From positions 1 to 46,902 of the forward strand of contig JABVCK010000011.1 in the NCBI GenBank assembly GCA_013540605.1: 46,902 nt of DNA. Reading direction: 5' to 3'. Shown piece by piece: positions 1 to 46,902 of this stretch. The stretch is from Bacillota bacterium. GTDB lineage: Bacteria; Bacillota; Clostridia; Ch29. Under the pieces are notes generated by a model. That model saw only the letters and a program-made list of their open reading frames with translations. It did no database searches and was not told the DNA's origin. The translations under genes and the position numbers were made by a program. Numbering within the stretch: position 1 is the stretch's first letter; every line of letters starts with the position of its first letter.

Positions 1-91
1 TAGAGGAATTTGATTGGGTTTTACTGTTGTAAACAGATTTTATCACATATAGCGAAGCTGCATTTTTGGATTTGGTTACCTTGAGTCTCAT
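1..91 (-). CDS. IS1634-type transposase, N-terminal part (runs off the left edge)
   Basis: Read on the minus strand from an ATG at 89-91, the frame stays open to the window edge for 30 codons. It begins MRLKVTKSKNAASLYVIKSV, which resembles the N-terminus of IS1634/IS4-group transposases (a basic start followed by a T-K-S-K-N...Y-V-x-K-S pattern). An AAGGAGG Shine-Dalgarno lies at 104-110, about 12 nt upstream, slightly far. A TATAAT-like -10 (complement of 118-123) lies just beyond. A 26-codon ORF from an ATG closer to the Shine-Dalgarno is an alternative but has no recognisable content. The family call is from memory of the N-terminal pattern and only 30 residues are visible. The insertion sequence end should lie between about 125 and 250, but I could not define its inverted repeat. 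Confidence 0.55.
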   Translation of the reverse strand, partial: MRLKVTKSKNAASLYVIKSVYNSKTQSNSS

Positions 92-253
92 TTGTTAACA
101 TCGCCTCCTTACCCTTATATTATATCATAGTACGATAAAGTGCGATATAGTAAAATGATAAAATTGACAAAAAAATATAGCCATTTCAAGGCTTATATGC
201 TTTTTTCTATTCACTTAACTGTCAAACTCCCGTGATGCTGAAAAGATTGGTGA

Positions 254-279
254 AGTTATTTTTGGCAGTTATTTTTGGC
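254..279. repeat. 13-bp perfect tandem duplication
   Basis: AGTTATTTTTGGC occurs twice in direct succession (254-266 and 267-279), just upstream of the -35 box of the leader promoter at 285. It could be a slippage product or a duplication related to the nearby insertion sequence end. No function can be read from it. Confidence 0.7.
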
Positions 280-284
280 ATCCA

Positions 285-313
285 TTGACAAGGAAAACAG
301 GGTATGATAAAAT
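285..313 (+). promoter_or_regulatory. Sigma-A-type promoter of the leader/hydrogenase-regulator transcript
   Basis: A perfect -35 TTGACA (285-290) and a -10 TAAAAT (308-313) are separated by 17 bp, so transcription would start near 320. This is just ahead of the structured leader (320-472) and about 380 bp before the first gene. Confidence 0.7.
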
Positions 314-319
314 ATTAAC

Positions 320-472
320 AAATATAGGTTCAGACTGCTTGAGGGCATCCCTTGAGTAATCTGTTCTTACAAGAAGGCTAATACCTGACGGGGAAGATTT
401 TTTCCAACCCGGAAGGGAATTAGGACTAATCATGTTGATTCCTAACTTCCGTTCCGACGGAAGTTTTTTATT
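320..472 (+). promoter_or_regulatory. Structured 5' leader with mutually exclusive antiterminator and terminator (riboswitch-like attenuator)
   Basis: An intrinsic terminator is formed by ACTTCCGT (445-452), a TCCG loop and ACGGAAGT (457-464), followed by TTTTTATT. Its 5' arm is also the 3' arm of a longer upstream hairpin: CGGAAG (410-415) pairs with CTTCCG (446-451), TTAGG (420-424) with CCTAA (441-445), and AATCA (428-432) with TGATT (436-440). The two folds cannot coexist, which is the layout of a transcription-attenuation switch. A further small stem, GGGGAA with TTCC..CCC, lies at about 390-410. I compared the 320-410 part from memory with T-box, TPP, FMN, SAM, lysine, glycine, purine, THF, ZTP, fluoride, c-di-GMP and cobalamin consensus elements and recognised none. 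Downstream genes are the TM1266-like regulator and an ECF S component. Confidence 0.6.
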
Positions 473-485
473 ACAAAGGCCAAAG

Positions 486-570
486 GGACAAAGGGACAGG
501 TACCTTGTCCCACCCGTTGCCCCCGGGGCATGGGACAGGGACTTGTCTAATCAAAAGGGGACATTCCGCG
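486..570. repeat. GGGACA/TGTCCC palindromic repeat cluster
   Basis: Several short GGGACA and TGTCCC blocks occur here, including the hairpin GGGACA-GGTACCT-TGTCCC around 493-512. A 22-nt string at 546-567 is repeated exactly at 34002-34023. A related GGGGACA...TGTCCCC palindrome lies at 27460-27506. This looks like a dispersed intergenic repeat family. Confidence 0.6.
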
Positions 571-573
571 GCT

Positions 574-686
574 CAGTTTCTAGTTCACAGATCACAGATC
601 ACAGTTACCAGAGTAAGGCTTACAGGTTTTTCCCATAAGCACTTCCCTGACGTCTGTCATCTGTTAACTGTTAACTGGCAACTGAT
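574..686. repeat. Degenerate heptamer dyad element, copy A
   Basis: The left arm consists of 7-bp units beginning CAG or TAG (CAGTTTC, TAGTTCA, CAGATCA twice, CAGTTAC). The right arm consists of 7-bp units beginning CTG (CTGTCAT, CTGTTAA twice, CTGGCAA). Between them lies a core with GCTTA..TAAGC pairing potential. The core string AAGCACTTCCCTGAYGTCTG is shared with copy E at about 44070. The element ends just before the Shine-Dalgarno of the hydrogenase-regulator gene. Confidence 0.8.
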
Positions 687-702
687 TGAAGGAGGAAAAA
701 CG

Positions 703-957
703 ATGGCAAAAAGAATAGCTGTGATAGGAGCCATACTGGAAGACCCCAGGGGAGTACAGCACGAGTTTAACAACGTAGTTGCGGAGTACAAAGAAATCGT
801 CAGGGGCCGTATGGGAATTCCCTTTGACGAGGAGGGCGTATCTGTAGTCGCAATAACGGTTCTGGGAGATCTGGACAGTATAAACAGCCTGACGGGAAAA
901 CTGGGAAACATAAAAGGAGTAAGCGTTAGAACATCAATATCCAAGAAGGAAATCTGA
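703..957 (+). CDS. TM1266-family hydrogenase-associated regulator (ACT-like/NikR-like fold)
   Basis: This 84-residue protein starts at the ATG at 703, directly after a GGAGG at 691-695. An in-frame upstream extension exists but runs through the repeat element and has no ribosome-binding site. The sequence (MAKRIAVIGAILEDPRGVQ..., VVAEYKEIVRGRMGIPF...GVSVVAITVLGD, LGNIKGVSVRTSIS) matches the small TM1266-type family annotated as putative regulators of iron-only hydrogenase systems, which adopt an ACT/ferredoxin-like fold. Family members often sit beside hydrogenase maturation genes. Here the hydrogenase structural genes lie 15 kb downstream and no hydE/F/G is in the window. It is probably co-transcribed with the ECF S component that follows after 22 bp. 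Its DNA- or ligand-binding activity is not visible from sequence. Confidence 0.85.
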   Translation: MAKRIAVIGAILEDPRGVQHEFNNVVAEYKEIVRGRMGIPFDEEGVSVVAITVLGDLDSINSLTGKLGNIKGVSVRTSISKKEI

Positions 958-979
958 GTGTATTTGGGGGAGGTACAAT

Positions 980-1498
980 ATGAAAGGTATAAGATTTATT
1001 ACAAGGACAGCGCTGCTTTTGGCACTTACCGTAGTATTTCAGATGATGAGGCCCTTTATTCCCCTTTCACCGCTGGGGTCCAATTTCATAATAGGCAGCC
1101 TTGTCAATGCTTCCCTTGCCACAGCATCGGTCATGGTCGGAATGTGGGGAGGTATAATAATAAGTGTTGCGGCTCCGGTAATCGCGTTTATGCAGCAGCA
1201 TATAGCCTTCGTATGGCTGGTTCCGATAGTTGCCGGAGGTAACGCCGCCCTTGTTCTTCTTTACGGGTGGTGGTACAGGAAGAATAAATGGACGGGTATT
1301 GCACTATCCTCGGTGGTAAAATTCGTTTTGCTCTTTGCCATGGTAAAAACAGCGGTGAGCGTACTCGTTGTTCCCCCGCCGGCAGCGGCGATGTTAACCC
1401 TCATGTTTAGCTGGCCTCAGCTTGTTACGGCAGTGATAGGCGGAATAATTGCAGTACCGGTTATTGAAAGGCTGAAGGATTGGAGCGGGAATAACTAG
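980..1498 (+). CDS. ECF transporter substrate-specificity (S) component
   Basis: This 172-residue, very hydrophobic protein has about five or six membrane segments and a basic N-terminus (MKGIRFITRTALLLALTVVFQ). The A-L-x-x-A-L-x-x-x-x-Q pattern and the GS-L-V-N...G-x-W-G-G-I-I-I blocks are typical of ECF S components. S components bind one vitamin or metal and need separate EcfA/A'/T proteins, which are not in the window. The start is fixed by GGGGGAGG at 963-970. Substrate is unknown. Because the next gene downstream is cobT, uptake of dimethylbenzimidazole or another lower-ligand base (the CblT role) is a reasonable guess. However, the cobalamin riboswitch lies after this gene, not before it, so its expression would follow the upstream leader instead. 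Confidence 0.8.
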   Translation: MKGIRFITRTALLLALTVVFQMMRPFIPLSPLGSNFIIGSLVNASLATASVMVGMWGGIIISVAAPVIAFMQQHIAFVWLVPIVAGGNAALVLLYGWWYRKNKWTGIALSSVVKFVLLFAMVKTAVSVLVVPPPAAAMLTLMFSWPQLVTAVIGGIIAVPVIERLKDWSGNN

Positions 1499-1559
1499 GC
1501 ACCGGGTAGTTGAAATCCACGTTGTGTTATATTATAATATTCGCTGAAAGATTCTATAT

Positions 1560-1720
1560 GCAGGATTGCAGGTGCCCCACCGGGGAGAATAGGGAACCGG
1601 GTGAAATTCCCGGGCGGTCCCGCCACTGTGATTGCAGAGCCTGCCCGATATTGCCACTGGGAGACTTCCCGGGAAGGCCGGGGCAAGGCGAGGAAGCAGA
1701 GCCAGGAGACCTGCCTGTTG
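1560..1720 (+). promoter_or_regulatory. Cobalamin (adenosylcobalamin) riboswitch
   Basis: The core elements are present in order: a GCAGGTGCC-type P2/P3 start (about 1568), GGGAA followed by GGTGAAATTCC (1592-1610), CGGTCCCGCCACTGTGA (1615-1631) and the B12-box-like GCCAGGAGACCTGCC (1701-1715). These are the conserved parts of the B12 riboswitch. It is followed by an intrinsic terminator and then cobT, so high cobalamin should switch cobT off by premature termination. An AT-rich -10-like TATAATAT at 1533-1540 could drive it. Confidence 0.95.
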
Positions 1721-1744
1721 ATCCTTATGCTTGTGAGGGATGGT

Positions 1745-1782
1745 AAAACTCACAGTTCCTTTGAACTGTGAGTTTTTATTTT
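1745..1782 (+). terminator. Intrinsic terminator, expression platform of the cobalamin riboswitch
   Basis: AAAACTCACAGTTC (1745-1758), a 4-nt loop and GAACTGTGAGTTTT (1763-1776) form a 14-bp perfect stem, followed by TTATTTTT. It lies between the B12 box and the cobT Shine-Dalgarno, as expected for transcriptional control. Confidence 0.9.
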
Positions 1783-1817
1783 TGGGGCACCCAAACCAAC
1801 AAAGGAGGTAGATAATC

Positions 1818-2873
1818 ATGGAACTATTCAAGGAAGTGAGCAGCGGTATAAGGCCCCTGGACCAGGAAAAGATGAAAGCGGCCAGGGCCAGGGTGGACAA
1901 TCTCACCAAACCGGTGGGAAGTCTTGGGAGGCTCGAGGATATTGCCGTACAGCTCAGCGGAATAACGGGAGAGATGTTTTCGCAGGTTGACAGGAAAACC
2001 CTGATAGTTATGGCCGCTGACAACGGGGTATACGACGAGGGGGTCGCCGCCTATCCCCAGGAGGTTACAGGTATAATTGCCCGGTGCATGATCCAGGGTA
2101 TTGCGGGAGTAAGTGTTTTTGCAAGGCTGTGGGGTGTAAATCTTAATGTGATTGATGTTGGTATTAAAGGAGAAGAGGAGTTGAAGGGAGTAGAGAACAG
2201 GAAAATCATGCACGGTACCGGGAATATGGTTAAGGGGCCTGCCATGTCGAGGGAACAGGCGGTAAAGGCTATTGAAACGGGTATTCAGGCGGTTTTTGAG
2301 GCAGTGGAAGGGGGAAGCGGCATAATCGCTACCGGGGAGGTAGGCATAGGAAATACAACAACCAGCAGCGCGGTCCTGTCGGTGCTTGAAAACGTCTCCC
2401 CTAGAGAAGTAACCGGGAGGGGAGCGGGGCTTGACGATATGGGACTGGAGCAAAAAATCAGGACTATAGAAAAAGCCATTGAGATAAACGAACCTGACCG
2501 TGAGGACGTAGTCGACGTGCTCAGCAAGGTAGGAGGGTTGGATATTGCCGGAATGGTAGGCATCTACCTGGGTGCAGCGTATAAAAGGGTCCCGGTTGTT
2601 ATCGACGGGTTCATTTCGTCGGTTGCCGCCCTTGCAGCGTGCAGGCTGAACCCCCTTGCGCACGGGTATATGTTTCCTTCCCATCGTTCTGCTGAAAAGG
2701 CCGGGGATCTGGTCATGGAAAGACTGGGGTTTAAGCCCTACCTCGATATGCAGATGCGGCTGGGGGAGGGAAGCGGTGCCATTATTGCCATGCAGATTAT
2801 TGAAGCCGCCGCCAGGATGATGCAGGATATGAAAACCTTTGATGAGATCGGGATAGCGAGACAGAGCGGTTAA
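1818..2873 (+). CDS. cobT: Nicotinate-nucleotide:dimethylbenzimidazole phosphoribosyltransferase
   Basis: This 351-residue cytoplasmic enzyme transfers the phosphoribosyl group of nicotinate mononucleotide to a lower-ligand base, giving alpha-ribazole phosphate for assembly of the cobalamin nucleotide loop. It is the usual family length. The N-terminus carries LTKPVGSLGRLEDIA, the middle GEVGIGNTTTSSA, and near the C-terminus RLGEGSGA, whose glutamate is residue 317, the same number as the catalytic Glu of the Salmonella enzyme. AAAGGAGG at 1800-1807 fixes the start. Expression is under the cobalamin riboswitch just upstream. No other corrinoid assembly gene (cobS/cobU/cobC) follows, so this is a stand-alone salvage locus. 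The next gene is a B12-binding radical SAM protein. Confidence 0.97.
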   Translation: MELFKEVSSGIRPLDQEKMKAARARVDNLTKPVGSLGRLEDIAVQLSGITGEMFSQVDRKTLIVMAADNGVYDEGVAAYPQEVTGIIARCMIQGIAGVSVFARLWGVNLNVIDVGIKGEEELKGVENRKIMHGTGNMVKGPAMSREQAVKAIETGIQAVFEAVEGGSGIIATGEVGIGNTTTSSAVLSVLENVSPREVTGRGAGLDDMGLEQKIRTIEKAIEINEPDREDVVDVLSKVGGLDIAGMVGIYLGAAYKRVPVVIDGFISSVAALAACRLNPLAHGYMFPSHRSAEKAGDLVMERLGFKPYLDMQMRLGEGSGAIIAMQIIEAAARMMQDMKTFDEIGIARQSG

Positions 2874-2974
2874 CCTGGATGAAAAACAGCGTTGCGTATA
2901 ATAATAGTATAAATATGTGATAGAGAATCTTCACTTATGATAAGATAAAAACGATATAATATATAGTAGAAACC

Positions 2975-3000
2975 AAAGGGTCTGTTAAACGGGACCCTTT
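2975..3000. repeat. Stem-loop upstream of the radical SAM gene
   Basis: AAAGGGTC (2975-2982) and GACCCTTT (2993-3000) form an 8-bp perfect stem with a 10-nt loop. No U-tract follows on the plus strand, so it is a weak terminator candidate for cobT or an mRNA leader structure for the gene at 3029. Confidence 0.5.
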
Positions 3001-3028
3001 AACACTAGAACCGAAGGGGAGCAATACA

Positions 3029-4774
3029 ATGAAAATACTGCTCGCTGCTCTGAATTCAAAATTCGTTCACTCATCCCTTGCCCTCAGGTATTTGAAAGCT
3101 TTCTGTCCGGACAAGCCCAATAACATAAAAATTAGGGAATTCACTATCAACGATCCGATGGACTTTATTGCCGGTGAAATATTCCGGGAGGATGCCGATG
3201 TAATTGCTTTTTCTACCTATATCTGGAACGTCCGGGAGACGCTTCAGGCAGCCCGGAGAATAAAAAAGGTCAGGGAGGATGCAGTCATCATACTGGGTGG
3301 CCCGGAGGTATCCTACGACAGTATCAGTATTATGGAGGACAATGAATATATAGACTACATAGTCCGTGGAGAGGGAGAGATTACTTTTTCGGAACTTATG
3401 GAACATTTGGAAGGGGGCGGACGAAGGGTTGAGGATATTGACGGTTTGGTATACAGGAAAGGAGACAAAATAAGGAGCAACGGAGAACGCCGGCTGATAG
3501 ACGATCTTTCCATAATCCCTTTTCCGTATGGTGAGGATGAGAACCTTGGGAACAGGATCGTATACTATGAAGCCTCCAGAGGATGCCCTTTCCAGTGCCA
3601 GTACTGTTTATCTTCGACAATCAAGGGTGTCAGGTTTATGCCCATAGACAGGGTCAAGGACGATTTGCTTAGGCTGATCAGGCTCGGGGCGAAACAGGTG
3701 AAGTTTGTGGACAGGACGTTTAACTGTAACCCCGCCTTCGCGATGGATATATTTAAGTTTCTGATAGAAACCGGTACGGACATAAATTTCCACTTTGAGA
3801 TATCGGCGGACCTGATGGATGACGATACCCTGCGCTTGCTTAGAGAAGCTCCACCCGGCCTGTTCCAGTTCGAAATTGGAGTACAGAGCACAAACACCGG
3901 CGTGCTGGAGAATATAAAAAGAAAAACTTTCCTGCCAAAGCTGTTTAGTAATGTCATGGCGGTGAAACAGGGCGAGAACATACACCAGCATCTTGACCTT
4001 ATAGCCGGTCTTCCGGGAGAGAATATGGATTCCTTTGCCCGGTCCTTTGACGATGTTTTCCGGGTGCGCCCGGACATGCTGCAGCTTGGGTTTCTGAAGC
4101 TGCTGAAGGGTTCGGGTATAAGGGAGAAAGGACAGGAATACGGTTATATCTACACCGATGAACCGCCCTACGAGGTTCTCGCCAGCAAATGGATGAGCTA
4201 TGGTGATATACTGAGGCTGAAGCTGGTTGAGGAAGTGCTGGAGATTTTTTATAACTCCCACCGTTTTGACAATACCATAGAATATATTTTAGCTAACCGT
4301 TTCGGGAGCCCCTACGAGTTTTTCCTTCAGTTAAGCCGCTACTGGGAAAATAACGGCCTGCACCGGATGAAGCACGGGCCTAAAAAACTGTACTCCATTA
4401 TGTATGATTATATGACCGCAGAATTGGGGATGTCCGAAGAAGGGGTAAACGGCCTGCTAAAATATGATTACCTGCTGATGGAAAAGGCCCTTGTGCTTCC
4501 CGAACCGCTTAAAAAAACCGAGATTCCCAACTTCAAGCAGCGGTGCTTTGATTTCCTTGGGGATCCGCACAATGTTGAAAAATACCTCCCCGGTTATGCC
4601 GGTTTTTCTGCCAAGCAGCTGTATAAGCAGGTTCATTTTGAGGTATTCAGCCGTGGGGAAATGGAATATATAAACATGGAGAGGCACAAGGATACGGAAA
4701 CTGTTATACTGTTTGACTATAGTAATCCTGAAAGAATCAGGGGGAAGGCCAGGATATGCGCGGTTGAGATATGA
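3029..4774 (+). CDS. B12-binding-domain radical SAM protein with DUF4080-type C-terminus
   Basis: This 581-residue protein has three parts. Residues 1-150 look like a cobalamin-binding Rossmann domain (MKILLAALNSKFVHSSLALRYL..., ADVIAFSTYIWN, IILGGPEVSYD). The radical SAM core begins with the cluster motif C186-PFQ-C190-QY-C193. It continues to about residue 390 with ISADLMDDDTLRLL, FEIGVQSTN and HLDLIAGLPGE. The C-terminal 190 residues resemble DUF4080. The family is class B-like; members methylate or rearrange unactivated carbons, but the substrate of this subgroup is not known to me. It directly follows cobT, which fits a cobalamin user beside a cobalamin gene. The start follows a purine-rich GAAGGGGAG. 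Confidence 0.92.
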   Translation: MKILLAALNSKFVHSSLALRYLKAFCPDKPNNIKIREFTINDPMDFIAGEIFREDADVIAFSTYIWNVRETLQAARRIKKVREDAVIILGGPEVSYDSISIMEDNEYIDYIVRGEGEITFSELMEHLEGGGRRVEDIDGLVYRKGDKIRSNGERRLIDDLSIIPFPYGEDENLGNRIVYYEASRGCPFQCQYCLSSTIKGVRFMPIDRVKDDLLRLIRLGAKQVKFVDRTFNCNPAFAMDIFKFLIETGTDINFHFEISADLMDDDTLRLLREAPPGLFQFEIGVQSTNTGVLENIKRKTFLPKLFSNVMAVKQGENIHQHLDLIAGLPGENMDSFARSFDDVFRVRPDMLQLGFLKLLKGSGIREKGQEYGYIYTDEPPYEVLASKWMSYGDILRLKLVEEVLEIFYNSHRFDNTIEYILANRFGSPYEFFLQLSRYWENNGLHRMKHGPKKLYSIMYDYMTAELGMSEEGVNGLLKYDYLLMEKALVLPEPLKKTEIPNFKQRCFDFLGDPHNVEKYLPGYAGFSAKQLYKQVHFEVFSRGEMEYINMERHKDTETVILFDYSNPERIRGKARICAVEI

Positions 4775-4838
4775 AGGAAATATGCGTTGCTTGAAGAAAT
4801 ATATATATATAAGGGATGTTATAAAGGGGGATGGGGTT

Positions 4839-5762
4839 ATGAAGCATTCCATACTTATCCTGGATGACAGCAATTTTAACCTGGAGATTCTAAAAAGGCA
4901 GCTGGGGAGTATTTTCAATGTCATCACCGCAACTGATGCAAACCAGGGAATAAAGATAGCCGTAGAAAAAAAGCCCAGCCTTATACTGCTGGATGTTATG
5001 ATGCCAAAAATCAACGGGTATGAGGTGTGCAAGATTATTAAGAGCTATGACGGTACGAAGAATATCCCGGTTGTCTTCCTTACTTCAAGGAGTGAAATTG
5101 AAGATAAGGTGGAGGGTTTGGAAGTCGGTGGGGACGACTATATAACCAAGCCCTATAATGTAAGCGAACTGATAGCGAGAATCAACGTGCATATCAGGCT
5201 CAAAGAAGCCCAGGACAAGTTCAGACAGCTGCTGGAAGAAAAAAACCAGCTGATCGAGCAGCTTGAAAAGCTTTCACTGCATGATGGATTAACCGGTGTT
5301 TACAACAGGAAATACCTCGAAAGTTACCTTGAAAAGTCCTTTGAGGGGTGCGGGAGATATGGTTTGGATTTATCCGTTATTATCACGGATATCGATTACT
5401 ATAAAAGAGTGAACGATACATACGGCCACCAGGTGGGTGACGAGGTGCTGAAGAGATTCGTGGACAGAATAAGCGCCAATATCAGGAAAGCCGATGTGCT
5501 GGCAAGGTATGGAGGAGAGGAATTTGTTATTATTTCGAAAAACACCGGAATCGAAGGGGCTGCAGCCCTGGCGGAAAAACTCAGGGAGGCCATCCAGGAA
5601 AAGCCCTTTCAGGTGGAGGAATACAGCATAAATCTGACAGCCAGCTTTGGTATAGCAGCACTGAGCCGCGGCAACTACACCAGCCCAGCGCAGCTCATAA
5701 GGGATGCGGATATGTGTCTGTACAGGGCAAAAAACTCAGGGCGGAACAGGGTAGAGTACTAA
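4839..5762 (+). CDS. Response regulator with GGDEF domain (diguanylate cyclase)
   Basis: The protein has 307 residues from the ATG at 4839, preceded by AAAGGGGGATGGGG; an upstream in-frame extension overlaps the previous gene and is unlikely. A receiver domain (residues 1-120) has the acidic pocket LDD and the phospho-acceptor Asp52 in LLDVMMP, with the conserved Lys in the KPYN motif. A short coiled linker leads to a GGDEF domain whose A-site is GGEEF at 225-229. An RKAD inhibitory I-site (RxxD) sits at 216-219, five residues before it. It should make c-di-GMP from two GTP when phosphorylated and be product-inhibited. No cognate kinase is adjacent; an EAL-GGDEF protein lies 0.9 kb downstream. 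Confidence 0.95.
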   Translation: MKHSILILDDSNFNLEILKRQLGSIFNVITATDANQGIKIAVEKKPSLILLDVMMPKINGYEVCKIIKSYDGTKNIPVVFLTSRSEIEDKVEGLEVGGDDYITKPYNVSELIARINVHIRLKEAQDKFRQLLEEKNQLIEQLEKLSLHDGLTGVYNRKYLESYLEKSFEGCGRYGLDLSVIITDIDYYKRVNDTYGHQVGDEVLKRFVDRISANIRKADVLARYGGEEFVIISKNTGIEGAAALAEKLREAIQEKPFQVEEYSINLTASFGIAALSRGNYTSPAQLIRDADMCLYRAKNSGRNRVEY

Positions 5763-5828
5763 GAGAGCATCTCTATAATAATACAGTGCACTAAAGGGAA
5801 TAATAGCTATAAGGAAGGAGATGATATT

Positions 5829-6071
5829 TTGGAATATCTTTGCCCGCTGTGCAATGGCCTTGAAGATATTACTTTGGCGTGTAAAAACTGCGGAGGCGTA
5901 ATGAGAAACGCCGGCGCTATCCAGGATTTTTTTGACGACTACAGCCCTTACCTTGATGCGGATATTACGAGAAAGGTGGACGGAGTAAGCGGGGACCAGT
6001 GCCTGCACCTCTTCTACTGTTCAACGTGCAATTCGGACAGGCGTATATCAATAAACCTTGTTGAATATTGA
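5829..6071 (+). CDS. Small zinc-ribbon protein of unknown function
   Basis: This 80-residue protein starts at TTG 5829; AAGGAAGGAG at 5811-5820 is well spaced for it and no in-frame ATG is present. Three CxxC knuckles are visible: CPLC near residue 5, CKNC near 18 and CSTC near 64. A lone Cys near residue 58 is also present, enough for one or two zinc sites. The middle is acidic (DFFDDYSPYLDADI). I do not recognise the family. It lies between two c-di-GMP-related genes with no clear operon link. Confidence 0.75.
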   Translation: MEYLCPLCNGLEDITLACKNCGGVMRNAGAIQDFFDDYSPYLDADITRKVDGVSGDQCLHLFYCSTCNSDRRISINLVEY

Positions 6072-6093
6072 TTTTCTACATAAAGAAAGGCCC

Positions 6094-6324
6094 ATGATGA
6101 TCTTCGCTCCGGCTGATGCACATCCCTGCATACCTATATGCAATCTTTCGACTACACACAGGCATTACGGAACATACACCAACCTTTGCTCGACTATTAA
6201 GAGTACCTACGGAACTTACTGCAATCTCTCGACTGCAATAAATCCCAATATCAGGAGACTTTCAAACCTTAATACATCCGGAACCCTTAATAGTCTTAGC
6301 TCGAACATTATACATCCCTTTTGA
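6094..6324 (+). CDS. Doubtful small ORF with 14-residue repeats
   Basis: A 76-codon frame from ATG 6094 encodes a Cys-, Thr- and Asn-rich peptide. It has roughly 14-residue (42-nt) repeats of the form YGTY-x-NL-x-ST (YGTYTNLCSTIKST, YGTYCNLSTAINPN). The purine-rich AAAGAAAGG lies only 3 nt before the ATG, which is poor. The underlying DNA repeats (TACGGAAC, CTCGAC) continue past the stop codon in other frames, so the frame may be an accident of a repeated, structured non-coding region. I list it because the repeat is in frame across three units. Confidence 0.25.
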   Translation: MMIFAPADAHPCIPICNLSTTHRHYGTYTNLCSTIKSTYGTYCNLSTAINPNIRRLSNLNTSGTLNSLSSNIIHPF

Positions 6325-6480
6325 CCATATGCCAGCAGTTGGGCTGGCATACAGCCTTACAGGACATATAATGCTCTGCCCGCCGACCAATACCGAACCG
6401 CTATGATCCGGTATTGATCTTTGGCCGAATATTATTGAGCCCTTTCGGACCCAATAATACTCTTGGCTCGACCATCATGA
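6110..6480. repeat. Repeat- and hairpin-rich intergenic stretch
   Basis: Degenerate repeats containing CTCGAC/CTCGAA/GCCGAC occur between 6148 and 6472. Three clear hairpins follow: TATGCCAGC/GCTGGCATA (6328-6336 with 6343-6351), CAATACCG/CGGTATTG (6388-6395 with 6409-6416) and ATTATTG/CAATAAT (6431-6437 with 6452-6458). GACTATTAAG near 6190 is inverted as CTTAATAGTC near 6290. No U-tract follows the hairpins. This could be a structured RNA or a decayed repeat array upstream of the EAL gene. Confidence 0.5.
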
Positions 6481-6633
6481 ACCCTTCGCTATTATTATGT
6501 ACAGGCCGGTAAAATATATTCAGCTGGAAATTTGGTATATAATTACAAATTAACGCAGAATTAATCAAGCTTTAACGTGATTTTCATTTTCAGAATATAT
6601 AATAAAAGAACCACAGGACGAAGGGGGAAGAAT

Positions 6634-8403
6634 ATGGACGAGTATAAGGTTCTTCTTGAACGTATAATAGAGAATAGAGAGATTACTACAGTCTACCAGC
6701 CAATAGCGTCATTGAAGGATGGAACTGTTATAGGATATGAAGCTCTAAGCAGGGGACCCAAGGATTCGCTTCTTGAGCGTCCCGATATGCTTTTTGAAGC
6801 AGCAAGTAAATATGGATGTGTTTGGGACCTTGAAGCGTTATGCCGGACCAAGGCGTTGGAGAGTCTCAGCGGAAAAAAGGCTGAAAAGACACTGGTATTT
6901 ATCAATGTGGACCCTTCTGTTATGAAGGATGAAAAGTTCAAGTCAGGCTTCACAAAAGAAGTTTTAATGAAATATAATATCAATCCGGAAAGTATAATTT
7001 TCGAAGTAACAGAAAAAACTGCAATTGAGGATTATAAGATATTTAAAAAGACGCTTGAAAACTATGTGCGGCAGGGCTATAAGATTGCAATAGATGATAC
7101 CGGAAGCGGACATTCGGGATTATCCATGCTCGCGAATGTATATCCAAATTATGTAAAGATTGATATGGAGCTTGTCAGAAATGTGGATAAGGATGTGTTG
7201 AAGCAGACCCTCCTTAGGGCTTTTGTGGATTTTTCCCATGCATCCGGTATAAAGATTATTGCAGAGGGGATAGAAACTGTCAATGAGCTAAATACCCTGA
7301 TAGACATAGGTGTACAGTATGGCCAGGGATATTTTCTTCAGCGTCCGTCCGCCAACCTGCTCGATATAAACAAATGGGCCTATGAGAGTATCATTAGAAG
7401 AAATATTGCCAACAATAAACTGAGCAGTTCGGCGGGGACCTCACTACCCATAGGAGAAATTGCCAGATGTGATGCAACTATTCATCCCCAGGCACCCGGG
7501 AAAGATGTATATGACCTGTTTCATAATACAAATATTCAAGGGTTACCGGTGGTGGAAGAGGGAAGGGTTTGCGGACTTATTATGAAGACGAGTTTCTTCA
7601 GCCACCTTGCAACTCAATACGGGATGGCGGTTTTTATGAACCGTCCGATTAAACTGCTGATGGACAAGCAGCCCCTCGTAGTCGATTATAATACTCCGAT
7701 AAGCCAGGTCGCTGGTATAGCAATGTCCAGGAAGGAAGATAACCTGTATGACTATATAATTGTAAGCCGCGATAATTGTTATTACGGAATAATAACCGTT
7801 AAAAGCCTTCTCGACAAAATCAACCAGATTGAGTTAAACAGGGCTAGAAACCTCAATCCGTTAACTCAATTGCCAGGTAACAAAATGATAATCGGGAAGA
7901 TGCAGGAGATAATTGACAGTGGAATGAATTTTACCGCCATGTATGTGGACATTGACAACTTCAAGGCATATAATGATACCTATGGGTTTGCAAATGGGGA
8001 CAAGGTAATCAAGATGGTAGGAGCAATACTTGAATATGTAACGATGAGCATACCGGACGGGAACGCCTTTGTAGGACATATAGGCGGTGACGATTTTATT
8101 GTTATTGTTCCGGGGTTAAATTACTTCAACGAGCTGGCCAAGAGGATTATTGAGGAATTTGATATAAAATCCAGGGATTACTATAATGAAACTGACCAAA
8201 GGAAGGGGTTTGTTGTTCTGAAAGACAGACGGTCATCAGGGGTGGATAGAGCATATGACCTGATGTCTATATCCATTGGTGCCGTAGCGGCAAATGGGAG
8301 CAGTTTCAGGAGCCCGGAAGAGATAAGCGAGGTTCTTAGGAAGTCCAAGGCAAAATCAAAGGAGATCAGGGGCAGCAGTTTCTTCTACATGGAATGCCTT
8401 TGA
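6634..8403 (+). CDS. EAL-CBS-GGDEF multidomain c-di-GMP phosphodiesterase/sensor
   Basis: The protein has 589 residues from ATG 6634 with AAGGGGGAAG upstream; a longer in-frame start lacks a site. The EAL domain (about 1-250) keeps EAL at 36-38, FINVDPS, FEVTEK, IDD, YVKID, IAEGIE and QGYFLQRP, so it looks catalytically complete, although the loop-6 motif is DDTGSG instead of DDFGTG. A CBS pair follows (about 290-420), which usually binds adenine nucleotides or c-di-AMP-like ligands. The C-terminal GGDEF domain has GGDDF at 484-488 and an insertion before its last helices. The fourth position change suggests altered activity, perhaps GTP sensing. Predicted role: degradation of c-di-GMP modulated by nucleotide binding. 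No membrane segments are seen. Confidence 0.93.
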   Translation: MDEYKVLLERIIENREITTVYQPIASLKDGTVIGYEALSRGPKDSLLERPDMLFEAASKYGCVWDLEALCRTKALESLSGKKAEKTLVFINVDPSVMKDEKFKSGFTKEVLMKYNINPESIIFEVTEKTAIEDYKIFKKTLENYVRQGYKIAIDDTGSGHSGLSMLANVYPNYVKIDMELVRNVDKDVLKQTLLRAFVDFSHASGIKIIAEGIETVNELNTLIDIGVQYGQGYFLQRPSANLLDINKWAYESIIRRNIANNKLSSSAGTSLPIGEIARCDATIHPQAPGKDVYDLFHNTNIQGLPVVEEGRVCGLIMKTSFFSHLATQYGMAVFMNRPIKLLMDKQPLVVDYNTPISQVAGIAMSRKEDNLYDYIIVSRDNCYYGIITVKSLLDKINQIELNRARNLNPLTQLPGNKMIIGKMQEIIDSGMNFTAMYVDIDNFKAYNDTYGFANGDKVIKMVGAILEYVTMSIPDGNAFVGHIGGDDFIVIVPGLNYFNELAKRIIEEFDIKSRDYYNETDQRKGFVVLKDRRSSGVDRAYDLMSISIGAVAANGSSFRSPEEISEVLRKSKAKSKEIRGSSFFYMECL

Positions 8404-8424
8404 AAAAATGGCTTAACCATTGCC

Positions 8425-8453
8425 TTGACATATTGGTCCCGTTGATTTATTAT
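8425..8453 (+). promoter_or_regulatory. Promoter of tRNA-Ala
   Basis: TTGACA (8425-8430) and TATTAT (8448-8453) are spaced by 17 bp, 26 bp upstream of the tRNA. Confidence 0.75.
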
Positions 8454-8479
8454 ATATATTGCGACCAAATTAAAGACGT

Positions 8480-8555
<76 letters not shown>

Positions 8556-8566
8556 TGTTAAAAGCT

Positions 8567-8608
8567 ACATTTTATCTCTTGTTTAAGGGGTAAAATGTTT
8601 TTTTGTTT
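8567..8608 (+). terminator. Intrinsic terminator of tRNA-Ala
   Basis: ACATTTTA (8567-8574) pairs with TAAAATGT (8591-8598), followed by TTTTTTGTTTT. Confidence 0.8.
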
Positions 8609-8632
8609 TAAATAAATATGGGTTAAACGGCA

Positions 8633-8670
8633 GGTATGATAGGCTCAAAATGCTACCATACCTTTTTTAT
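8633..8670 (+). terminator. Second hairpin terminator before the recombinase remnant
   Basis: GGTATG-TAG (from 8633) pairs with CTA-CATACC (ending 8662), followed by TTTTTTAT. It lies about 30 bp ahead of the recombinase start and may be part of that gene's leader. Confidence 0.7.
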
Positions 8671-8696
8671 ATTTCGAAAGAAAGAAGGGTGGAAAG

Positions 8697-9050
8697 GTGA
8701 TGAAAACGGCAACGGTTATTAATCCAAAGGAAGTAAGTGTTTCCGAAGAAAAGAAGCGTTTAAAAGTTGCGGCGTATTGCCGTGTCAGCACAGAGTATGA
8801 GGAACAGATTTCAAGTCTCAAATCTCAGGTTGCACATTTCTCTAAACTCATTCAAGATAATCCCAATTGGGAATTTGCAGGCATCTATGCAGAACAAGAA
8901 TCCGGAACAAATGTTGAAAACAGGGATGAATTAAACAGAATGCTCAAGGATTGTGAGAAAGGGAAAATAGACTTAATCCTCACCAAATCACTCAGTCGCT
9001 TTAGCAGAAATAGACCAAGATACACATTTATCATATTGTGCTTTGACTGA
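8697..9050 (+). pseudogene. Truncated large serine recombinase (N-terminal resolvase domain)
   Basis: The first about 107 residues match the resolvase/invertase catalytic domain of large serine recombinases. They include RLKVAAYCRVSTEYEEQISS with the nucleophilic Ser in RVST, then YAEQESGT, R-x-ELNRML and LTKSLSRFSRN. Normal members are 500 residues or more. Here homology stops at SRFSRN (about 9012-9016) and the frame runs into foreign sequence and stops. GTG 8697 and ATG 8700 are both possible starts behind GAAGGGTGG. The DNA-binding and zinc-ribbon parts are missing, so it should be non-functional. It is probably the remnant of a Tn4451-like or phage element. Confidence 0.9.
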
Positions 9051-9417
9051 TAAAGACGGAAATATAAGAGATGAATGCTCTGGAATGAGTCTAAATATCT
9101 TTCATATTGAGAGGTTTTATATTGAAGAGGAATTTAGAAATAAGGGCATTGGAGAAAAGATATTGGATTTATTAGATGATATCCTGAATTATACACTAAA
9201 TTGTGAAGTAGGGTGCTACATTTTATTACCAAATCCTATTACTAAAAATGATAAGAATGAACTCAAAATAATTAAGGATGAAAATTTGAATAAAAAGTTA
9301 AAAAAGAAATTAGTAAAGTTCTACAGAAAATGTGGTTACAAAAAAATTAGCAAATCAGATTATATGTATTTGAATACTGATTATATTAACGTTAAGCGGG
9401 ATTTTGATGTTTTATAG
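9012..9417 (+). pseudogene. GNAT N-acetyltransferase remnant (C-terminal part)
   Basis: In the frame one step from the recombinase, DKDGNIRDEC...LNIFHIERFYIEEEFRNKGIGEKILDLLDDIL is a typical GNAT core (beta4, then the acetyl-CoA loop R-x-x-G-I-G at FRNKGIGEKI). It is followed by Y-I-L-L-P and KFYRKCGYKK near the C-terminus. The frame is open upstream to the recombinase junction. There is no own ribosome-binding site; TTG 9043 would be the first possible start. The N-terminal beta strands are missing, so I read it as a 5'-truncated gene joined to the recombinase by a deletion. The DNA is very AT-rich compared with the flanking chromosome. Confidence 0.75.
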
Positions 9418-9472
9418 TTTTATTAAGTTTCTATGAAAATCAAATAAAAAACATTATAGGCAAATTCCTTTC

Positions 9473-9520
9473 CACTCCCTTTATCTCTTATTTTGAGGAG
9501 TGAAATGTGACTTTTCTTTT
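9473..9520 (+). terminator. Weak hairpin after the GNAT remnant
   Basis: CACTCC (9473-9478) pairs with GGAGTG (9497-9502), then AAATGTGACTTTTCTTTT. The sequence around it resembles the tRNA terminator region at 8567-8620 (shared TTTATCTCTT and AAATGT blocks), so the two may derive from the same repeat. Confidence 0.45.
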
Positions 9521-9537
9521 AGACAAAAATGAGCGGA

Positions 9538-9566
9538 TTGATATTTTACCGGAATTACCGTATAAT
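9538..9566 (+). promoter_or_regulatory. Promoter of the PIN/antitoxin-like pair
   Basis: TTGATA (9538-9543) and a perfect TATAAT (9561-9566) are spaced by 17 bp, 26 bp before the PIN gene. Confidence 0.7.
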
Positions 9567-9592
9567 ATGAAGTATGGAGTGAGGTATTGTTG

Positions 9593-10036
9593 ATGAAAAT
9601 TTATATGGACGTTTGCTGTCTCAACAGGCCATTTGACGACCAAACGCAGGATAAGATACGAATTGAGAGCGATGCCATACTCGCCATTTTGTCAAAATGC
9701 ATGTCAGGAGAATGGCAGTTACTATCAAGTGAAGTGCTTGATATTGAAATTGAAAACACACAAGACAAATGGAAAAAGAGTAAGGTCTATGAGCTTTATA
9801 AGCTGGCTAAAGAAAAAATAATGTTAAATGATATAATTGTAAAACGAGCATTTGAAATTCAAAACTCTGGATTAAAATCGTTTGACAGTTTACATGTAGC
9901 CTCGGCTGAATATTCAAAAGTGGACGTATTTCTGACTACCGATAAAAACTTGCTACATACAGCAGAACGGTTAAAACTGGACATCAAAACGGCAAATCCG
10001 TTAAATTGGTTTATGGAGGTGGATGAAAATGAATAG
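9593..10036 (+). CDS. PIN-domain protein (VapC-like ribonuclease toxin candidate)
   Basis: The protein has 147 residues from ATG 9593, behind GGAGTGAGG; two TTG codons just upstream are in frame but less likely. It begins MKIYMDVCCLNRPFDD, with the first PIN acidic residue in the MDVCCLNRPF motif. Further acidic residues follow in ESDAI and SEVLDIEIE, and FDSLHVASAEYSKVDVFLTTDK carries the conserved C-terminal Asp positions. PIN domains are Mg-dependent RNases, mostly toxins of type II systems. The small gene downstream overlaps by 14 bp and would be the antitoxin. The order toxin-antitoxin is reversed relative to classical vapBC. The pair has its own promoter and is AT-rich. Confidence 0.88.
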   Translation: MKIYMDVCCLNRPFDDQTQDKIRIESDAILAILSKCMSGEWQLLSSEVLDIEIENTQDKWKKSKVYELYKLAKEKIMLNDIIVKRAFEIQNSGLKSFDSLHVASAEYSKVDVFLTTDKNLLHTAERLKLDIKTANPLNWFMEVDENE

Positions 10037-10232
10037 CACAGCAAGAGATTTAAGCACTATACGCAGGATGGGCATTGAGGCTTTAACAGAAAAGCTTGGT
10101 CCTGTGGGTATGGTTGAATTTATACGGCAATTTGACTCCGGTTACGGCGATTATACCAAAGAACGCCACGAATGGCTTGATGGCATAGATATTGAGACAA
10201 TTGTAAAACAGGCGGAGGCAAAAAGGAACTGA
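10023..10232 (+). CDS. Small partner of the PIN protein (antitoxin candidate)
   Basis: This 69-residue protein starts at ATG 10023 inside the end of the PIN gene, with GGAGGTGG immediately upstream. It contains a short helical stretch (STIRRMGIEALTEKLGPVGMVEFIRQFD) and the conserved-looking GDYTKERHEWLDGID. I recall the same kind of small protein beside PIN genes in other Firmicutes, but no recognised DNA-binding domain can be named. The overlap argues for translational coupling with the toxin. Antitoxin function is inferred from context. Confidence 0.75.
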   Translation: MKMNSTARDLSTIRRMGIEALTEKLGPVGMVEFIRQFDSGYGDYTKERHEWLDGIDIETIVKQAEAKRN

Positions 10233-10307
10233 TAATACCGATCGGACGTCTCAAAAGCAACCGAGATATCCAGATTTAGGGGATAGATTGTGGTTATCTA
10301 AAAGACA

Positions 10308-10340
10308 CATTTATTTGTTAAATGCGTTTTGTTTTTGTTC
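10308..10340 (+). terminator. Terminator after the PIN pair
   Basis: CATTTA (10308-10313) and TAAATG (10319-10324) form a short stem, followed by CGTTTTGTTTTTGTTC. The stem is only 6 bp but the U-rich tail is good. Confidence 0.55.
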
Positions 10341-10427
10341 TAAACGTTGATTTCAAGCTAAAGACATCCTGCATCTAAATTAACCAAACAATACACATTT
10401 TATAAATTTTTATAATTATACCATGAA

Positions 10428-10473
10428 GGTATTTTGCTTTCTGAAGAAAGGCGGTATCTACATGGTATTTTTT
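10428..10473 (+). terminator. Hairpin with U-tract directly before the ECF S gene (attenuator candidate)
   Basis: ATACCATG (10428-10435) pairs with CATGGTAT (10461-10468), enclosing a second stem GCTTTC/GAAAGGC, and is followed by TTTTTT. It ends only 18 bp before the ATG at 10491. It may attenuate the downstream gene or terminate upstream transcription; no known aptamer is recognisable in 10240-10427. A TATAAT at 10421-10426 lies so close that it cannot produce a transcript containing the whole hairpin. Confidence 0.6.
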
Positions 10474-10490
10474 ATTTGGAGGGAAAGAAC

Positions 10491-11036
10491 ATGGAAAAAC
10501 TATCAACAAAGAATTTGACGCTTTCGGGACTATTTCTTGCTCTTGGACTTTTGCTGCCGTTTCTTACGGGTCAAATCCCAAGCATAGGCAGTAAATTATT
10601 GCCGATGCACATTCCGGTTTTGATTTGCGGTTTTGTTTGCGGATGGCAGTATGGCTTAATAGTAGGCCTTATTGTGCCGGTATTCAGAAGCATGATTTTT
10701 GGAATGCCTCCCATGTTTCCCACTGCCGCTGCCATGACTTTTGAACTGGCTGCTTATGGCTGCCTTACAGGACTTTTTTACAAATTGCTTCCCAAAAAAA
10801 ATATTTTTATATATTTAACCCTGATTCTATCTATGGTTTGTGGAAGAGTAGTTTGGGGAATTGTCAGCTTTTTCTTGTATGGACTTAGTGGCACTGCTTT
10901 TACTATGAAGTTATTTATCGCCGGCGCATTTGTCAATGCCCTTCCGGGCATTGTGACTCAAATCCTTGTGATTCCAGCGATTGTCATCGCTTTAAAAAGG
11001 AAAGAGCTTATAAAATGCAATATAGAAAAAGCCTGA
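10491..11036 (+). CDS. ECF transporter S component
   Basis: This 181-residue membrane protein starts at ATG 10491 after GGAGGGAAAG. It begins MEKLSTKNLTLSGLFLALGLLLPFLTGQ, the usual basic start followed by A-L-x-x-L-x-P. About six hydrophobic segments are present, and SKLLPMHIPVLICGFVCGWQYGLIVGLIVPVFRSMIFGMPPMFP is a typical S-component loop arrangement. The next gene overlaps by 22 bp and encodes a uridine-kinase-like protein, so the substrate may be a nucleoside or base-like compound that is phosphorylated after entry. The EcfAAT energising module is not nearby. Confidence 0.85.
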   Translation: MEKLSTKNLTLSGLFLALGLLLPFLTGQIPSIGSKLLPMHIPVLICGFVCGWQYGLIVGLIVPVFRSMIFGMPPMFPTAAAMTFELAAYGCLTGLFYKLLPKKNIFIYLTLILSMVCGRVVWGIVSFFLYGLSGTAFTMKLFIAGAFVNALPGIVTQILVIPAIVIALKRKELIKCNIEKA

Positions 11037-12103
11037 AGAATTTGCTGTTCAAGCATTACAAGCTGTATCCCAGGATGCAGATTCAGGATATGGTTAAGCT
11101 GATATATCAGAATGAATTTGCCGGTGGACATTTAATTGCCAATGAAATAAATAGTTTAAAACGTTTGCAGGAGGAGTGCCGAACCTTAAGGCAGCGCTCC
11201 GAAGATAGGGAAATTCCTCCCGGGTCTGTATTTGAAGATATAGGCAACGGCCTTTGCAGGCTCCATTTAGCAATGTTGCAATGGGTTGATATCGACTTGG
11301 CTACAATAAACAGATTTTTTATCAACACTAGCAATTCAGTTTGTGGGAGCATTCAAAATTTCGAGGCAAAACTGGAAGTTTTCAAACAGTGTTGTAAGAA
11401 CAAGCTTCTGCCTTATCCGATAGATGAAGTAGAGGCTTATCTGCACGACTGTCAAAGCCAAGGCTATCCACCGGTCAGACACAGCAAGATTTATCGGGAT
11501 TCCTATTCGCCTGCATACCGCATTGTAAAAGCCGAATACAGGGATTATTTTGAAGCATTCTGTAAGATTGACGCTCTAATAAAATCAAAGGATATTGTCC
11601 TTGTAGCCATTGACGGAAATTGTGGCGCCGGAAAAAGTACATTGGCGGGCCTCTTAAGCGCAGTATATGATTGCAACGTATTTCATATGGATCATTTTTT
11701 CCTTCGGCCCGAATTGAAGACAGAAGACCGGCTGAAGGAAGTCGGGGGAAATATAGATTATGTCCGGTTTCAACAGGAAGTAGTTGCCGGCTTACAAAGC
11801 AGGCGTGAATTTCAGTATCAGATATACGACTGTACGCAAATGGCTCTAGGGCAATATGTATCAGTTCTACCTAAACAGTTGAATATTATCGAAGGCGTTT
11901 ATAGTATGCATCCTTCTTTAATAAGCAACTATGACCTAAAGATTTTTCTGCATATTGAAGAAAAAGAGCAACGCCTTCGAATCCAAAAAAGAAACGGAAC
12001 TTTTATGCAAAATCGATTTTTTTCCGAATGGATACCACTAGAAAACCAATATTTTAAAGAGATGAAAATCCGGGAGCAGAGTGATTTGGTTTTTCGCCGA
12101 TAA
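11015..12103 (+). CDS. Uridine-kinase-like P-loop kinase with N-terminal extension
   Basis: This 362-residue protein starts at ATG 11015 inside the end of the S-component gene. Residues 1-180 form an N-terminal domain of unknown function with Cys residues and many aromatics. Residues 190-362 resemble the uridine kinase/phosphoribulokinase fold. P-loop GNCGAGKST is at 201-209, the Asp-rich FHMDHFFLRPE follows, then the lid-like IEGVYSMHPSL and the R-x-x-K-RNG segment. Phosphorylation of a nucleoside or vitamin-like substrate is likely. The last residues (DLVFRR) end about where family members would need a few more, and the gene runs 50 bp into the convergent DUF3842 gene, suggesting loss of the original 3' end. 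Confidence 0.8.
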   Translation: MQYRKSLKNLLFKHYKLYPRMQIQDMVKLIYQNEFAGGHLIANEINSLKRLQEECRTLRQRSEDREIPPGSVFEDIGNGLCRLHLAMLQWVDIDLATINRFFINTSNSVCGSIQNFEAKLEVFKQCCKNKLLPYPIDEVEAYLHDCQSQGYPPVRHSKIYRDSYSPAYRIVKAEYRDYFEAFCKIDALIKSKDIVLVAIDGNCGAGKSTLAGLLSAVYDCNVFHMDHFFLRPELKTEDRLKEVGGNIDYVRFQQEVVAGLQSRREFQYQIYDCTQMALGQYVSVLPKQLNIIEGVYSMHPSLISNYDLKIFLHIEEKEQRLRIQKRNGTFMQNRFFSEWIPLENQYFKEMKIREQSDLVFRR

Positions 12104-12500
12104 TTTGCTTTACCTGTTGCACTGCCAGCTGAATGTATTCGTTAAAGGGCAATTCTTTTAAGCCAACCACAGTATTATTACATTTGTTGACCGGAATTAA
12201 AATTTTATGTGCTTTGCTCTGGCCAATCGCCTGTGCCATTGACGGAGAAATTTCTCCCAGAAGCGAATTGGCAATTACAATTCCTAACGGACCGATTATT
12301 ATATCAGCATCGGCACAGTTGAATATTACCGGGTTTTCGCCGGTTGCTCCAAAGTCCGCACCCGCTTTAAGCATGGCGGAAGTGGCTATACTGTTTGTAC
12401 CAAGCGCGATAAGTTCATATTCGGGCAAACTCTTTTTAAGCTGTTCTACAAGCATTTTGCCCATTTTCCCACCTTGACCGTCTACTATTATTATTTTCAA
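12054..12500 (-). CDS. DUF3842 family protein
   Basis: This 148-residue protein starts at TTG (12498-12500 complement) with AGGGGG about 8 nt upstream. It begins MKIIIVDGQGGKMGKMLVEQLK, a nucleotide-binding-like beta-turn-alpha with G-Q-G-G-x-M-G. It contains ALGTNSIATSAMLKAGAD and the hydrophobic DIIIGPLGIVIANSLLGEISP, all typical of DUF3842, whose function is not known. The last dozen residues (GEKPNHSAPGFSSL) look like read-through into the convergent kinase gene and are not family-like. I infer a deletion or rearrangement junction between the two genes. Confidence 0.85.
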   Translation of the reverse strand: MKIIIVDGQGGKMGKMLVEQLKKSLPEYELIALGTNSIATSAMLKAGADFGATGENPVIFNCADADIIIGPLGIVIANSLLGEISPSMAQAIGQSKAHKILIPVNKCNNTVVGLKELPFNEYIQLAVQQVKQIIGEKPNHSAPGFSSL

Positions 12501-12664
12501 GCTTATGCCCCCTTGCCAATACTTTTACATTATAGTATATCATAAATCATCTATGACTTAGTGTAAAGACCCCTCACGCACAACCCTTAAGAAGGATTTA
12601 GTTTTAAACTCCAAAATCTAAAGAAGAAATTAATGCTAAGATAAGTTAAGAAGGATCAGTTGTG

Positions 12665-12693
12665 TTGACAACTAATTTTAAAAGACTTATTAT
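12665..12693 (+). promoter_or_regulatory. Promoter of the MATE transporter gene
   Basis: TTGACA (12665-12670) and TATTAT (12688-12693) with 17-bp spacing, about 30 bp upstream of the start codon. Confidence 0.75.
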
Positions 12694-12723
12694 AAAGATA
12701 CGTGAGATGAAAGCAGTGATTTT

Positions 12724-14130
12724 ATGACACATGATGAAATAGCGGATGAAAAATTTAAGAAAATGACGCAGACACCTGTGCACAGACTTGTATCCTCTTT
12801 AGCCGTCCCCACTATAATCAGTATGCTGATTACTTCTGTCTACAATATGGCAGACACTTTTTTTGTCAGCCAAATCGGTACCAGTGCTTCGGGCGCGGTA
12901 GGCATCGCCTTTTCGCTGATGGCAATCATACAGGCAATCGGTTTTATGCTTGGCATGGGCTCTGGGAATTTCATATCCCGGCTGCTTGGGCAGAAAAACA
13001 GGCAATACGCTTCAAAAGTGGCGGCTACCGGCTTCTTTACGGCCCTGTGCCTAGGTGCCATACTTGCCCTGCTCGGTTTAGTTCTTTTGGACCCCCTTGT
13101 TTATGCCCTTGGAGCCACCAAAACAATTGCTCCATACGCGAAAAGTTATATTCAATATATTCTGATAGGTATGCCATACATGGCAGCTTCGCTTGTACTC
13201 AATAATATTCTCCGTTTTCAAGGTAGCGCCTTTTTTGCAATGCTGGGTATAGGGACAGGCGGTGTTCTCAATATTGTGTTAGATCCCATATTTATTTTTG
13301 GACTTCACATGGGTACCGGCGGCGCTGCGCTCGCTACTATTATCAGTCAATTTGTCAGCTTCTGCATTCTTTTTCTTAATTCCGGTATAAGCGGGAACAT
13401 TAAAATCCGATTCAAAGACTTTACGCCAAAATGGGAAATTTACAAAGAGATTCTAAGGGGCGGGCTGCCATCCTTTTACCGCCAGTGCCTCGGCAGCATT
13501 TCAATGATTTGCCTCAATCTAAGCGCCGGCCCATTCGGGGATGCAGCGATTGCGTCCATGGCAATCGTTACGCGCGTGTTTCAGTTTGCAATCTCTGCGA
13601 TACTTGGCTTTGGACAGGGCTTTCAGCCGGTATGCGGATTTAACTATGGCGCCAAACGGTATGACCGTGTGCTGGGTGCATTCTGGTTTTGCATAAAGAC
13701 ATCAACTGTTGTGATGGCGGCAATCGGGGCTGCGGGATTTGTATTTTCCTCGCAGGTCATATCCACTTTCCGGAAAGAAGACCTTGATGTAATTGCAATC
13801 GGTACCCGGGCGCTCCGGTTTCAATGCGTGGCATTTCCGCTTTCCGCCTGGATTATCATGACCAACATGTTGCTGCAGACCATAGGAAAGGGAACGCAGG
13901 CCTCTATTGTAGCGATCTCTCGTCAAGGTCTGTTTTTCCTCCCGGCTATTTTAATCCTGCCGCGCCTGTTCGGACTGCTCGGCGTTCAGATTAGCCAGCC
14001 TGTGTCGGATGTTTTCTCTTTTTTTCTCGCAGTCCCGATGGCAATCGGTACACTGAGAGAACTAAAGTCACAGCAGCAAGAGGCAGAGATGCGGTTAAAC
14101 AAAAGGGTGGATGGAGCCGCTTTATGTTAG
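12724..14130 (+). CDS. MATE family efflux transporter
   Basis: This 468-residue integral membrane protein has about 12 predicted membrane segments in two similar halves. The start region QTPVHRLVSSLAVPTIISMLITSVYNMADTFFVSQIGTSASGAVGIAFSLMAII is the classic MATE opening (P-x-I...N-x-x-D...V). The second half repeats with GLPSFYRQCLGSISM and GFGQGFQPVCGFNYGAKRYDRV. MATE proteins export drugs or metabolites with Na+ or H+ antiport; the substrate is unknown. The Shine-Dalgarno is weak (GAAAGCAGTG). Its base composition is closer to the chromosome core than the AT-rich neighbours on both sides, so the island is a mosaic. Confidence 0.95.
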   Translation: MTHDEIADEKFKKMTQTPVHRLVSSLAVPTIISMLITSVYNMADTFFVSQIGTSASGAVGIAFSLMAIIQAIGFMLGMGSGNFISRLLGQKNRQYASKVAATGFFTALCLGAILALLGLVLLDPLVYALGATKTIAPYAKSYIQYILIGMPYMAASLVLNNILRFQGSAFFAMLGIGTGGVLNIVLDPIFIFGLHMGTGGAALATIISQFVSFCILFLNSGISGNIKIRFKDFTPKWEIYKEILRGGLPSFYRQCLGSISMICLNLSAGPFGDAAIASMAIVTRVFQFAISAILGFGQGFQPVCGFNYGAKRYDRVLGAFWFCIKTSTVVMAAIGAAGFVFSSQVISTFRKEDLDVIAIGTRALRFQCVAFPLSAWIIMTNMLLQTIGKGTQASIVAISRQGLFFLPAILILPRLFGLLGVQISQPVSDVFSFFLAVPMAIGTLRELKSQQQEAEMRLNKRVDGAALC

Positions 14131-14148
14131 AAAGTCTATCAAAGGAAA

Positions 14149-14180
14149 GACTCGTCAGATAATCGACGAGTCTATTTATT
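14149..14180 (+). terminator. Terminator of the MATE gene
   Basis: GACTCGTC (14149-14156) pairs with GACGAGTC (14165-14172), followed by TATTTATT. Confidence 0.7.
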
Positions 14181-14258
14181 GATATTCTGAAAAATAGCCT
14201 TTATTATCGATTTAATTTCACACTTTAACAACTCATATAAAACATCTAAAGTTAAATA

Positions 14259-14515
14259 TTATTTTGATATTTTAAATCCACCGTCTGCAAATATCGTTTC
14301 TCCATTACGGTTTCAATATCGCTTACTGCCGATATAACTTTTTGCTCATCCCTGACATCGAGGATGTAATGTTTGTATTTAGGGTGATTTATTGTTGCAT
14401 CATTAATATCCATACCAATAACAAAAGCGTTATTTTCGATTAATAGGTTTGCAACACCTCTGCCAATACCTGAACTCGAACCCGAAACAACAATTGCCTT
14501 ATTTTCAAAATCCAT
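14259..14515 (-). pseudogene. Short-chain dehydrogenase/reductase with internal deletion
   Basis: On the minus strand a start at 14515 gives MDFENKAIVVSGSSSGIGRGVANLLIENNAFVIGMD, an SDR cofactor motif (GSSSGIG), then DVRDEQKVISAV. After about residue 70 the frame loses homology. One frame over, the complement of about 14259-14310 reads NGETIFADGGFKISK and stop, which is a typical SDR C-terminus (F-A-D-G-G at the end). The roughly 150-residue middle with the Ser-Tyr-Lys active site is therefore missing and the ends are out of frame. The gene is a deleted remnant. Confidence 0.8.
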
Positions 14516-14651
14516 ATAAAATCTTCCCTTTTTCATTTATAATCCTAATTAATTGTAACATGCAACAGTTGGCAATTGCAACTATATATTTTATTACATA
14601 ATTTATGTGGAGTGCGTGGCAAAAAAATACTTGTAATAAAATTTAGTAGGG

Positions 14652-14679
14652 TTGACATTCCAATGATATTGGGTATAAT
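14652..14679 (+). promoter_or_regulatory. Promoter of the DUF4143 ATPase gene
   Basis: TTGACA (14652-14657) and TATAAT (14674-14679) with 16-bp spacing, 32 bp before the start codon. Confidence 0.75.
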
Positions 14680-14711
14680 AATATTGAATATTAAATTAGT
14701 CGGAGGCTATT

Positions 14712-15935
14712 ATGAATTATATAAAAAGAAATATAGAAACCACATTACAGAAGATTGCTAAAATGTTTTCTGCTGTTTTAATAACAGGAGCAAGACAGGT
14801 TGGTAAAACAACATTGCTAAAACATATTACAACAGGCGTTCAATATATTACGCTGGATGACCCGATATTACTTCAAAGTGCAATAGAGGAAGCAGGCAGT
14901 TTTTTCAAAACCACACCACCACCCGTTATAGTTGATGAAATACAGTATGCACCTAATTTATTTCCCTATATTAAAATTATCGCTGATGAAACTGGGAAAA
15001 AGGGTCAATTTTATTTAACTGGCTCACAGCAATTCAAAATGATGAAAAATGTAAGCGAAAGTCTTGCTGGACGAATAGGGATTTTAAATCTATTGGGGTT
15101 ATCGCTTCGTGAAATTAAAGGCGATAATTTTAATAATAGCTTTGTCCCTACAGAGGAATATTTTGATAAACGGAAAGCAGCTGTTAAAAGTGCTGATTAT
15201 AAAGAAATATGGGAGATAATCCATAAAGGCTCAATGCCGGCAATGTATGCTGATGATTTGGATTGGCAAATGTTTTATGCGGCATATACTAAGACCTATA
15301 TTGAACGTGACGTAAGAGAACTAACACAGGTTGGTGACGAGATTAAATTCTTAAAGTTTATGACTGCTGTGGCAAGCAGAACCTCTCAAATGTTAAACTT
15401 AACATCTGTCGCAAATGAAGTAGGGATTAGCGTACCAACTGCTGATAGATGGCTATCGATTTTAATTTCGTCAAATATTGTATACTTATTGCAACCGTTT
15501 TATAACAACATAACAAAACGTGCAATAAAAACGCCAAAGCTGTATTTCCTTGATACAGGACTTGCAGCATATCTTACAAAATGGAACACGCCCGATGTGC
15601 TTGAAGCGGGAGCCATGGCAGGAGCATTTTTTGAAACATTTGTTGTTGCAGAGGTGCTGAAAAGCTATTATAACGCAGGAGTCTTAGACCCAGCATTGTA
15701 CTATTACCGGGACAAAGACCAAAAGGAGATTGATATAATCATTGAACAAAATGGTGTGCTTTATCCTGTTAAAATTAAGAAAACCGCAAACCCCGGAAAA
15801 GAACATATCGAAAGCTTTTCTGTGCTAAACAAAATTAAAGGTATGAAAGTTGGAACTGGCGGAGTTGTATGCATGTATGATAAATGCGTTAGAATTGACA
15901 AAAACAACATGACAGTACCTGTTATGTATTTATAG
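14712..15935 (+). CDS. AAA_14/DUF4143 ATP-binding protein
   Basis: This 407-residue protein starts at ATG 14712 behind CGGAGG. Walker A GARQVGKT is at 26-33 and Walker B-like PVIVDEIQYAPNLFPYIK near 75. The sensor-like FYLTGSQQFKMM and the SLAGRIGILNLLGLSLREI block are typical of the AAA_14 domain. The DUF4143 region (from about residue 180) includes YIERDVRELTQVGD, a winged-helix-like segment, PKLYFLDTGLAAYL and the C-terminal EIDIIIEQNGVLYPVKIKK. In most relatives the last motif is I-E-I-K (a nuclease-like E-x-K); here the Glu is Lys. Role is unknown; such genes are frequent in islands and are suspected of defence or toxin-like functions. Confidence 0.9.
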   Translation: MNYIKRNIETTLQKIAKMFSAVLITGARQVGKTTLLKHITTGVQYITLDDPILLQSAIEEAGSFFKTTPPPVIVDEIQYAPNLFPYIKIIADETGKKGQFYLTGSQQFKMMKNVSESLAGRIGILNLLGLSLREIKGDNFNNSFVPTEEYFDKRKAAVKSADYKEIWEIIHKGSMPAMYADDLDWQMFYAAYTKTYIERDVRELTQVGDEIKFLKFMTAVASRTSQMLNLTSVANEVGISVPTADRWLSILISSNIVYLLQPFYNNITKRAIKTPKLYFLDTGLAAYLTKWNTPDVLEAGAMAGAFFETFVVAEVLKSYYNAGVLDPALYYYRDKDQKEIDIIIEQNGVLYPVKIKKTANPGKEHIESFSVLNKIKGMKVGTGGVVCMYDKCVRIDKNNMTVPVMYL

Positions 15936-15954
15936 GGATGTTTTGTGTATTTAC

Positions 15955-15982
15955 TGAGACCGATTGAGGTCTCATTTTTTTT
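15955..15982 (+). terminator. Terminator at the right end of the accessory island
   Basis: TGAGACC (15955-15961) and GGTCTCA (15968-15974) form a 7-bp stem followed by eight T residues. Confidence 0.85.
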
Positions 15983-16067
15983 CAAAAATTTAAAACGCAA
16001 AATGTAGTAAATAGTTGATAAGATGGAAATCTTATTAAAGGATAATGTTGCAAAGGATGGTGAATAT

Positions 16068-16595
16068 ATGACAGAACCGCAAGCCATTAGTGTCACAGCG
16101 CCTGCAGCCGAGGATTTGCCAAAGGAAAAGTTTGATGAGCTTGAAGCCTTTATTGACAGCATGGAAACCACAAAAGGGGCATTGATTGCAATACTTCATA
16201 AAGCCCAGGATATTTTCGGATACCTTCCCAGGGATGTGCAGCTATATATAGCGAGAAAACTGGGTATTCCCGGTGCGGAGGTTTTCGGCGTGGTGAGCTT
16301 CTACTCCTACTTTACTACAAAACCCGGGGGAAAACATACTTTAAGCGTCTGCATGGGGACAGCCTGCTTTGTCAGAGGGGCGGATAAAGTTATTGAAAGG
16401 CTTAAGGAGAAACTCAACGTTGAGTCCAATGAAACAACGGAAGACGGGCTCTTTACCCTGAAAGACGTCCGTTGCATCGGGGCGTGCGGGCTTGCGCCCG
16501 TTGTCATGGTGGACGATAAGGTATATGGACGTGTAAGGGAAGAGGACGTAGACGATATTATCAGAGAATACCGCAGTCAGGAGGGACAGCAATGA
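16068..16595 (+). CDS. hndA: NADH-linked [FeFe]-hydrogenase subunit A (NuoE-like, [2Fe-2S])
   Basis: The 175-residue protein is counted from ATG 16068, preceded by AAAGGATGGTG; an upstream ATG at 16023 has no site. It is a thioredoxin-like NuoE-type [2Fe-2S] protein. A helical N-terminal part (ALIAILHKAQDIFGYLPRDVQLYIARKLGIP) precedes a cluster region with CMGTAC and CIGACGLAPV supplying the four Cys. It passes electrons between the flavin subunit and the hydrogenase chain in electron-bifurcating or NAD(P)-linked complexes. It is the first gene of a four-gene operon; its stop overlaps the next start (ATGA). Confidence 0.95.
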   Translation: MTEPQAISVTAPAAEDLPKEKFDELEAFIDSMETTKGALIAILHKAQDIFGYLPRDVQLYIARKLGIPGAEVFGVVSFYSYFTTKPGGKHTLSVCMGTACFVRGADKVIERLKEKLNVESNETTEDGLFTLKDVRCIGACGLAPVVMVDDKVYGRVREEDVDDIIREYRSQEGQQ

Positions 16596-16984
16596 CGGTA
16601 AAAACTCTGGATGAGTTGAGAAAGATAAGGGAGGAACATCTGGATAGGGTTCGTTTGAGGGAAGACGGGGAGGCAGCCGGAGACAAAATCGAGGTGCTGG
16701 TTGGGATGTCCACCTGCGGCATTGCGGCAGGGGCAAGGGAAACGGTCAACAGGTTTGTGGACTTGCTGGCAAAGGAGAGGCTGGACAGTGTCAAGGTGGT
16801 GCCTGTCGGCTGCATCGGATACTGCCATTCGGAGCCTACGGTTCAGGTGAACGTACCCGGCCAAAAGCCTGTTATTTATGGGAATGTTAAGGAAAATAAA
16901 GTTCAGGAAATCGTGGAAAAGCATATTAAAGGTGGAAAACCGGTGGAAGCGTTGATTTTGCACGTTGATTTTAAAAGACCGTAA
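16592..16984 (+). CDS. hndB: Hydrogenase subunit B ([2Fe-2S] thioredoxin-like ferredoxin)
   Basis: This 130-residue protein starts within the hndA stop (ATGA overlap). After a charged helix (LDELRKIREEHLDRVRLRED) it has a thioredoxin-like [2Fe-2S] fold with VGMSTCGIAAGA and VPVGCIGYCHSEP carrying three or four cluster Cys. The length and order match HndB of HndABCD systems. The hndC gene follows after a 148-bp gap occupied by a heptamer repeat element (copy B), which is unusual inside an operon. Confidence 0.93.
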   Translation: MTVKTLDELRKIREEHLDRVRLREDGEAAGDKIEVLVGMSTCGIAAGARETVNRFVDLLAKERLDSVKVVPVGCIGYCHSEPTVQVNVPGQKPVIYGNVKENKVQEIVEKHIKGGKPVEALILHVDFKRP

Positions 16985-16990
16985 AGAAAA

Positions 16991-17119
16991 GCTGCCGGTT
17001 GGCAGAGTAAAGTTACCAGTTGCAAGACCTCAGTTGTCAGTTATCAGTCGACAGTGGTCAACTACCAACTACGAACTGTGATCTGTAATCTGTGATCTGT
17101 GATCTGTGAACTATCAACA
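16991..17119. repeat. Degenerate heptamer dyad element, copy B (inside the hnd operon)
   Basis: The left part has CAGTTGT, CAGTTAT and CAGTCGA units. The right part has CTACCAA, CTACGAA, CTGTGAT, CTGTAAT, CTGTGAT twice and CTGTGAA units in strict 7-bp register. It fills the whole hndB-hndC gap and stops just before the AGGAGG of hndC. Confidence 0.8.
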
Positions 17120-17132
17120 GAGGAGGTTAGCC

Positions 17133-18779
17133 ATGGCAAAAGTACGTACAAATATAATGGTCTGTACCGGAACAGGCTGTTTGGCAAATGAAAGTGAAAA
17201 GGTGATTAGAAATCTGGAGGTTATCCTAAAGGCCCGGGGATACGCTGAAGAAGTGCAGGTTATAAAGACGGGGTGCTTTGGCTTTTGTGAACAGGGCCCC
17301 ATCGTTAAGATAGAACCGGATAACGTGTTTTACGTCAGGGTTAGTCCAAAGGATGCCAAGGATATAATCGATGAACATATTATAAAGGGCAGGAGAGTGG
17401 AACGGCTTTTATACGTAGAGCCAAAACAGAAAGAGAAGATCAACAGACAGGAAGATATGCCCTTTTACAAAAAGCAGCTGCGTGTCGCCCTTAGAAACTG
17501 CGGTTTGATAAACCCTGAGGATATCAATGAATACATAGCGCGGGGCGGATATGAAGCATTGGGCAGAGTCACTACCGAAATGACGAGGGACCAGGTTATA
17601 GAAGAAGTTAAAAAATCGGGCCTACGCGGGCGTGGAGGCGGAGGATTCCCCACAGGGCTGAAATGGGAGATCACTAAAAAGCAGGAAAGCGATGTGAAGT
17701 TTATTATCTGCAACGCCGATGAGGGTGATCCGGGAGCATTTATGGACAGAAGCATCCTGGAGGGCGACCCCCACAGCGTATTGGAAGCGATGGCCATCGG
17801 AGGATATGCCATCGGCGCCGACAAAGGGATAATATACATCCGCGCCGAGTACCCCCTTGCCATATCCAGGCTGAATACTGCATTGAAACAGGCGAGGGAG
17901 CTTGGATTGCTGGGCAAGAATATCTTCGGAACGAATTTCAGTTTTGACATAGATCTGAAGTATGGAGCCGGCGCCTTCGTATGCGGGGAGGAAACTGCCC
18001 TCATCAATTCATGCGAAGGAAAGCGGGGGGAACCGAACTACAAGCCGCCCTATCCGGCGGAAGAAGGGTATTGGGGGCATCCGACCTGTGTGAATAATGT
18101 TGAAACCTTTGCAAATATCACCCCCATTATTATGAGGGGGGCGGAATGGTTCGCGTCCATGGGAACCGAAAAAAGCAAAGGGACAAAGGTATTTGCCCTT
18201 GCCGGAAAGATCAACAATGTAGGCCTTGTGGAAGTACCCATGGGCATTACGCTGCGTGAGATCATTTTTGATATCGGCGGAGGGATTCCCAACGGCAAAA
18301 AGTTCAAGGCGGTACAGACCGGAGGACCATCGGGGGGAGTTATTACCGAAGAGGGCCTGGACACACCGATTGATTATGAGAGTCTGCTGGAGAGAGGGTC
18401 CATGATGGGTTCCGGGGGCATGATCGTAATGGATGAAGACGACAACATGGTAAATATCGCGAAATTCTATCTTGAGTTTACCATGGATGAAGCCTGTGGA
18501 AGATGCGTGCCAGGACGGATCGGCACCAGAAGGATATTTGAAATACTTCAGAAAATAACCGATGGCAAAGCTACCATGGCGGATCTGGACGCATTGAAAC
18601 AGCTGGCCTATATGGTGAAGGACAGTTCCTTATGCGGCCTGTGTCAAACTGCTCCGAATCCGGTTATAAGTACGATGAAATATTTCTGGGATGAGTATTT
18701 GGCTTTTATCAAAGATGTAGACCATCCCCGGGGAGAAGGAAAATACACAGCTGAGAACAAGGCAGAAATTAAATCTTAA
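17133..18779 (+). CDS. hndC: Hydrogenase subunit C (NuoF-like NADH/FMN subunit)
   Basis: The protein has 548 residues from ATG 17133 after AGAGGAGG. Residues 1-100 form a [2Fe-2S] thioredoxin-like domain (CTGTGCLANES, KTGCFGFCEQGP). The middle is NuoF-like, with the glycine-rich FMN/NADH motifs GLRGRGGGGFPTGLKWE and CNADEGDPGAFMDR, plus GAGAFVCGEETAL. The C-terminal 4Fe-4S motif is CGRCVPGRIGTRR with the later CGLCQ. The last 2x4Fe-4S ferredoxin extension seen in some homologues is absent. It oxidises or reduces NAD(P)H and exchanges electrons with the other subunits. It is 19 bp upstream of hndD. Confidence 0.96.
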   Translation: MAKVRTNIMVCTGTGCLANESEKVIRNLEVILKARGYAEEVQVIKTGCFGFCEQGPIVKIEPDNVFYVRVSPKDAKDIIDEHIIKGRRVERLLYVEPKQKEKINRQEDMPFYKKQLRVALRNCGLINPEDINEYIARGGYEALGRVTTEMTRDQVIEEVKKSGLRGRGGGGFPTGLKWEITKKQESDVKFIICNADEGDPGAFMDRSILEGDPHSVLEAMAIGGYAIGADKGIIYIRAEYPLAISRLNTALKQARELGLLGKNIFGTNFSFDIDLKYGAGAFVCGEETALINSCEGKRGEPNYKPPYPAEEGYWGHPTCVNNVETFANITPIIMRGAEWFASMGTEKSKGTKVFALAGKINNVGLVEVPMGITLREIIFDIGGGIPNGKKFKAVQTGGPSGGVITEEGLDTPIDYESLLERGSMMGSGGMIVMDEDDNMVNIAKFYLEFTMDEACGRCVPGRIGTRRIFEILQKITDGKATMADLDALKQLAYMVKDSSLCGLCQTAPNPVISTMKYFWDEYLAFIKDVDHPRGEGKYTAENKAEIKS

Positions 18780-18798
18780 TAAAAAGCGAGGAGAAAGA

Positions 18799-20577
18799 AT
18801 GGCTGAAAATCAAAAACAGGATCAGGATAGAAAGATGCTTCGGATAAGAATCAACGATCAGGACCTGACTGTGCCTGAGGGAATAACTATTTTAGAGGCG
18901 GCCCACGGGATAGGTGTAAAGATCCCGACTTTATGCCATCTGGACCTTCACGATCTGCAGCTGCATAATAAAACAGCTTCCTGCAGAGTGTGTATGGTGG
19001 AGGTAGGTGACGCCATAAGGAATAAGCTGGTCCCGGCCTGTGTGACGAAGGCCTATGATGGGATGGTTGTCCGCACGGATACACTTCGGGCGATTACCGC
19101 AAGAAGAATGGCTGTAGAGCTTCTTCTGTCAAACCATCCCAACGAATGCTTCACCTGCCCCAAAAATCTGGAGTGTGAGCTTCAAGCCCTGGCCGATGAG
19201 CTTAATGTAAGAGAAATCCGGTGGGAAGGGGAAAGGATGGACTACCCCAAGGATTTATCCAGTGATGCCATCGTTAAGGATTCAAACAAATGTATCTACT
19301 GCAGGCGCTGCGAAACAGCGTGCAATGTGGTACAGACCTGCGGCATATTATCCGGCATCGGGCGGGGCTTTGACGCCTTTGTAGGCCCGTTCTTCAATAT
19401 TCCCATGGTAGAAACATCCTGCACCTACTGCGGCCAGTGCGTGCAGGTGTGCCCCACAGCCGCCCTTACAGAGGCGTATCATGTGGACAAAGTATGGGAG
19501 GCATTGAACGATCCGGATAAGCATGTCGTCGTCCAGACGGCTCCTGCCATTCGCGTGGCGTTGGGCGAGCTTTTCGGGATGGAGCCGGGAACAATTGTAA
19601 CGGGGAAAATGGTAACAGCGTTGAAACGCATGGGGTTTGACGCCGTGTTTGATACGGATTTCGGCGCCGACCTTACAATTATGGAGGAAGCGGCCGAGCT
19701 GATCTACAGAATTAAAAATAATAAAACGCTGCCGATACTGACAAACTGCTGCCCCGCCTGGGTCAAATTTATAGAGCATCAATTTCCGGAATTGCTCCAC
19801 GTTCCGTCCACCTGCAAATCACCGCATATTATGTTCGGAACCATCGCCAAGACCTATTATGCCGAGAAAAAAGGGCTGGATCCCGATAACATCGTTGTGG
19901 TATCAGTCATGCCCTGTATCGCAAAAAAGGCGGAGGCAAAAAGGCCGGAGCTTACCAAGGATGAGAATAATAATGTGGATATCGTCATCACCACAAGGGA
20001 ATTGGGAGCAATGGTCAAAGAGGCGGGCATAGAGTTCGACAGGCTGCCGGACAGCGAATTTGACAGGCCGCTTGGAGAAGCCACCGGCGCATCGGTCATA
20101 TTCGGGACCGCCGGCGGTGTTATCGAGGCGGCAGTACGTACAGCCTATGAGTGGATGACGGGTGAAACCCTTGAAAACGTTGAATTTGAGCAATTAAGGG
20201 GGATGGAAGGGGTTAGAAAAGCGGCTGTCAGAATAGGCGACCAGGAGCTTAAGATCGGTATTGCCAGCGGATTGGGCAATGCCCGCGTTATTCTTGAGGA
20301 GATCAGGGAAGGAAAGGCGGATTATCATGCAATAGAGATCATGGCCTGTCCCGGCGGCTGCATCGGAGGGGGAGGACAGCCTTACCACCATGGCAACGAT
20401 GAGATAATTAAAAAACGCAGAGAAGCTATTTACCAGGAGGATAGAAGAAAGAAAATAAGGAAATCCCATGAGAACCCTGAAATACTGGAATTGTATAGGA
20501 AATATCTGGGCGAACCATTCGGGGAAAAGGCTCATCAGCTCCTTCATACCCATTTTGAAAAACGGGAAAGGATTTAA
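18799..20577 (+). CDS. hndD: [FeFe]-hydrogenase catalytic subunit (group A, NADH-linked)
   Basis: This 592-residue catalytic subunit carries all expected clusters. An N-terminal [2Fe-2S] uses C46, C62, C65 and C81. A His-Cys3 [4Fe-4S] uses H113, C117, C120 and C126. Two ferredoxin clusters use C165-C175 and C208-C218. The H-cluster ligands are C318, C373, C517 and C521 in TNCCPAW, MPCIAKKAEA and MACPGGCIGGGGQP. By alignment with the C. pasteurianum enzyme (offset 18) the proton-path residues C317, E297, E300 and S337 are present, but the Ser before the Cys pair is Asn316. It makes or consumes H2. No signal peptide is present, so it is cytoplasmic. Maturases HydEFG are not in the window. Confidence 0.97.
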   Translation: MAENQKQDQDRKMLRIRINDQDLTVPEGITILEAAHGIGVKIPTLCHLDLHDLQLHNKTASCRVCMVEVGDAIRNKLVPACVTKAYDGMVVRTDTLRAITARRMAVELLLSNHPNECFTCPKNLECELQALADELNVREIRWEGERMDYPKDLSSDAIVKDSNKCIYCRRCETACNVVQTCGILSGIGRGFDAFVGPFFNIPMVETSCTYCGQCVQVCPTAALTEAYHVDKVWEALNDPDKHVVVQTAPAIRVALGELFGMEPGTIVTGKMVTALKRMGFDAVFDTDFGADLTIMEEAAELIYRIKNNKTLPILTNCCPAWVKFIEHQFPELLHVPSTCKSPHIMFGTIAKTYYAEKKGLDPDNIVVVSVMPCIAKKAEAKRPELTKDENNNVDIVITTRELGAMVKEAGIEFDRLPDSEFDRPLGEATGASVIFGTAGGVIEAAVRTAYEWMTGETLENVEFEQLRGMEGVRKAAVRIGDQELKIGIASGLGNARVILEEIREGKADYHAIEIMACPGGCIGGGGQPYHHGNDEIIKKRREAIYQEDRRKKIRKSHENPEILELYRKYLGEPFGEKAHQLLHTHFEKRERI

Positions 20578-20633
20578 CCGACCAGACAAGCATTCCTGTA
20601 ATACGTGAAAATGAACTTTGAAAACTAAACAAC

Positions 20634-20689
20634 CTCCTGTTATGATTAATGTGTGCCACCAAACGCACAAAAATCATAAAAATCAGGAG
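20634..20689. repeat. Long imperfect hairpin downstream of hndD
   Basis: Three nested stems line up: CTCCTG (20634-20639) with CAGGAG (20684-20689), ATGATT (20642-20647) with AATCAT (20672-20677), and GTGTG (20651-20655) with CGCAC (20664-20668). No U-tract follows on the plus strand. It could be a 3'-end stabiliser or a small mobile repeat. Confidence 0.6.
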
Positions 20690-20764
20690 TAAGAATGCAA
20701 AATAAAAGTAATAATAAAAAATAGATTGTATTATCAATTTTACTGGCAGTGCATTAGCTGTGGC

Positions 20765-20802
20765 GTAAAGGGAACCAAATAATGGTTCCTTTACTGTTTT
20801 TC
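20765..20802 (+). terminator. Terminator downstream of the hnd operon
   Basis: GTAAAG(G)GAACC (20765-20776) pairs with GGTTCCTTTAC (20784-20794), with one bulged G, followed by TGTTTTTC. Confidence 0.75.
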
Positions 20803-20829
20803 TCTAAAGATATGGCGAATCCTGAATAT

Positions 20830-20849
20830 TGTTAACATTTGTTAACATT
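20830..20849 (+). promoter_or_regulatory. Direct-repeat operator, PhoP-box-like, with downstream -10
   Basis: TGTTAACATT is repeated directly (20830-20839, 20840-20849), giving two TTAACA hexamers spaced by 4 bp, like PhoB/PhoP-type binding sites. A third partial match (ATAACATT) is at about 20885-20892. A perfect TATAAT lies at 20900-20905 but the expected -35 position (about 20877) is poor, which fits an activator-dependent promoter. The operon downstream encodes an OmpR-type regulator, the likely ligand of this site. Confidence 0.55.
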
Positions 20850-20928
20850 CTCGAAAAATATTTTCAAGGTTTAGCAAAATACGGATAACATTCCTCCGAT
20901 ATAATTGCCCTGCGAGGGAGGTAAAAGG

Positions 20929-21000
20929 ATGAACAGAAAGCAGATGGTACTTTTGTTGGACTACCCCCTAATAATGGGTGGAAAGTTCGTATGTTATTAG
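20929..21000 (+). CDS. Possible 23-residue leader peptide
   Basis: ATG 20929 follows a strong GGGAGG at 20915-20920 and opens a 23-codon frame ending TAG at 21000. It begins MNRKQMVLLLDYPLIMGG. It lies 24 bp after the -10 box and 73 bp before the lipoprotein gene. It may be a leader peptide or a degraded gene start. No homology is recognised. Confidence 0.4.
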   Translation: MNRKQMVLLLDYPLIMGGKFVCY

Positions 21001-21073
21001 TAGAGGGGTTTGGGGTAATAAGGATACATGGCTAGGGACGGCAATTAAAAGTCTCAGGAAAGGAGAAACAAAC

Positions 21074-21517
21074 ATGATTAAAAACAAGAAGTTTGTGTTC
21101 ATACTGGCGATTTTCATATTGGGCGCTGTTTTTTTGGCCGGCTGTGGTGTAGGTGCAGGAGAAGAAACCGAGCAGGAAGGGGAAGCTGGGGTAACCGATA
21201 CCGCTGGTCCTGCCGGCGAAGAGAAAGCAGTGGGTGAAGAAGAAGCTGTCCCCGCCGACGAAGAGGAAGCGGCTGAAGCCCAGGCTACTACCACTACCAG
21301 CGGTACGTTAAAGGCGGTCGATGCCGCTGCCCGTACGGTTACGATCGCTACCGAAAGTGATGGTGAATTAGTACTTGAGGTCACCGATAAGAGCAAGATT
21401 CTCGTAGACGAATCTTTCGTGACCTATGTTCAATTGGTTAACAAAATCGGTTCCGAGGTTATTGTAGAGTACTATGATGGAACGAAAGTCGTAACGGCTG
21501 TAAGTATCCAGGACTAA
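21074..21517 (+). CDS. Putative lipoprotein with acidic linker and beta-rich domain
   Basis: The protein has 147 residues from ATG 21074 after AGGAAAGGAG. The N-terminus is a lipoprotein signal: basic MIKNKK, a hydrophobic stretch and lipobox LAGC with Cys24. Residues 30-75 are a Glu/Ala/Gly/Thr-rich disordered linker. The rest (SGTLKAVDAAARTVTIATESDGELVLEVTDKSKILVDE...IGSEVIVEYYDGTKVVTAVSI) looks like a small OB- or SH3-like beta domain of the DUF5666 kind. It should be anchored outside the membrane. The two-component genes follow in the same direction, so it may be part of, or regulated by, that signalling system. Confidence 0.75.
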   Translation: MIKNKKFVFILAIFILGAVFLAGCGVGAGEETEQEGEAGVTDTAGPAGEEKAVGEEEAVPADEEEAAEAQATTTTSGTLKAVDAAARTVTIATESDGELVLEVTDKSKILVDESFVTYVQLVNKIGSEVIVEYYDGTKVVTAVSIQD

Positions 21518-21562
21518 GGACTAGATCAAAAAACTTCTTGGTGTTGGGGGAATGAAGATAGG

Positions 21563-21596
21563 AAAGAGCTGAGAGACAACTGCCTTTCAGCTCTTT
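21563..21596 (+). terminator. Stem-loop between lipoprotein and response-regulator genes
   Basis: AAAGAGCTGA (21563-21572) pairs with TCAGCTCTTT (21587-21596), a perfect 10-bp stem. The following CTGGTTGTT is only moderately U-rich, so it may attenuate rather than stop transcription. Confidence 0.5.
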
Positions 21597-21697
21597 CTGG
21601 TTGTTAAAGGGGACTTGCGTTAATGGGAATTATTAGGGGTTTCTCGGCATCTACCAATATGATAATATTGGAACAAAGGCCGCTGAGGAGGGAAATA

Positions 21698-22408
21698 ATG
21701 ACGTATTTGGGCAAGATCTTGGTAGTCGATGACGATCAAAATGTACTGGAACTGGTCAAGTTGTATGGTGAAAGGGAAGGTTTTGAAGTCGTTGGGGTAA
21801 ACAATGGTGACCTGGTATTGGCCACGTACGACCGGGAAAATCCCGATGTGGTAATACTGGACATCATGCTTCCGGGCAAGGATGGGCTTACTCTGTGCCG
21901 CAATTTAAGGGCTATACGCATGATTCCCATCATCATGCTTACAGCCAAGGGAGATGAAGCGGACCGCGTTTTGGGGCTGGAAATGGGAGCCGATGACTAT
22001 GTCTCCAAACCTTTTAGCCCCAGGGAACTGGTCGCAAGAATCAAAGCGGTATTGCGCCGTACCCAAAAGGTTGACGCGGTGGCCAACTGGAAACTGAAAT
22101 ACCCGGGGTTGGAAATTCAGGCTGATACCAGGAGAGTTTTGATCGATGGCGAAGAAAAGGAGGTTACTCCCAAGGAATTCGATTTGCTATATCACCTGGC
22201 CCAATACCCTCGAAGGGTTTTCACCAGAGACGAACTGCTGGCGACTGTCTGGGGATATGACTACTTCGGTGATCAGCGTACGGTGGATGTTCACATTCGC
22301 AGGCTGAGGACAAAGCTGGCATCCCTGCCCCATGAATACTTGGCAACTGTTTGGGGTGTGGGATATCAGTTTACGCCTCCTGTTAAAGGGGGAGAGGCTA
22401 CGTTGTGA
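21698..22408 (+). CDS. OmpR/PhoB-family response regulator
   Basis: The protein has 236 residues from ATG 21698 after GAGGAGGG; a longer in-frame start lacks a site. The receiver domain has the acidic DDD at 11-13, phospho-acceptor Asp55 in VVILDIMLPG and K in SKPF. The winged-helix DNA-binding domain (about 130-232) ends RTVDVHIRRLRTKL...TVWGVGYQF, the typical recognition helix and wing. It is translationally coupled to the kinase (GTGA overlap) and likely binds the TTAACA direct repeat upstream of the lipoprotein gene. Confidence 0.96.
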   Translation: MTYLGKILVVDDDQNVLELVKLYGEREGFEVVGVNNGDLVLATYDRENPDVVILDIMLPGKDGLTLCRNLRAIRMIPIIMLTAKGDEADRVLGLEMGADDYVSKPFSPRELVARIKAVLRRTQKVDAVANWKLKYPGLEIQADTRRVLIDGEEKEVTPKEFDLLYHLAQYPRRVFTRDELLATVWGYDYFGDQRTVDVHIRRLRTKLASLPHEYLATVWGVGYQFTPPVKGGEATL

Positions 22409-23997
22409 ATACATATCTAAGGCAGGTAAGGGATAGGCTTCAGTTGGCAATCCGTGCTGTGCGCAGGTTTGGGCGCATGATCAAGCGTTTGCTGAGGGAA
22501 CAATTCAATAAAAATATTTACACCAGGATACTGTTTACCAATGTGATAGCCTTTGTTGTTGGTCTGACTGCCTTGTCGATGCTTTCCGGCTTTATAGTGA
22601 AACAGGTAACCTATGATCAGGTCCAACAGGAGTTGCTGCGCAAGGCCAAACGGGTAAACTTCGCTCTGCTCCAGCAAACGGACCAGGCATGGGGAGTTGT
22701 ACCTACCGAACAAACAGGCGATCGGGCTCAAGGCAGGCAGGACATGCTGAAATTTCTGGCCGATATCTTTGACGCAAGGATAACGGTCTTTGACAGGGAA
22801 GGAAATATTATGGACACTTCAGCGGAGCAGGAAATGGTGCCCGGCAGTAAGGTAGATGCAAAATTTGTGAAAATACTCAGTAGAGGTGAAACTGCGGTTT
22901 CTCGGACAGTGGACCAGGAAACGGGTCAACCAATCTTTGTTGCAGCTGTTCCCATGGGTAACAACAAAGACGCCGTTGAAAATGGCATACTGCTGGAAGC
23001 AAAGCCATCCAATCTGGATCTTGCTTTAAACAAAATGCGCTTGTATCTGGTCATCGGGGGAATGGTCATACTGGTGATTATTATTTTCATTTCTGTTTAC
23101 CTGGCCATGCACATTTCCAAGCCGATTTCCCATTTGGCCACCACCGTGGCGGAAATCAGCAGGGGGAGTTACGTTTTGAGCGCTGACGACCAGCCTCTGG
23201 ATGAAATCAATGTCCTTGCCGGCCAACTCAATAAATTGACGGTAAGACTGCAGAAGATACAGGCCGAAAGCCGCAGGATGGAAGAAGAAAGAGCCCGGCT
23301 GTTTGCGGAGATATCGCATGAATTGCGTACTCCTCTAACTGCTGTTCAGGGCTTTGTTGAGGCTATCCGTGACGGTATGGTGCAAGATGAAGCTTTACTG
23401 GAGAGGTATTTGGACACGATTTACACTCAAACGGTTCATATCACCAGGTTGGTCGATGATATATTGGCATTAAGCCGACTGGAAAGCGGCAATATTACTG
23501 TAGAAAAACTGCCGGTGGATTTGACCGCTCTGGCACAAGGAGTAGCCATATCCATGGAGGCTGTGGCTAATAGCAAGAATACCTCGATTCTATTGGAGAA
23601 GAAAACAGAAAATGCCATCGTGATCGGGGACGTTGACCGGATGGAACAGATTATCAGGAATTTGCTGAAGAATGCTATCACGGCCACGGAGAATGGCACC
23701 ATCAGGGTCGGCGTGGAGACCCGGCAAGGTGAAGTGATACTAACCATTATGGATAATGGCATTGGCATACCACCCGAGGACCTGCCGCACATTTGGGACA
23801 GGTTTTACCGGGTGAAAAACCAGCGCGGTGGTTGCATGCAGGAAAAAGGGAGTGGTTTAGGACTGGTGATTGTAAAAAAGCTGGTTCAGCTGCAAGGCGG
23901 CAAGATTGATGTTGCAAGCCAGTTGGGAAAGGGAACGACTTTTAGCATCAGTTTTCCATCCTTTAACCAGAAACAAGCAACTGCCCCCGGCGAGTAA
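22405..23997 (+). CDS. Membrane sensor histidine kinase (HAMP-HisKA-HATPase)
   Basis: The protein has 530 residues from GTG 22405, which overlaps the regulator stop. After a basic cytoplasmic start, TM1 (about 41-65) and TM2 (about 213-235) flank an extracellular domain of about 150 residues that looks PAS/Cache-like. HAMP follows (HISKPISHLATTVAEIS), then HisKA with His305 in AEISHELRTP, and an HATPase domain with NLLKNAITATENG, DNGIGIPPEDLPHIWDRFYR and GSGLGLVIVKKL. It phosphorylates the adjacent OmpR-type regulator. The stimulus is unknown; an envelope stress or phosphate cue would fit the operator type. Confidence 0.96.
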   Translation: MNTYLRQVRDRLQLAIRAVRRFGRMIKRLLREQFNKNIYTRILFTNVIAFVVGLTALSMLSGFIVKQVTYDQVQQELLRKAKRVNFALLQQTDQAWGVVPTEQTGDRAQGRQDMLKFLADIFDARITVFDREGNIMDTSAEQEMVPGSKVDAKFVKILSRGETAVSRTVDQETGQPIFVAAVPMGNNKDAVENGILLEAKPSNLDLALNKMRLYLVIGGMVILVIIIFISVYLAMHISKPISHLATTVAEISRGSYVLSADDQPLDEINVLAGQLNKLTVRLQKIQAESRRMEEERARLFAEISHELRTPLTAVQGFVEAIRDGMVQDEALLERYLDTIYTQTVHITRLVDDILALSRLESGNITVEKLPVDLTALAQGVAISMEAVANSKNTSILLEKKTENAIVIGDVDRMEQIIRNLLKNAITATENGTIRVGVETRQGEVILTIMDNGIGIPPEDLPHIWDRFYRVKNQRGGCMQEKGSGLGLVIVKKLVQLQGGKIDVASQLGKGTTFSISFPSFNQKQATAPGE

Positions 23998-24016
23998 AGC
24001 CGGGGGTATGTTTTTT
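23984..24016 (+). terminator. Terminator overlapping the kinase stop codon
   Basis: CCCCCGGC (23984-23991) pairs with GCCGGGGG (23999-24006), followed by TATGTTTTTT; the TAA stop is in the loop. Confidence 0.9.
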
Positions 24017-24140
24017 ATGAAAGTTTATGGATAAAAATGGCCAAATGGGAAAAATTACATTGGTTGGAGTTGTATATTATTGTATAATTATATTATTAAG
24101 CTCTGCTTAAGATTTAACACAGCGGAGGTAAAGACAGTCT

Positions 24141-26393
24141 ATGAAAATCGATGATTTGAAGATTTCAGTGGACAATAAAACCCCTTCCCATTTGATAATG
24201 CATTTCGTTCCGGTGCTCATAGCAAACTATGCAATATCTTATATCCTTTATAAAAGACTTTGGGCGGTAAATACAGGCATAGCACATACCCTGATGGAAA
24301 GCTCCTGCATATTCATTGCGCTGGCTGCTTTTTTCGTTCTATGGAATTCATACAGTTGGACATCTATAGACAACGTAATTATTGGTTTTGGATTTTTTGC
24401 AGTTGCTTTCCTGAATGTTCTGCATACGTATACTTTCCTCGGCTTGTCCTCGTTCCCGACGGGCCATATGGATGTGGCAGCCAGGTTCTGGATAGTCTGC
24501 CGGCTGGCAGAGAGTGTAGTAATATTTCTGGGTACCGGGCAGCTTATAACCCGGCGTATGAACAGATGGACGGCCCTGGGGATAACCCTGGCCGTTACAG
24601 CGGTCACAGCATATTCAGTATGGTTTATACCCGGCGTGATGCCCGTTCTTATCGGTGAATCCGGGGCGACAGCGGCCAAAGCTGCACTTGAATTTACTGT
24701 CGTGTTATTGTTTATCGGGAGCTTATACAATATCAGAAACGGAATAAACGACAGTACTATGATATGCTACAGGTACATTTTTATTTCACTCCTTTTTGCC
24801 ATATCCTCCGAAATCCCATTCATGCTTTTCAAGACCATAGATTCTCACCACAATTTCCTGGGACATCTGCTGAAAATCACGCAGTATTTCTACCTTTTTA
24901 GGGGTATTTTCGTAAGTGCTGTGCATTTCCCCTACAGTACACTGGAAGAGAACAGCAGATATGTCATGGAGGTTTTAAATGATATACCTACCGGGATAAT
25001 TACATTTAACAATGACCTTAAACTATCATATATTAACAGCTTGGGGGAGACAATCCTGGGGATTAAAAGGGAGGATGTTTTGGGCAGAACAATGGACCAA
25101 ATCAAAGCATTGTTCGGAGTCTTCGATGATGGTGTGGAAAAGCTAATGCCCGAAAAGCCGGGATTATTTTTCAGGGACGTCAGAACCTGTACTACATCCG
25201 ATACGGGAAAGGTTAAGCTTTGTTTGAATGTCTACAGGATTACCAATGGAGTGCTGGTGCTGTTCAACGACGCTAATAAGGAGCAGGAGATAGAAAACCT
25301 TCAACTCCAGACGCAGACCATCCTGAACGCCATGAGCAACCTGCTTCTTTTGATTGATGATGATAGCAAGGTTGTGATGTGCAACAGGGCCTTTGAGATG
25401 GCTGCCGAAATGTGCCGGGAGGATATTTTGGGCAGAGATGTGGGTGACTTGAAAAAAGTTTTGCACTATAACGAGAAAGCACTATTGAAACCCGGCTGCG
25501 ATGCTGCCTACCCTGGCGGGAAAAAATCAGAGGCTACAATAACTACTCCAAAGGGCAACAAGAAGCATCTCCTCGTAAACACATCACCTATTTTGAACGC
25601 CGACGGTATGATGATCGGTACAATATGTATTTCTTCGGATATAACCGACCTGAAAAGACAACAGGAGATTGTCATGCAGCAGGAAAAGCTCGCCCTGCTT
25701 GGGCAGATGGGTGCCGGTATAGTGCACGAAACAAAGAATTTCCTGGCTATTATAAAGGGAAGCAGCCAGCTTCTCAACGCTGTTGCACAGGATGAAAAGG
25801 TGAAAAAATATGCACAGAAAATTGACGGGGCTACCGACGAAGTGAACCGGATCATCACCGGTTTTCTGACCCTGGCAAAGCCAGGGAGACCTGTTCTATC
25901 AAGGGTATCCATAAACGAACTCATCGAGTCCCTGAGGGGCATGATGCAGAGTTCATCTTTTTTTAGAGGCGTAAGACTTGATTTTGAATTGGCACCGGAG
26001 GAAGAGCCTGTACTGTGTGACGAGCATCAGATAAAGCAGGTGCTGTTGAACCTGTGTAAGAATGCCATAGAAGCGATGGATGGGGTGGAGCATCCGGTTC
26101 TGCTTATTAGGACCGAATATGAGCGAAAAAATGAGGAAATGGTGCTGACTATAGCAGATAACGGTAAGGGTATACCCGATGAGCACCTGGAAAAGATAAG
26201 AGAACCGTTTTTTTCCACTAAAGAAAACGGTACCGGCCTGGGTTTAAGCGTATCATTCAGAATTGTTGAGGACCATGGAGGACGGATGGAGGTCGAAAGT
26301 GAAATGGGCAAGGGTACAGCCTTCCGTGTTAAATTACCCTGCCAAGGGCCGGGTACAAGTTCAGACCAGCAGTCAGAGCAAAGGCTTGCATGA
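24141..26393 (+). CDS. MASE3-PAS-PAS sensor histidine kinase (orphan)
   Basis: The protein has 750 residues from ATG 24141 after GCGGAGG. Residues 1-270 contain about seven or eight membrane segments and match the MASE3-type sensor domain (FNVLHTYTFLG-like FLNVLHTYTFLGLSSFPTGHMDVAARFWIVCRL). Two PAS domains follow (about 275-390 and 395-510), then a HisKA domain with His529 in GAGIVHETKNFLAIIKG. The HATPase domain has NLCKNAIEAM, ADNGKGIPDEH, FFSTKENGTGLGLS. No response regulator is adjacent. The H-box context resembles kinases that feed the sporulation phosphorelay, so signalling to Spo0A is plausible but unproven. Confidence 0.93.
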   Translation: MKIDDLKISVDNKTPSHLIMHFVPVLIANYAISYILYKRLWAVNTGIAHTLMESSCIFIALAAFFVLWNSYSWTSIDNVIIGFGFFAVAFLNVLHTYTFLGLSSFPTGHMDVAARFWIVCRLAESVVIFLGTGQLITRRMNRWTALGITLAVTAVTAYSVWFIPGVMPVLIGESGATAAKAALEFTVVLLFIGSLYNIRNGINDSTMICYRYIFISLLFAISSEIPFMLFKTIDSHHNFLGHLLKITQYFYLFRGIFVSAVHFPYSTLEENSRYVMEVLNDIPTGIITFNNDLKLSYINSLGETILGIKREDVLGRTMDQIKALFGVFDDGVEKLMPEKPGLFFRDVRTCTTSDTGKVKLCLNVYRITNGVLVLFNDANKEQEIENLQLQTQTILNAMSNLLLLIDDDSKVVMCNRAFEMAAEMCREDILGRDVGDLKKVLHYNEKALLKPGCDAAYPGGKKSEATITTPKGNKKHLLVNTSPILNADGMMIGTICISSDITDLKRQQEIVMQQEKLALLGQMGAGIVHETKNFLAIIKGSSQLLNAVAQDEKVKKYAQKIDGATDEVNRIITGFLTLAKPGRPVLSRVSINELIESLRGMMQSSSFFRGVRLDFELAPEEEPVLCDEHQIKQVLLNLCKNAIEAMDGVEHPVLLIRTEYERKNEEMVLTIADNGKGIPDEHLEKIREPFFSTKENGTGLGLSVSFRIVEDHGGRMEVESEMGKGTAFRVKLPCQGPGTSSDQQSEQRLA

Positions 26394-26411
26394 TTAGATG
26401 CAGGCTTTTTT
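26380..26411 (+). terminator. Terminator overlapping the orphan kinase stop
   Basis: AAAGGCTTGCAT (26380-26391) pairs with ATGCAGGCTTT (from 26398) with G-U pairs, followed by six T residues. Confidence 0.85.
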
Positions 26412-26535
26412 ATTAGCTATAGAGATATATGGAAATGTTTTCCCTTTAAACGAATATATTTATAACAAAATGGCAAAAAAGATAGATAGATTTAGGTTGC
26501 CCTTTCGAACTGATACAGGCAGGGAGGTTATTTAT

Positions 26536-26733
26536 ATGTGTATCAAGTGGGCAGGAGGGGAGATGCGGGAAAAGAGGTCTGGAAAGCCATATGCCGGTGG
26601 TGGGGAAATAGGAGCCCGGCATGGTTATGGCGGAGGGATCGGTGTATTGAGAAAAACGATAGGCAGATTGTTGGATAGCGTGCTGCGTTTTTTCTCACAC
26701 AGCTATGGGACAAACAGATGGTATATGCTGTAA
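26536..26733 (+). CDS. Small hypothetical protein, Gly- and Arg-rich
   Basis: A 65-codon frame starts at ATG 26536 behind AGGGAGG (well spaced) and encodes a basic, glycine-rich peptide (KPYAGGGEIGARHGYGGGIG) followed by an amphipathic helix (LRKTIGRLLDSVLRFFSHSYG). The frame is open farther upstream, but that part overlaps the preceding terminator. I recognise no family. It may be a small membrane-associated peptide or a chance frame. Confidence 0.4.
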   Translation: MCIKWAGGEMREKRSGKPYAGGGEIGARHGYGGGIGVLRKTIGRLLDSVLRFFSHSYGTNRWYML

Positions 26734-26807
26734 TTATTTTTATGATATGTTTTTAAAGCAGTGGGAAGGGTATAAATAATTTAGTTTATAATCAAGGAGG
26801 AGATCTC

Positions 26808-27416
26808 ATGAAATATAATTTGCCGGAATTGCCCTATGCATATAATGCATTGGAGCCCTACATGGACGAGGAGACAGTAAGGATACACCATGATATGCAC
26901 CACAGCGGGTATGTTAAGGGCCTCAACACTGCGCTGGAAAAGCTCCAGGAAGCAAGAGAAAAGCAGGATTTTGCGCTTATTAAGCACTGGGAAAGGGAGC
27001 TGGCCTTCAACGGTGCCGGGAACTACCTGCACATCCTTTACTGGGAGAATATGTCTCCAAAGGGTGGAGGTCAGCCTTCGGGTAAGCTCGCAGAAAAGAT
27101 AGACAGTGATTTTGGAAGTTATGAGAGTTTCAGGAAAGAGTTTTCGGCTGCAGCCGCTGCGGTTGAAGGTTCAGGATGGTGCCTTCTGGTATACTCCCAG
27201 GATGACGATAAGCTGAGCATACTTGCAATAGAAAAGCACCAGAACCAGCTTATTCCGGGAATGGTGCCGTTAATGACCATAGACGTCTGGGAGCATGCCT
27301 ACTACTTAAAATATAAGAATAAAAGGGCGGACTTCATAGAGGCGTGGTGGAACCTGGTCAACTGGAAATACATCGAAGAAAGGTTTGATAAAGCCCGGGT
27401 AAAGGGATGCTGCTAG
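26808..27416 (+). CDS. sodA: Superoxide dismutase [Mn/Fe]
   Basis: The protein has 202 residues from ATG 26808 after AAGGAGGAG. Metal ligands fit the family: His27 in RIHHDMHHSGYV, His75 in NYLHILYW, and Asp and His in DVWEHAYYLKY. A cambialistic or Mn preference cannot be told from sequence; AFNGAGN in place of the usual GGH-x-N is typical of the Gram-positive branch. No export signal, so cytoplasmic. It ends with an unusual Cys-Cys pair. It gives an anaerobe protection against brief oxygen exposure. Confidence 0.95.
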   Translation: MKYNLPELPYAYNALEPYMDEETVRIHHDMHHSGYVKGLNTALEKLQEAREKQDFALIKHWERELAFNGAGNYLHILYWENMSPKGGGQPSGKLAEKIDSDFGSYESFRKEFSAAAAAVEGSGWCLLVYSQDDDKLSILAIEKHQNQLIPGMVPLMTIDVWEHAYYLKYKNKRADFIEAWWNLVNWKYIEERFDKARVKGCC

Positions 27417-27459
27417 AAAAATATGTTAGCAGCAAGCGCCTAAATAGAGAATAATGTTA

Positions 27460-27506
27460 GGGGACACACCGCTGCTACGCGGGTATTCCTTGCCGCGGAA
27501 TGTCCC
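27460..27506. repeat. GGGGACA...TGTCCCC palindrome
   Basis: GGGGACA near 27461 and TGTCCCC near 27501 form the ends of a palindrome with an inner GGTATTCC...GGAAT-like complement. It belongs to the same repeat family as 486-570 and 34002-34033. Confidence 0.6.
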
Positions 27507-27516
27507 CAATTAATAC

Positions 27517-27541
27517 GGGATAGGCTAAGCCTATCCCCTTT
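27517..27541 (+). terminator. Hairpin before the guanylate-kinase-like gene
   Basis: GGGATAGGC (27517-27525) and GCCTATCCC (27529-27537) form a 9-bp stem with a 3-nt loop, followed by CTTT. It probably ends sodA transcription; the U-tract is short. Confidence 0.5.
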
Positions 27542-27600
27542 GATTCGCATTTACTTATTTGGTATAATCTTTTTAAATACCCTGACGGCTGGTGATTATT

Positions 27601-28122
27601 ATGATTCTTGTCATTACCGGACCTTCCGGTTCCGGCAAATCTACCGTAAGGAGGATACTGACCGAACGCTTCGGAGTTCCCAGATTGATGAACGTTACCA
27701 CAAGGGATAAAAGGCCCGGCGAGGTAGACGGGGTGGATTACCTATTTATAACAGGGGACGGGTTTGAACAGATGAAATCCCAGGGAAAACTCATCGAATG
27801 GGTGGAATACTCAGGAAACTTTTACGGGCTTGCCAAAAGCGATAGCATGGATGGTGTAACGGTCCTTGAAACCGAAGGCGCCCTCCGGTTAAAAAAGATG
27901 TTCCCCGATGAGGTGAAAATTGTGTATCTGGAGGTCCCCGAGGAAACCCGGAGGGATAGGATGCTTGGAAGAGGCGATACCCCTGATGAAGTGGTAAACA
28001 GGCTTAAAACGGACAGGGAGAAGTTTGAGAATTCCGGGATTAAGCAAAGGTCGGATCTGATTATTCATAATATGGACCTTGATAGGGCCATAGAGGAAAT
28101 TTTGAGAATAATAAAAGAGTAA
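27601..28122 (+). CDS. Guanylate-kinase-like protein
   Basis: The protein has 173 residues from ATG 27601; an in-frame GTG 9 nt upstream is also possible. P-loop GPSGSGKST is at residues 7-15. The GMP-binding signature NVTTRDKRPGEVDGVDYLF follows, then EWVEYSGNFYGLAKS, R-x-x-x-R and a C-terminal helix. It is shorter than the usual guanylate kinase of about 200 residues. It may be a second copy with a specialised role; the housekeeping gmk is not visible here. The stop is 13 bp before polX, so the two genes form an operon. Confidence 0.85.
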   Translation: MILVITGPSGSGKSTVRRILTERFGVPRLMNVTTRDKRPGEVDGVDYLFITGDGFEQMKSQGKLIEWVEYSGNFYGLAKSDSMDGVTVLETEGALRLKKMFPDEVKIVYLEVPEETRRDRMLGRGDTPDEVVNRLKTDREKFENSGIKQRSDLIIHNMDLDRAIEEILRIIKE

Positions 28123-28135
28123 GGAGATTTTTAAC

Positions 28136-29866
28136 TTGGATAGAAAGGAAATAAGCCGTATACTGAATGAAATCGGAGTTATGCTGGAGCTTATCGGTGA
28201 AAGCCCCTTTAAGTCGCGGGCATATTATAACGGCGCTAGGACGGTAGAACTGCTGAAGGAGGACATAGGCGACCTTGTTGCCGGGGACAGGCTCAAGGAT
28301 ATTAAAGGCATAGGCAAAGCCCTCGATGAAAAGATAAGTGAACTGGTGAAAACGGGACGGTTAAGATATTATGATAACCTGAAGAATCAGATTCCCGAAG
28401 GTCTGTTTGAGATATTAAAGGTGCCGGGGCTTGGTCCTAAAAAGGTCAGGACTCTGTATGAAAAACTCAGCATAACAACGCTGGGCGAGCTGGAGTATTC
28501 TTGTATTGAAAACCGGCTGGTGGATTTGCCCGGTTTTGGCGAGAAGACGCAGCAAAAAGTGCTGGAGGGGATACAGTATCTGAAAAAGAACAGGGGGAGA
28601 TACCTGTACCCCGAGGCCTGGAGCCGGGCTGAAGAATTGATCGGCGCTATGGAAAAAGAGGAAGAGGTAAAGCACATCAGCGCTGCAGGCAGCCTGAGGA
28701 GGAAATCAGAAACGGTCAAGGACATAGACATATTGGCTGCGGGTTATGACGCAGAAGCCATTATGGATAAGTTTGAGGCACTCCCCGGTATTGAAAAGAC
28801 GGTTGAAAGGGGCTCATCAAAACTTGGAGTGCTGCTCGAAAACGGTATAAGGGTTGATCTGCGGGTGGTGTCCCCTGAGCAATACCCCTTTGCGCTGCAC
28901 CACTTTACCGGAAGCAAGGAACACAATACCGCAATGAGACACCGGTCAAAGGGTATGGGATATAAGATAAACGAATACGGAATTTTCCGCGAAGATGGAG
29001 ATGAAGGGGTAAGCTGCGCCAGCGAGGAGGAGTTTTTCAAAACGCTGGGGCTGTCTTTTATTCCCCCGGAAATCCGTGAAAACACCGGGGAGATTGAAGC
29101 GGCGGAAGAGGGAAACCTGCCTTCGTTGGTGGAAGCTGCTGATATAAAGGGCTTGTTCCATGTACATACGGTTTACAGCGACGGGAGCGCATCCATAGAG
29201 GATATGGCTGAGATGGCCAGGTCCCTCGGCGCCGAGTATATAGGAATAAGTGATCACAGCAGGTCCGCATATTATGCGGGAGGATTGAAGGAGGACCAAA
29301 TCAAGAGGCAGAGGGAAGAGATCGACAGGCTGAACGGAAAGCTTAGAGATTTCAGGATATTTGCCGGTATAGAAAGCGATATCCTGCCCGACGGGTCTCT
29401 TGATTATCCCGATAGCATACTTGAAAAATTCGACTTTGTTATTGCGTCTGTACATTCGAACTTTACCATGGATAGGGACAGCATGACAAAAAGGCTCGTA
29501 AGGGCACTGGAAAACCCCTTTGTGACAATGCTTGGGCATCCAACGGGAAGGCTTCTGCTCGCGCGGGAAGGCTATCCCGTTGACCTCGAAAGCGTTATAG
29601 AGGCTGCTGCGGAAAAAGGGAAAATTATCGAGCTTAACGCCAATCCATACAGGCTTGACCTGGAATGGCACTGGTGCCGCAGGGCAAAGGAAAGGGGCGT
29701 TAAGATAAGCATTAATCCCGATGCCCATAACCTGGAGGGGTTGAAAGATATCATATATGGAGTTAACGCAGCCAGGAAAGGTTGGTTGAGTAAGCAGGAT
29801 GTTTTCAATACATATCCCCTTGATGTAATGGTGGATGTCCTGAGCAGAGGAAGAGGTGGGGAATAA
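28136..29866 (+). CDS. polX: DNA polymerase/3'-5' exonuclease PolX
   Basis: The protein has 576 residues from TTG 28136 behind AAGGAG. The N-terminal 8-kDa HhH region (LKDIKGIGKALDEKISELV, VPGLGPKKVRTLYE) precedes the family X palm with metal Asp residues in KDIDILAAG and RVDLRVV, and the YPFALHHFTGSKEHN dNTP motif. The C-terminal PHP domain carries HVHTVYSDG, GISDHS, GIESDIL, ASVHSNF, GHPTGR and NPDAHN, the nine metal-binding positions for 3'-5' exonuclease and AP-endonuclease activity. It works in base-excision repair. The length is normal. Confidence 0.97.
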   Translation: MDRKEISRILNEIGVMLELIGESPFKSRAYYNGARTVELLKEDIGDLVAGDRLKDIKGIGKALDEKISELVKTGRLRYYDNLKNQIPEGLFEILKVPGLGPKKVRTLYEKLSITTLGELEYSCIENRLVDLPGFGEKTQQKVLEGIQYLKKNRGRYLYPEAWSRAEELIGAMEKEEEVKHISAAGSLRRKSETVKDIDILAAGYDAEAIMDKFEALPGIEKTVERGSSKLGVLLENGIRVDLRVVSPEQYPFALHHFTGSKEHNTAMRHRSKGMGYKINEYGIFREDGDEGVSCASEEEFFKTLGLSFIPPEIRENTGEIEAAEEGNLPSLVEAADIKGLFHVHTVYSDGSASIEDMAEMARSLGAEYIGISDHSRSAYYAGGLKEDQIKRQREEIDRLNGKLRDFRIFAGIESDILPDGSLDYPDSILEKFDFVIASVHSNFTMDRDSMTKRLVRALENPFVTMLGHPTGRLLLAREGYPVDLESVIEAAAEKGKIIELNANPYRLDLEWHWCRRAKERGVKISINPDAHNLEGLKDIIYGVNAARKGWLSKQDVFNTYPLDVMVDVLSRGRGGE

Positions 29867-30071
29867 CAGCCCTTTGCCGGACATGAGGGAGAAGGCAGCG
29901 TTAGAATGCGATGCAGAAATGCATATGGTTGAGGCGGATTTGCATTTAACAGCGCTCTGAATTCACTGCACCAGCTGTGAAAAAGTTTGACCTGGGTTGG
30001 CGATAAAATGGCAGGATTTTTGCAATAATATGGTTATACGGACAATACTGTCAACCAAAGGAGGTTTATAT

Positions 30072-31253
30072 ATGAGGGAAGTCGTTATAGCAAGTGCGGT
30101 CAGGACGGCCATAGGCAATTTCGGAGGCAGCCTTGCGGGTGTATCCGCAGTGGAAATGGGCAGCCTGGTAATCAAAGAAGCCCTAAAAAGGGCTAAGGTG
30201 AAACCGGAGATGGTGCATGAGGTCATCATGGGGAATGTTCTTGGCGCGTCCCTTGGGCAGAACGTTGCAAGGCAGAGCTCGGTTAGGGCAGGTATACCGA
30301 ACGAGGTACCGTCTATGACGGTCAACAAGGTGTGCGGCTCCGGGCTAAGGAGCGTAAGCCTGGCGGTCCAGACGATACTCCTTGGGGACAATGACATAGT
30401 GGTGGCAGGCGGCACCGAGAATATGAGCCAGGCGCCCTATGTTATACCCAAGGCACGCTGGGGGCTGAGGATGGGTGACGGAGTGGTAGAAGACCTCATG
30501 ATTAAGGACGGGCTCAGCTGTGCCTTTAATAACTACCATATGGGTATAACCGCAGAGAACATAGCGGAGCAGTGGAACATATCCAGGGAGGAGCAGGATG
30601 CCTTTGCAGTGGCAAGCCAGAACAAAGCTGAAAAGGCACAGAAGCAAGGTAGATTCAAGGACGAGATAGTACCGGTGGAGATACCCCAGAAGAAGGGAGA
30701 CACATTGGTTTTTGATAGCGATGAATTTCCGAGGCATGGCACGACAATAGAAGGTCTGGCCAAGCTGAGGCCAGCCTTCAAAAAGGATGGGACAGTGACC
30801 GCCGGCAACGCATCGGGGATAAACGACGGAGCGGCAGCCCTGGTACTGATGAGCAAAGAAAAGGCAGAGGAGCTGGGCGTTAAGCCCCTGGCGGCAGTGA
30901 AAGCCTATGCGTCGGGGGGAGTAGAACCCTCCATAATGGGAACGGGACCTGTACCCGCTACTAGGAAGGCCTTGGAAAGGGCAGGACTGAGCATAGAAGA
31001 AATGGACCTGATAGAGGCCAACGAGGCCTTTGCGGCCCAGTCCATAGCCGTTGCAAAGGATTTGGGATTCAACATGGAAAAGGTAAATGTAAACGGTGGA
31101 GCCATAGCCCTTGGACATCCCATAGGAGCCAGCGGAGCGAGGATACTGGTGACTCTGCTTTATGAAATGCAGAAGCAGAAATGCAGGTACGGACTTGCAA
31201 CCCTGTGTATTGGCGGGGGTATGGGGACAGCAGTGGTGGTCGAGAAAAAATAG
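30072..31253 (+). CDS. Acetyl-CoA C-acetyltransferase (thiolase)
   Basis: The protein has 393 residues from ATG 30072 after AAAGGAGG; an upstream in-frame start lacks a site. The catalytic triad is clear: Cys88 in [11 protein letters not shown], His349 in [10 protein letters not shown] and Cys379 in CIGGGMGTA. It condenses two acetyl-CoA to acetoacetyl-CoA (or the reverse) in butyrate-type fermentation or in degradation. The preceding 200 bp hold no gene, and no other beta-oxidation gene is adjacent, so it is monocistronic. The IclR-regulated locus begins 280 bp downstream. Confidence 0.95.
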
Positions 31254-31334
31254 CTTGATTGCCGCATCTGAATAGTATATAATAATCGGTAATTAAAAGA
31301 AACGTTCTCGATGAGCATGAAATGAGTGCAGGCA

Positions 31335-31388
31335 ACGGCGTCTGCTTCAAAAGGGTTTATGCCCTTTTGCAGCGGGCGCTTTTCTTCT
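31335..31388 (+). terminator. Terminator of the thiolase gene
   Basis: An inner stem AAAAGGG..CCCTTTT with loop TTTATG (31349-31368) is extended by outer partial pairing of GGCGTCTGC with GCAGCGGGCGC, followed by TTTTCTTCT. Confidence 0.75.
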
Positions 31389-31500
31389 ATAAAATAACCT
31401 CTCTTGAAAAATGAAGTTTTAGTTAAATAAAAATTCAAAAAATAGAAGGATTTTTTGGATGTACGGAGAATATAATTAATAAAGTCCATATAGTAAACAC

Positions 31501-31519
31501 ATGTTCATATGATGGACAT
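31501..31519. promoter_or_regulatory. Operator-like dyad before the IclR gene
   Basis: ATGTTCAT (31501-31508) and ATGGACAT (31512-31519) form a nearly perfect inverted repeat (7 of 8) with a 3-bp centre, just upstream of the IclR Shine-Dalgarno. IclR proteins often autoregulate through such sites. Confidence 0.45.
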
Positions 31520-31535
31520 TGGTTGGAGGGGGTCT

Positions 31536-32297
31536 ATGGAGAAATTCAGTAGTATATCTTCGGTTCAAAAAGCCATCGAGATAATGAAGCTTTTGACAAA
31601 GGAACCGTACACGTTTACTGCAATAGAGATAAGCAAGGCCCTTGGGATTAACAGGAGTACGGTACACCGGATTCTCAATATTTTGAAGGAAGAGATGATA
31701 ATACTACAGAACTCATCAACAAAAAAATACAAGATTGGCCCGATGGCCTATAATATAGGAGCGTCTTATCTCAACAGTGAAATGTACATGGATGAGATAC
31801 ACAGCATACTTGACGAGGTTGCGGAGAAGACCAGACTGTCTGCGGGCTATGCTATCCGGGAAGGCGACAAAATAGTCAACATATATGAGATAGAAACATA
31901 TATACCAATGAGAATGGGCTACAGGCCGGGTTTGTTCTACCCTATTCACTGCGGAGTTTATGGGAAAACAATCATGGCGTTTTATAGCCCTCCTGAGAAA
32001 CTCAGGGAAATTGTCCATTCCACCAAGCTGGAAAAAATGACGGAAAATACAATAACTGACCCTGAAAGACTGCTTGAGGAATATGCCAAAATCAGAGAGC
32101 AGGGCTATGCTGTGAGCGACGAAGAACGGCTGAAGGGCGCTATCGGTATAGGTGCGCCGGTCAGAAATTCAAAGGGTGAAGTGGTTGCATGCATCGGTGT
32201 GGCAGGGATTAAAGCCTCCCTATCCCGGGAGGATATTGAATATATAAAGGACATAGTTATCAATGGAGCAAACAGAATAAGCAGGTTGATACCTTAA
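31536..32297 (+). CDS. IclR-family transcriptional regulator
   Basis: The protein has 253 residues from ATG 31536 after GGAGGGGG. The N-terminal winged helix (SSVQKAIEIMKLLTKEPYTFTAIEISKALGINRSTVHRILNILKEE) and the C-terminal IclR effector domain (from about 80: YLDEIHSILDEVAEKTRLSAGYAIREG-like, GLFYPIHCGVYGKTIMAF, QGYAVSDEERLKGAIGIGAPVRNSKGEVVACIGVAG) are complete. Small organic acids are usual effectors. Its position at the head of the carrier/peptidase/deacylase genes suggests it controls them. Confidence 0.95.
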   Translation: MEKFSSISSVQKAIEIMKLLTKEPYTFTAIEISKALGINRSTVHRILNILKEEMIILQNSSTKKYKIGPMAYNIGASYLNSEMYMDEIHSILDEVAEKTRLSAGYAIREGDKIVNIYEIETYIPMRMGYRPGLFYPIHCGVYGKTIMAFYSPPEKLREIVHSTKLEKMTENTITDPERLLEEYAKIREQGYAVSDEERLKGAIGIGAPVRNSKGEVVACIGVAGIKASLSREDIEYIKDIVINGANRISRLIP

Positions 32298-32298
32298 T

Positions 32299-32473
32299 CA
32301 GTGACCAGATGACAGTTCCCAGATATCAGTTGTCAGTTCCCGGCTGCCAAAATGAAGACTCCAGAGACCTACCTTGGCGTCTGTGAACTGTGAACTGTGA
32401 TCTAGGATCTAAGATCTAGTACCTGCGATCTGCGATCTGCCGACTGCGATCTGATCTTGTACCTGCGACCTGT
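32299..32473. repeat. Degenerate heptamer dyad element, copy C
   Basis: Left CAG-type units (CAGTGAC, CAGATGA, CAGTTCC, CAGATAT, CAGTTGT, CAGTTCC) lead to a core. A right half of 7-bp CTG/CTA units follows (CTGTGAA twice, CTGTGAT, CTAGGAT, CTAAGAT, CTAGTAC, CTGCGAT twice, CTGCCGA, CTGCGAT). The right-half start is nearly identical to copy D over about 27 nt. It separates the IclR gene from the carrier gene. Confidence 0.8.
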
Positions 32474-32590
32474 ATTTTATATGGAGGTGATGCTTAGGGA
32501 GTGGCTTCTGAGTCTTTTCGGCGTCGTTATAACACAGGGAAAGCATGAGAAAAGTAAGTAGAAAAAAATGGATAAAAGGGGGTCATTTAT

Positions 32591-34006
32591 TTGACTGCAC
32601 AGTCAGAAGCAAAAAAGAGGTTTAAAGTTCCTCATACCTACGTTATACTGTTTTCAATCGTATTAATAGTAGCGATAGGCACTTATCTGATTCCCGCAGG
32701 ACAGTTTGAGAGGGTTAAGGACGAAGCCACAGGGAGGACCGTTGTTGATCCTGCGTCCTTCCACTACGTAGATAAAAATCCGACTAAGTTCTTTGACCTG
32801 TTCATGAATGTTCCAAAGGGAATGAGCGCAGCGTCATCCATCATATTCTTCATATTCATAGTGGGTGGAGCTATGCAGATAATCACCGCTACCGGTGCCG
32901 TTGACGCCGGGATAGGAAAGGCTGCCAAGGCGCTGGCGGGCAAGGAAACATTGATGATACCGATGTTTCTTATAATATTCTCCCTTGGCGGAGCAACCTT
33001 TGGGATGGCAGAGGAGACCCTTGTCTTCGTGCCCATAGGCATAGCCCTTGCGCGGGCGCTGGGATACGATTCAATTACCGGTGTTGCTATGATTACCCTC
33101 GGCGCGGCGTGCGGATTTAACGCAGGCTTCATGAATCCCTTCACCGTGGGTGTTGCACAGGGTATCTCACAGCTGCCGATGTTTTCCGGTATCGGTCTCA
33201 GGCTGGCGGCATGGGTAGTATTTTTGGCAATCACAACCTGGTTCCTTATGAGGTACGCTAAAAAGGTTAAGGCAAACCCCGAGGCAAGCGTAGTAGCGGA
33301 TCTTGAGAAGCAGGCAGCCAGCGAACACCATATAGACCTGGATAACATTCCAGTCATGGAAGGCAAACACAAGCTTGTTCTCCTTGTGATTGTCATAGGC
33401 TTTGGTTTCATCATATACGGTGTGTTCAAGAATGGCTGGTACATTACCGAGATAGCCGCAGCATTTCTGGCAATGGGTATCTTCGGAGGGCTTGCAGGAC
33501 GACTCAGCCCCAGCGATATTGCCAAGGAATTCGTTACCGGTGCCAAGGCTCTTACCTTCGGCGCGTTGGTTGTTGGTATAGCAAGGGCAATCCTTGTAAC
33601 AATGGAAAGCGGTCTGATTATCGATACGGTAATATACGCACTTGCCGAAGCCATCAAGACCATGCCAAGGGCAATATCTGTACTTGGGATGTACGTTGTT
33701 CAGATAATAATCAACTTCTTCATACCATCGGGAAGCGGCCAGGCTGCGACCACAATGCCTATAATGGCTCCTCTGTCCGACCTGCTTGGTATAACCAGAC
33801 AGACAGCCGTTATGGCCTACCAGTTCGGTGACGGCTTCACAAACTCAATAATTCCTACTTCGGCTGTATTGATGGCGTACCTGTCTATTGCCAATATTTC
33901 TTACGACAGGTGGGCAAAATGGATAGCACCCCTTATGCTGATGTGGATAGGTTCGGGTGCTGTGTTCCTGCTGATCGCCTATTTCACAGGTTACGGACCA
34001 TTCTAA
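32591..34006 (+). CDS. YfcC-family carboxylate/amino-acid carrier
   Basis: The protein has 471 residues from TTG 32591 after AAAAGGGGG. It is an integral membrane protein with about 12 segments. VPHTYVILFSIVLIVAIGTYLIPAGQFER is the usual opening of the YfcC/DcuC-like family, whose members also carry FGMAEETLVFVPIGIALARALGYD and FIPSGSGQAATTMPIMAPLSDLLGI (both seen here). The helix-breaking GSGQ region is likely the substrate site. Family members move dicarboxylates, arginine/ornithine or other amino acids. The substrate here is probably an amino acid or N-acyl amino acid, by context. Between it and the IclR gene lies repeat copy C. Confidence 0.92.
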   Translation: MTAQSEAKKRFKVPHTYVILFSIVLIVAIGTYLIPAGQFERVKDEATGRTVVDPASFHYVDKNPTKFFDLFMNVPKGMSAASSIIFFIFIVGGAMQIITATGAVDAGIGKAAKALAGKETLMIPMFLIIFSLGGATFGMAEETLVFVPIGIALARALGYDSITGVAMITLGAACGFNAGFMNPFTVGVAQGISQLPMFSGIGLRLAAWVVFLAITTWFLMRYAKKVKANPEASVVADLEKQAASEHHIDLDNIPVMEGKHKLVLLVIVIGFGFIIYGVFKNGWYITEIAAAFLAMGIFGGLAGRLSPSDIAKEFVTGAKALTFGALVVGIARAILVTMESGLIIDTVIYALAEAIKTMPRAISVLGMYVVQIIINFFIPSGSGQAATTMPIMAPLSDLLGITRQTAVMAYQFGDGFTNSIIPTSAVLMAYLSIANISYDRWAKWIAPLMLMWIGSGAVFLLIAYFTGYGPF

Positions 34007-34033
34007 TCAAAAGGGGACATTCCTTCGTCCCCT
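34002..34033. repeat. GGGGAC palindrome overlapping the carrier stop codon
   Basis: AGGGGAC and GTCCCCT form a stem across 34011-34032. The first 22 nt (34002-34023) are identical to 546-567, and the carrier stop codon TAA lies inside the repeat. Confidence 0.7.
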
Positions 34034-34052
34034 TACAACTGAGGTGAACAAA

Positions 34053-35246
34053 TTGCACGATGTCAAAGAATTCTTCAGGCTGGATGAACTGGTGCAGCTG
34101 ACACAGGCGCTAATCGCAATACCCAGCCATAAGGACGTTCCTTCGCGGGAGAAGGAAGTTGCAGAATATATCTATAATTTCTGCCGCCAGAACGGTCTTG
34201 AGGCTGAACTACAGAAAGTTGACGGAGACAGGTGCAACGTACTCGTCTACCTGAGAGGCGAAGGAAGCGGGAGGTCTCTTATGTTAAATGGCCATACCGA
34301 TACCGTGCCGCCGTACAATATGACTATTGACCCATTCGGAGCCGAAATTAAGGAAGGAAGCATCTATGGGCGCGGAGCGGTGGACATGAAGGGCGCTATT
34401 GCCTGCATGCTTATGTCAATGCTGGCGCTTAAGCGTTCCGAAGCAAAGCTGAAAGGCGACGTGATCTTTGCCGGTGTTATAGGCGAGGAGGAACGGAGCG
34501 AAGGTACCGAGTATATTGTGAAGTCGGGGCTGAAAACCGACGGTGCAATCGTTGGGGAGCCTTCCAACTATGAATACGCCATAGGGCATAGGGGACTGGA
34601 ATGGCTGGAGATAGTAATAAAAGGTAAGGCAGCCCATGGAGGAGTTCCTCATCTTGGTGTGAACGCTATCGAAAAGGCAGCGGTTTTGATCAACAGGATC
34701 AAGGAAGAACTGTATCCTAAGCTTGAGGGGCGTTACAACGAGTATATGGGCCCCTCGGTTATGAATTTTGGTGTCATTGCGGGAGGCAGTCAGCCCAGTA
34801 CCGTTGCCGACAGCTGCAGTATAAAAATTGACAGAAGATATATACCCGGGGAAACCGTAGAGACAGTACTCAAAGAGTATCAGGATATTATAGATGGGAT
34901 AAAGGCTGAGGACCCGGAGTTCGACGCCGAGATTATCAGAATGCCAAACAATATGCTCACCCTTGACCACCTTCCCCTGATGACACCGCCGGAGGACCCG
35001 ATAGTATCAGCTGTTAGGGAATCCTTAAGGGAGGTAATCGGGAGGGAGCCCGATATAACCCGGAGAAGAGGTTGGACCGATGCTGCGCTGCTGTCTAACT
35101 TTGCAAAGATACCGACGGTGGTTGTCGGCCCTGGAGATATATCTTACTCACATACAAAGGATGAAAGAGTAAGTATCGAGGATCTGGAGAAAGCAGTTGA
35201 TATCTATACGAGAGTAATACAAAAATTCTGTGGAGTAAATGATTAA
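34053..35246 (+). CDS. M20-family metallopeptidase (ArgE/DapE-like deacylase)
   Basis: The protein has 397 residues from TTG 34053; GAGGTG at 34041-34046 serves as Shine-Dalgarno for it, although that same GTG could be an alternative start. Zinc-site motifs are present: GHTDTVPP with the first His, GRGAVDMKG with the bridging Asp, GEEERSEGTEY with the catalytic Glu pair, and a C-terminal His in ISYSHTKDE. Family members hydrolyse N-acyl-amino acids, N-succinyl-diaminopimelate or dipeptides. In this operon a deacylase or peptidase that frees an amino acid for the downstream enzymes is likely. It is cytoplasmic. Confidence 0.93.
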   Translation: MHDVKEFFRLDELVQLTQALIAIPSHKDVPSREKEVAEYIYNFCRQNGLEAELQKVDGDRCNVLVYLRGEGSGRSLMLNGHTDTVPPYNMTIDPFGAEIKEGSIYGRGAVDMKGAIACMLMSMLALKRSEAKLKGDVIFAGVIGEEERSEGTEYIVKSGLKTDGAIVGEPSNYEYAIGHRGLEWLEIVIKGKAAHGGVPHLGVNAIEKAAVLINRIKEELYPKLEGRYNEYMGPSVMNFGVIAGGSQPSTVADSCSIKIDRRYIPGETVETVLKEYQDIIDGIKAEDPEFDAEIIRMPNNMLTLDHLPLMTPPEDPIVSAVRESLREVIGREPDITRRRGWTDAALLSNFAKIPTVVVGPGDISYSHTKDERVSIEDLEKAVDIYTRVIQKFCGVND

Positions 35247-35295
35247 TGCAAACAGGGCATATGCCCTGTTTGCATTATGAACAGGGGGTAATGAC

Positions 35296-36681
35296 ATGTT
35301 GGACCTCAAGATAGTAAACGGAAGGATACCTGTTTTTGAGACAGGAGAGCTTAAGGTATCGGACATTGGTATTAAGGACGGCAGGATTGTATGTGTGGGG
35401 GCCTGTGAGGAAAGCGCCCGGGAGGTCATAGATGCTGGAGGAAAGGTTGTAGCCCCCGGGTTTATCGACATACACATGCATGAAGAGGTGCTTGCTGACG
35501 GTGCTAACGGCGATGAATATGACATTGCAAACAGGATGCTGCTTATGGGCGCCACCACATGCGTTGCCGGCAACTGCGGCAACAACAGGCAGAGCGTTGA
35601 TGAATTTTTCAGCCATATTGATAAAAACGGGTCCCCGGTAAACTACTTGTCCTTTATCGGTCACAACTTTTTACGCAGAAGTGTTGGAAACGACGACCCA
35701 TACAGGAGGTCGACAGAGCAGGAAATCAAAAAAATGCAGGACCTTGCGATAAAGGCAGTTGATAAAGGGGCGATAGGTCTTTCCTTCGGTCTGGAGTATT
35801 GCCCGGGGATAGATTTTGAGGAAGCGGTGGAACTGTGCGAGCCCTTTAAGGGCACCGACATAATCCTTTCAGCCCATTACCGGAAGGATGCCGAATACGC
35901 CATAACCTCGGTGAAAGAGCTGATAGATATGACGCGGGTAACTGGCGTTCCGATGATAATATCCCATTTGGGCAGCTGTACGGCCTATGGCATGATGAAG
36001 GAGTCCCTTGAAGTTATCCAGGGAGCCATTGATGAGGGGTTGGATGTCTGCGCCGATTGTTATCCCTACGATGCCTTCAGCACCTTCATAGGTTCGGCGG
36101 TATTTGACGAGGGGTGTTTTGAACTATGGAACAAATCCTATGATGCCATTCTCTTGACCGAAGAGCCCTATAGGGGAATGAGATGCGACGAGGAGCTGTT
36201 CCGCAGAGTCAGAAAGGAATACCCCGAAATGCTGGTTGTGGCGTTTGTTATGAATGAAGACGAGGTAATAGAGGCAATCAAGGCGCCCTTCGTAATGGTA
36301 GCCAGCGATGGCCTCTACCGCAAAGGGCAGGGACATCCCAGGGGTGCGGGGACATTCCCCAGGGTCCTGGGGAGGTTTGTAAGGGACATGGGAGAGCTTA
36401 CCCTGGTGGAAGCCCTCAAAAAGATGACTCTGATGCCCGCTGCAAGATTGGGCCTTAAAGGAAAAGGAAGGATTGCAGAGGGCGCGGATGCAGATATTGT
36501 GGTGTTTGACCCTGAAGTAATAATTGACGGCGCTACGTTTGAGAGCCCGGTTGAGGCGCCGAAGGGTATCGATTATGTGATTCTGAACGGGAAAATTGCC
36601 GTAAAGGACAATGTAATATTAAGGAACAGATTGGGAAAGGTTATTCGAAGACAAGAATTGGTGAAGGAAGGTAATGAATGA
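35296..36681 (+). CDS. D-aminoacylase-type amidohydrolase (N-acyl-D-amino-acid deacylase family)
   Basis: The protein has 461 residues from ATG 35296 after ACAGGGGG. It is an amidohydrolase-superfamily barrel: H60-M-H62 after APGFID, Cys94 in GNCGNN (the Cys ligand characteristic of D-aminoacylases), ILSAHYRKDAEY, IISHLGSC and VASDGLY supplying the remaining His and Asp. The C-terminus re-enters the small beta domain (GRIAEGADADIVVFDPE). N-acyl-D-amino acids are the expected substrates, but D-aspartate or N-carbamoyl variants cannot be excluded. The stop overlaps the next start (ATGA). Confidence 0.9.
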   Translation: MLDLKIVNGRIPVFETGELKVSDIGIKDGRIVCVGACEESAREVIDAGGKVVAPGFIDIHMHEEVLADGANGDEYDIANRMLLMGATTCVAGNCGNNRQSVDEFFSHIDKNGSPVNYLSFIGHNFLRRSVGNDDPYRRSTEQEIKKMQDLAIKAVDKGAIGLSFGLEYCPGIDFEEAVELCEPFKGTDIILSAHYRKDAEYAITSVKELIDMTRVTGVPMIISHLGSCTAYGMMKESLEVIQGAIDEGLDVCADCYPYDAFSTFIGSAVFDEGCFELWNKSYDAILLTEEPYRGMRCDEELFRRVRKEYPEMLVVAFVMNEDEVIEAIKAPFVMVASDGLYRKGQGHPRGAGTFPRVLGRFVRDMGELTLVEALKKMTLMPAARLGLKGKGRIAEGADADIVVFDPEVIIDGATFESPVEAPKGIDYVILNGKIAVKDNVILRNRLGKVIRRQELVKEGNE

Positions 36682-37844
36682 TGATTGATAAGGTTCTTGA
36701 TATTGCTCAGGAGCTAAAGCAAGAGCTTGTTGAAGTAAGCGAATTTATTCTTGAGAACCCGGAGCTTGGTTATGAAGAGTTTATGGCCTGCAAAGCCCAT
36801 GTGGATCTTTTGAAAAAGCACGGTTTTGAAGTAGAGGAAGAATACATGGGAATAAAAACGGCCTTCAAAGCTGTATATGACAGCGGCAAACCGGGACCGG
36901 CCATAGCCTACCTATCCGAATACGATGCCTTGCCCGGGATAGGGCACGGGTGTGGGCATAATTTGCTGGGAACCACCAACACCGGCGCAGGGATAGCCCT
37001 AAGCAAGCTGTTAAAGGATTACTGCGGGAAAGTGGTAGTATACGGTACTCCTGCTGAGGAAACCAGCGGCGCTAAGGTTGAAATGACCGAGAAGGGCGCC
37101 TTTGATGAAATAGATATTGCAATAGAAGTCCACCCATCCGATAAACACTACATGAGCGGCGCTTCCCTTGCCATGCAGGCTATACAGTTCACCTACAGGG
37201 GCAGGGCGGCCCATGCCGCGGCGGATCCTGAGCATGGAATTAATGCCCTTGACGCTGCAATAAACACTTTTAATAATATAAACGCACTTAGAGAGCATAT
37301 CAAATCCAGTTCAAGAATCCACGGTATAATAACAGAGGGCGGAAAGGCGGCCAATATTGTACCGGAGCTTGCCATAGCCCAGTTCTACGTCAGGGCTACC
37401 ACAAAGACCTATCTGGAAGAACTGGTAGAGAAGGTGAAGAACTGTGCGAGGGGCGCGGCCATGGCGGCAGGGGCTGAACTTGAAATATCCAATTATGAGG
37501 CGTCCTATGACAACCTGGTCACCAATAAAATCCTCTCGGAGACCTATACCAAATGGCTTAGGGAAGTAGGGGTAGAAAGGATAGAGGGGCCAAGGGAGAG
37601 CTTTGGGTCTCTGGATGTGGGAAATGTAAGCCATATCGTTCCGACTATACATCCATACTTCGGCATCTGTGAGAAGGAGACTGCGGGCCATACAAGGGAA
37701 TTTGCGCAGGCGACAAAAACCCCCCTGGCCTATGATTCCATGGTAAAAACGATGGCTGCAATGGTTTTGACGGCAGTGGAGGTAATTACGGATAAGGACC
37801 TTCTGGCCAGAATAAGGGATGAGTTTAACAGCACCAGAAAATGA
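36678..37844 (+). CDS. M20 amidohydrolase (AbgB/p-aminobenzoyl-glutamate hydrolase-like)
   Basis: The protein has 388 residues and starts inside the preceding stop codon. M20D-type motifs: YEEFMACKAHVDLLKKHGFEVE, AIAYLSEYDALPGIGHGCGHNLLGT (metal site with two His), GTPAEETSGAK with catalytic Glu, and a lid domain RGRAAHAAADPEHGINALDA. The C-terminal His metal ligand is in TAGHTREF. Relatives cleave amide bonds of N-acyl or aminobenzoyl amino acids, often N-acyl-L- or dipeptide-like compounds. Two different amidases in one operon suggest that both L and D or differently acylated forms are handled. It is cytoplasmic. Confidence 0.92.
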   Translation: MMIDKVLDIAQELKQELVEVSEFILENPELGYEEFMACKAHVDLLKKHGFEVEEEYMGIKTAFKAVYDSGKPGPAIAYLSEYDALPGIGHGCGHNLLGTTNTGAGIALSKLLKDYCGKVVVYGTPAEETSGAKVEMTEKGAFDEIDIAIEVHPSDKHYMSGASLAMQAIQFTYRGRAAHAAADPEHGINALDAAINTFNNINALREHIKSSSRIHGIITEGGKAANIVPELAIAQFYVRATTKTYLEELVEKVKNCARGAAMAAGAELEISNYEASYDNLVTNKILSETYTKWLREVGVERIEGPRESFGSLDVGNVSHIVPTIHPYFGICEKETAGHTREFAQATKTPLAYDSMVKTMAAMVLTAVEVITDKDLLARIRDEFNSTRK

Positions 37845-37901
37845 TGTGCCGGCGTGTCCGGTATACCGGCCGCATTATTATTGTGAGGCGGTGTAGTTGA
37901 A

Positions 37902-38525
37902 TTGGAACTGGACCTTTTGAAAAACCTGTTTAAAGGAAGGGAGCCGTACCCGGAAGGCAGGTATTCAGACTTTGGAGTGCTGGTTCCTCTTATTGAGGTA
38001 GACGGTTCCCTGCATCTGTTGTTTGAAGTACGTGCTGCGAGCCTTAACAAGCAGCCCGGGGAGATAAGCTTTCCGGGGGGCAAAGTGGAAAAGGGAGAGA
38101 CACCCGGACAGGCTGCAGTAAGGGAAACCTCTGAAGAACTATTGCTGAAACAGGAAAGCATTGAACTGGTGGGTCCCCTTGACTATATCGTTACGCCATT
38201 CAATTATGCTATATATCCGTATCTGGGGATTATCCACGGGATCGCGATAACGGATGTCAGACCAAACCCCGGTGAAGTTGACAGGATATTCACAGTACCG
38301 CTTGAGTATTTTCTGACTAATGAACCGGATAGCTATCATATTAGGGTACATATGGAGCCGGTTAGAGGATTCCCCTATGAACTGATTCCCAACGGGCAAG
38401 GGTATAATTGGAAATCCGGTTCATATCCGGTCCATTTTTACAGGTACGGAGAACACACCATCTGGGGGATTACTGCAAGAATCATCAAAAATCTTGTAGA
38501 TATTCTCGCACCCTTGTCTTTATAA
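37902..38525 (+). CDS. Nudix hydrolase (CoA pyrophosphatase-like)
   Basis: The protein has 207 residues from TTG 37902 behind GAGGCGG. The Nudix box GGKVEKGETPGQAAVRETSEELLL spans residues of the first third and matches G-x5-E-x7-R-E-x-x-E-E. The preceding LLFEVRAASLNKQPGEISFPGG resembles the signature of CoA diphosphatases (YeaB/NudL-type), which cut CoA and acyl-CoA to acyl-phosphopantetheine. It is 57 bp after the last amidase gene and may be in the same transcript, though it also looks like a housekeeping gene. Confidence 0.9.
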   Translation: MELDLLKNLFKGREPYPEGRYSDFGVLVPLIEVDGSLHLLFEVRAASLNKQPGEISFPGGKVEKGETPGQAAVRETSEELLLKQESIELVGPLDYIVTPFNYAIYPYLGIIHGIAITDVRPNPGEVDRIFTVPLEYFLTNEPDSYHIRVHMEPVRGFPYELIPNGQGYNWKSGSYPVHFYRYGEHTIWGITARIIKNLVDILAPLSL

Positions 38526-38549
38526 CCAGGCTCTCTGGTTATTTTTTTT
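38523..38549 (+). terminator. Terminator of the Nudix gene
   Basis: TAACCAG (38523-38529) and CTGGTTA (38535-38541) pair, followed by eight T residues. Confidence 0.9.
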
Positions 38550-38651
38550 GGCTGGAGGATAAACCCCTGTAGTGCTGCTTTGGCATGGATGATACATATA
38601 AAATGAATTGTTTGGGAAAATATTATAGAGGCTATTTCAGGAGGTGTTAAT

Positions 38652-38855
38652 GTGAATACACGGGATGTGTTGCTAAAGATGGTCCTGGATACGCAGGAAA
38701 GGGTGCGGGACCTTGAAACGTTTTCCAAACAGGTTGACGATAACGAAGTGAAGGAGACCTTCCAGGAGTTTGCCGAGCAGACAGGATTGCAATCCCAGAG
38801 GTTGAGACAACTGCTGGATAAATATGAGATGAACTCCAAGAATACCTTTCATTAG
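38652..38855 (+). CDS. Small helical protein of unknown function
   Basis: The protein has 67 residues from GTG 38652 after CAGGAGG. It is charged and predicted almost entirely helical (DVLLKMVLDTQERVRDLETFSKQVDDNEVKETFQEFAEQTGLQSQRLRQLLDKYE), like half of a ferritin-type helical bundle or a short coiled coil. No catalytic motif is seen. Its own terminator follows, shared with the convergent racemase gene. Confidence 0.7.
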   Translation: MNTRDVLLKMVLDTQERVRDLETFSKQVDDNEVKETFQEFAEQTGLQSQRLRQLLDKYEMNSKNTFH

Positions 38856-38880
38856 AGGGGTGTCAAGGAGACATGATGAT

Positions 38881-38908
38881 AAAAGGGACTTCCCGGAAAG
38901 TCCCTTTT
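38881..38908. terminator. Bidirectional terminator between convergent genes
   Basis: AAAAGGGACTT (38881-38891) and AAGTCCCTTTT (38898-38908) form an 11-bp stem with A-rich and T-rich ends, usable in both directions. Confidence 0.85.
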
Positions 38909-38934
38909 ATCAGTTCGCCCGACATGGGCAGCGG

Positions 38935-39948
38935 CTAATAATCCTTCAGGAAAAATCCGTGTTTCAGAGGATCATCGGGATCAATCACAAGGTGGTTAAA
39001 TCCCGTTATATAAGCGCTGCCGGTTATCTCGGGAGTGATGGCATCATAGCTGCCGGCTTTGGTAGTGCCTATGACCCTGCCCTTGAAAAGGGTGCCCGTA
39101 ATGCTCTCGTAAATGAAATCCTGGTTCTCCTTCAGCTTGCCCTTTGCGAAGAGTGTGGCTATTTTGGCGCTGGTTCCGGTGCCGCAGGGCGACCGGTCAA
39201 GGGAGCCCTGGCCAAACACCACAACATTTTTAGCGTGCGCATCGGGGTGCGAAGGTTTATCATAGATTTCCACGATATCCACTGTGTTTATATGCTTGCT
39301 TTCAGGGTGCTGCACCTTGACGGTACTATTAACAATATCCCTTATCTTCATCCCCAGTTTCAGGAGCGTGCCGGAGTTGGCGGGATCCACCCTGACTCCC
39401 AGCTGCTGTGCATCTACTATTGCGAAGAAATTGCCGCCAAAGGATATGTCAAGGGTTATCCTGCCTATTTCCGGCACCTCTATCTCAAGGTCTTCCAAAT
39501 AAAGGAAGGAAGGTACGTTTGCAATAGAAACCTCCTTGGCTTTACCGTTAACCACTTTCACCCGGGCTCTTACCAGCCCTGCCGGAGAATCAAGGGTCAG
39601 CTCGGTAAAGGGTTCCTTTACCGGAACCATGCCGCATTCCACTGCAACTGTGGCAATGCCTATTGAGCCGTGCCCGCACATGTTCAGACATCCGCCGCAG
39701 TCCATAAACAGTATTCCAAGGTCCGCATCCGGAGAAGCGGGATGTGTAATTATTGCTCCGAACATATCATTGTGGCCGCGGGGTTCCTGCATTATTGCTC
39801 TTCTTATATGGTCCAGGTTTTCTTCGAAATACTGCTTTTTCTCAGCCATAGTTTTTCCGGGAAGCGGCGGGATGCCGCCGACTACGATTCTGGTGGGTTC
39901 GCCCATAGTATGCGAGTCTACGACATGTATGCTATTTATAAAATTCAT
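38935..39948 (-). CDS. Proline racemase/4-hydroxyproline epimerase family protein
   Basis: This 337-residue protein has both catalytic Cys of the family: Cys91 in NMCGHGSIG and Cys255 in DRSPCGTGTSA (with Asp251). The second Cys argues for racemase/epimerase activity instead of the Cys-Thr trans-3-hydroxyproline dehydratase branch. MDCGGCLNMCGH contains two further Cys at 84 and 87. It interconverts L- and D-proline or trans-4-hydroxy-L-proline and cis-4-hydroxy-D-proline. The gene is last of the minus-strand operon whose other genes encode a D-amino-acid dehydrogenase, and is separated from it by repeat copy D. No pyridoxal phosphate is needed. Confidence 0.93.
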   Translation of the reverse strand: MNFINSIHVVDSHTMGEPTRIVVGGIPPLPGKTMAEKKQYFEENLDHIRRAIMQEPRGHNDMFGAIITHPASPDADLGILFMDCGGCLNMCGHGSIGIATVAVECGMVPVKEPFTELTLDSPAGLVRARVKVVNGKAKEVSIANVPSFLYLEDLEIEVPEIGRITLDISFGGNFFAIVDAQQLGVRVDPANSGTLLKLGMKIRDIVNSTVKVQHPESKHINTVDIVEIYDKPSHPDAHAKNVVVFGQGSLDRSPCGTGTSAKIATLFAKGKLKENQDFIYESITGTLFKGRVIGTTKAGSYDAITPEITGSAYITGFNHLVIDPDDPLKHGFFLKDY

Positions 39949-39980
39949 CCATATATCCCCCTTTTAATAAAATCTTTTTT

Positions 39981-40151
39981 CAGTTTTCAGTTTTCAGTTA
40001 TCAGATGACAGATGACAGACGTCAGGGCAATGCTATAGGGTAAAACCCAAAGGCCTGGTCCGGCGCCTGTGAACTGTGAACTGTGATCTGCGATCTGTGA
40101 TCTGTGATCTACCAACTACGAACTACGAACTAGCACCTGTACCTAGCACCT
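39981..40151. repeat. Degenerate heptamer dyad element, copy D
   Basis: The left half has CAGTTTT twice, CAGTTAT, CAGATGA twice and CAGACGT. A core contains GGGT..ACCC pairing potential. The right half has CTGTGAA twice, CTGTGAT, CTGCGAT, CTGTGAT twice, CTACCAA, CTACGAA twice, CTAGCAC and CTGTACC. The register is exactly 7 bp. It lies between the dehydrogenase and racemase genes of the minus-strand operon. Confidence 0.85.
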
Positions 40152-40159
40152 GGTAACTT

Positions 40160-41317
40160 CTATCCTATTATTCCCGGTTCGGGGATGAGTTCTCCGCGCG
40201 CAAACCTGCCGAGGTCACTCTTGCTGATGTCTATGGAAGTTGTACCGTCTACTATGAGTTCGGAAAGGAGTCTCCCTGTAATATGTCCCATTTGGAAACC
40301 GTGGCCGCTCCAACCGCAGGACAGGTAGAAACCTGGGACTTCCGGTACGGCGCCTATTATCTGCTGCCCGTCCGGGGTCATGTCATAGTATCCGCCCCAC
40401 TGTCTTACAACCGACACATCCTTAAGCACCGGCATAATGTCTACTGCCACCTTCAAGGCTTCTTCCAGGAAACGCCAGCTCGAAGCCGGCTGTAAAGACG
40501 GCACGTCGTCATGTAGTGGTTCATCCGGGAAGGTTATTCCCATAAGCACACTCCCATGGGGCTTTGTCTGGAATGCGTACCATGGCCCTGTAATTACCAT
40601 GCAGGGGAAGAATACTTTAATGGGCTCGGTAACGAGCATTTCGTGTCTCTGCGGGTATACCGGCAGGTCAAGATCTACCATTTTCCCTACCCTTCTGGAA
40701 TAAGGCCCGGCACATGAAATAACGGTATCAGTCTGAATATTTCCCTTGTCGGTCTCCACACCGGTTATTTTACCATTCTCGCGTCTAATCCCGGTTACTG
40801 TGGTATATGAATTAATTTCCACACCTACCTTTTCGCACATCTCCTTGTAAGCGTATAGGACCTTGAAGGGGTTTACGTAACCGTCCCTCGGGTTCATGGT
40901 TGCGGCAAGCACTCCTTTGACGTTTACGTAGGGATATTTTTCCTTTATCTCATCAACATCGAGCAGTACGGAATTAACTCCCAGCGAGTTCTGGAGCTTT
41001 ATATTGTTCCTCCACAGGTCAACGTCCTTTTCATCATACAGCAGCCATAGGTAACCGCCGGGGGTGTATTCTATATCGTAGCCGTAAAGCTCCTTGAAAT
41101 TTACCGTTACATCCATACTGTTCTTTGCAAGCTGTATTGTAAGGGGCAGACCGAATTGCTCACGTACCCCGGCGGCACAACGGCCCGTTGCGCCATAACC
41201 AATATATTTGTGTTCACACACAACGATGTCCTTGACACCCTTTTTGGCAAGGTTAAAGGCGGCGGCGAGACCGTGTACACCTGCACCTATAATAACTACA
41301 TCAGCTTTATTCTTCAT
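40160..41317 (-). CDS. FAD-dependent D-amino-acid dehydrogenase subunit (DAO family)
   Basis: The protein has 385 residues from the ATG at 41317 (complement); two other starts, 6 and 15 nt upstream, are possible. It begins MKNKADVVIIGAGVHGLAAAFNLAKKGVKDIVVCE, the dinucleotide-binding motif, followed by IGYGATGRCAAGVREQF (substrate loop) and a C-terminal GxxGxxxGP-like GFYLSCGWSGHGFQMG. It resembles the catalytic subunit of D-hydroxyproline or D-proline dehydrogenases and of HcnC/sarcosine oxidase beta. It overlaps the preceding ferredoxin-like gene by 11 bp. Electrons pass to the Fe-S/flavin partners encoded upstream. Confidence 0.93.
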   Translation of the reverse strand: MKNKADVVIIGAGVHGLAAAFNLAKKGVKDIVVCEHKYIGYGATGRCAAGVREQFGLPLTIQLAKNSMDVTVNFKELYGYDIEYTPGGYLWLLYDEKDVDLWRNNIKLQNSLGVNSVLLDVDEIKEKYPYVNVKGVLAATMNPRDGYVNPFKVLYAYKEMCEKVGVEINSYTTVTGIRRENGKITGVETDKGNIQTDTVISCAGPYSRRVGKMVDLDLPVYPQRHEMLVTEPIKVFFPCMVITGPWYAFQTKPHGSVLMGITFPDEPLHDDVPSLQPASSWRFLEEALKVAVDIMPVLKDVSVVRQWGGYYDMTPDGQQIIGAVPEVPGFYLSCGWSGHGFQMGHITGRLLSELIVDGTTSIDISKSDLGRFARGELIPEPGIIG

Positions 41318-42074
41318 TTCCATCCCCCGCAATCACAGATATTTTTATGGGCTTGGTAGGAGGCCTGAATGTCGTCAGATCTATATCTTCCATTGGCCGG
41401 CCGGTAACCATGGCGATTTCTCTGAGTATCAGCGGTCTACATGTTCTTCCCTGGCAAGGTCCCATGCCCACCCTGAGTTTCCTCTTGATCTCGTTAAAGT
41501 CAGTGTAACCCTGCTTGATTACTTCCCGCAGCTCCTCAAGGGAAATTTCCTCGCATCTGCATATGCATATATCGTCTGTTTCGGTTTTCTTAGGGATTTT
41601 TATACCCCTGACCGTCATAGAGTACTCCTTCGGCACTGCTATGGAGAGAACGGTTGTTTTATCCTGTGTTTTGGATGTAAATATCTTGACGACCTTACCC
41701 TTGCAGACAATCTGTCCGGCTCTATCCGTAGCATCTACAACGCTGCCGGCTTCGGGCACCGGCAAGTATTCATAGGGAATCCTTACCAGGGCTTCACTTT
41801 CAGAATAGGTTTCATCAACGATGAAAATGGCAAGTCCCGGACAGCTGCTCACACAGATGCCGCATCCGGTGCACTTATTCTCATCGAATTTAGGCAGGTC
41901 ATTAATATTATCAAAGGGCAGTATCGCCCCGGTAGGACATGAGGTAGCACAGGGGTTGCAAGGTATGCTTTGGAAGCATTCTATCACTGCAACAGGACCC
42001 TGAGTCAACCTCTCCTTACTTGGCATGACTTTTTCAATCTGTTCAGGTGTAGGGATACCTGTTCTAATCAACAT
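41307..42074 (-). CDS. Ferredoxin plus BFD-like [2Fe-2S] subunit
   Basis: The protein has 255 residues from the ATG at 42074 (complement), whose site is GGAGG just upstream. Two [4Fe-4S] motifs come first (IPCNPCATSCPTG and CTGCGICVSSCPG). The C-terminal part has a BFD-type [2Fe-2S] motif CICRCEEIS...GPCQGRTCRP, with a central linker. It is the electron-transfer subunit fused from two modules. The next gene starts inside its end. In aerobic D-hydroxyproline dehydrogenases the BFD module is separate or joined to the flavin subunit, so the extra ferredoxin module suggests transfer to an anaerobic carrier. Confidence 0.92.
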   Translation of the reverse strand: MLIRTGIPTPEQIEKVMPSKERLTQGPVAVIECFQSIPCNPCATSCPTGAILPFDNINDLPKFDENKCTGCGICVSSCPGLAIFIVDETYSESEALVRIPYEYLPVPEAGSVVDATDRAGQIVCKGKVVKIFTSKTQDKTTVLSIAVPKEYSMTVRGIKIPKKTETDDICICRCEEISLEELREVIKQGYTDFNEIKRKLRVGMGPCQGRTCRPLILREIAMVTGRPMEDIDLTTFRPPTKPIKISVIAGDGNEE

Positions 42075-42103
42075 GTTTTCTTCCTCCATTTACGAAAATA
42101 TAG

Positions 42104-43198
42104 TTAAACAATAATTTTCTCCAAACCCTTACGTATTTTTGCTCCTACTTCACCTTCCCTGAGGGAGCTGAGTTCGTCCAGGGCGTCCTGTATGAGGGCA
42201 TCAGCCCTGTCCTTACCCAGGCCAAGGTTTTTAGCTGCGCTGTATCCTGCCAGCCTTCCTTCAACCATTGCGCTGCTGGCCTCTTCAACCCCTGCCGCAT
42301 CGCCTGCTACATAGATGTCTTCAAGGGTGGTTTGCAGGTACATATTCCTCACCGGAACGTGTCCGCTCAGTTCAGGCACATATTTCATCTCACAGCCGGC
42401 CTGCCATAGAAGCTCTGTGGCCGGTGTAAGGCCGACTGCAAGGCATATATTGTCAGCTTTTATATCTTTTTCAGTTCCGGGAATCGGCTGCCATTTTTCA
42501 TCGACTTCCCAGATTACCGCTCCTTCTACCGCATCCTGTCCGTAGGCTTCCTTAATGGTATGAGAGGTATATATCGGTACCCCTGCCCTCCTTATCTTTG
42601 ATGCATGGACCAGATAACCCCCGATTTTCGGCATGGCTTCTACGATGGCCTGTACATTCACCCCGGCCTGGATTAGCTGATAGGACACTATTAGCCCGAT
42701 GTTTCCTGCTCCTATCATCAATACATTGTTTCCGGGGGCAATGCCGTATACATTCATAAGGGTCTGGACACCGCCGGCACCATAGATGCCCGGCAGGTCG
42801 TTTTTCGGGAAGGGCAGCATCCTTTCGGAAGCTCCGGTTGCGAATATGACTTTCCCCGGTTTAATCTTGTAGAAATCATCGTTCTTAATATAGGTTACTA
42901 TACCGTCTTCGGTATAATAGCCCATAACCGTTGCATCATTTATTACTTCAATGCTGGAGCTGGCTTCTACTTCGGAAATCAGTATATCCTTTATGTGTAT
43001 GCCCCTGGTTCCTGCGTACTGTTTTTCTGAACCAAAGAATTTATGTGTTTGTTTCACCAGTTGACCGCCCAGCACCTCATTTTCATCGATTAAAACCACC
43101 TTTGCTCCCAGGGAGGCTGCAGCCAGCGCGGCGCAGAGTCCCGCAGGGCCTCCCCCTGCTATTAAAACGTCCGTTGTTTTTATGTTTTTCTGTCTCAT
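42104..43198 (-). CDS. FAD/NAD(P)-binding oxidoreductase subunit (HcnB/SoxA-like)
   Basis: This 364-residue protein begins with DVLIAGGGPAGLCAALAAASLGAKVVLIDENEVLGGQ, the FAD-binding motif. It contains a second nucleotide-binding fold (MIGAGNIGLIVSYQLIQAGVNVQAIVEA) and a C-terminal FAD segment DIYVAGDAAGVEEASSAMVEGRLAG. It is the pyridine-nucleotide-disulfide-type alpha subunit of multimeric D-amino-acid (hydroxyproline, proline, sarcosine, opine) dehydrogenases and passes electrons between flavin and Fe-S centres. Its start overlaps the previous stop (ATGA). Confidence 0.94.
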   Translation of the reverse strand: MRQKNIKTTDVLIAGGGPAGLCAALAAASLGAKVVLIDENEVLGGQLVKQTHKFFGSEKQYAGTRGIHIKDILISEVEASSSIEVINDATVMGYYTEDGIVTYIKNDDFYKIKPGKVIFATGASERMLPFPKNDLPGIYGAGGVQTLMNVYGIAPGNNVLMIGAGNIGLIVSYQLIQAGVNVQAIVEAMPKIGGYLVHASKIRRAGVPIYTSHTIKEAYGQDAVEGAVIWEVDEKWQPIPGTEKDIKADNICLAVGLTPATELLWQAGCEMKYVPELSGHVPVRNMYLQTTLEDIYVAGDAAGVEEASSAMVEGRLAGYSAAKNLGLGKDRADALIQDALDELSSLREGEVGAKIRKGLEKIIV

Positions 43199-43500
43199 AG
43201 CAACTCACCTTTCCCTCGTTGAGTTTCCACCTTCATGCCTTCCCTCAGCTTGGTAACACATGTCCTGACATTCGGCACTCCGTCCACCGTCATGAAGCAG
43301 GACGAACACTTGCCGATTGCACAGAAAAAGCCTCGGGGATGGTTCTTTTCACTGGAATAGCTCAATATCTTTACCCCGGAAGCATGAAGCGCTGCAGCTA
43401 TTGTTTCATTCTCATACCCTTCCATCGGTTTTCCATCAAAGGTGAAGCTTACCTTATTACCCCTTTCAAAGCACAAAACCGGATGTTGTTCAATTCTCAT
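43195..43500 (-). CDS. Small [2Fe-2S] ferredoxin-like subunit (HcnA-like)
   Basis: The protein has 101 residues from the ATG at 43500 (complement), 7 nt after GGGAGG. It has the plant-type-like [2Fe-2S] signature C-A-I-G-K-C-S-S-C...C (CAIGKCSSCFMTVDGVPNVRTC). This matches the small subunit of heteromeric FAD dehydrogenases. It is the first gene of the minus-strand operon and is preceded by a terminator and a short leader ORF. Confidence 0.93.
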   Translation of the reverse strand: MRIEQHPVLCFERGNKVSFTFDGKPMEGYENETIAAALHASGVKILSYSSEKNHPRGFFCAIGKCSSCFMTVDGVPNVRTCVTKLREGMKVETQRGKGELL

Positions 43501-43516
43501 ATTTTTGCCTCCCAAC

Positions 43517-43554
43517 AGTAAAATAAAAAAGTACCCGGTTATTATGGTACTTTT
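43517..43554 (-). terminator. Intrinsic terminator in the leader of the dehydrogenase operon
   Basis: On the minus strand AAAAGTACC and GGTACTTTT (43546-43554 with 43527-43535) form a 9-bp stem followed by TTTATTTTA. It ends about 17 nt before the first gene's start codon, so it must be an attenuator unless the promoter lies after it. Confidence 0.75.
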
Positions 43555-43629
43555 GCTGGTTGTTTGATTTCGAATAATCTTGGTTTTTGTTTCGTATTAA
43601 ACCATTCAAACTATAGCATATGAACTTTT

Positions 43630-43650
43630 CTATGTGCAGGCTACGCTCAT
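43630..43650 (-). CDS. Seven-codon leader ORF (MSVACT)
   Basis: Read from the complement of 43650: ATG AGC GTA GCC TGC ACA TAG, preceded by AGGAGGG (complement of 43657-43663) six nt upstream, a near-ideal Shine-Dalgarno. It lies about 75 nt before the attenuator-like terminator at 43517-43554. It could be a leader peptide that senses a charged tRNA or translation state, or a start remnant. The peptide is too short to identify. Confidence 0.5.
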   Translation of the reverse strand: MSVACT

Positions 43651-43679
43651 TTGCATCCCTCCTAAACAAAACCTGTATT

Positions 43680-43898
43680 AATTTCAGTTATATAAAATCG
43701 CACGCAAAATTTATGCCATCTTTAAACCCTCCGGCGTGTTAATGAGAAATCTGCTGAACCCATGTAAATTCAAGCCCTTTCACGATGCTTATGAATTTGC
43801 CCGGCAGCAGTGCGCCGAGGTTCCTGTTTATAATGTGAACAACTAAAGCAATAACGTTTAAATTTCATACAAATACATTTGGAATAATATACAAAGTA
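43680..43898. other. AT-rich non-coding region upstream of the minus-strand operon
   Basis: No convincing gene is seen here. The minus-strand promoter of the dehydrogenase operon should lie between 43670 and 43890; no consensus -35/-10 pair is clear. The region has been scanned on both strands. Confidence 0.4.
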
Positions 43899-44193
43899 GA
43901 TCGCAGTCGGCAGATCGCAGGCACAATAGCTCAGTTTTTAGTTCCCAGTTCTCAGTTCCCAGATTACAGTTCGTAGTTCACGGACACAGGTGCAATAATT
44001 CAGTTCTTAGTTATCAGTTAACAGATCACAGGTATCAGGGTTATGCTTTTGGGTTTTTGCCCAATAAGCACTTCCCTGATGTCTGACAACTGATAACTAG
44101 CAACTGGTAACTGGTACTATGCTTTACCCCATACACTGACAACTGGCATCTGACAGCTGATTTCTGACGTCTGTCATCTGATAACTGATAACT
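43899..44193. repeat. Degenerate heptamer dyad element, copy E (longest)
   Basis: Many CAG-type units occupy the left (CAGTTCT, CAGTTCC, CAGATTA, CAGTTCG, CAGTTAA, CAGATCA, CAGGTAT). The core contains TGCTT..AAGCA and GGG..CCC pairing and the string AAGCACTTCCCTGAYGTCTG shared with copy A. CTG-type units occupy the right (CTGATGT, CTGACAA, CTGATAA, CTAGCAA, CTGGTAA, CTGGTAC, then CTGACAA, CTGGCAT, CTGACAG, CTGATTT, CTGACGT, CTGTCAT, CTGATAA twice). It is about twice the length of the other copies. Confidence 0.85.
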
Positions 44194-44322
44194 ATAGTAT
44201 ATCAGTTTGTGATTGAGAATCACAGGTGCATTCCGGCATTTCTTGATTTCGTGCCATGCCGGTTGTATAATTTAATGGAATTAGCCATTGCATTCAATAA
44301 ACAGGCTGAGGGGGGAGATGAA

Positions 44323-44772
44323 ATGCCCAATAATAGACAGAATAGGCCAACATGGGATGAATATTTTATAGAAATCGCCCAGGTTGTTTCCAAACGTTCA
44401 ACGTGCATGAGGCGCAGCTACGGCGCTGTGATTGTCAGGGACAGGGTGATAGTAAGCACCGGATATAACGGGTCTCCAAGGGGAGAAGTTAATTGTATTG
44501 ATACCGGCAGGTGTGTCAGAGACAGCTTGAAAGTTCCCAAAGGAGAGCGATATGAGCTGTGCGCCGGTGTGCACGCCGAGCAGAATGCAATTATTAACGG
44601 TGACCCGGTAAAAATGAAAGGAGCAGCCATATATATCGCCGGGTTTAATTCGGACGGCAGCTTTGCTTCGGGGGAACCATGCCTCCTGTGCAGCAGGATG
44701 ATAAGAAATGCAATGATAGAAAGGGTGGTTTTCCTGGATAGCCAGGGAAATATTCAGGAATATACGTTATAG
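44323..44772 (+). CDS. dCMP deaminase family protein
   Basis: The protein has 149 residues from ATG 44323 after GGGGGGAG; upstream in-frame starts overlap the repeat region and have no site. Zinc motifs are HAEQNAI and PCLLCSRMI (H-x-E...P-C-x-x-C). The usual ComE-type N-terminus (WDEYFIEIAQVVSKRSTCMRRSYGAVIVRD, GYNGSPRG) is complete. It converts dCMP to dUMP. It lies alone, with LytS about 90 bp downstream in the same direction. Confidence 0.93.
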   Translation: MPNNRQNRPTWDEYFIEIAQVVSKRSTCMRRSYGAVIVRDRVIVSTGYNGSPRGEVNCIDTGRCVRDSLKVPKGERYELCAGVHAEQNAIINGDPVKMKGAAIYIAGFNSDGSFASGEPCLLCSRMIRNAMIERVVFLDSQGNIQEYTL

Positions 44773-44864
44773 AGAGCAAAAACTTACATATTGTAAAAGG
44801 ATTAAACGGTTTTCTGTGGAATAAGTATTTAGATGGATACTTTAAACTTTGAGAGGGTGCTTGC

Positions 44865-46568
44865 ATGATATTAGAAGTAATCGATAATCTTGCCAATAAA
44901 CTCGGTATACTCATAATGCTCGTGTTCTTTCTTTCCAGGGTAAGAGTCTTCAAAAAGCTTATATTGAAGAAGGATATCTCCTTTTCCGAAAGGATAATAC
45001 TTTCCCTTATTTTTGGAGGCATGGGTATTATGGGAACCTATTACGGCATTCCGGTAATGGGTTCAATTGCAAATTCCAGAATCATTGCCGTGATGATAGG
45101 CGGGATACTGGGTGGGCCGGTTGTAGGCCTGGGCGCAGGGCTGATTGCAGGATTTCACAGGTGGGTCATAGATATTGGAGGCATTACAGCCCTTGCATGC
45201 GGAATTTCGACAGTTATACAGGGGGCGATAGGGGGTTACCTCCACAAAAAAGTCGGCAACAAGATGATAAATATCTGGTATCCCGTATCCGCCGTTGTTA
45301 TTGCAGAGATTATAGAGATGTTTCTCATACTGGCCATAGCTACCCCTTTCTCAACGGCAGTTGCCCTTGTTAAGATCATTATCCTGCCGATGACCGCGAT
45401 AAATTCAATGGGGATGATGGTGTCAATAATATTTGTAAACAATATATACGGTGAACAGGAAAAAACGGCGGCCATGAATGCCCAGCTGGCCCTTAACATA
45501 GCAAATAGAACGCTTCCATTCCTGAGAAAAGGACTGAACAGCATATCCGCTTTGAGAACAACAAAGATTATCCATGAGATGGCTGATATAGACGGTGTAG
45601 CTATAACCGATAGAAAAACAGTGCTTTCATATTCAGGAAATATCCGGACCAATCTGTATGCAGACAATGCTATAGAAGACGCAGAAATAATCAATTCCAT
45701 AATGACGGGCAAACACACCGTTGTGACTACCGTTGGTTCCAATGGCATGGGCCAGACGGCTATCGTTGTGCCGTTGAGGGAGAGGCATAATATTATAGGA
45801 ACCCTGATATTATTTAAGAACGGGAAAGACAGTATCGGATGGGTGGAAGCTGAACTGGCGATGGGGCTTGCCCAGCTTTTTTCGACCCAACTGGAACTCA
45901 GCAAGATCGATGAGCAGGCAAGACTTCTGTCCAAGGCAGAACTCCAGGCGCTGCAGGCCCAGATAAATCCCCACTTTCTGTTCAATGCACTCAATACTAT
46001 AGTATCATATTGCCGCATCAGTCCGGAAATAGCAAGGAAACTTTTGATAGACCTCGGGGATATCTTCAGGAACAATCTGAATCACTGCGGGGAGGACATT
46101 GACCTCTATACCGAGATAAAGAACATCAAGTCTTATCTGAACATAGAAAAGGCAAGGTTTGGAAGCAGGCTTAACGTAGTGTTTGAGGTCGAAGAAGGCC
46201 TTAACTGTACAATCCCTCCGCTGCTGCTGCAGCCCCTTGTGGAGAACGCGATAAAGCACGGGCTGACGCCCAAGGAGGAAGGTGGCACCGTGATTATCGG
46301 TGCAAGGGGGTGTCCTGAAGGCACTCATATATTTGTCCGGGATAACGGCATCGGGTTTGATGCGGAAAGCCTTATGCTTAATGAGGAGACCGAAGGTTTG
46401 AACAAGCGCATCGGGCTGAGAAACATTGACAGGAGATTGAAAAACCTGTACGGGATGGACCACGGCCTGAGAATTGAAAGCAAATTCGGCCGGGGAACTC
46501 AGATTTCCATGGTAATACCAGATACGGGGGATTTTGGAACGGTATACGAAGAGGAAATAATAGGCTGA
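44865..46568 (+). CDS. LytS-type sensor histidine kinase (5TM-GAF-HisKinase)
   Basis: The protein has 567 residues from ATG 44865. Residues 1-190 hold five or six membrane segments typical of the 5TMR_LYT domain (MGIMGTYYGIPVMGSIANSRIIAVMIGGILGGPVVGLGAGLIAGFHRW). A GAF domain follows (about 220-350). Next comes the LytS/YehU kinase core with His370 in LQAQINPHFLFNALNTI and an HATPase domain with PLLLQPLVENAIKHGL, DNGIGFD and GLRNIDRRL. LytS kinases of this type respond to pyruvate or cell-wall cues and control cstA/btsT-type carriers through a LytTR regulator. No LytTR gene follows; cstA lies convergent downstream. The gene ends in a perfect hairpin. Confidence 0.95.
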   Translation: MILEVIDNLANKLGILIMLVFFLSRVRVFKKLILKKDISFSERIILSLIFGGMGIMGTYYGIPVMGSIANSRIIAVMIGGILGGPVVGLGAGLIAGFHRWVIDIGGITALACGISTVIQGAIGGYLHKKVGNKMINIWYPVSAVVIAEIIEMFLILAIATPFSTAVALVKIIILPMTAINSMGMMVSIIFVNNIYGEQEKTAAMNAQLALNIANRTLPFLRKGLNSISALRTTKIIHEMADIDGVAITDRKTVLSYSGNIRTNLYADNAIEDAEIINSIMTGKHTVVTTVGSNGMGQTAIVVPLRERHNIIGTLILFKNGKDSIGWVEAELAMGLAQLFSTQLELSKIDEQARLLSKAELQALQAQINPHFLFNALNTIVSYCRISPEIARKLLIDLGDIFRNNLNHCGEDIDLYTEIKNIKSYLNIEKARFGSRLNVVFEVEEGLNCTIPPLLLQPLVENAIKHGLTPKEEGGTVIIGARGCPEGTHIFVRDNGIGFDAESLMLNEETEGLNKRIGLRNIDRRLKNLYGMDHGLRIESKFGRGTQISMVIPDTGDFGTVYEEEIIG

Positions 46569-46619
46569 TTAATAATTGCAGGGGCTGCCTCTTTTGAGAC
46601 AGCCCCTGCAATTATTAAT
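46568..46619. terminator. Perfect 20-bp hairpin between lytS and cstA
   Basis: The 20-nt arms at 46568-46587 and 46600-46619 are perfect complements (left begins ATTAATAATTGCAGG) with a 12-nt loop. It overlaps the lytS stop and ends 9 nt before the cstA stop, so it is a bidirectional terminator or an mRNA-protecting structure. Confidence 0.85.
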
Positions 46620-46628
46620 GTCAGTCAC

Positions 46629-46902
46629 CTATTTTCCCAGTGGAGCTTCTGTTTTGCTGCCGAGTATCTTATAAGCCTGAACTGCCAGTATAACTGCAAG
46701 TATCAGCAGCAGTACCGGGAATACTACCAGGATATAGTTGGCAGCGGCCAGGTTGATCTGGATAAGCTGTATCAAAGCAAGTACCGTTACGATGACCATG
46801 AAGGTCATTGGTATTGTGAACATGCTGTAATTTTTACCAGACTTTTTAAGCCATACGGCTATGGACAGCAGCGCGAGGCCTGCAAGAAGCTGGTTGGCGG
46901 AA
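46629..46902 (-). CDS. cstA: Carbon starvation protein CstA, C-terminal part (runs off the right edge)
   Basis: The minus-strand frame is open from the window edge to a stop at 46629-46631. It reads ANQLLAGLALLSIAVWLKK then the SGKNYS-MFTIPMTFMVIVTVLALIQL segment and a final hydrophobic helix. This matches the C-terminus of CstA/BtsT peptide and pyruvate carriers. Ninety residues are visible. The LytS-type kinase convergent to it fits the known LytST-CstA regulatory pairing. Confidence 0.88.
   Translation of the reverse strand, partial: SANQLLAGLALLSIAVWLKKSGKNYSMFTIPMTFMVIVTVLALIQLIQINLAAANYILVVFPVLLLILAVILAVQAYKILGSKTEAPLGK

Follow-up and report, generated by a model that had tools for sequence, protein, structure and literature searches.

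The hyd-dyad motif is a widespread and apparently undescribed RNA element that precedes genes making, and perhaps importing, the iron cofactor of [FeFe] hydrogenase. We consider it very probable that the motif defines a cis-regulatory RNA class, seemingly a new one, for genes of H-cluster [2Fe] synthesis or acquisition, and that it acts through a core hairpin, P3, set against either an antiterminator or a ribosome site. This assessment covers the RNA class, its regulon and this mode of control; the reader of the hairpin and the transported solute lie outside it and are weighed separately below.

The leader from which the class was defined lies in a window of 46,902 nucleotides, the whole stretch of DNA that was analysed (contig JABVCK010000011.1 of assembly GCA_013540605.1, a bacterium of the Clostridia). 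It precedes genes for a TM1266-family protein and an ECF transporter S component. The features of the window are listed in Table 1.

Table 1. Features of the hyd-dyad leader and associated genes in the window.
Feature	Position	Strand	Remarks
Sigma-70-type promoter, TTGACA-17-TAAAAT	285..313	+	11/12 consensus matches; TG before the -10
hyd-dyad leader RNA	314..472	+	Start placed from promoter; fold, relatives and covariance searches
P2 hairpin	331..363	+	Covaries in close relatives (6/15 pairs changed on both sides); in part of the class only
P3 core hairpin, two symmetric internal loops, CURA-N4-RAAG on each strand	384..416 (extended stem 378-424)	+	
Antiterminator hairpin	about 411..451	+	5' strand doubles as the 3' strand of P3 plus extension
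Intrinsic terminator	444..470	+	9-pair stem 444-465, loop UCCG, then T-run
TM1266-family protein, putative RNA reader	703..957	+	TIGR03959 92.2 bits (cut-off 60.8); PF21699 85.2 bits
ECF transporter S component, candidate H-cluster precursor importer (inferred)	980..1498	+	PF12822 34.6 bits (cut-off 30.7)
[FeFe] hydrogenase large subunit HydA	18799..20577	+	TIGR02512 526.8 bits at 19267-20385; ORF

The leader folded far better than expected from its composition. For positions 318-480, the folding energy was −50.4 kcal/mol as compared to a mean of −36.7 kcal/mol for shuffled sequences (z −3.59), and none of 200 shuffles was as good. The promoter proposed in an earlier note on this DNA is present, with 11 of the 12 consensus bases, and is by itself within chance (1 found versus 1.7 expected in shuffles). 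The same note held that the antiterminator and the terminator share bases: folded separately, they yielded −12.6 kcal/mol (411-451) and −10.6 kcal/mol (444-470), respectively, and overlap at 444-451. In the window region alone, the counts of promoter-like and terminator-like elements are near chance. These counts are what an ordinary terminator behind an accidental upstream hairpin would give; such a chance origin is nevertheless exceedingly improbable in the face of the covariation, the held-out searches and the conserved position across families and classes described below.

The promoter and the first 46 bases of the leader recur in the same genome as a partial copy that is ∼90% identical (G000:C24:65388-65434, minus strand; L073 1889-1935) and precedes an unrelated coding sequence. 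Between the terminator and the TM1266 gene, the window contains 230 bases (473-702) with a repeat element inside, diverged copies of which occur at 44000-44113, 39987-40089 (minus) and 17085-17122 (minus). In relatives, unlike in the window, TM1266 lies close behind the terminator.

According to searches of Rfam 15, the leader (318-476) belongs to no known family: there was no match at the gathering score, and matches up to an E-value of 10 were at chance level, in keeping with the earlier view that it fits no known riboswitch class. Twenty other member loci and L222 likewise matched no Rfam 15 family over the gathering cut-off. The leader did not match the cobalamin riboswitch (RF00174), an example of which sits 1 kb 3' of it in the window. 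Finally, neither Rfam 15 nor the open-licence literature searched, including passages of PMC11109978, PMC8632094 and PMC7266159, was found to describe an RNA that regulates [FeFe]-hydrogenase maturation.

A DNA search of 99 relatives revealed the leader, within the same family, 5' of TM1266-ECF S in G003 (C30), G004 (C95) and, weakly, G001 (C3); G005 carried a degenerate copy directly 5' of its ECF S gene. The alignment of four leaders (A3: the window, L062, L065 and L066) yielded P2 and P3, the latter with an inner 3-pair helix. In this alignment, both partners changed in 9 of 33 pairs, and pairing held in 95.4% of cells versus 89.1% after shuffling. The unassigned attenuator of the earlier note is thus supported, the leader being conserved, with covariation, in its relatives. 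As to the proposed aptamer-like region, 320-410, the core at 384-416 (extended stem, 378-424) withstood comparison throughout and P2 did so in part of the relatives; the remainder did not. An outer pairing seen in the single-sequence fold (325-328 with 366-369) was unconserved in relatives and was dropped.

A covariance model built on the four leaders, R1, matched 32 of 391 genomes of the class at E ≤ 0.1, and the genes behind its good matches were hydE, hydF, hydG and TM1266. Two R1 matches, L125 (G240) and L126 (G061), were judged false positives based on unrelated genes downstream. A third, L129 (G014, before TM1266-hydG), was excluded from the core alignments because its P3 lacked complementarity. 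For the matches L105-L111 (E 0.003 to 0.02), genes were read only where the model described next gave the same place.

The core-only covariance model, R2, was trained on 16 of 20 cores (alignment A7); L117, L118, L120 and L124 were dropped between alignments A6 and A7 because MAFFT had misplaced them. R2 detected the core in 75 of the 391 class genomes at E ≤ 0.05, where ∼20 were expected by chance, and in 24 of 398 genomes of the phylum at E ≤ 0.01, where ∼4 were expected. Genes were read behind all 57 class places with E ≤ 1e-3, which lie in 51 genomes. The motif headed hydrogenase maturation genes at 49 of these places. The first downstream gene was hydG at 22 places, TM1266 at 20, hydE at 3 and hydF at 2; the remaining places comprised two with aspA then hydF, five with an NMT1-type ABC transporter, one with a nifH-like gene, one with an unrelated gene and one at which the contig ends right after hydE. 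The aspA gene product, aspartate ammonia-lyase, is a known partner in hyd operons and can act as the nitrogen source for the dithiomethylamine ligand (PMC11736057). With the 16 training places left out, 34 of 41 places headed hydrogenase genes and five headed ABC transporters, with one undetermined and one unrelated. In the phylum search, 17 of the 23 places besides the two strongest known ones lay directly before TM1266, hydE or hydG, and 6 did not; the 23 include L240 and L243, from class genomes with an earlier weak R2 match. We treated L181 (G361), L229, L232, L237, L239, L240 and L243 as false positives.

Several loci differed in arrangement. In L116 (G072:C59), the nifH-like gene headed by the motif is followed by two nitrogenase-component-1-like genes. 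In G282, which lacks HydG, one operon reads motif-TM1266-hydE-hydF-ECF S, and another copy of the motif precedes an NMT1-type ABC transporter (L344, L343). A regular-expression search for shorter dyads yielded variants 5' of TM1266 in L254, L292 and L313 that are insignificant by R2 and lie outside the counts above. In L313 and L292 (∼5616-5646), from Caldicoprobacter algeriensis and C. oshimai, the shorter dyad reads CUGA-N4-GAG on each strand and immediately precedes TM1266-ECF S.

The link to hydrogenase in the earlier note is therefore far stronger than was stated there, given the 49 of 57 places. By contrast, the suggested link to corrinoids or dimethylbenzimidazole found no support: none of the 57 places has a corrinoid gene first, and cobT has a cobalamin riboswitch of its own. 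In the window, this riboswitch (1553-1732, 122.1 bits) stands directly behind the ECF S gene and before cobT (1818-2873). From this gene order, and from the paralogous ECF S genes of L067 and L068 that also precede a cobalamin riboswitch and cobT, one could read a leader that is shared by ECF S and cobT and is related to corrinoids, DMB or cobalt. However, these cobT-linked paralogues lack the motif, which elsewhere heads hydrogenase genes, and we regard such a leader as very improbable.

Comparison of the cores defined the motif. Among the 16 training cores of R2, 6 of 10 pairs changed on both sides, and RNAalifold predicted the same structure. Alignment A11 comprised 36 hand-chosen held-out cores: L205, 21 from the 41 class places outside the training set, and 14 from the 17 phylum places linked to hydrogenase. 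As some omitted cores (e.g. L165, L183, L188 and L195) looked less regular, A11 and the statistics on 52 cores lean towards typical members. In these 36 selected cores, 93.0% of cells were paired versus 80.0% after shuffling, the covariation score was 0.398 versus 0.172, and 51 cells changed on both sides versus 16.5; none of 500 shuffles reached any of these values. Sliding the structure along the alignment reduced pairing to 26 to 49%, and RNAalifold, unaided, recovered 8 of the 10 core pairs. In the 52 cores of A7 and A11 combined, the dyad 5'-CURA-N4-RAAG-3' occurs on both strands, each position being conserved in 48 to 52 of the 52. The four-pair helix between the conserved bases is free to vary in sequence, yet covaries. 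Because the conserved bases form a dyad, the core consists of two equal 2x2 purine loops about a two-fold axis, and its symmetry is nearly perfect. P2 occurs in the family of the window and several others and is absent from most copies heading hydG; many copies of the motif lack both P2 and a terminator.

The members with an attenuator suggest how the motif acts. In these, P3 with its extension has a 3' strand complementary to the terminator's 5' arm, which makes P3 and the antiterminator mutually exclusive. We examined 80 loci for this complementarity, of which 23 had no terminator-like hairpin and some of the other 57 hairpins are coding sequence. It exceeded that of 95% of shuffles in 18 of the 57, where ∼3 were expected, and lay below this mark in 39. 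The complementarity was clearest in L205 (−25.7 kcal/mol) and L210 (−24.3 kcal/mol), which were unmatched by any of 200 shuffles, followed by L200, the window, L066 and L114. In copies heading hydG, the core hairpin stops just short of the Shine-Dalgarno region or within it.

The direction of control, read from the mutually exclusive structures, would be that of an OFF switch. A reader holding P3 folded would block the antiterminator, allowing the terminator to form and turning TM1266-ECF S off. Were P3 free, about 411-424 would pair with 439-450 and transcription would continue. Before hydG, a P3 hairpin at the Shine-Dalgarno region would probably block ribosomes.

In this respect, the leader resembles vitamin-type OFF riboswitches (TPP, FMN and cobalamin), which have the same mutually exclusive arrangement of sensor stem, antiterminator and terminator and whose regulons likewise combine cofactor synthesis with ECF and NMT1-type ABC transport. 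It has a conserved, structured and covarying domain, as befits the sensor of a riboswitch, and an expression platform exclusive with that domain in the window and the clearest members, although insignificantly so in 39 of the 57 loci with a terminator-like hairpin. It differs in that the core is small and dyad-symmetric, with no junction aptamer and no Rfam match. A second group of known regulators comprises the protein-read attenuators of the PyrR, TRAP and HutP type. The hyd-dyad leader shares with these a compact conserved RNA site within an attenuator and a candidate regulator without a DNA-binding domain, TM1266, whose gene opens the operon at 20 of 57 places; the site in the leader is not known to resemble theirs in sequence.

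A protein site would account for the two-fold symmetry of the core no less well than an aptamer would. Our leading, if tentative, candidate for the reader is TM1266, which would bind the core as a sensor resembling the C-terminal domain of NikR. According to a high-confidence model, TM1266 has a beta-alpha-beta-beta-alpha-beta fold that is nearest to 2nzc and next to the metal-binding domain of NikR. The match to the NikR_C profile was under the cut-off (19.1 bits). TM1266 has the fold of the C-terminal metal-binding domain of NikR but, unlike NikR, no DNA-binding domain. In most of the maturase-less genomes found, it is TM1266 that accompanies the motif. Moreover, in G202, where the motif precedes hydG-hydF-hydE with no TM1266 within 20 kb, the protein is encoded elsewhere (92 bits, within the 1.234 Mb read); in this one genome, the candidate reader is present though unlinked from the motif, as can be expected of a protein-read attenuator. 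Some TM1266-ECF S loci have no core recognized by R2, indicating that the coupling of TM1266 to the motif is less than strict.

Direct sensing of a small molecule ranks just behind TM1266 and is almost as likely. As a true riboswitch, the RNA itself would bind a small molecule or metal, protein-free, and shut off synthesis and uptake as TPP, FMN and cobalamin riboswitches do; candidate ligands are the [2Fe] cofactor or an intermediate, a product of HydG or HydE, Fe2+ or another H-cluster metabolite. The attenuator platform, the vitamin-riboswitch layout of a regulon with biosynthesis, ECF S and NMT1-type ABC genes, and the occurrence of the motif far from any linked TM1266 are consistent with such a riboswitch, which we consider a serious but lesser possibility. 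Steric blocking by a protein better fits the small two-fold symmetric core with its two equal 2x2 purine loops, as well as the hydG copies, in which the core has no evident alternative pairing partner. The protein need not be TM1266: the dyad symmetry suggests an oligomeric protein in general, and TM1266 also occurs without a detected motif. Nevertheless, we consider it improbable that another trans-acting protein, such as a moonlighting maturase or an uncharacterised RNA-binding protein, reads the hairpin. No gene besides TM1266 stays with the motif in maturase-less genomes, and HydE, HydF and HydG were not detected in the genome of the window.

The genome of the window is 99.55% complete and encodes two HydA proteins over the cut-off, one of them in the window, away from the leader; this HydA is the likely beneficiary of the leader-controlled genes. 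Searches of the genome detected none of the maturases HydE (E ≤ 1e-30), HydF (E ≤ 1e-50) and HydG (E ≤ 1e-100). By the same thresholds, G003, G004 and G005 also lack all three maturases and their relative G001 has all three (HydE was tested in seven genomes only). G003 and G004 share the arrangement hydA, motif, TM1266, ECF S; that of G005 is hydA, degenerate motif, ECF S.

HydG was present in 43 of the 51 motif genomes and absent from 8, and in all 8 of the latter the motif heads a transporter. This is an ECF S component behind TM1266 in G000, G003 and G004, an ABC transporter behind TM1266 in G233, G320 and G356, and an ABC transporter directly behind the motif in G282 and G072, of which G072 keeps HydE and HydF. 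The motif heads TM1266 and a transporter in the genome of the window, and likewise in two further lineages that lack HydG and HydF. In a host that has HydA but in which none of HydE, HydF and HydG was detected, import of an H-cluster precursor is the most likely, if tentative, role of the ECF S component of the window.

Beyond the motif genomes, the association is sparser. We tested 80 of 153 HydG-negative class genomes: 63 encode HydA, 12 encode HydF, and 52 encode HydA but neither HydG nor HydF. The motif was found in 8 of these 52. In 20 HydA-positive genomes without HydG and HydF, 17 hydA neighbourhoods contained nothing related. The exceptions were G066, in which hydA adjoins an ECF S gene, and G018 and G054, which share the order hydA, core with terminator, TM1266, SBP, permease, ATPase; these two cores are weak by R2 (24.7 and 17.7 bits) but lie exactly before TM1266. 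Among 80 relatives of the ECF S component in named genomes, TM1266 lies just upstream in 15; a strong core precedes TM1266 in three, and a weaker core lies between TM1266 and ECF S in three (E 0.0008 to 0.39). As only 8 of 52 genomes have the motif and 17 of 20 hydA neighbourhoods lack such a transporter, the import hypothesis leaves most maturase-less genomes unaccounted for.

In its full form, this hypothesis holds that bacteria that have an [FeFe] hydrogenase and have lost HydE, HydF and HydG salvage the [2Fe] cofactor or a precursor through ECF or NMT1-type ABC transporters, with TM1266 sensing the supply on a two-fold symmetric RNA hairpin instead of on DNA. We consider the full form rather unlikely. 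According to PMC6984386, synthetic [2Fe]adt given to living cells matured apo-hydrogenase, and the use of external cofactor is therefore chemically possible. The hyd-dyad RNA may help explain how bacteria without the cofactor-making enzymes obtain the iron cofactor of [FeFe] hydrogenase.

Follow-up and report, generated by a model that had tools for sequence, protein, structure and literature searches.

In the hydrogenase operon studied here, the gap between hndB and hndC holds one copy of an inverted heptamer element that is dispersed through the genome. This copy is best explained as an insertion between genes that was tolerated and whose effects on the mRNA are weak at most, a reading to which we attach a probability of roughly 0.7. 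That it landed in a hydrogenase operon is most likely a matter of chance. The window, i.e. the whole stretch of 46,902 nucleotides that was analysed, contains the following features, numbered from its first letter.

572..684, no strand assigned: family copy with a core (core on the minus strand), with GGGGACATTCC just before it (HMM/CM)
16023..16595, plus strand: hndA (NuoE/HoxE-like), NCBIfam hmmscan, below the curated cut-off
16592..16984, plus strand: hndB (2Fe-2S ferredoxin-like), NCBIfam hmmscan, below the cut-off; stops 148 bp 5' of hndC
16992..17005, plus strand: small hairpin CTGCC-GGTT-GGCAG at the left edge of the insertion (sequence)
16998..17056, plus strand: left heptamer arm of YAGWT-type units (CAGTTGT CAGTTAT), heptamer HMM, 43 bits
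17057..17118, plus strand: right heptamer arm of AWCTR-type units (CTGTGAT), heptamer HMM, 67 bits
17120..17126, plus strand: hndC Shine-Dalgarno sequence GAGGAGG, directly 3' of the element (sequence)
17133..18779, plus strand: hndC (NuoF-like), TIGR01959 at 477.9 bits, below the cut-off of 558.65
18799..20577, plus strand: hndD (group A6 [FeFe] hydrogenase), NF040763 at 893.9 bits, above the cut-off of 765
32299..32473, no strand assigned: family copy with a divergent core, orientation ambiguous (HMM/CM)
39981..40158, no strand assigned: family copy with a core (core on the plus strand) (HMM/CM)
43896..44195, no strand assigned: family copy with a core (core on the minus strand), the longest in the window (HMM/CM)

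Judged from sequence, the gene set at 16023-20577 fits an HndABCD-type hydrogenase operon; the subunit names hndA to hndD follow family resemblance and position, and only hndD scores above its curated cut-off. The initial annotation had described the 148-bp gap (hndB ends at 16984, hndC starts at 17133) as filled by a heptamer copy that ends just before the hndC Shine-Dalgarno sequence, and both statements are borne out. The heptamer HMM places the array at 16998-17118, with a left arm of 59 nt, a right arm of 62 nt and no core, TRF independently finds a period of 7 in the gap, and GAGGAGG begins at 17120. In consensus, the right arm is approximately the reverse complement of the left arm. The CM designated R1 matches the copy at 17029-17110 with 45.3 bits on the plus strand and at 17027-17101 with 33.2 bits on the minus strand. 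The array lies 13 nt from the hndB stop and 14 nt from the hndC start, distances typical for the family, and it would be transcribed provided that hndABCD is a single transcript.

The copy belongs to a large family. With the hnd copy as query, BLAST returned at least 47 genome matches, 40 candidates having been scored out of 156 at first look, and the pattern of three CTGTGAN units, with one mismatch allowed, gave 93 genome matches (53 forward, 40 reverse) against 1 for the reversed control. Using an HMM trained on the family and run on both strands, 71 arrays of 25-338 bp were found in 258,883 bp around the matches. In an equal amount of sequence (258,883 bp) shuffled locally over 60 bp, the same HMM found 0 clusters, and a chance origin of the arrays was rejected. 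Inverted, two-armed arrays make up 63 of the 71 and one-armed arrays the other 8; all 63 two-armed copies run from a left YAGWT arm to a right AWCTR arm. For loci picked by the pattern this fixed order is not an artefact, since the pattern was equally able to pick the opposite order, while loci picked by BLAST are biased towards the arm order of the query. A core of 22-64 nt separates the arms in 39 of the 63 two-armed copies; the other 24, including the hnd copy, have none. Alignment A1 holds 29 of the 39 cored copies (the 10 omitted have divergent or unusual cores), and across these 29 the core is well conserved, with a mean column identity of 72%. The unit consensus CT[GA]NBAW is degenerate, CT alone being near invariant. 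A CM built from A1 matched at least 72 places in the genome, 38 at known arrays and 34 elsewhere, so that the family occupies at least 105 places (71 arrays plus 34 further CM matches).

None of the 71 arrays lies inside a gene predicted with a simple hexamer model, although a few nucleotides, up to 25, of some arrays reach into a gene end. The copies sit between many unrelated gene pairs. Genes were called on either side of 66 arrays, of which 48 are in codirectional, 10 in divergent and 8 in convergent gaps; since 178 of all 225 gaps in the same stretches (element-bearing ones included) are codirectional, operon-type gaps are not preferred. Of the 48 codirectional copies, 22 lie within 40 nt of the preceding stop as well as of the following start, and 17 end 10-17 nt 5' of the start, i.e. 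just before the usual Shine-Dalgarno sequence. This placement is sufficiently explained by keeping both genes and the Shine-Dalgarno sequence intact. The orientation of the core relative to transcription is mixed, with 14 sense and 10 antisense among the 24 codirectional copies in which it is clear.

The hndB-hndC gap was then compared across related genomes. HndC was searched in 60 genomes, the own genome included and no other of the same genus, and 48 had a match at E <= 1e-100; 30 HndC loci were taken for comparison, one being the own locus and 29 those of relatives. Upstream of hndC, hndB was found in 26 of the 29 relatives' loci and in none of the other 3. The gap in these 26 is 13-119 bp, with a median of 28, and in two paralogous hnd operons of the same genome (contig C11) it is 29 bp, confirming that hndB and hndC normally lie close together. 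Two of the 26 gaps are also long (102 and 119 bp), without heptamers. The heptamer HMM found no arrays in the 29 relatives' hnd loci (132,503 bp), so within this sample the extra length together with the heptamers is private to the present operon. As the relatives' gaps are mostly short and free of heptamers and those of the two paralogues are short, the hnd copy looks like a lineage-specific insertion, and "inserted" is a well supported description of it on this sequence comparison. On contig C11, locus L075 (G000:C11:94000-103000) carries another hnd-type operon in tandem duplicate (85% identity, ungapped, over 3.5 kb), with a cored heptamer element directly 3' of the first copy.

Elements also split rpsB-tsf and rimP-nusA; these names, like purH-purD, are those we take the genes to bear from their protein sequences. 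The rpsB-tsf gap is 190 bp here, while the same-family genomes G001 to G005 have 72, 57, 61, 55 and 60 bp, respectively. By eye, a short GGTNAGGG/CCCTNACC-type hairpin 3' of rpsB is common to all six same-family genomes, and the element is placed between this hairpin and the tsf Shine-Dalgarno sequence. Where it could be measured, in 28 of 29 relatives (the remaining locus lacked rpsB), the rpsB-tsf gap has a median of 60.5 bp and a maximum of 285. The rimP-nusA gap is 116 bp here versus 17 bp in G002 to G005, G001 having 133 bp without heptamers; the 29 relatives compared have a median of 20 bp and a maximum of 233. The heptamer HMM found no arrays in the relatives' rpsB-tsf and rimP-nusA gaps, and the sole array that it found in these loci lies elsewhere, in L228.

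Two other sites bear on the age of the copies. At C8:27711 an element lies directly 5' of a T-box leader, and in G003 an element lies 3' of the matching T-box (Rfam places the matching leaders of the two genera at L073 1922-2325 and L093 1464-1867); positions on opposite sides of a matching T-box point to separate insertions. The two genes that enclose the copy at C11:35510 also enclose one in G001, and the flanks agree at 81-83% in the main tblastx pieces. By eye the left boundary is shared, and the array is 220 bp here versus 122 bp in G001. A shared site with unequal lengths indicates that some copies are old or the site recurrent, and that arrays change length.

The initial annotation had further predicted a large hairpin in the mRNA, and this point has to be qualified. 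The array alone (16998-17118) folds with z = -2.13 (40 shuffles), whereas the whole gap (16985-17125), at -35.2 kcal/mol, folds no better than its shuffles (z = -0.33; equalled or surpassed by 77 of 200 dinucleotide shuffles). Over the 63 two-armed copies the mean fold z is -2.25, with 30 of 63 below -2 relative to dinucleotide shuffles, and random stretches of the same fetched sequence have a mean of -0.98. The 30 copies below -2 indicate that some hairpin-forming tendency is real, and many of the hairpins are above average.

Co-adaptation of the arms was rejected. In the 48 of 63 elements with arms of at least 35 nt, own arms compared with a unit-shuffled right arm gave a mean z of +0.12 (SE 0.11), and own arms paired worse than with the right arms of other elements (mean z +0.59); the better pairing with foreign arms is read as a consequence of the arms being two different sequences in two orientations. 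A covarying core was rejected as well: the RNAalifold covariation term in the A1 core is only -0.21 kcal/mol, 2 of 16 pairs changed on both sides, and a column-pair scan of the aligned core gave few varied pairs. Neither the arms nor the core gave any hint that the stem is under selection. The element matches no known structured RNA in Rfam 15. Above the gathering score the window contains only a cobalamin riboswitch and tRNA, with no match at the hnd element, and six further loci contain only T-boxes and tRNA.

The mechanism that we propose would begin with an element of degenerate heptamers, YAGWTNN units in the left arm and AWCTRNN units in the right arm, the arms either abutting or separated by a core of about 35 nt. 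Within the present lineage such an element would have inserted between hndB and the hndC Shine-Dalgarno sequence, where insertion would cost little because both genes and the ribosome-binding site are intact. Copies would have spread by some kind of DNA-level copying, and the length of each would then have changed in unit steps. In the mRNA the copy may act as, at most, a weak spacer or stem-loop that loosens the coupling of hndB and hndC, an effect probably not itself selected. Against this reading stand the occupation of the C11:35510 site in another genus, which may reflect functional retention or an old insertion, the good conservation of the core, and the real hairpin-forming tendency seen in the 30 of 63 copies.

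It is unlikely that the copy is instead a classical MITE, i.e. an element derived from a transposon, bounded by defined terminal repeats and mobilised by a transposase whose gene lies at another place in the genome. The copy number, intergenic location and inverted layout agree with a MITE, as do the heptamer-free sites of relatives at hndBC, rpsB-tsf and rimP-nusA and the presence of Y1 transposase genes in the genome (6 matches). However, no sharp end consensus or defined terminal repeats were found at the 125 of 126 element ends examined, and since no discrete ends were seen, a transposition-like step stays a proposal for the tolerated insertion as well. In addition, a GGGGACA/TGTCCCC motif lies within 60 nt of only 24 of the 71 elements, on both sides of 6, and is absent at the hnd copy. 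A second dispersed repeat, GGGGACATTCC, which we take to be a REP-like family, has 153 exact genome copies (87 forward, 66 reverse; reversed control 4), is often clustered in the genome and occurs at window positions 557-567. GGGGACATTCC and the Y1 transposases present here are reminiscent of REP/RAYT systems, but the heptamer sequence is different, and REP/RAYT was rejected as the mover of the heptamers because the motif is near 24 of 71 elements only and absent at the hnd copy.

A bolder picture, which we regard as quite unlikely, treats the heptamer ladder as a self-copying palindromic DNA element with neither defined ends nor a dedicated transposase. Each heptamer would keep a five-pair rung (AWCTR/YAGWT) while two positions drift, the hairpin would survive rearrangement and length change, and rpsB-tsf, rimP-nusA and hndB-hndC would be among the conserved gene pairs split by it.

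The initial annotation suggested another role, in which the copy could set subunit ratios by processing or partial termination. As a selected intra-operon control element, it would be a transcribed stem-loop that is cut, or that causes pausing or termination, leading to unequal hndAB and hndCD. The position inside the operon, with the end just 5' of the Shine-Dalgarno sequence, favours such control, and this sequence is predicted to be less accessible with the element (probability unpaired 0.26) than without it (0.43), a small effect from one fold model. Precedents exist in ERIC of Yersinia and NEMIS of Neisseria, whose intergenic stem-loops are reported or proposed to be cut in mRNA (PMC2229807). 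Yet the whole-gap fold is no better than that of shuffles and the arms are not co-adapted. Between 16900 and 17200 no terminator was found on the coding strand and no T-run follows the stem; the sole terminator-like site there is on the minus strand, at the small hairpin 16992..17005. A coding-strand intrinsic terminator or attenuator, requiring a GC-rich stem with a T-run, was rejected accordingly. The mixed core orientation, the at least 105 copies, many between unrelated genes, and the related hnd operons examined, which have no element, argue in the same direction. Selected control is therefore decidedly unlikely; control of subunit ratios by the hnd copy is possible, with no support beyond position. 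The initial reading thus stands as far as a dispersed element inside the operon is concerned, and not in its regulatory part.

For the hnd hydrogenase, the tolerated insertion carries a caution, namely that an insert of this kind is not to be read as a dedicated regulator. More broadly, the family illustrates the extent to which intergenic gaps, those of conserved operons too, can be occupied by a small inverted heptamer repeat that spares gene interiors. The rpsB-tsf, rimP-nusA and hndBC gaps provide natural paired sites with and without heptamers, in which the effects of inserts on operon output could be measured.

Purely local growth, in which the hnd array arose by replication slippage of a chance heptamer and shares no descent with the other copies, is very unlikely. 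The variation in array length (25-338 bp), the length difference between two genera at one shared site and the lack of a core in the hnd copy would fit it. However, slippage alone would give direct repeats and not the YAGWT-then-AWCTR order of 63/63 copies, an alignable core is common to 29 copies, and the hnd copy itself matches the cored-copy CM at 45.3 bits, a score to which heptamers alone contribute.

A binding-site array for an RNA- or DNA-binding protein acting on many genes at once, as also proposed for TAACTGA repeats (MacGregor 2015, PMC4679880), is highly improbable: downstream-start distances do pile up at 10-17 nt (17/48 tandem cases), but the requirement for an intact Shine-Dalgarno sequence accounts for the same spacing, the units are degenerate with only CT near invariant, convergent gaps are used (8/66) and both orientations occur.

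Among known systems there is precedent for a heptamer array between genes of a hydrogenase: heptamer repeats able to form hairpins have been reported between cyanobacterial hupS and hupL, with suggested roles in transcript stability or translational coupling (PMC2670836). The STRR of filamentous cyanobacteria are described there as usually 7-bp tandem units, intergenic and located between hydrogenase subunit genes (PMC2670836), and the present family is likewise tandem with period 7, intergenic (0/71 inside genes) and present in many copies (71 arrays). Unlike STRR, the units here are degenerate and the two-armed copies are always inverted in the order YAGWT-(core)-AWCTR; the hydrogenase is of the [FeFe] kind here versus [NiFe] beside STRR, and having an [FeFe] enzyme makes a cyanobacterial source of the present genome unlikely. 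In Nostoc PCC 7120 a TCAGTTG-type repeat, the heptamer type of part of the left arm here, adjoins hupS and is given 44 genome appearances and the description "no hairpin" in PMC2408588.

TAACTGA direct repeats are reported from Beggiatoaceae, some Cyanobacteria and Bacteroidetes and are mostly intergenic, in BOGUAY mostly just 5' of start codons; they were proposed as sites for an RNA- or DNA-binding protein in Beggiatoaceae (MacGregor 2015, PMC4679880). The word "Firmicutes" is absent from the main text on these repeats (PMC4679880). The heptamers have related letters, TCAGTTA being the reverse complement of TAACTGA, but the BOGUAY repeats are described as 2-6 exact copies in direct orientation, inverted in just one instance (PMC4679880), unlike the degenerate arrays of 25-338 bp seen here, of which 63/71 are inverted and 39/63 of the two-armed have a core. 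Exact TAACTGA direct repeats thus do not describe this family, whose consensus is CT[GA]NBAW, and placement before start codons is seen in the 17/48 tandem copies, with convergent gaps occupied too. ERIC, NEMIS/Correia and RUP are about 100-155 bp, numerous and mostly intergenic, and some small palindromic repeats of this group are transcribed with their neighbours and form stem-loops; they are described as elements of one sequence each, some of which carry terminal repeats and TA target sites (PMC2229807), whereas the element here consists of heptamer units and lacks clear ends. An earlier description of this inverted heptamer element was not found in the searched parts of a mainly open-access literature, and it is in the fixed inverted layout and the core that the family differs from known heptamer repeats.

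The pattern of three CTGTGAN units matched in 5 of 60 genomes (G000, the own genome, and G002, G003, G004 and G059). With stricter filters than in the own genome, the CM gave 3 matches in G001, 8 in G003, 23 in G059 and 1 in G044, and none in the remaining 55 of the 59 other genomes. An HMM scan covered 21 loci of relatives, several of them representing the same place; 9 are two-armed, all in the YAGWT-then-AWCTR order, and 12 one-armed. In G059, which belongs to another family of the same class, the 4 loci scanned are two-armed in the same order with 18-20 nt between the arms, and its elements are, on this resemblance, perhaps a sister family.

A pattern scan of named genomes, from which the own genome was possibly left out, gave at least 116 stretches in many phyla. 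Among the 116 stretches listed, both arms occur in one cluster at 11 loci (7 in the same order, 4 in the opposite), and HMM-detected heptamer arrays at other loci are one-sided. CM R1, run on 44 of the 116, gave 23 matches at E up to 0.01, the best among these 44 reaching 46.9 bits on the Gemmatimonadetes contig L215. The inverted arrays in other phyla (L215, L136, L123, L144 and L183) are weak CM matches, with best scores of 32-47 bits, and are possibly convergent.

Elsewhere in the window, a gene at 703-957 with a TM1266-like domain ("iron-only hydrogenase system regulator, putative"), on the same contig as the hnd operon, starts 18 nt past a heptamer element, and the cobalamin riboswitch at 1553-1732 lies upstream of a gene at 1818.
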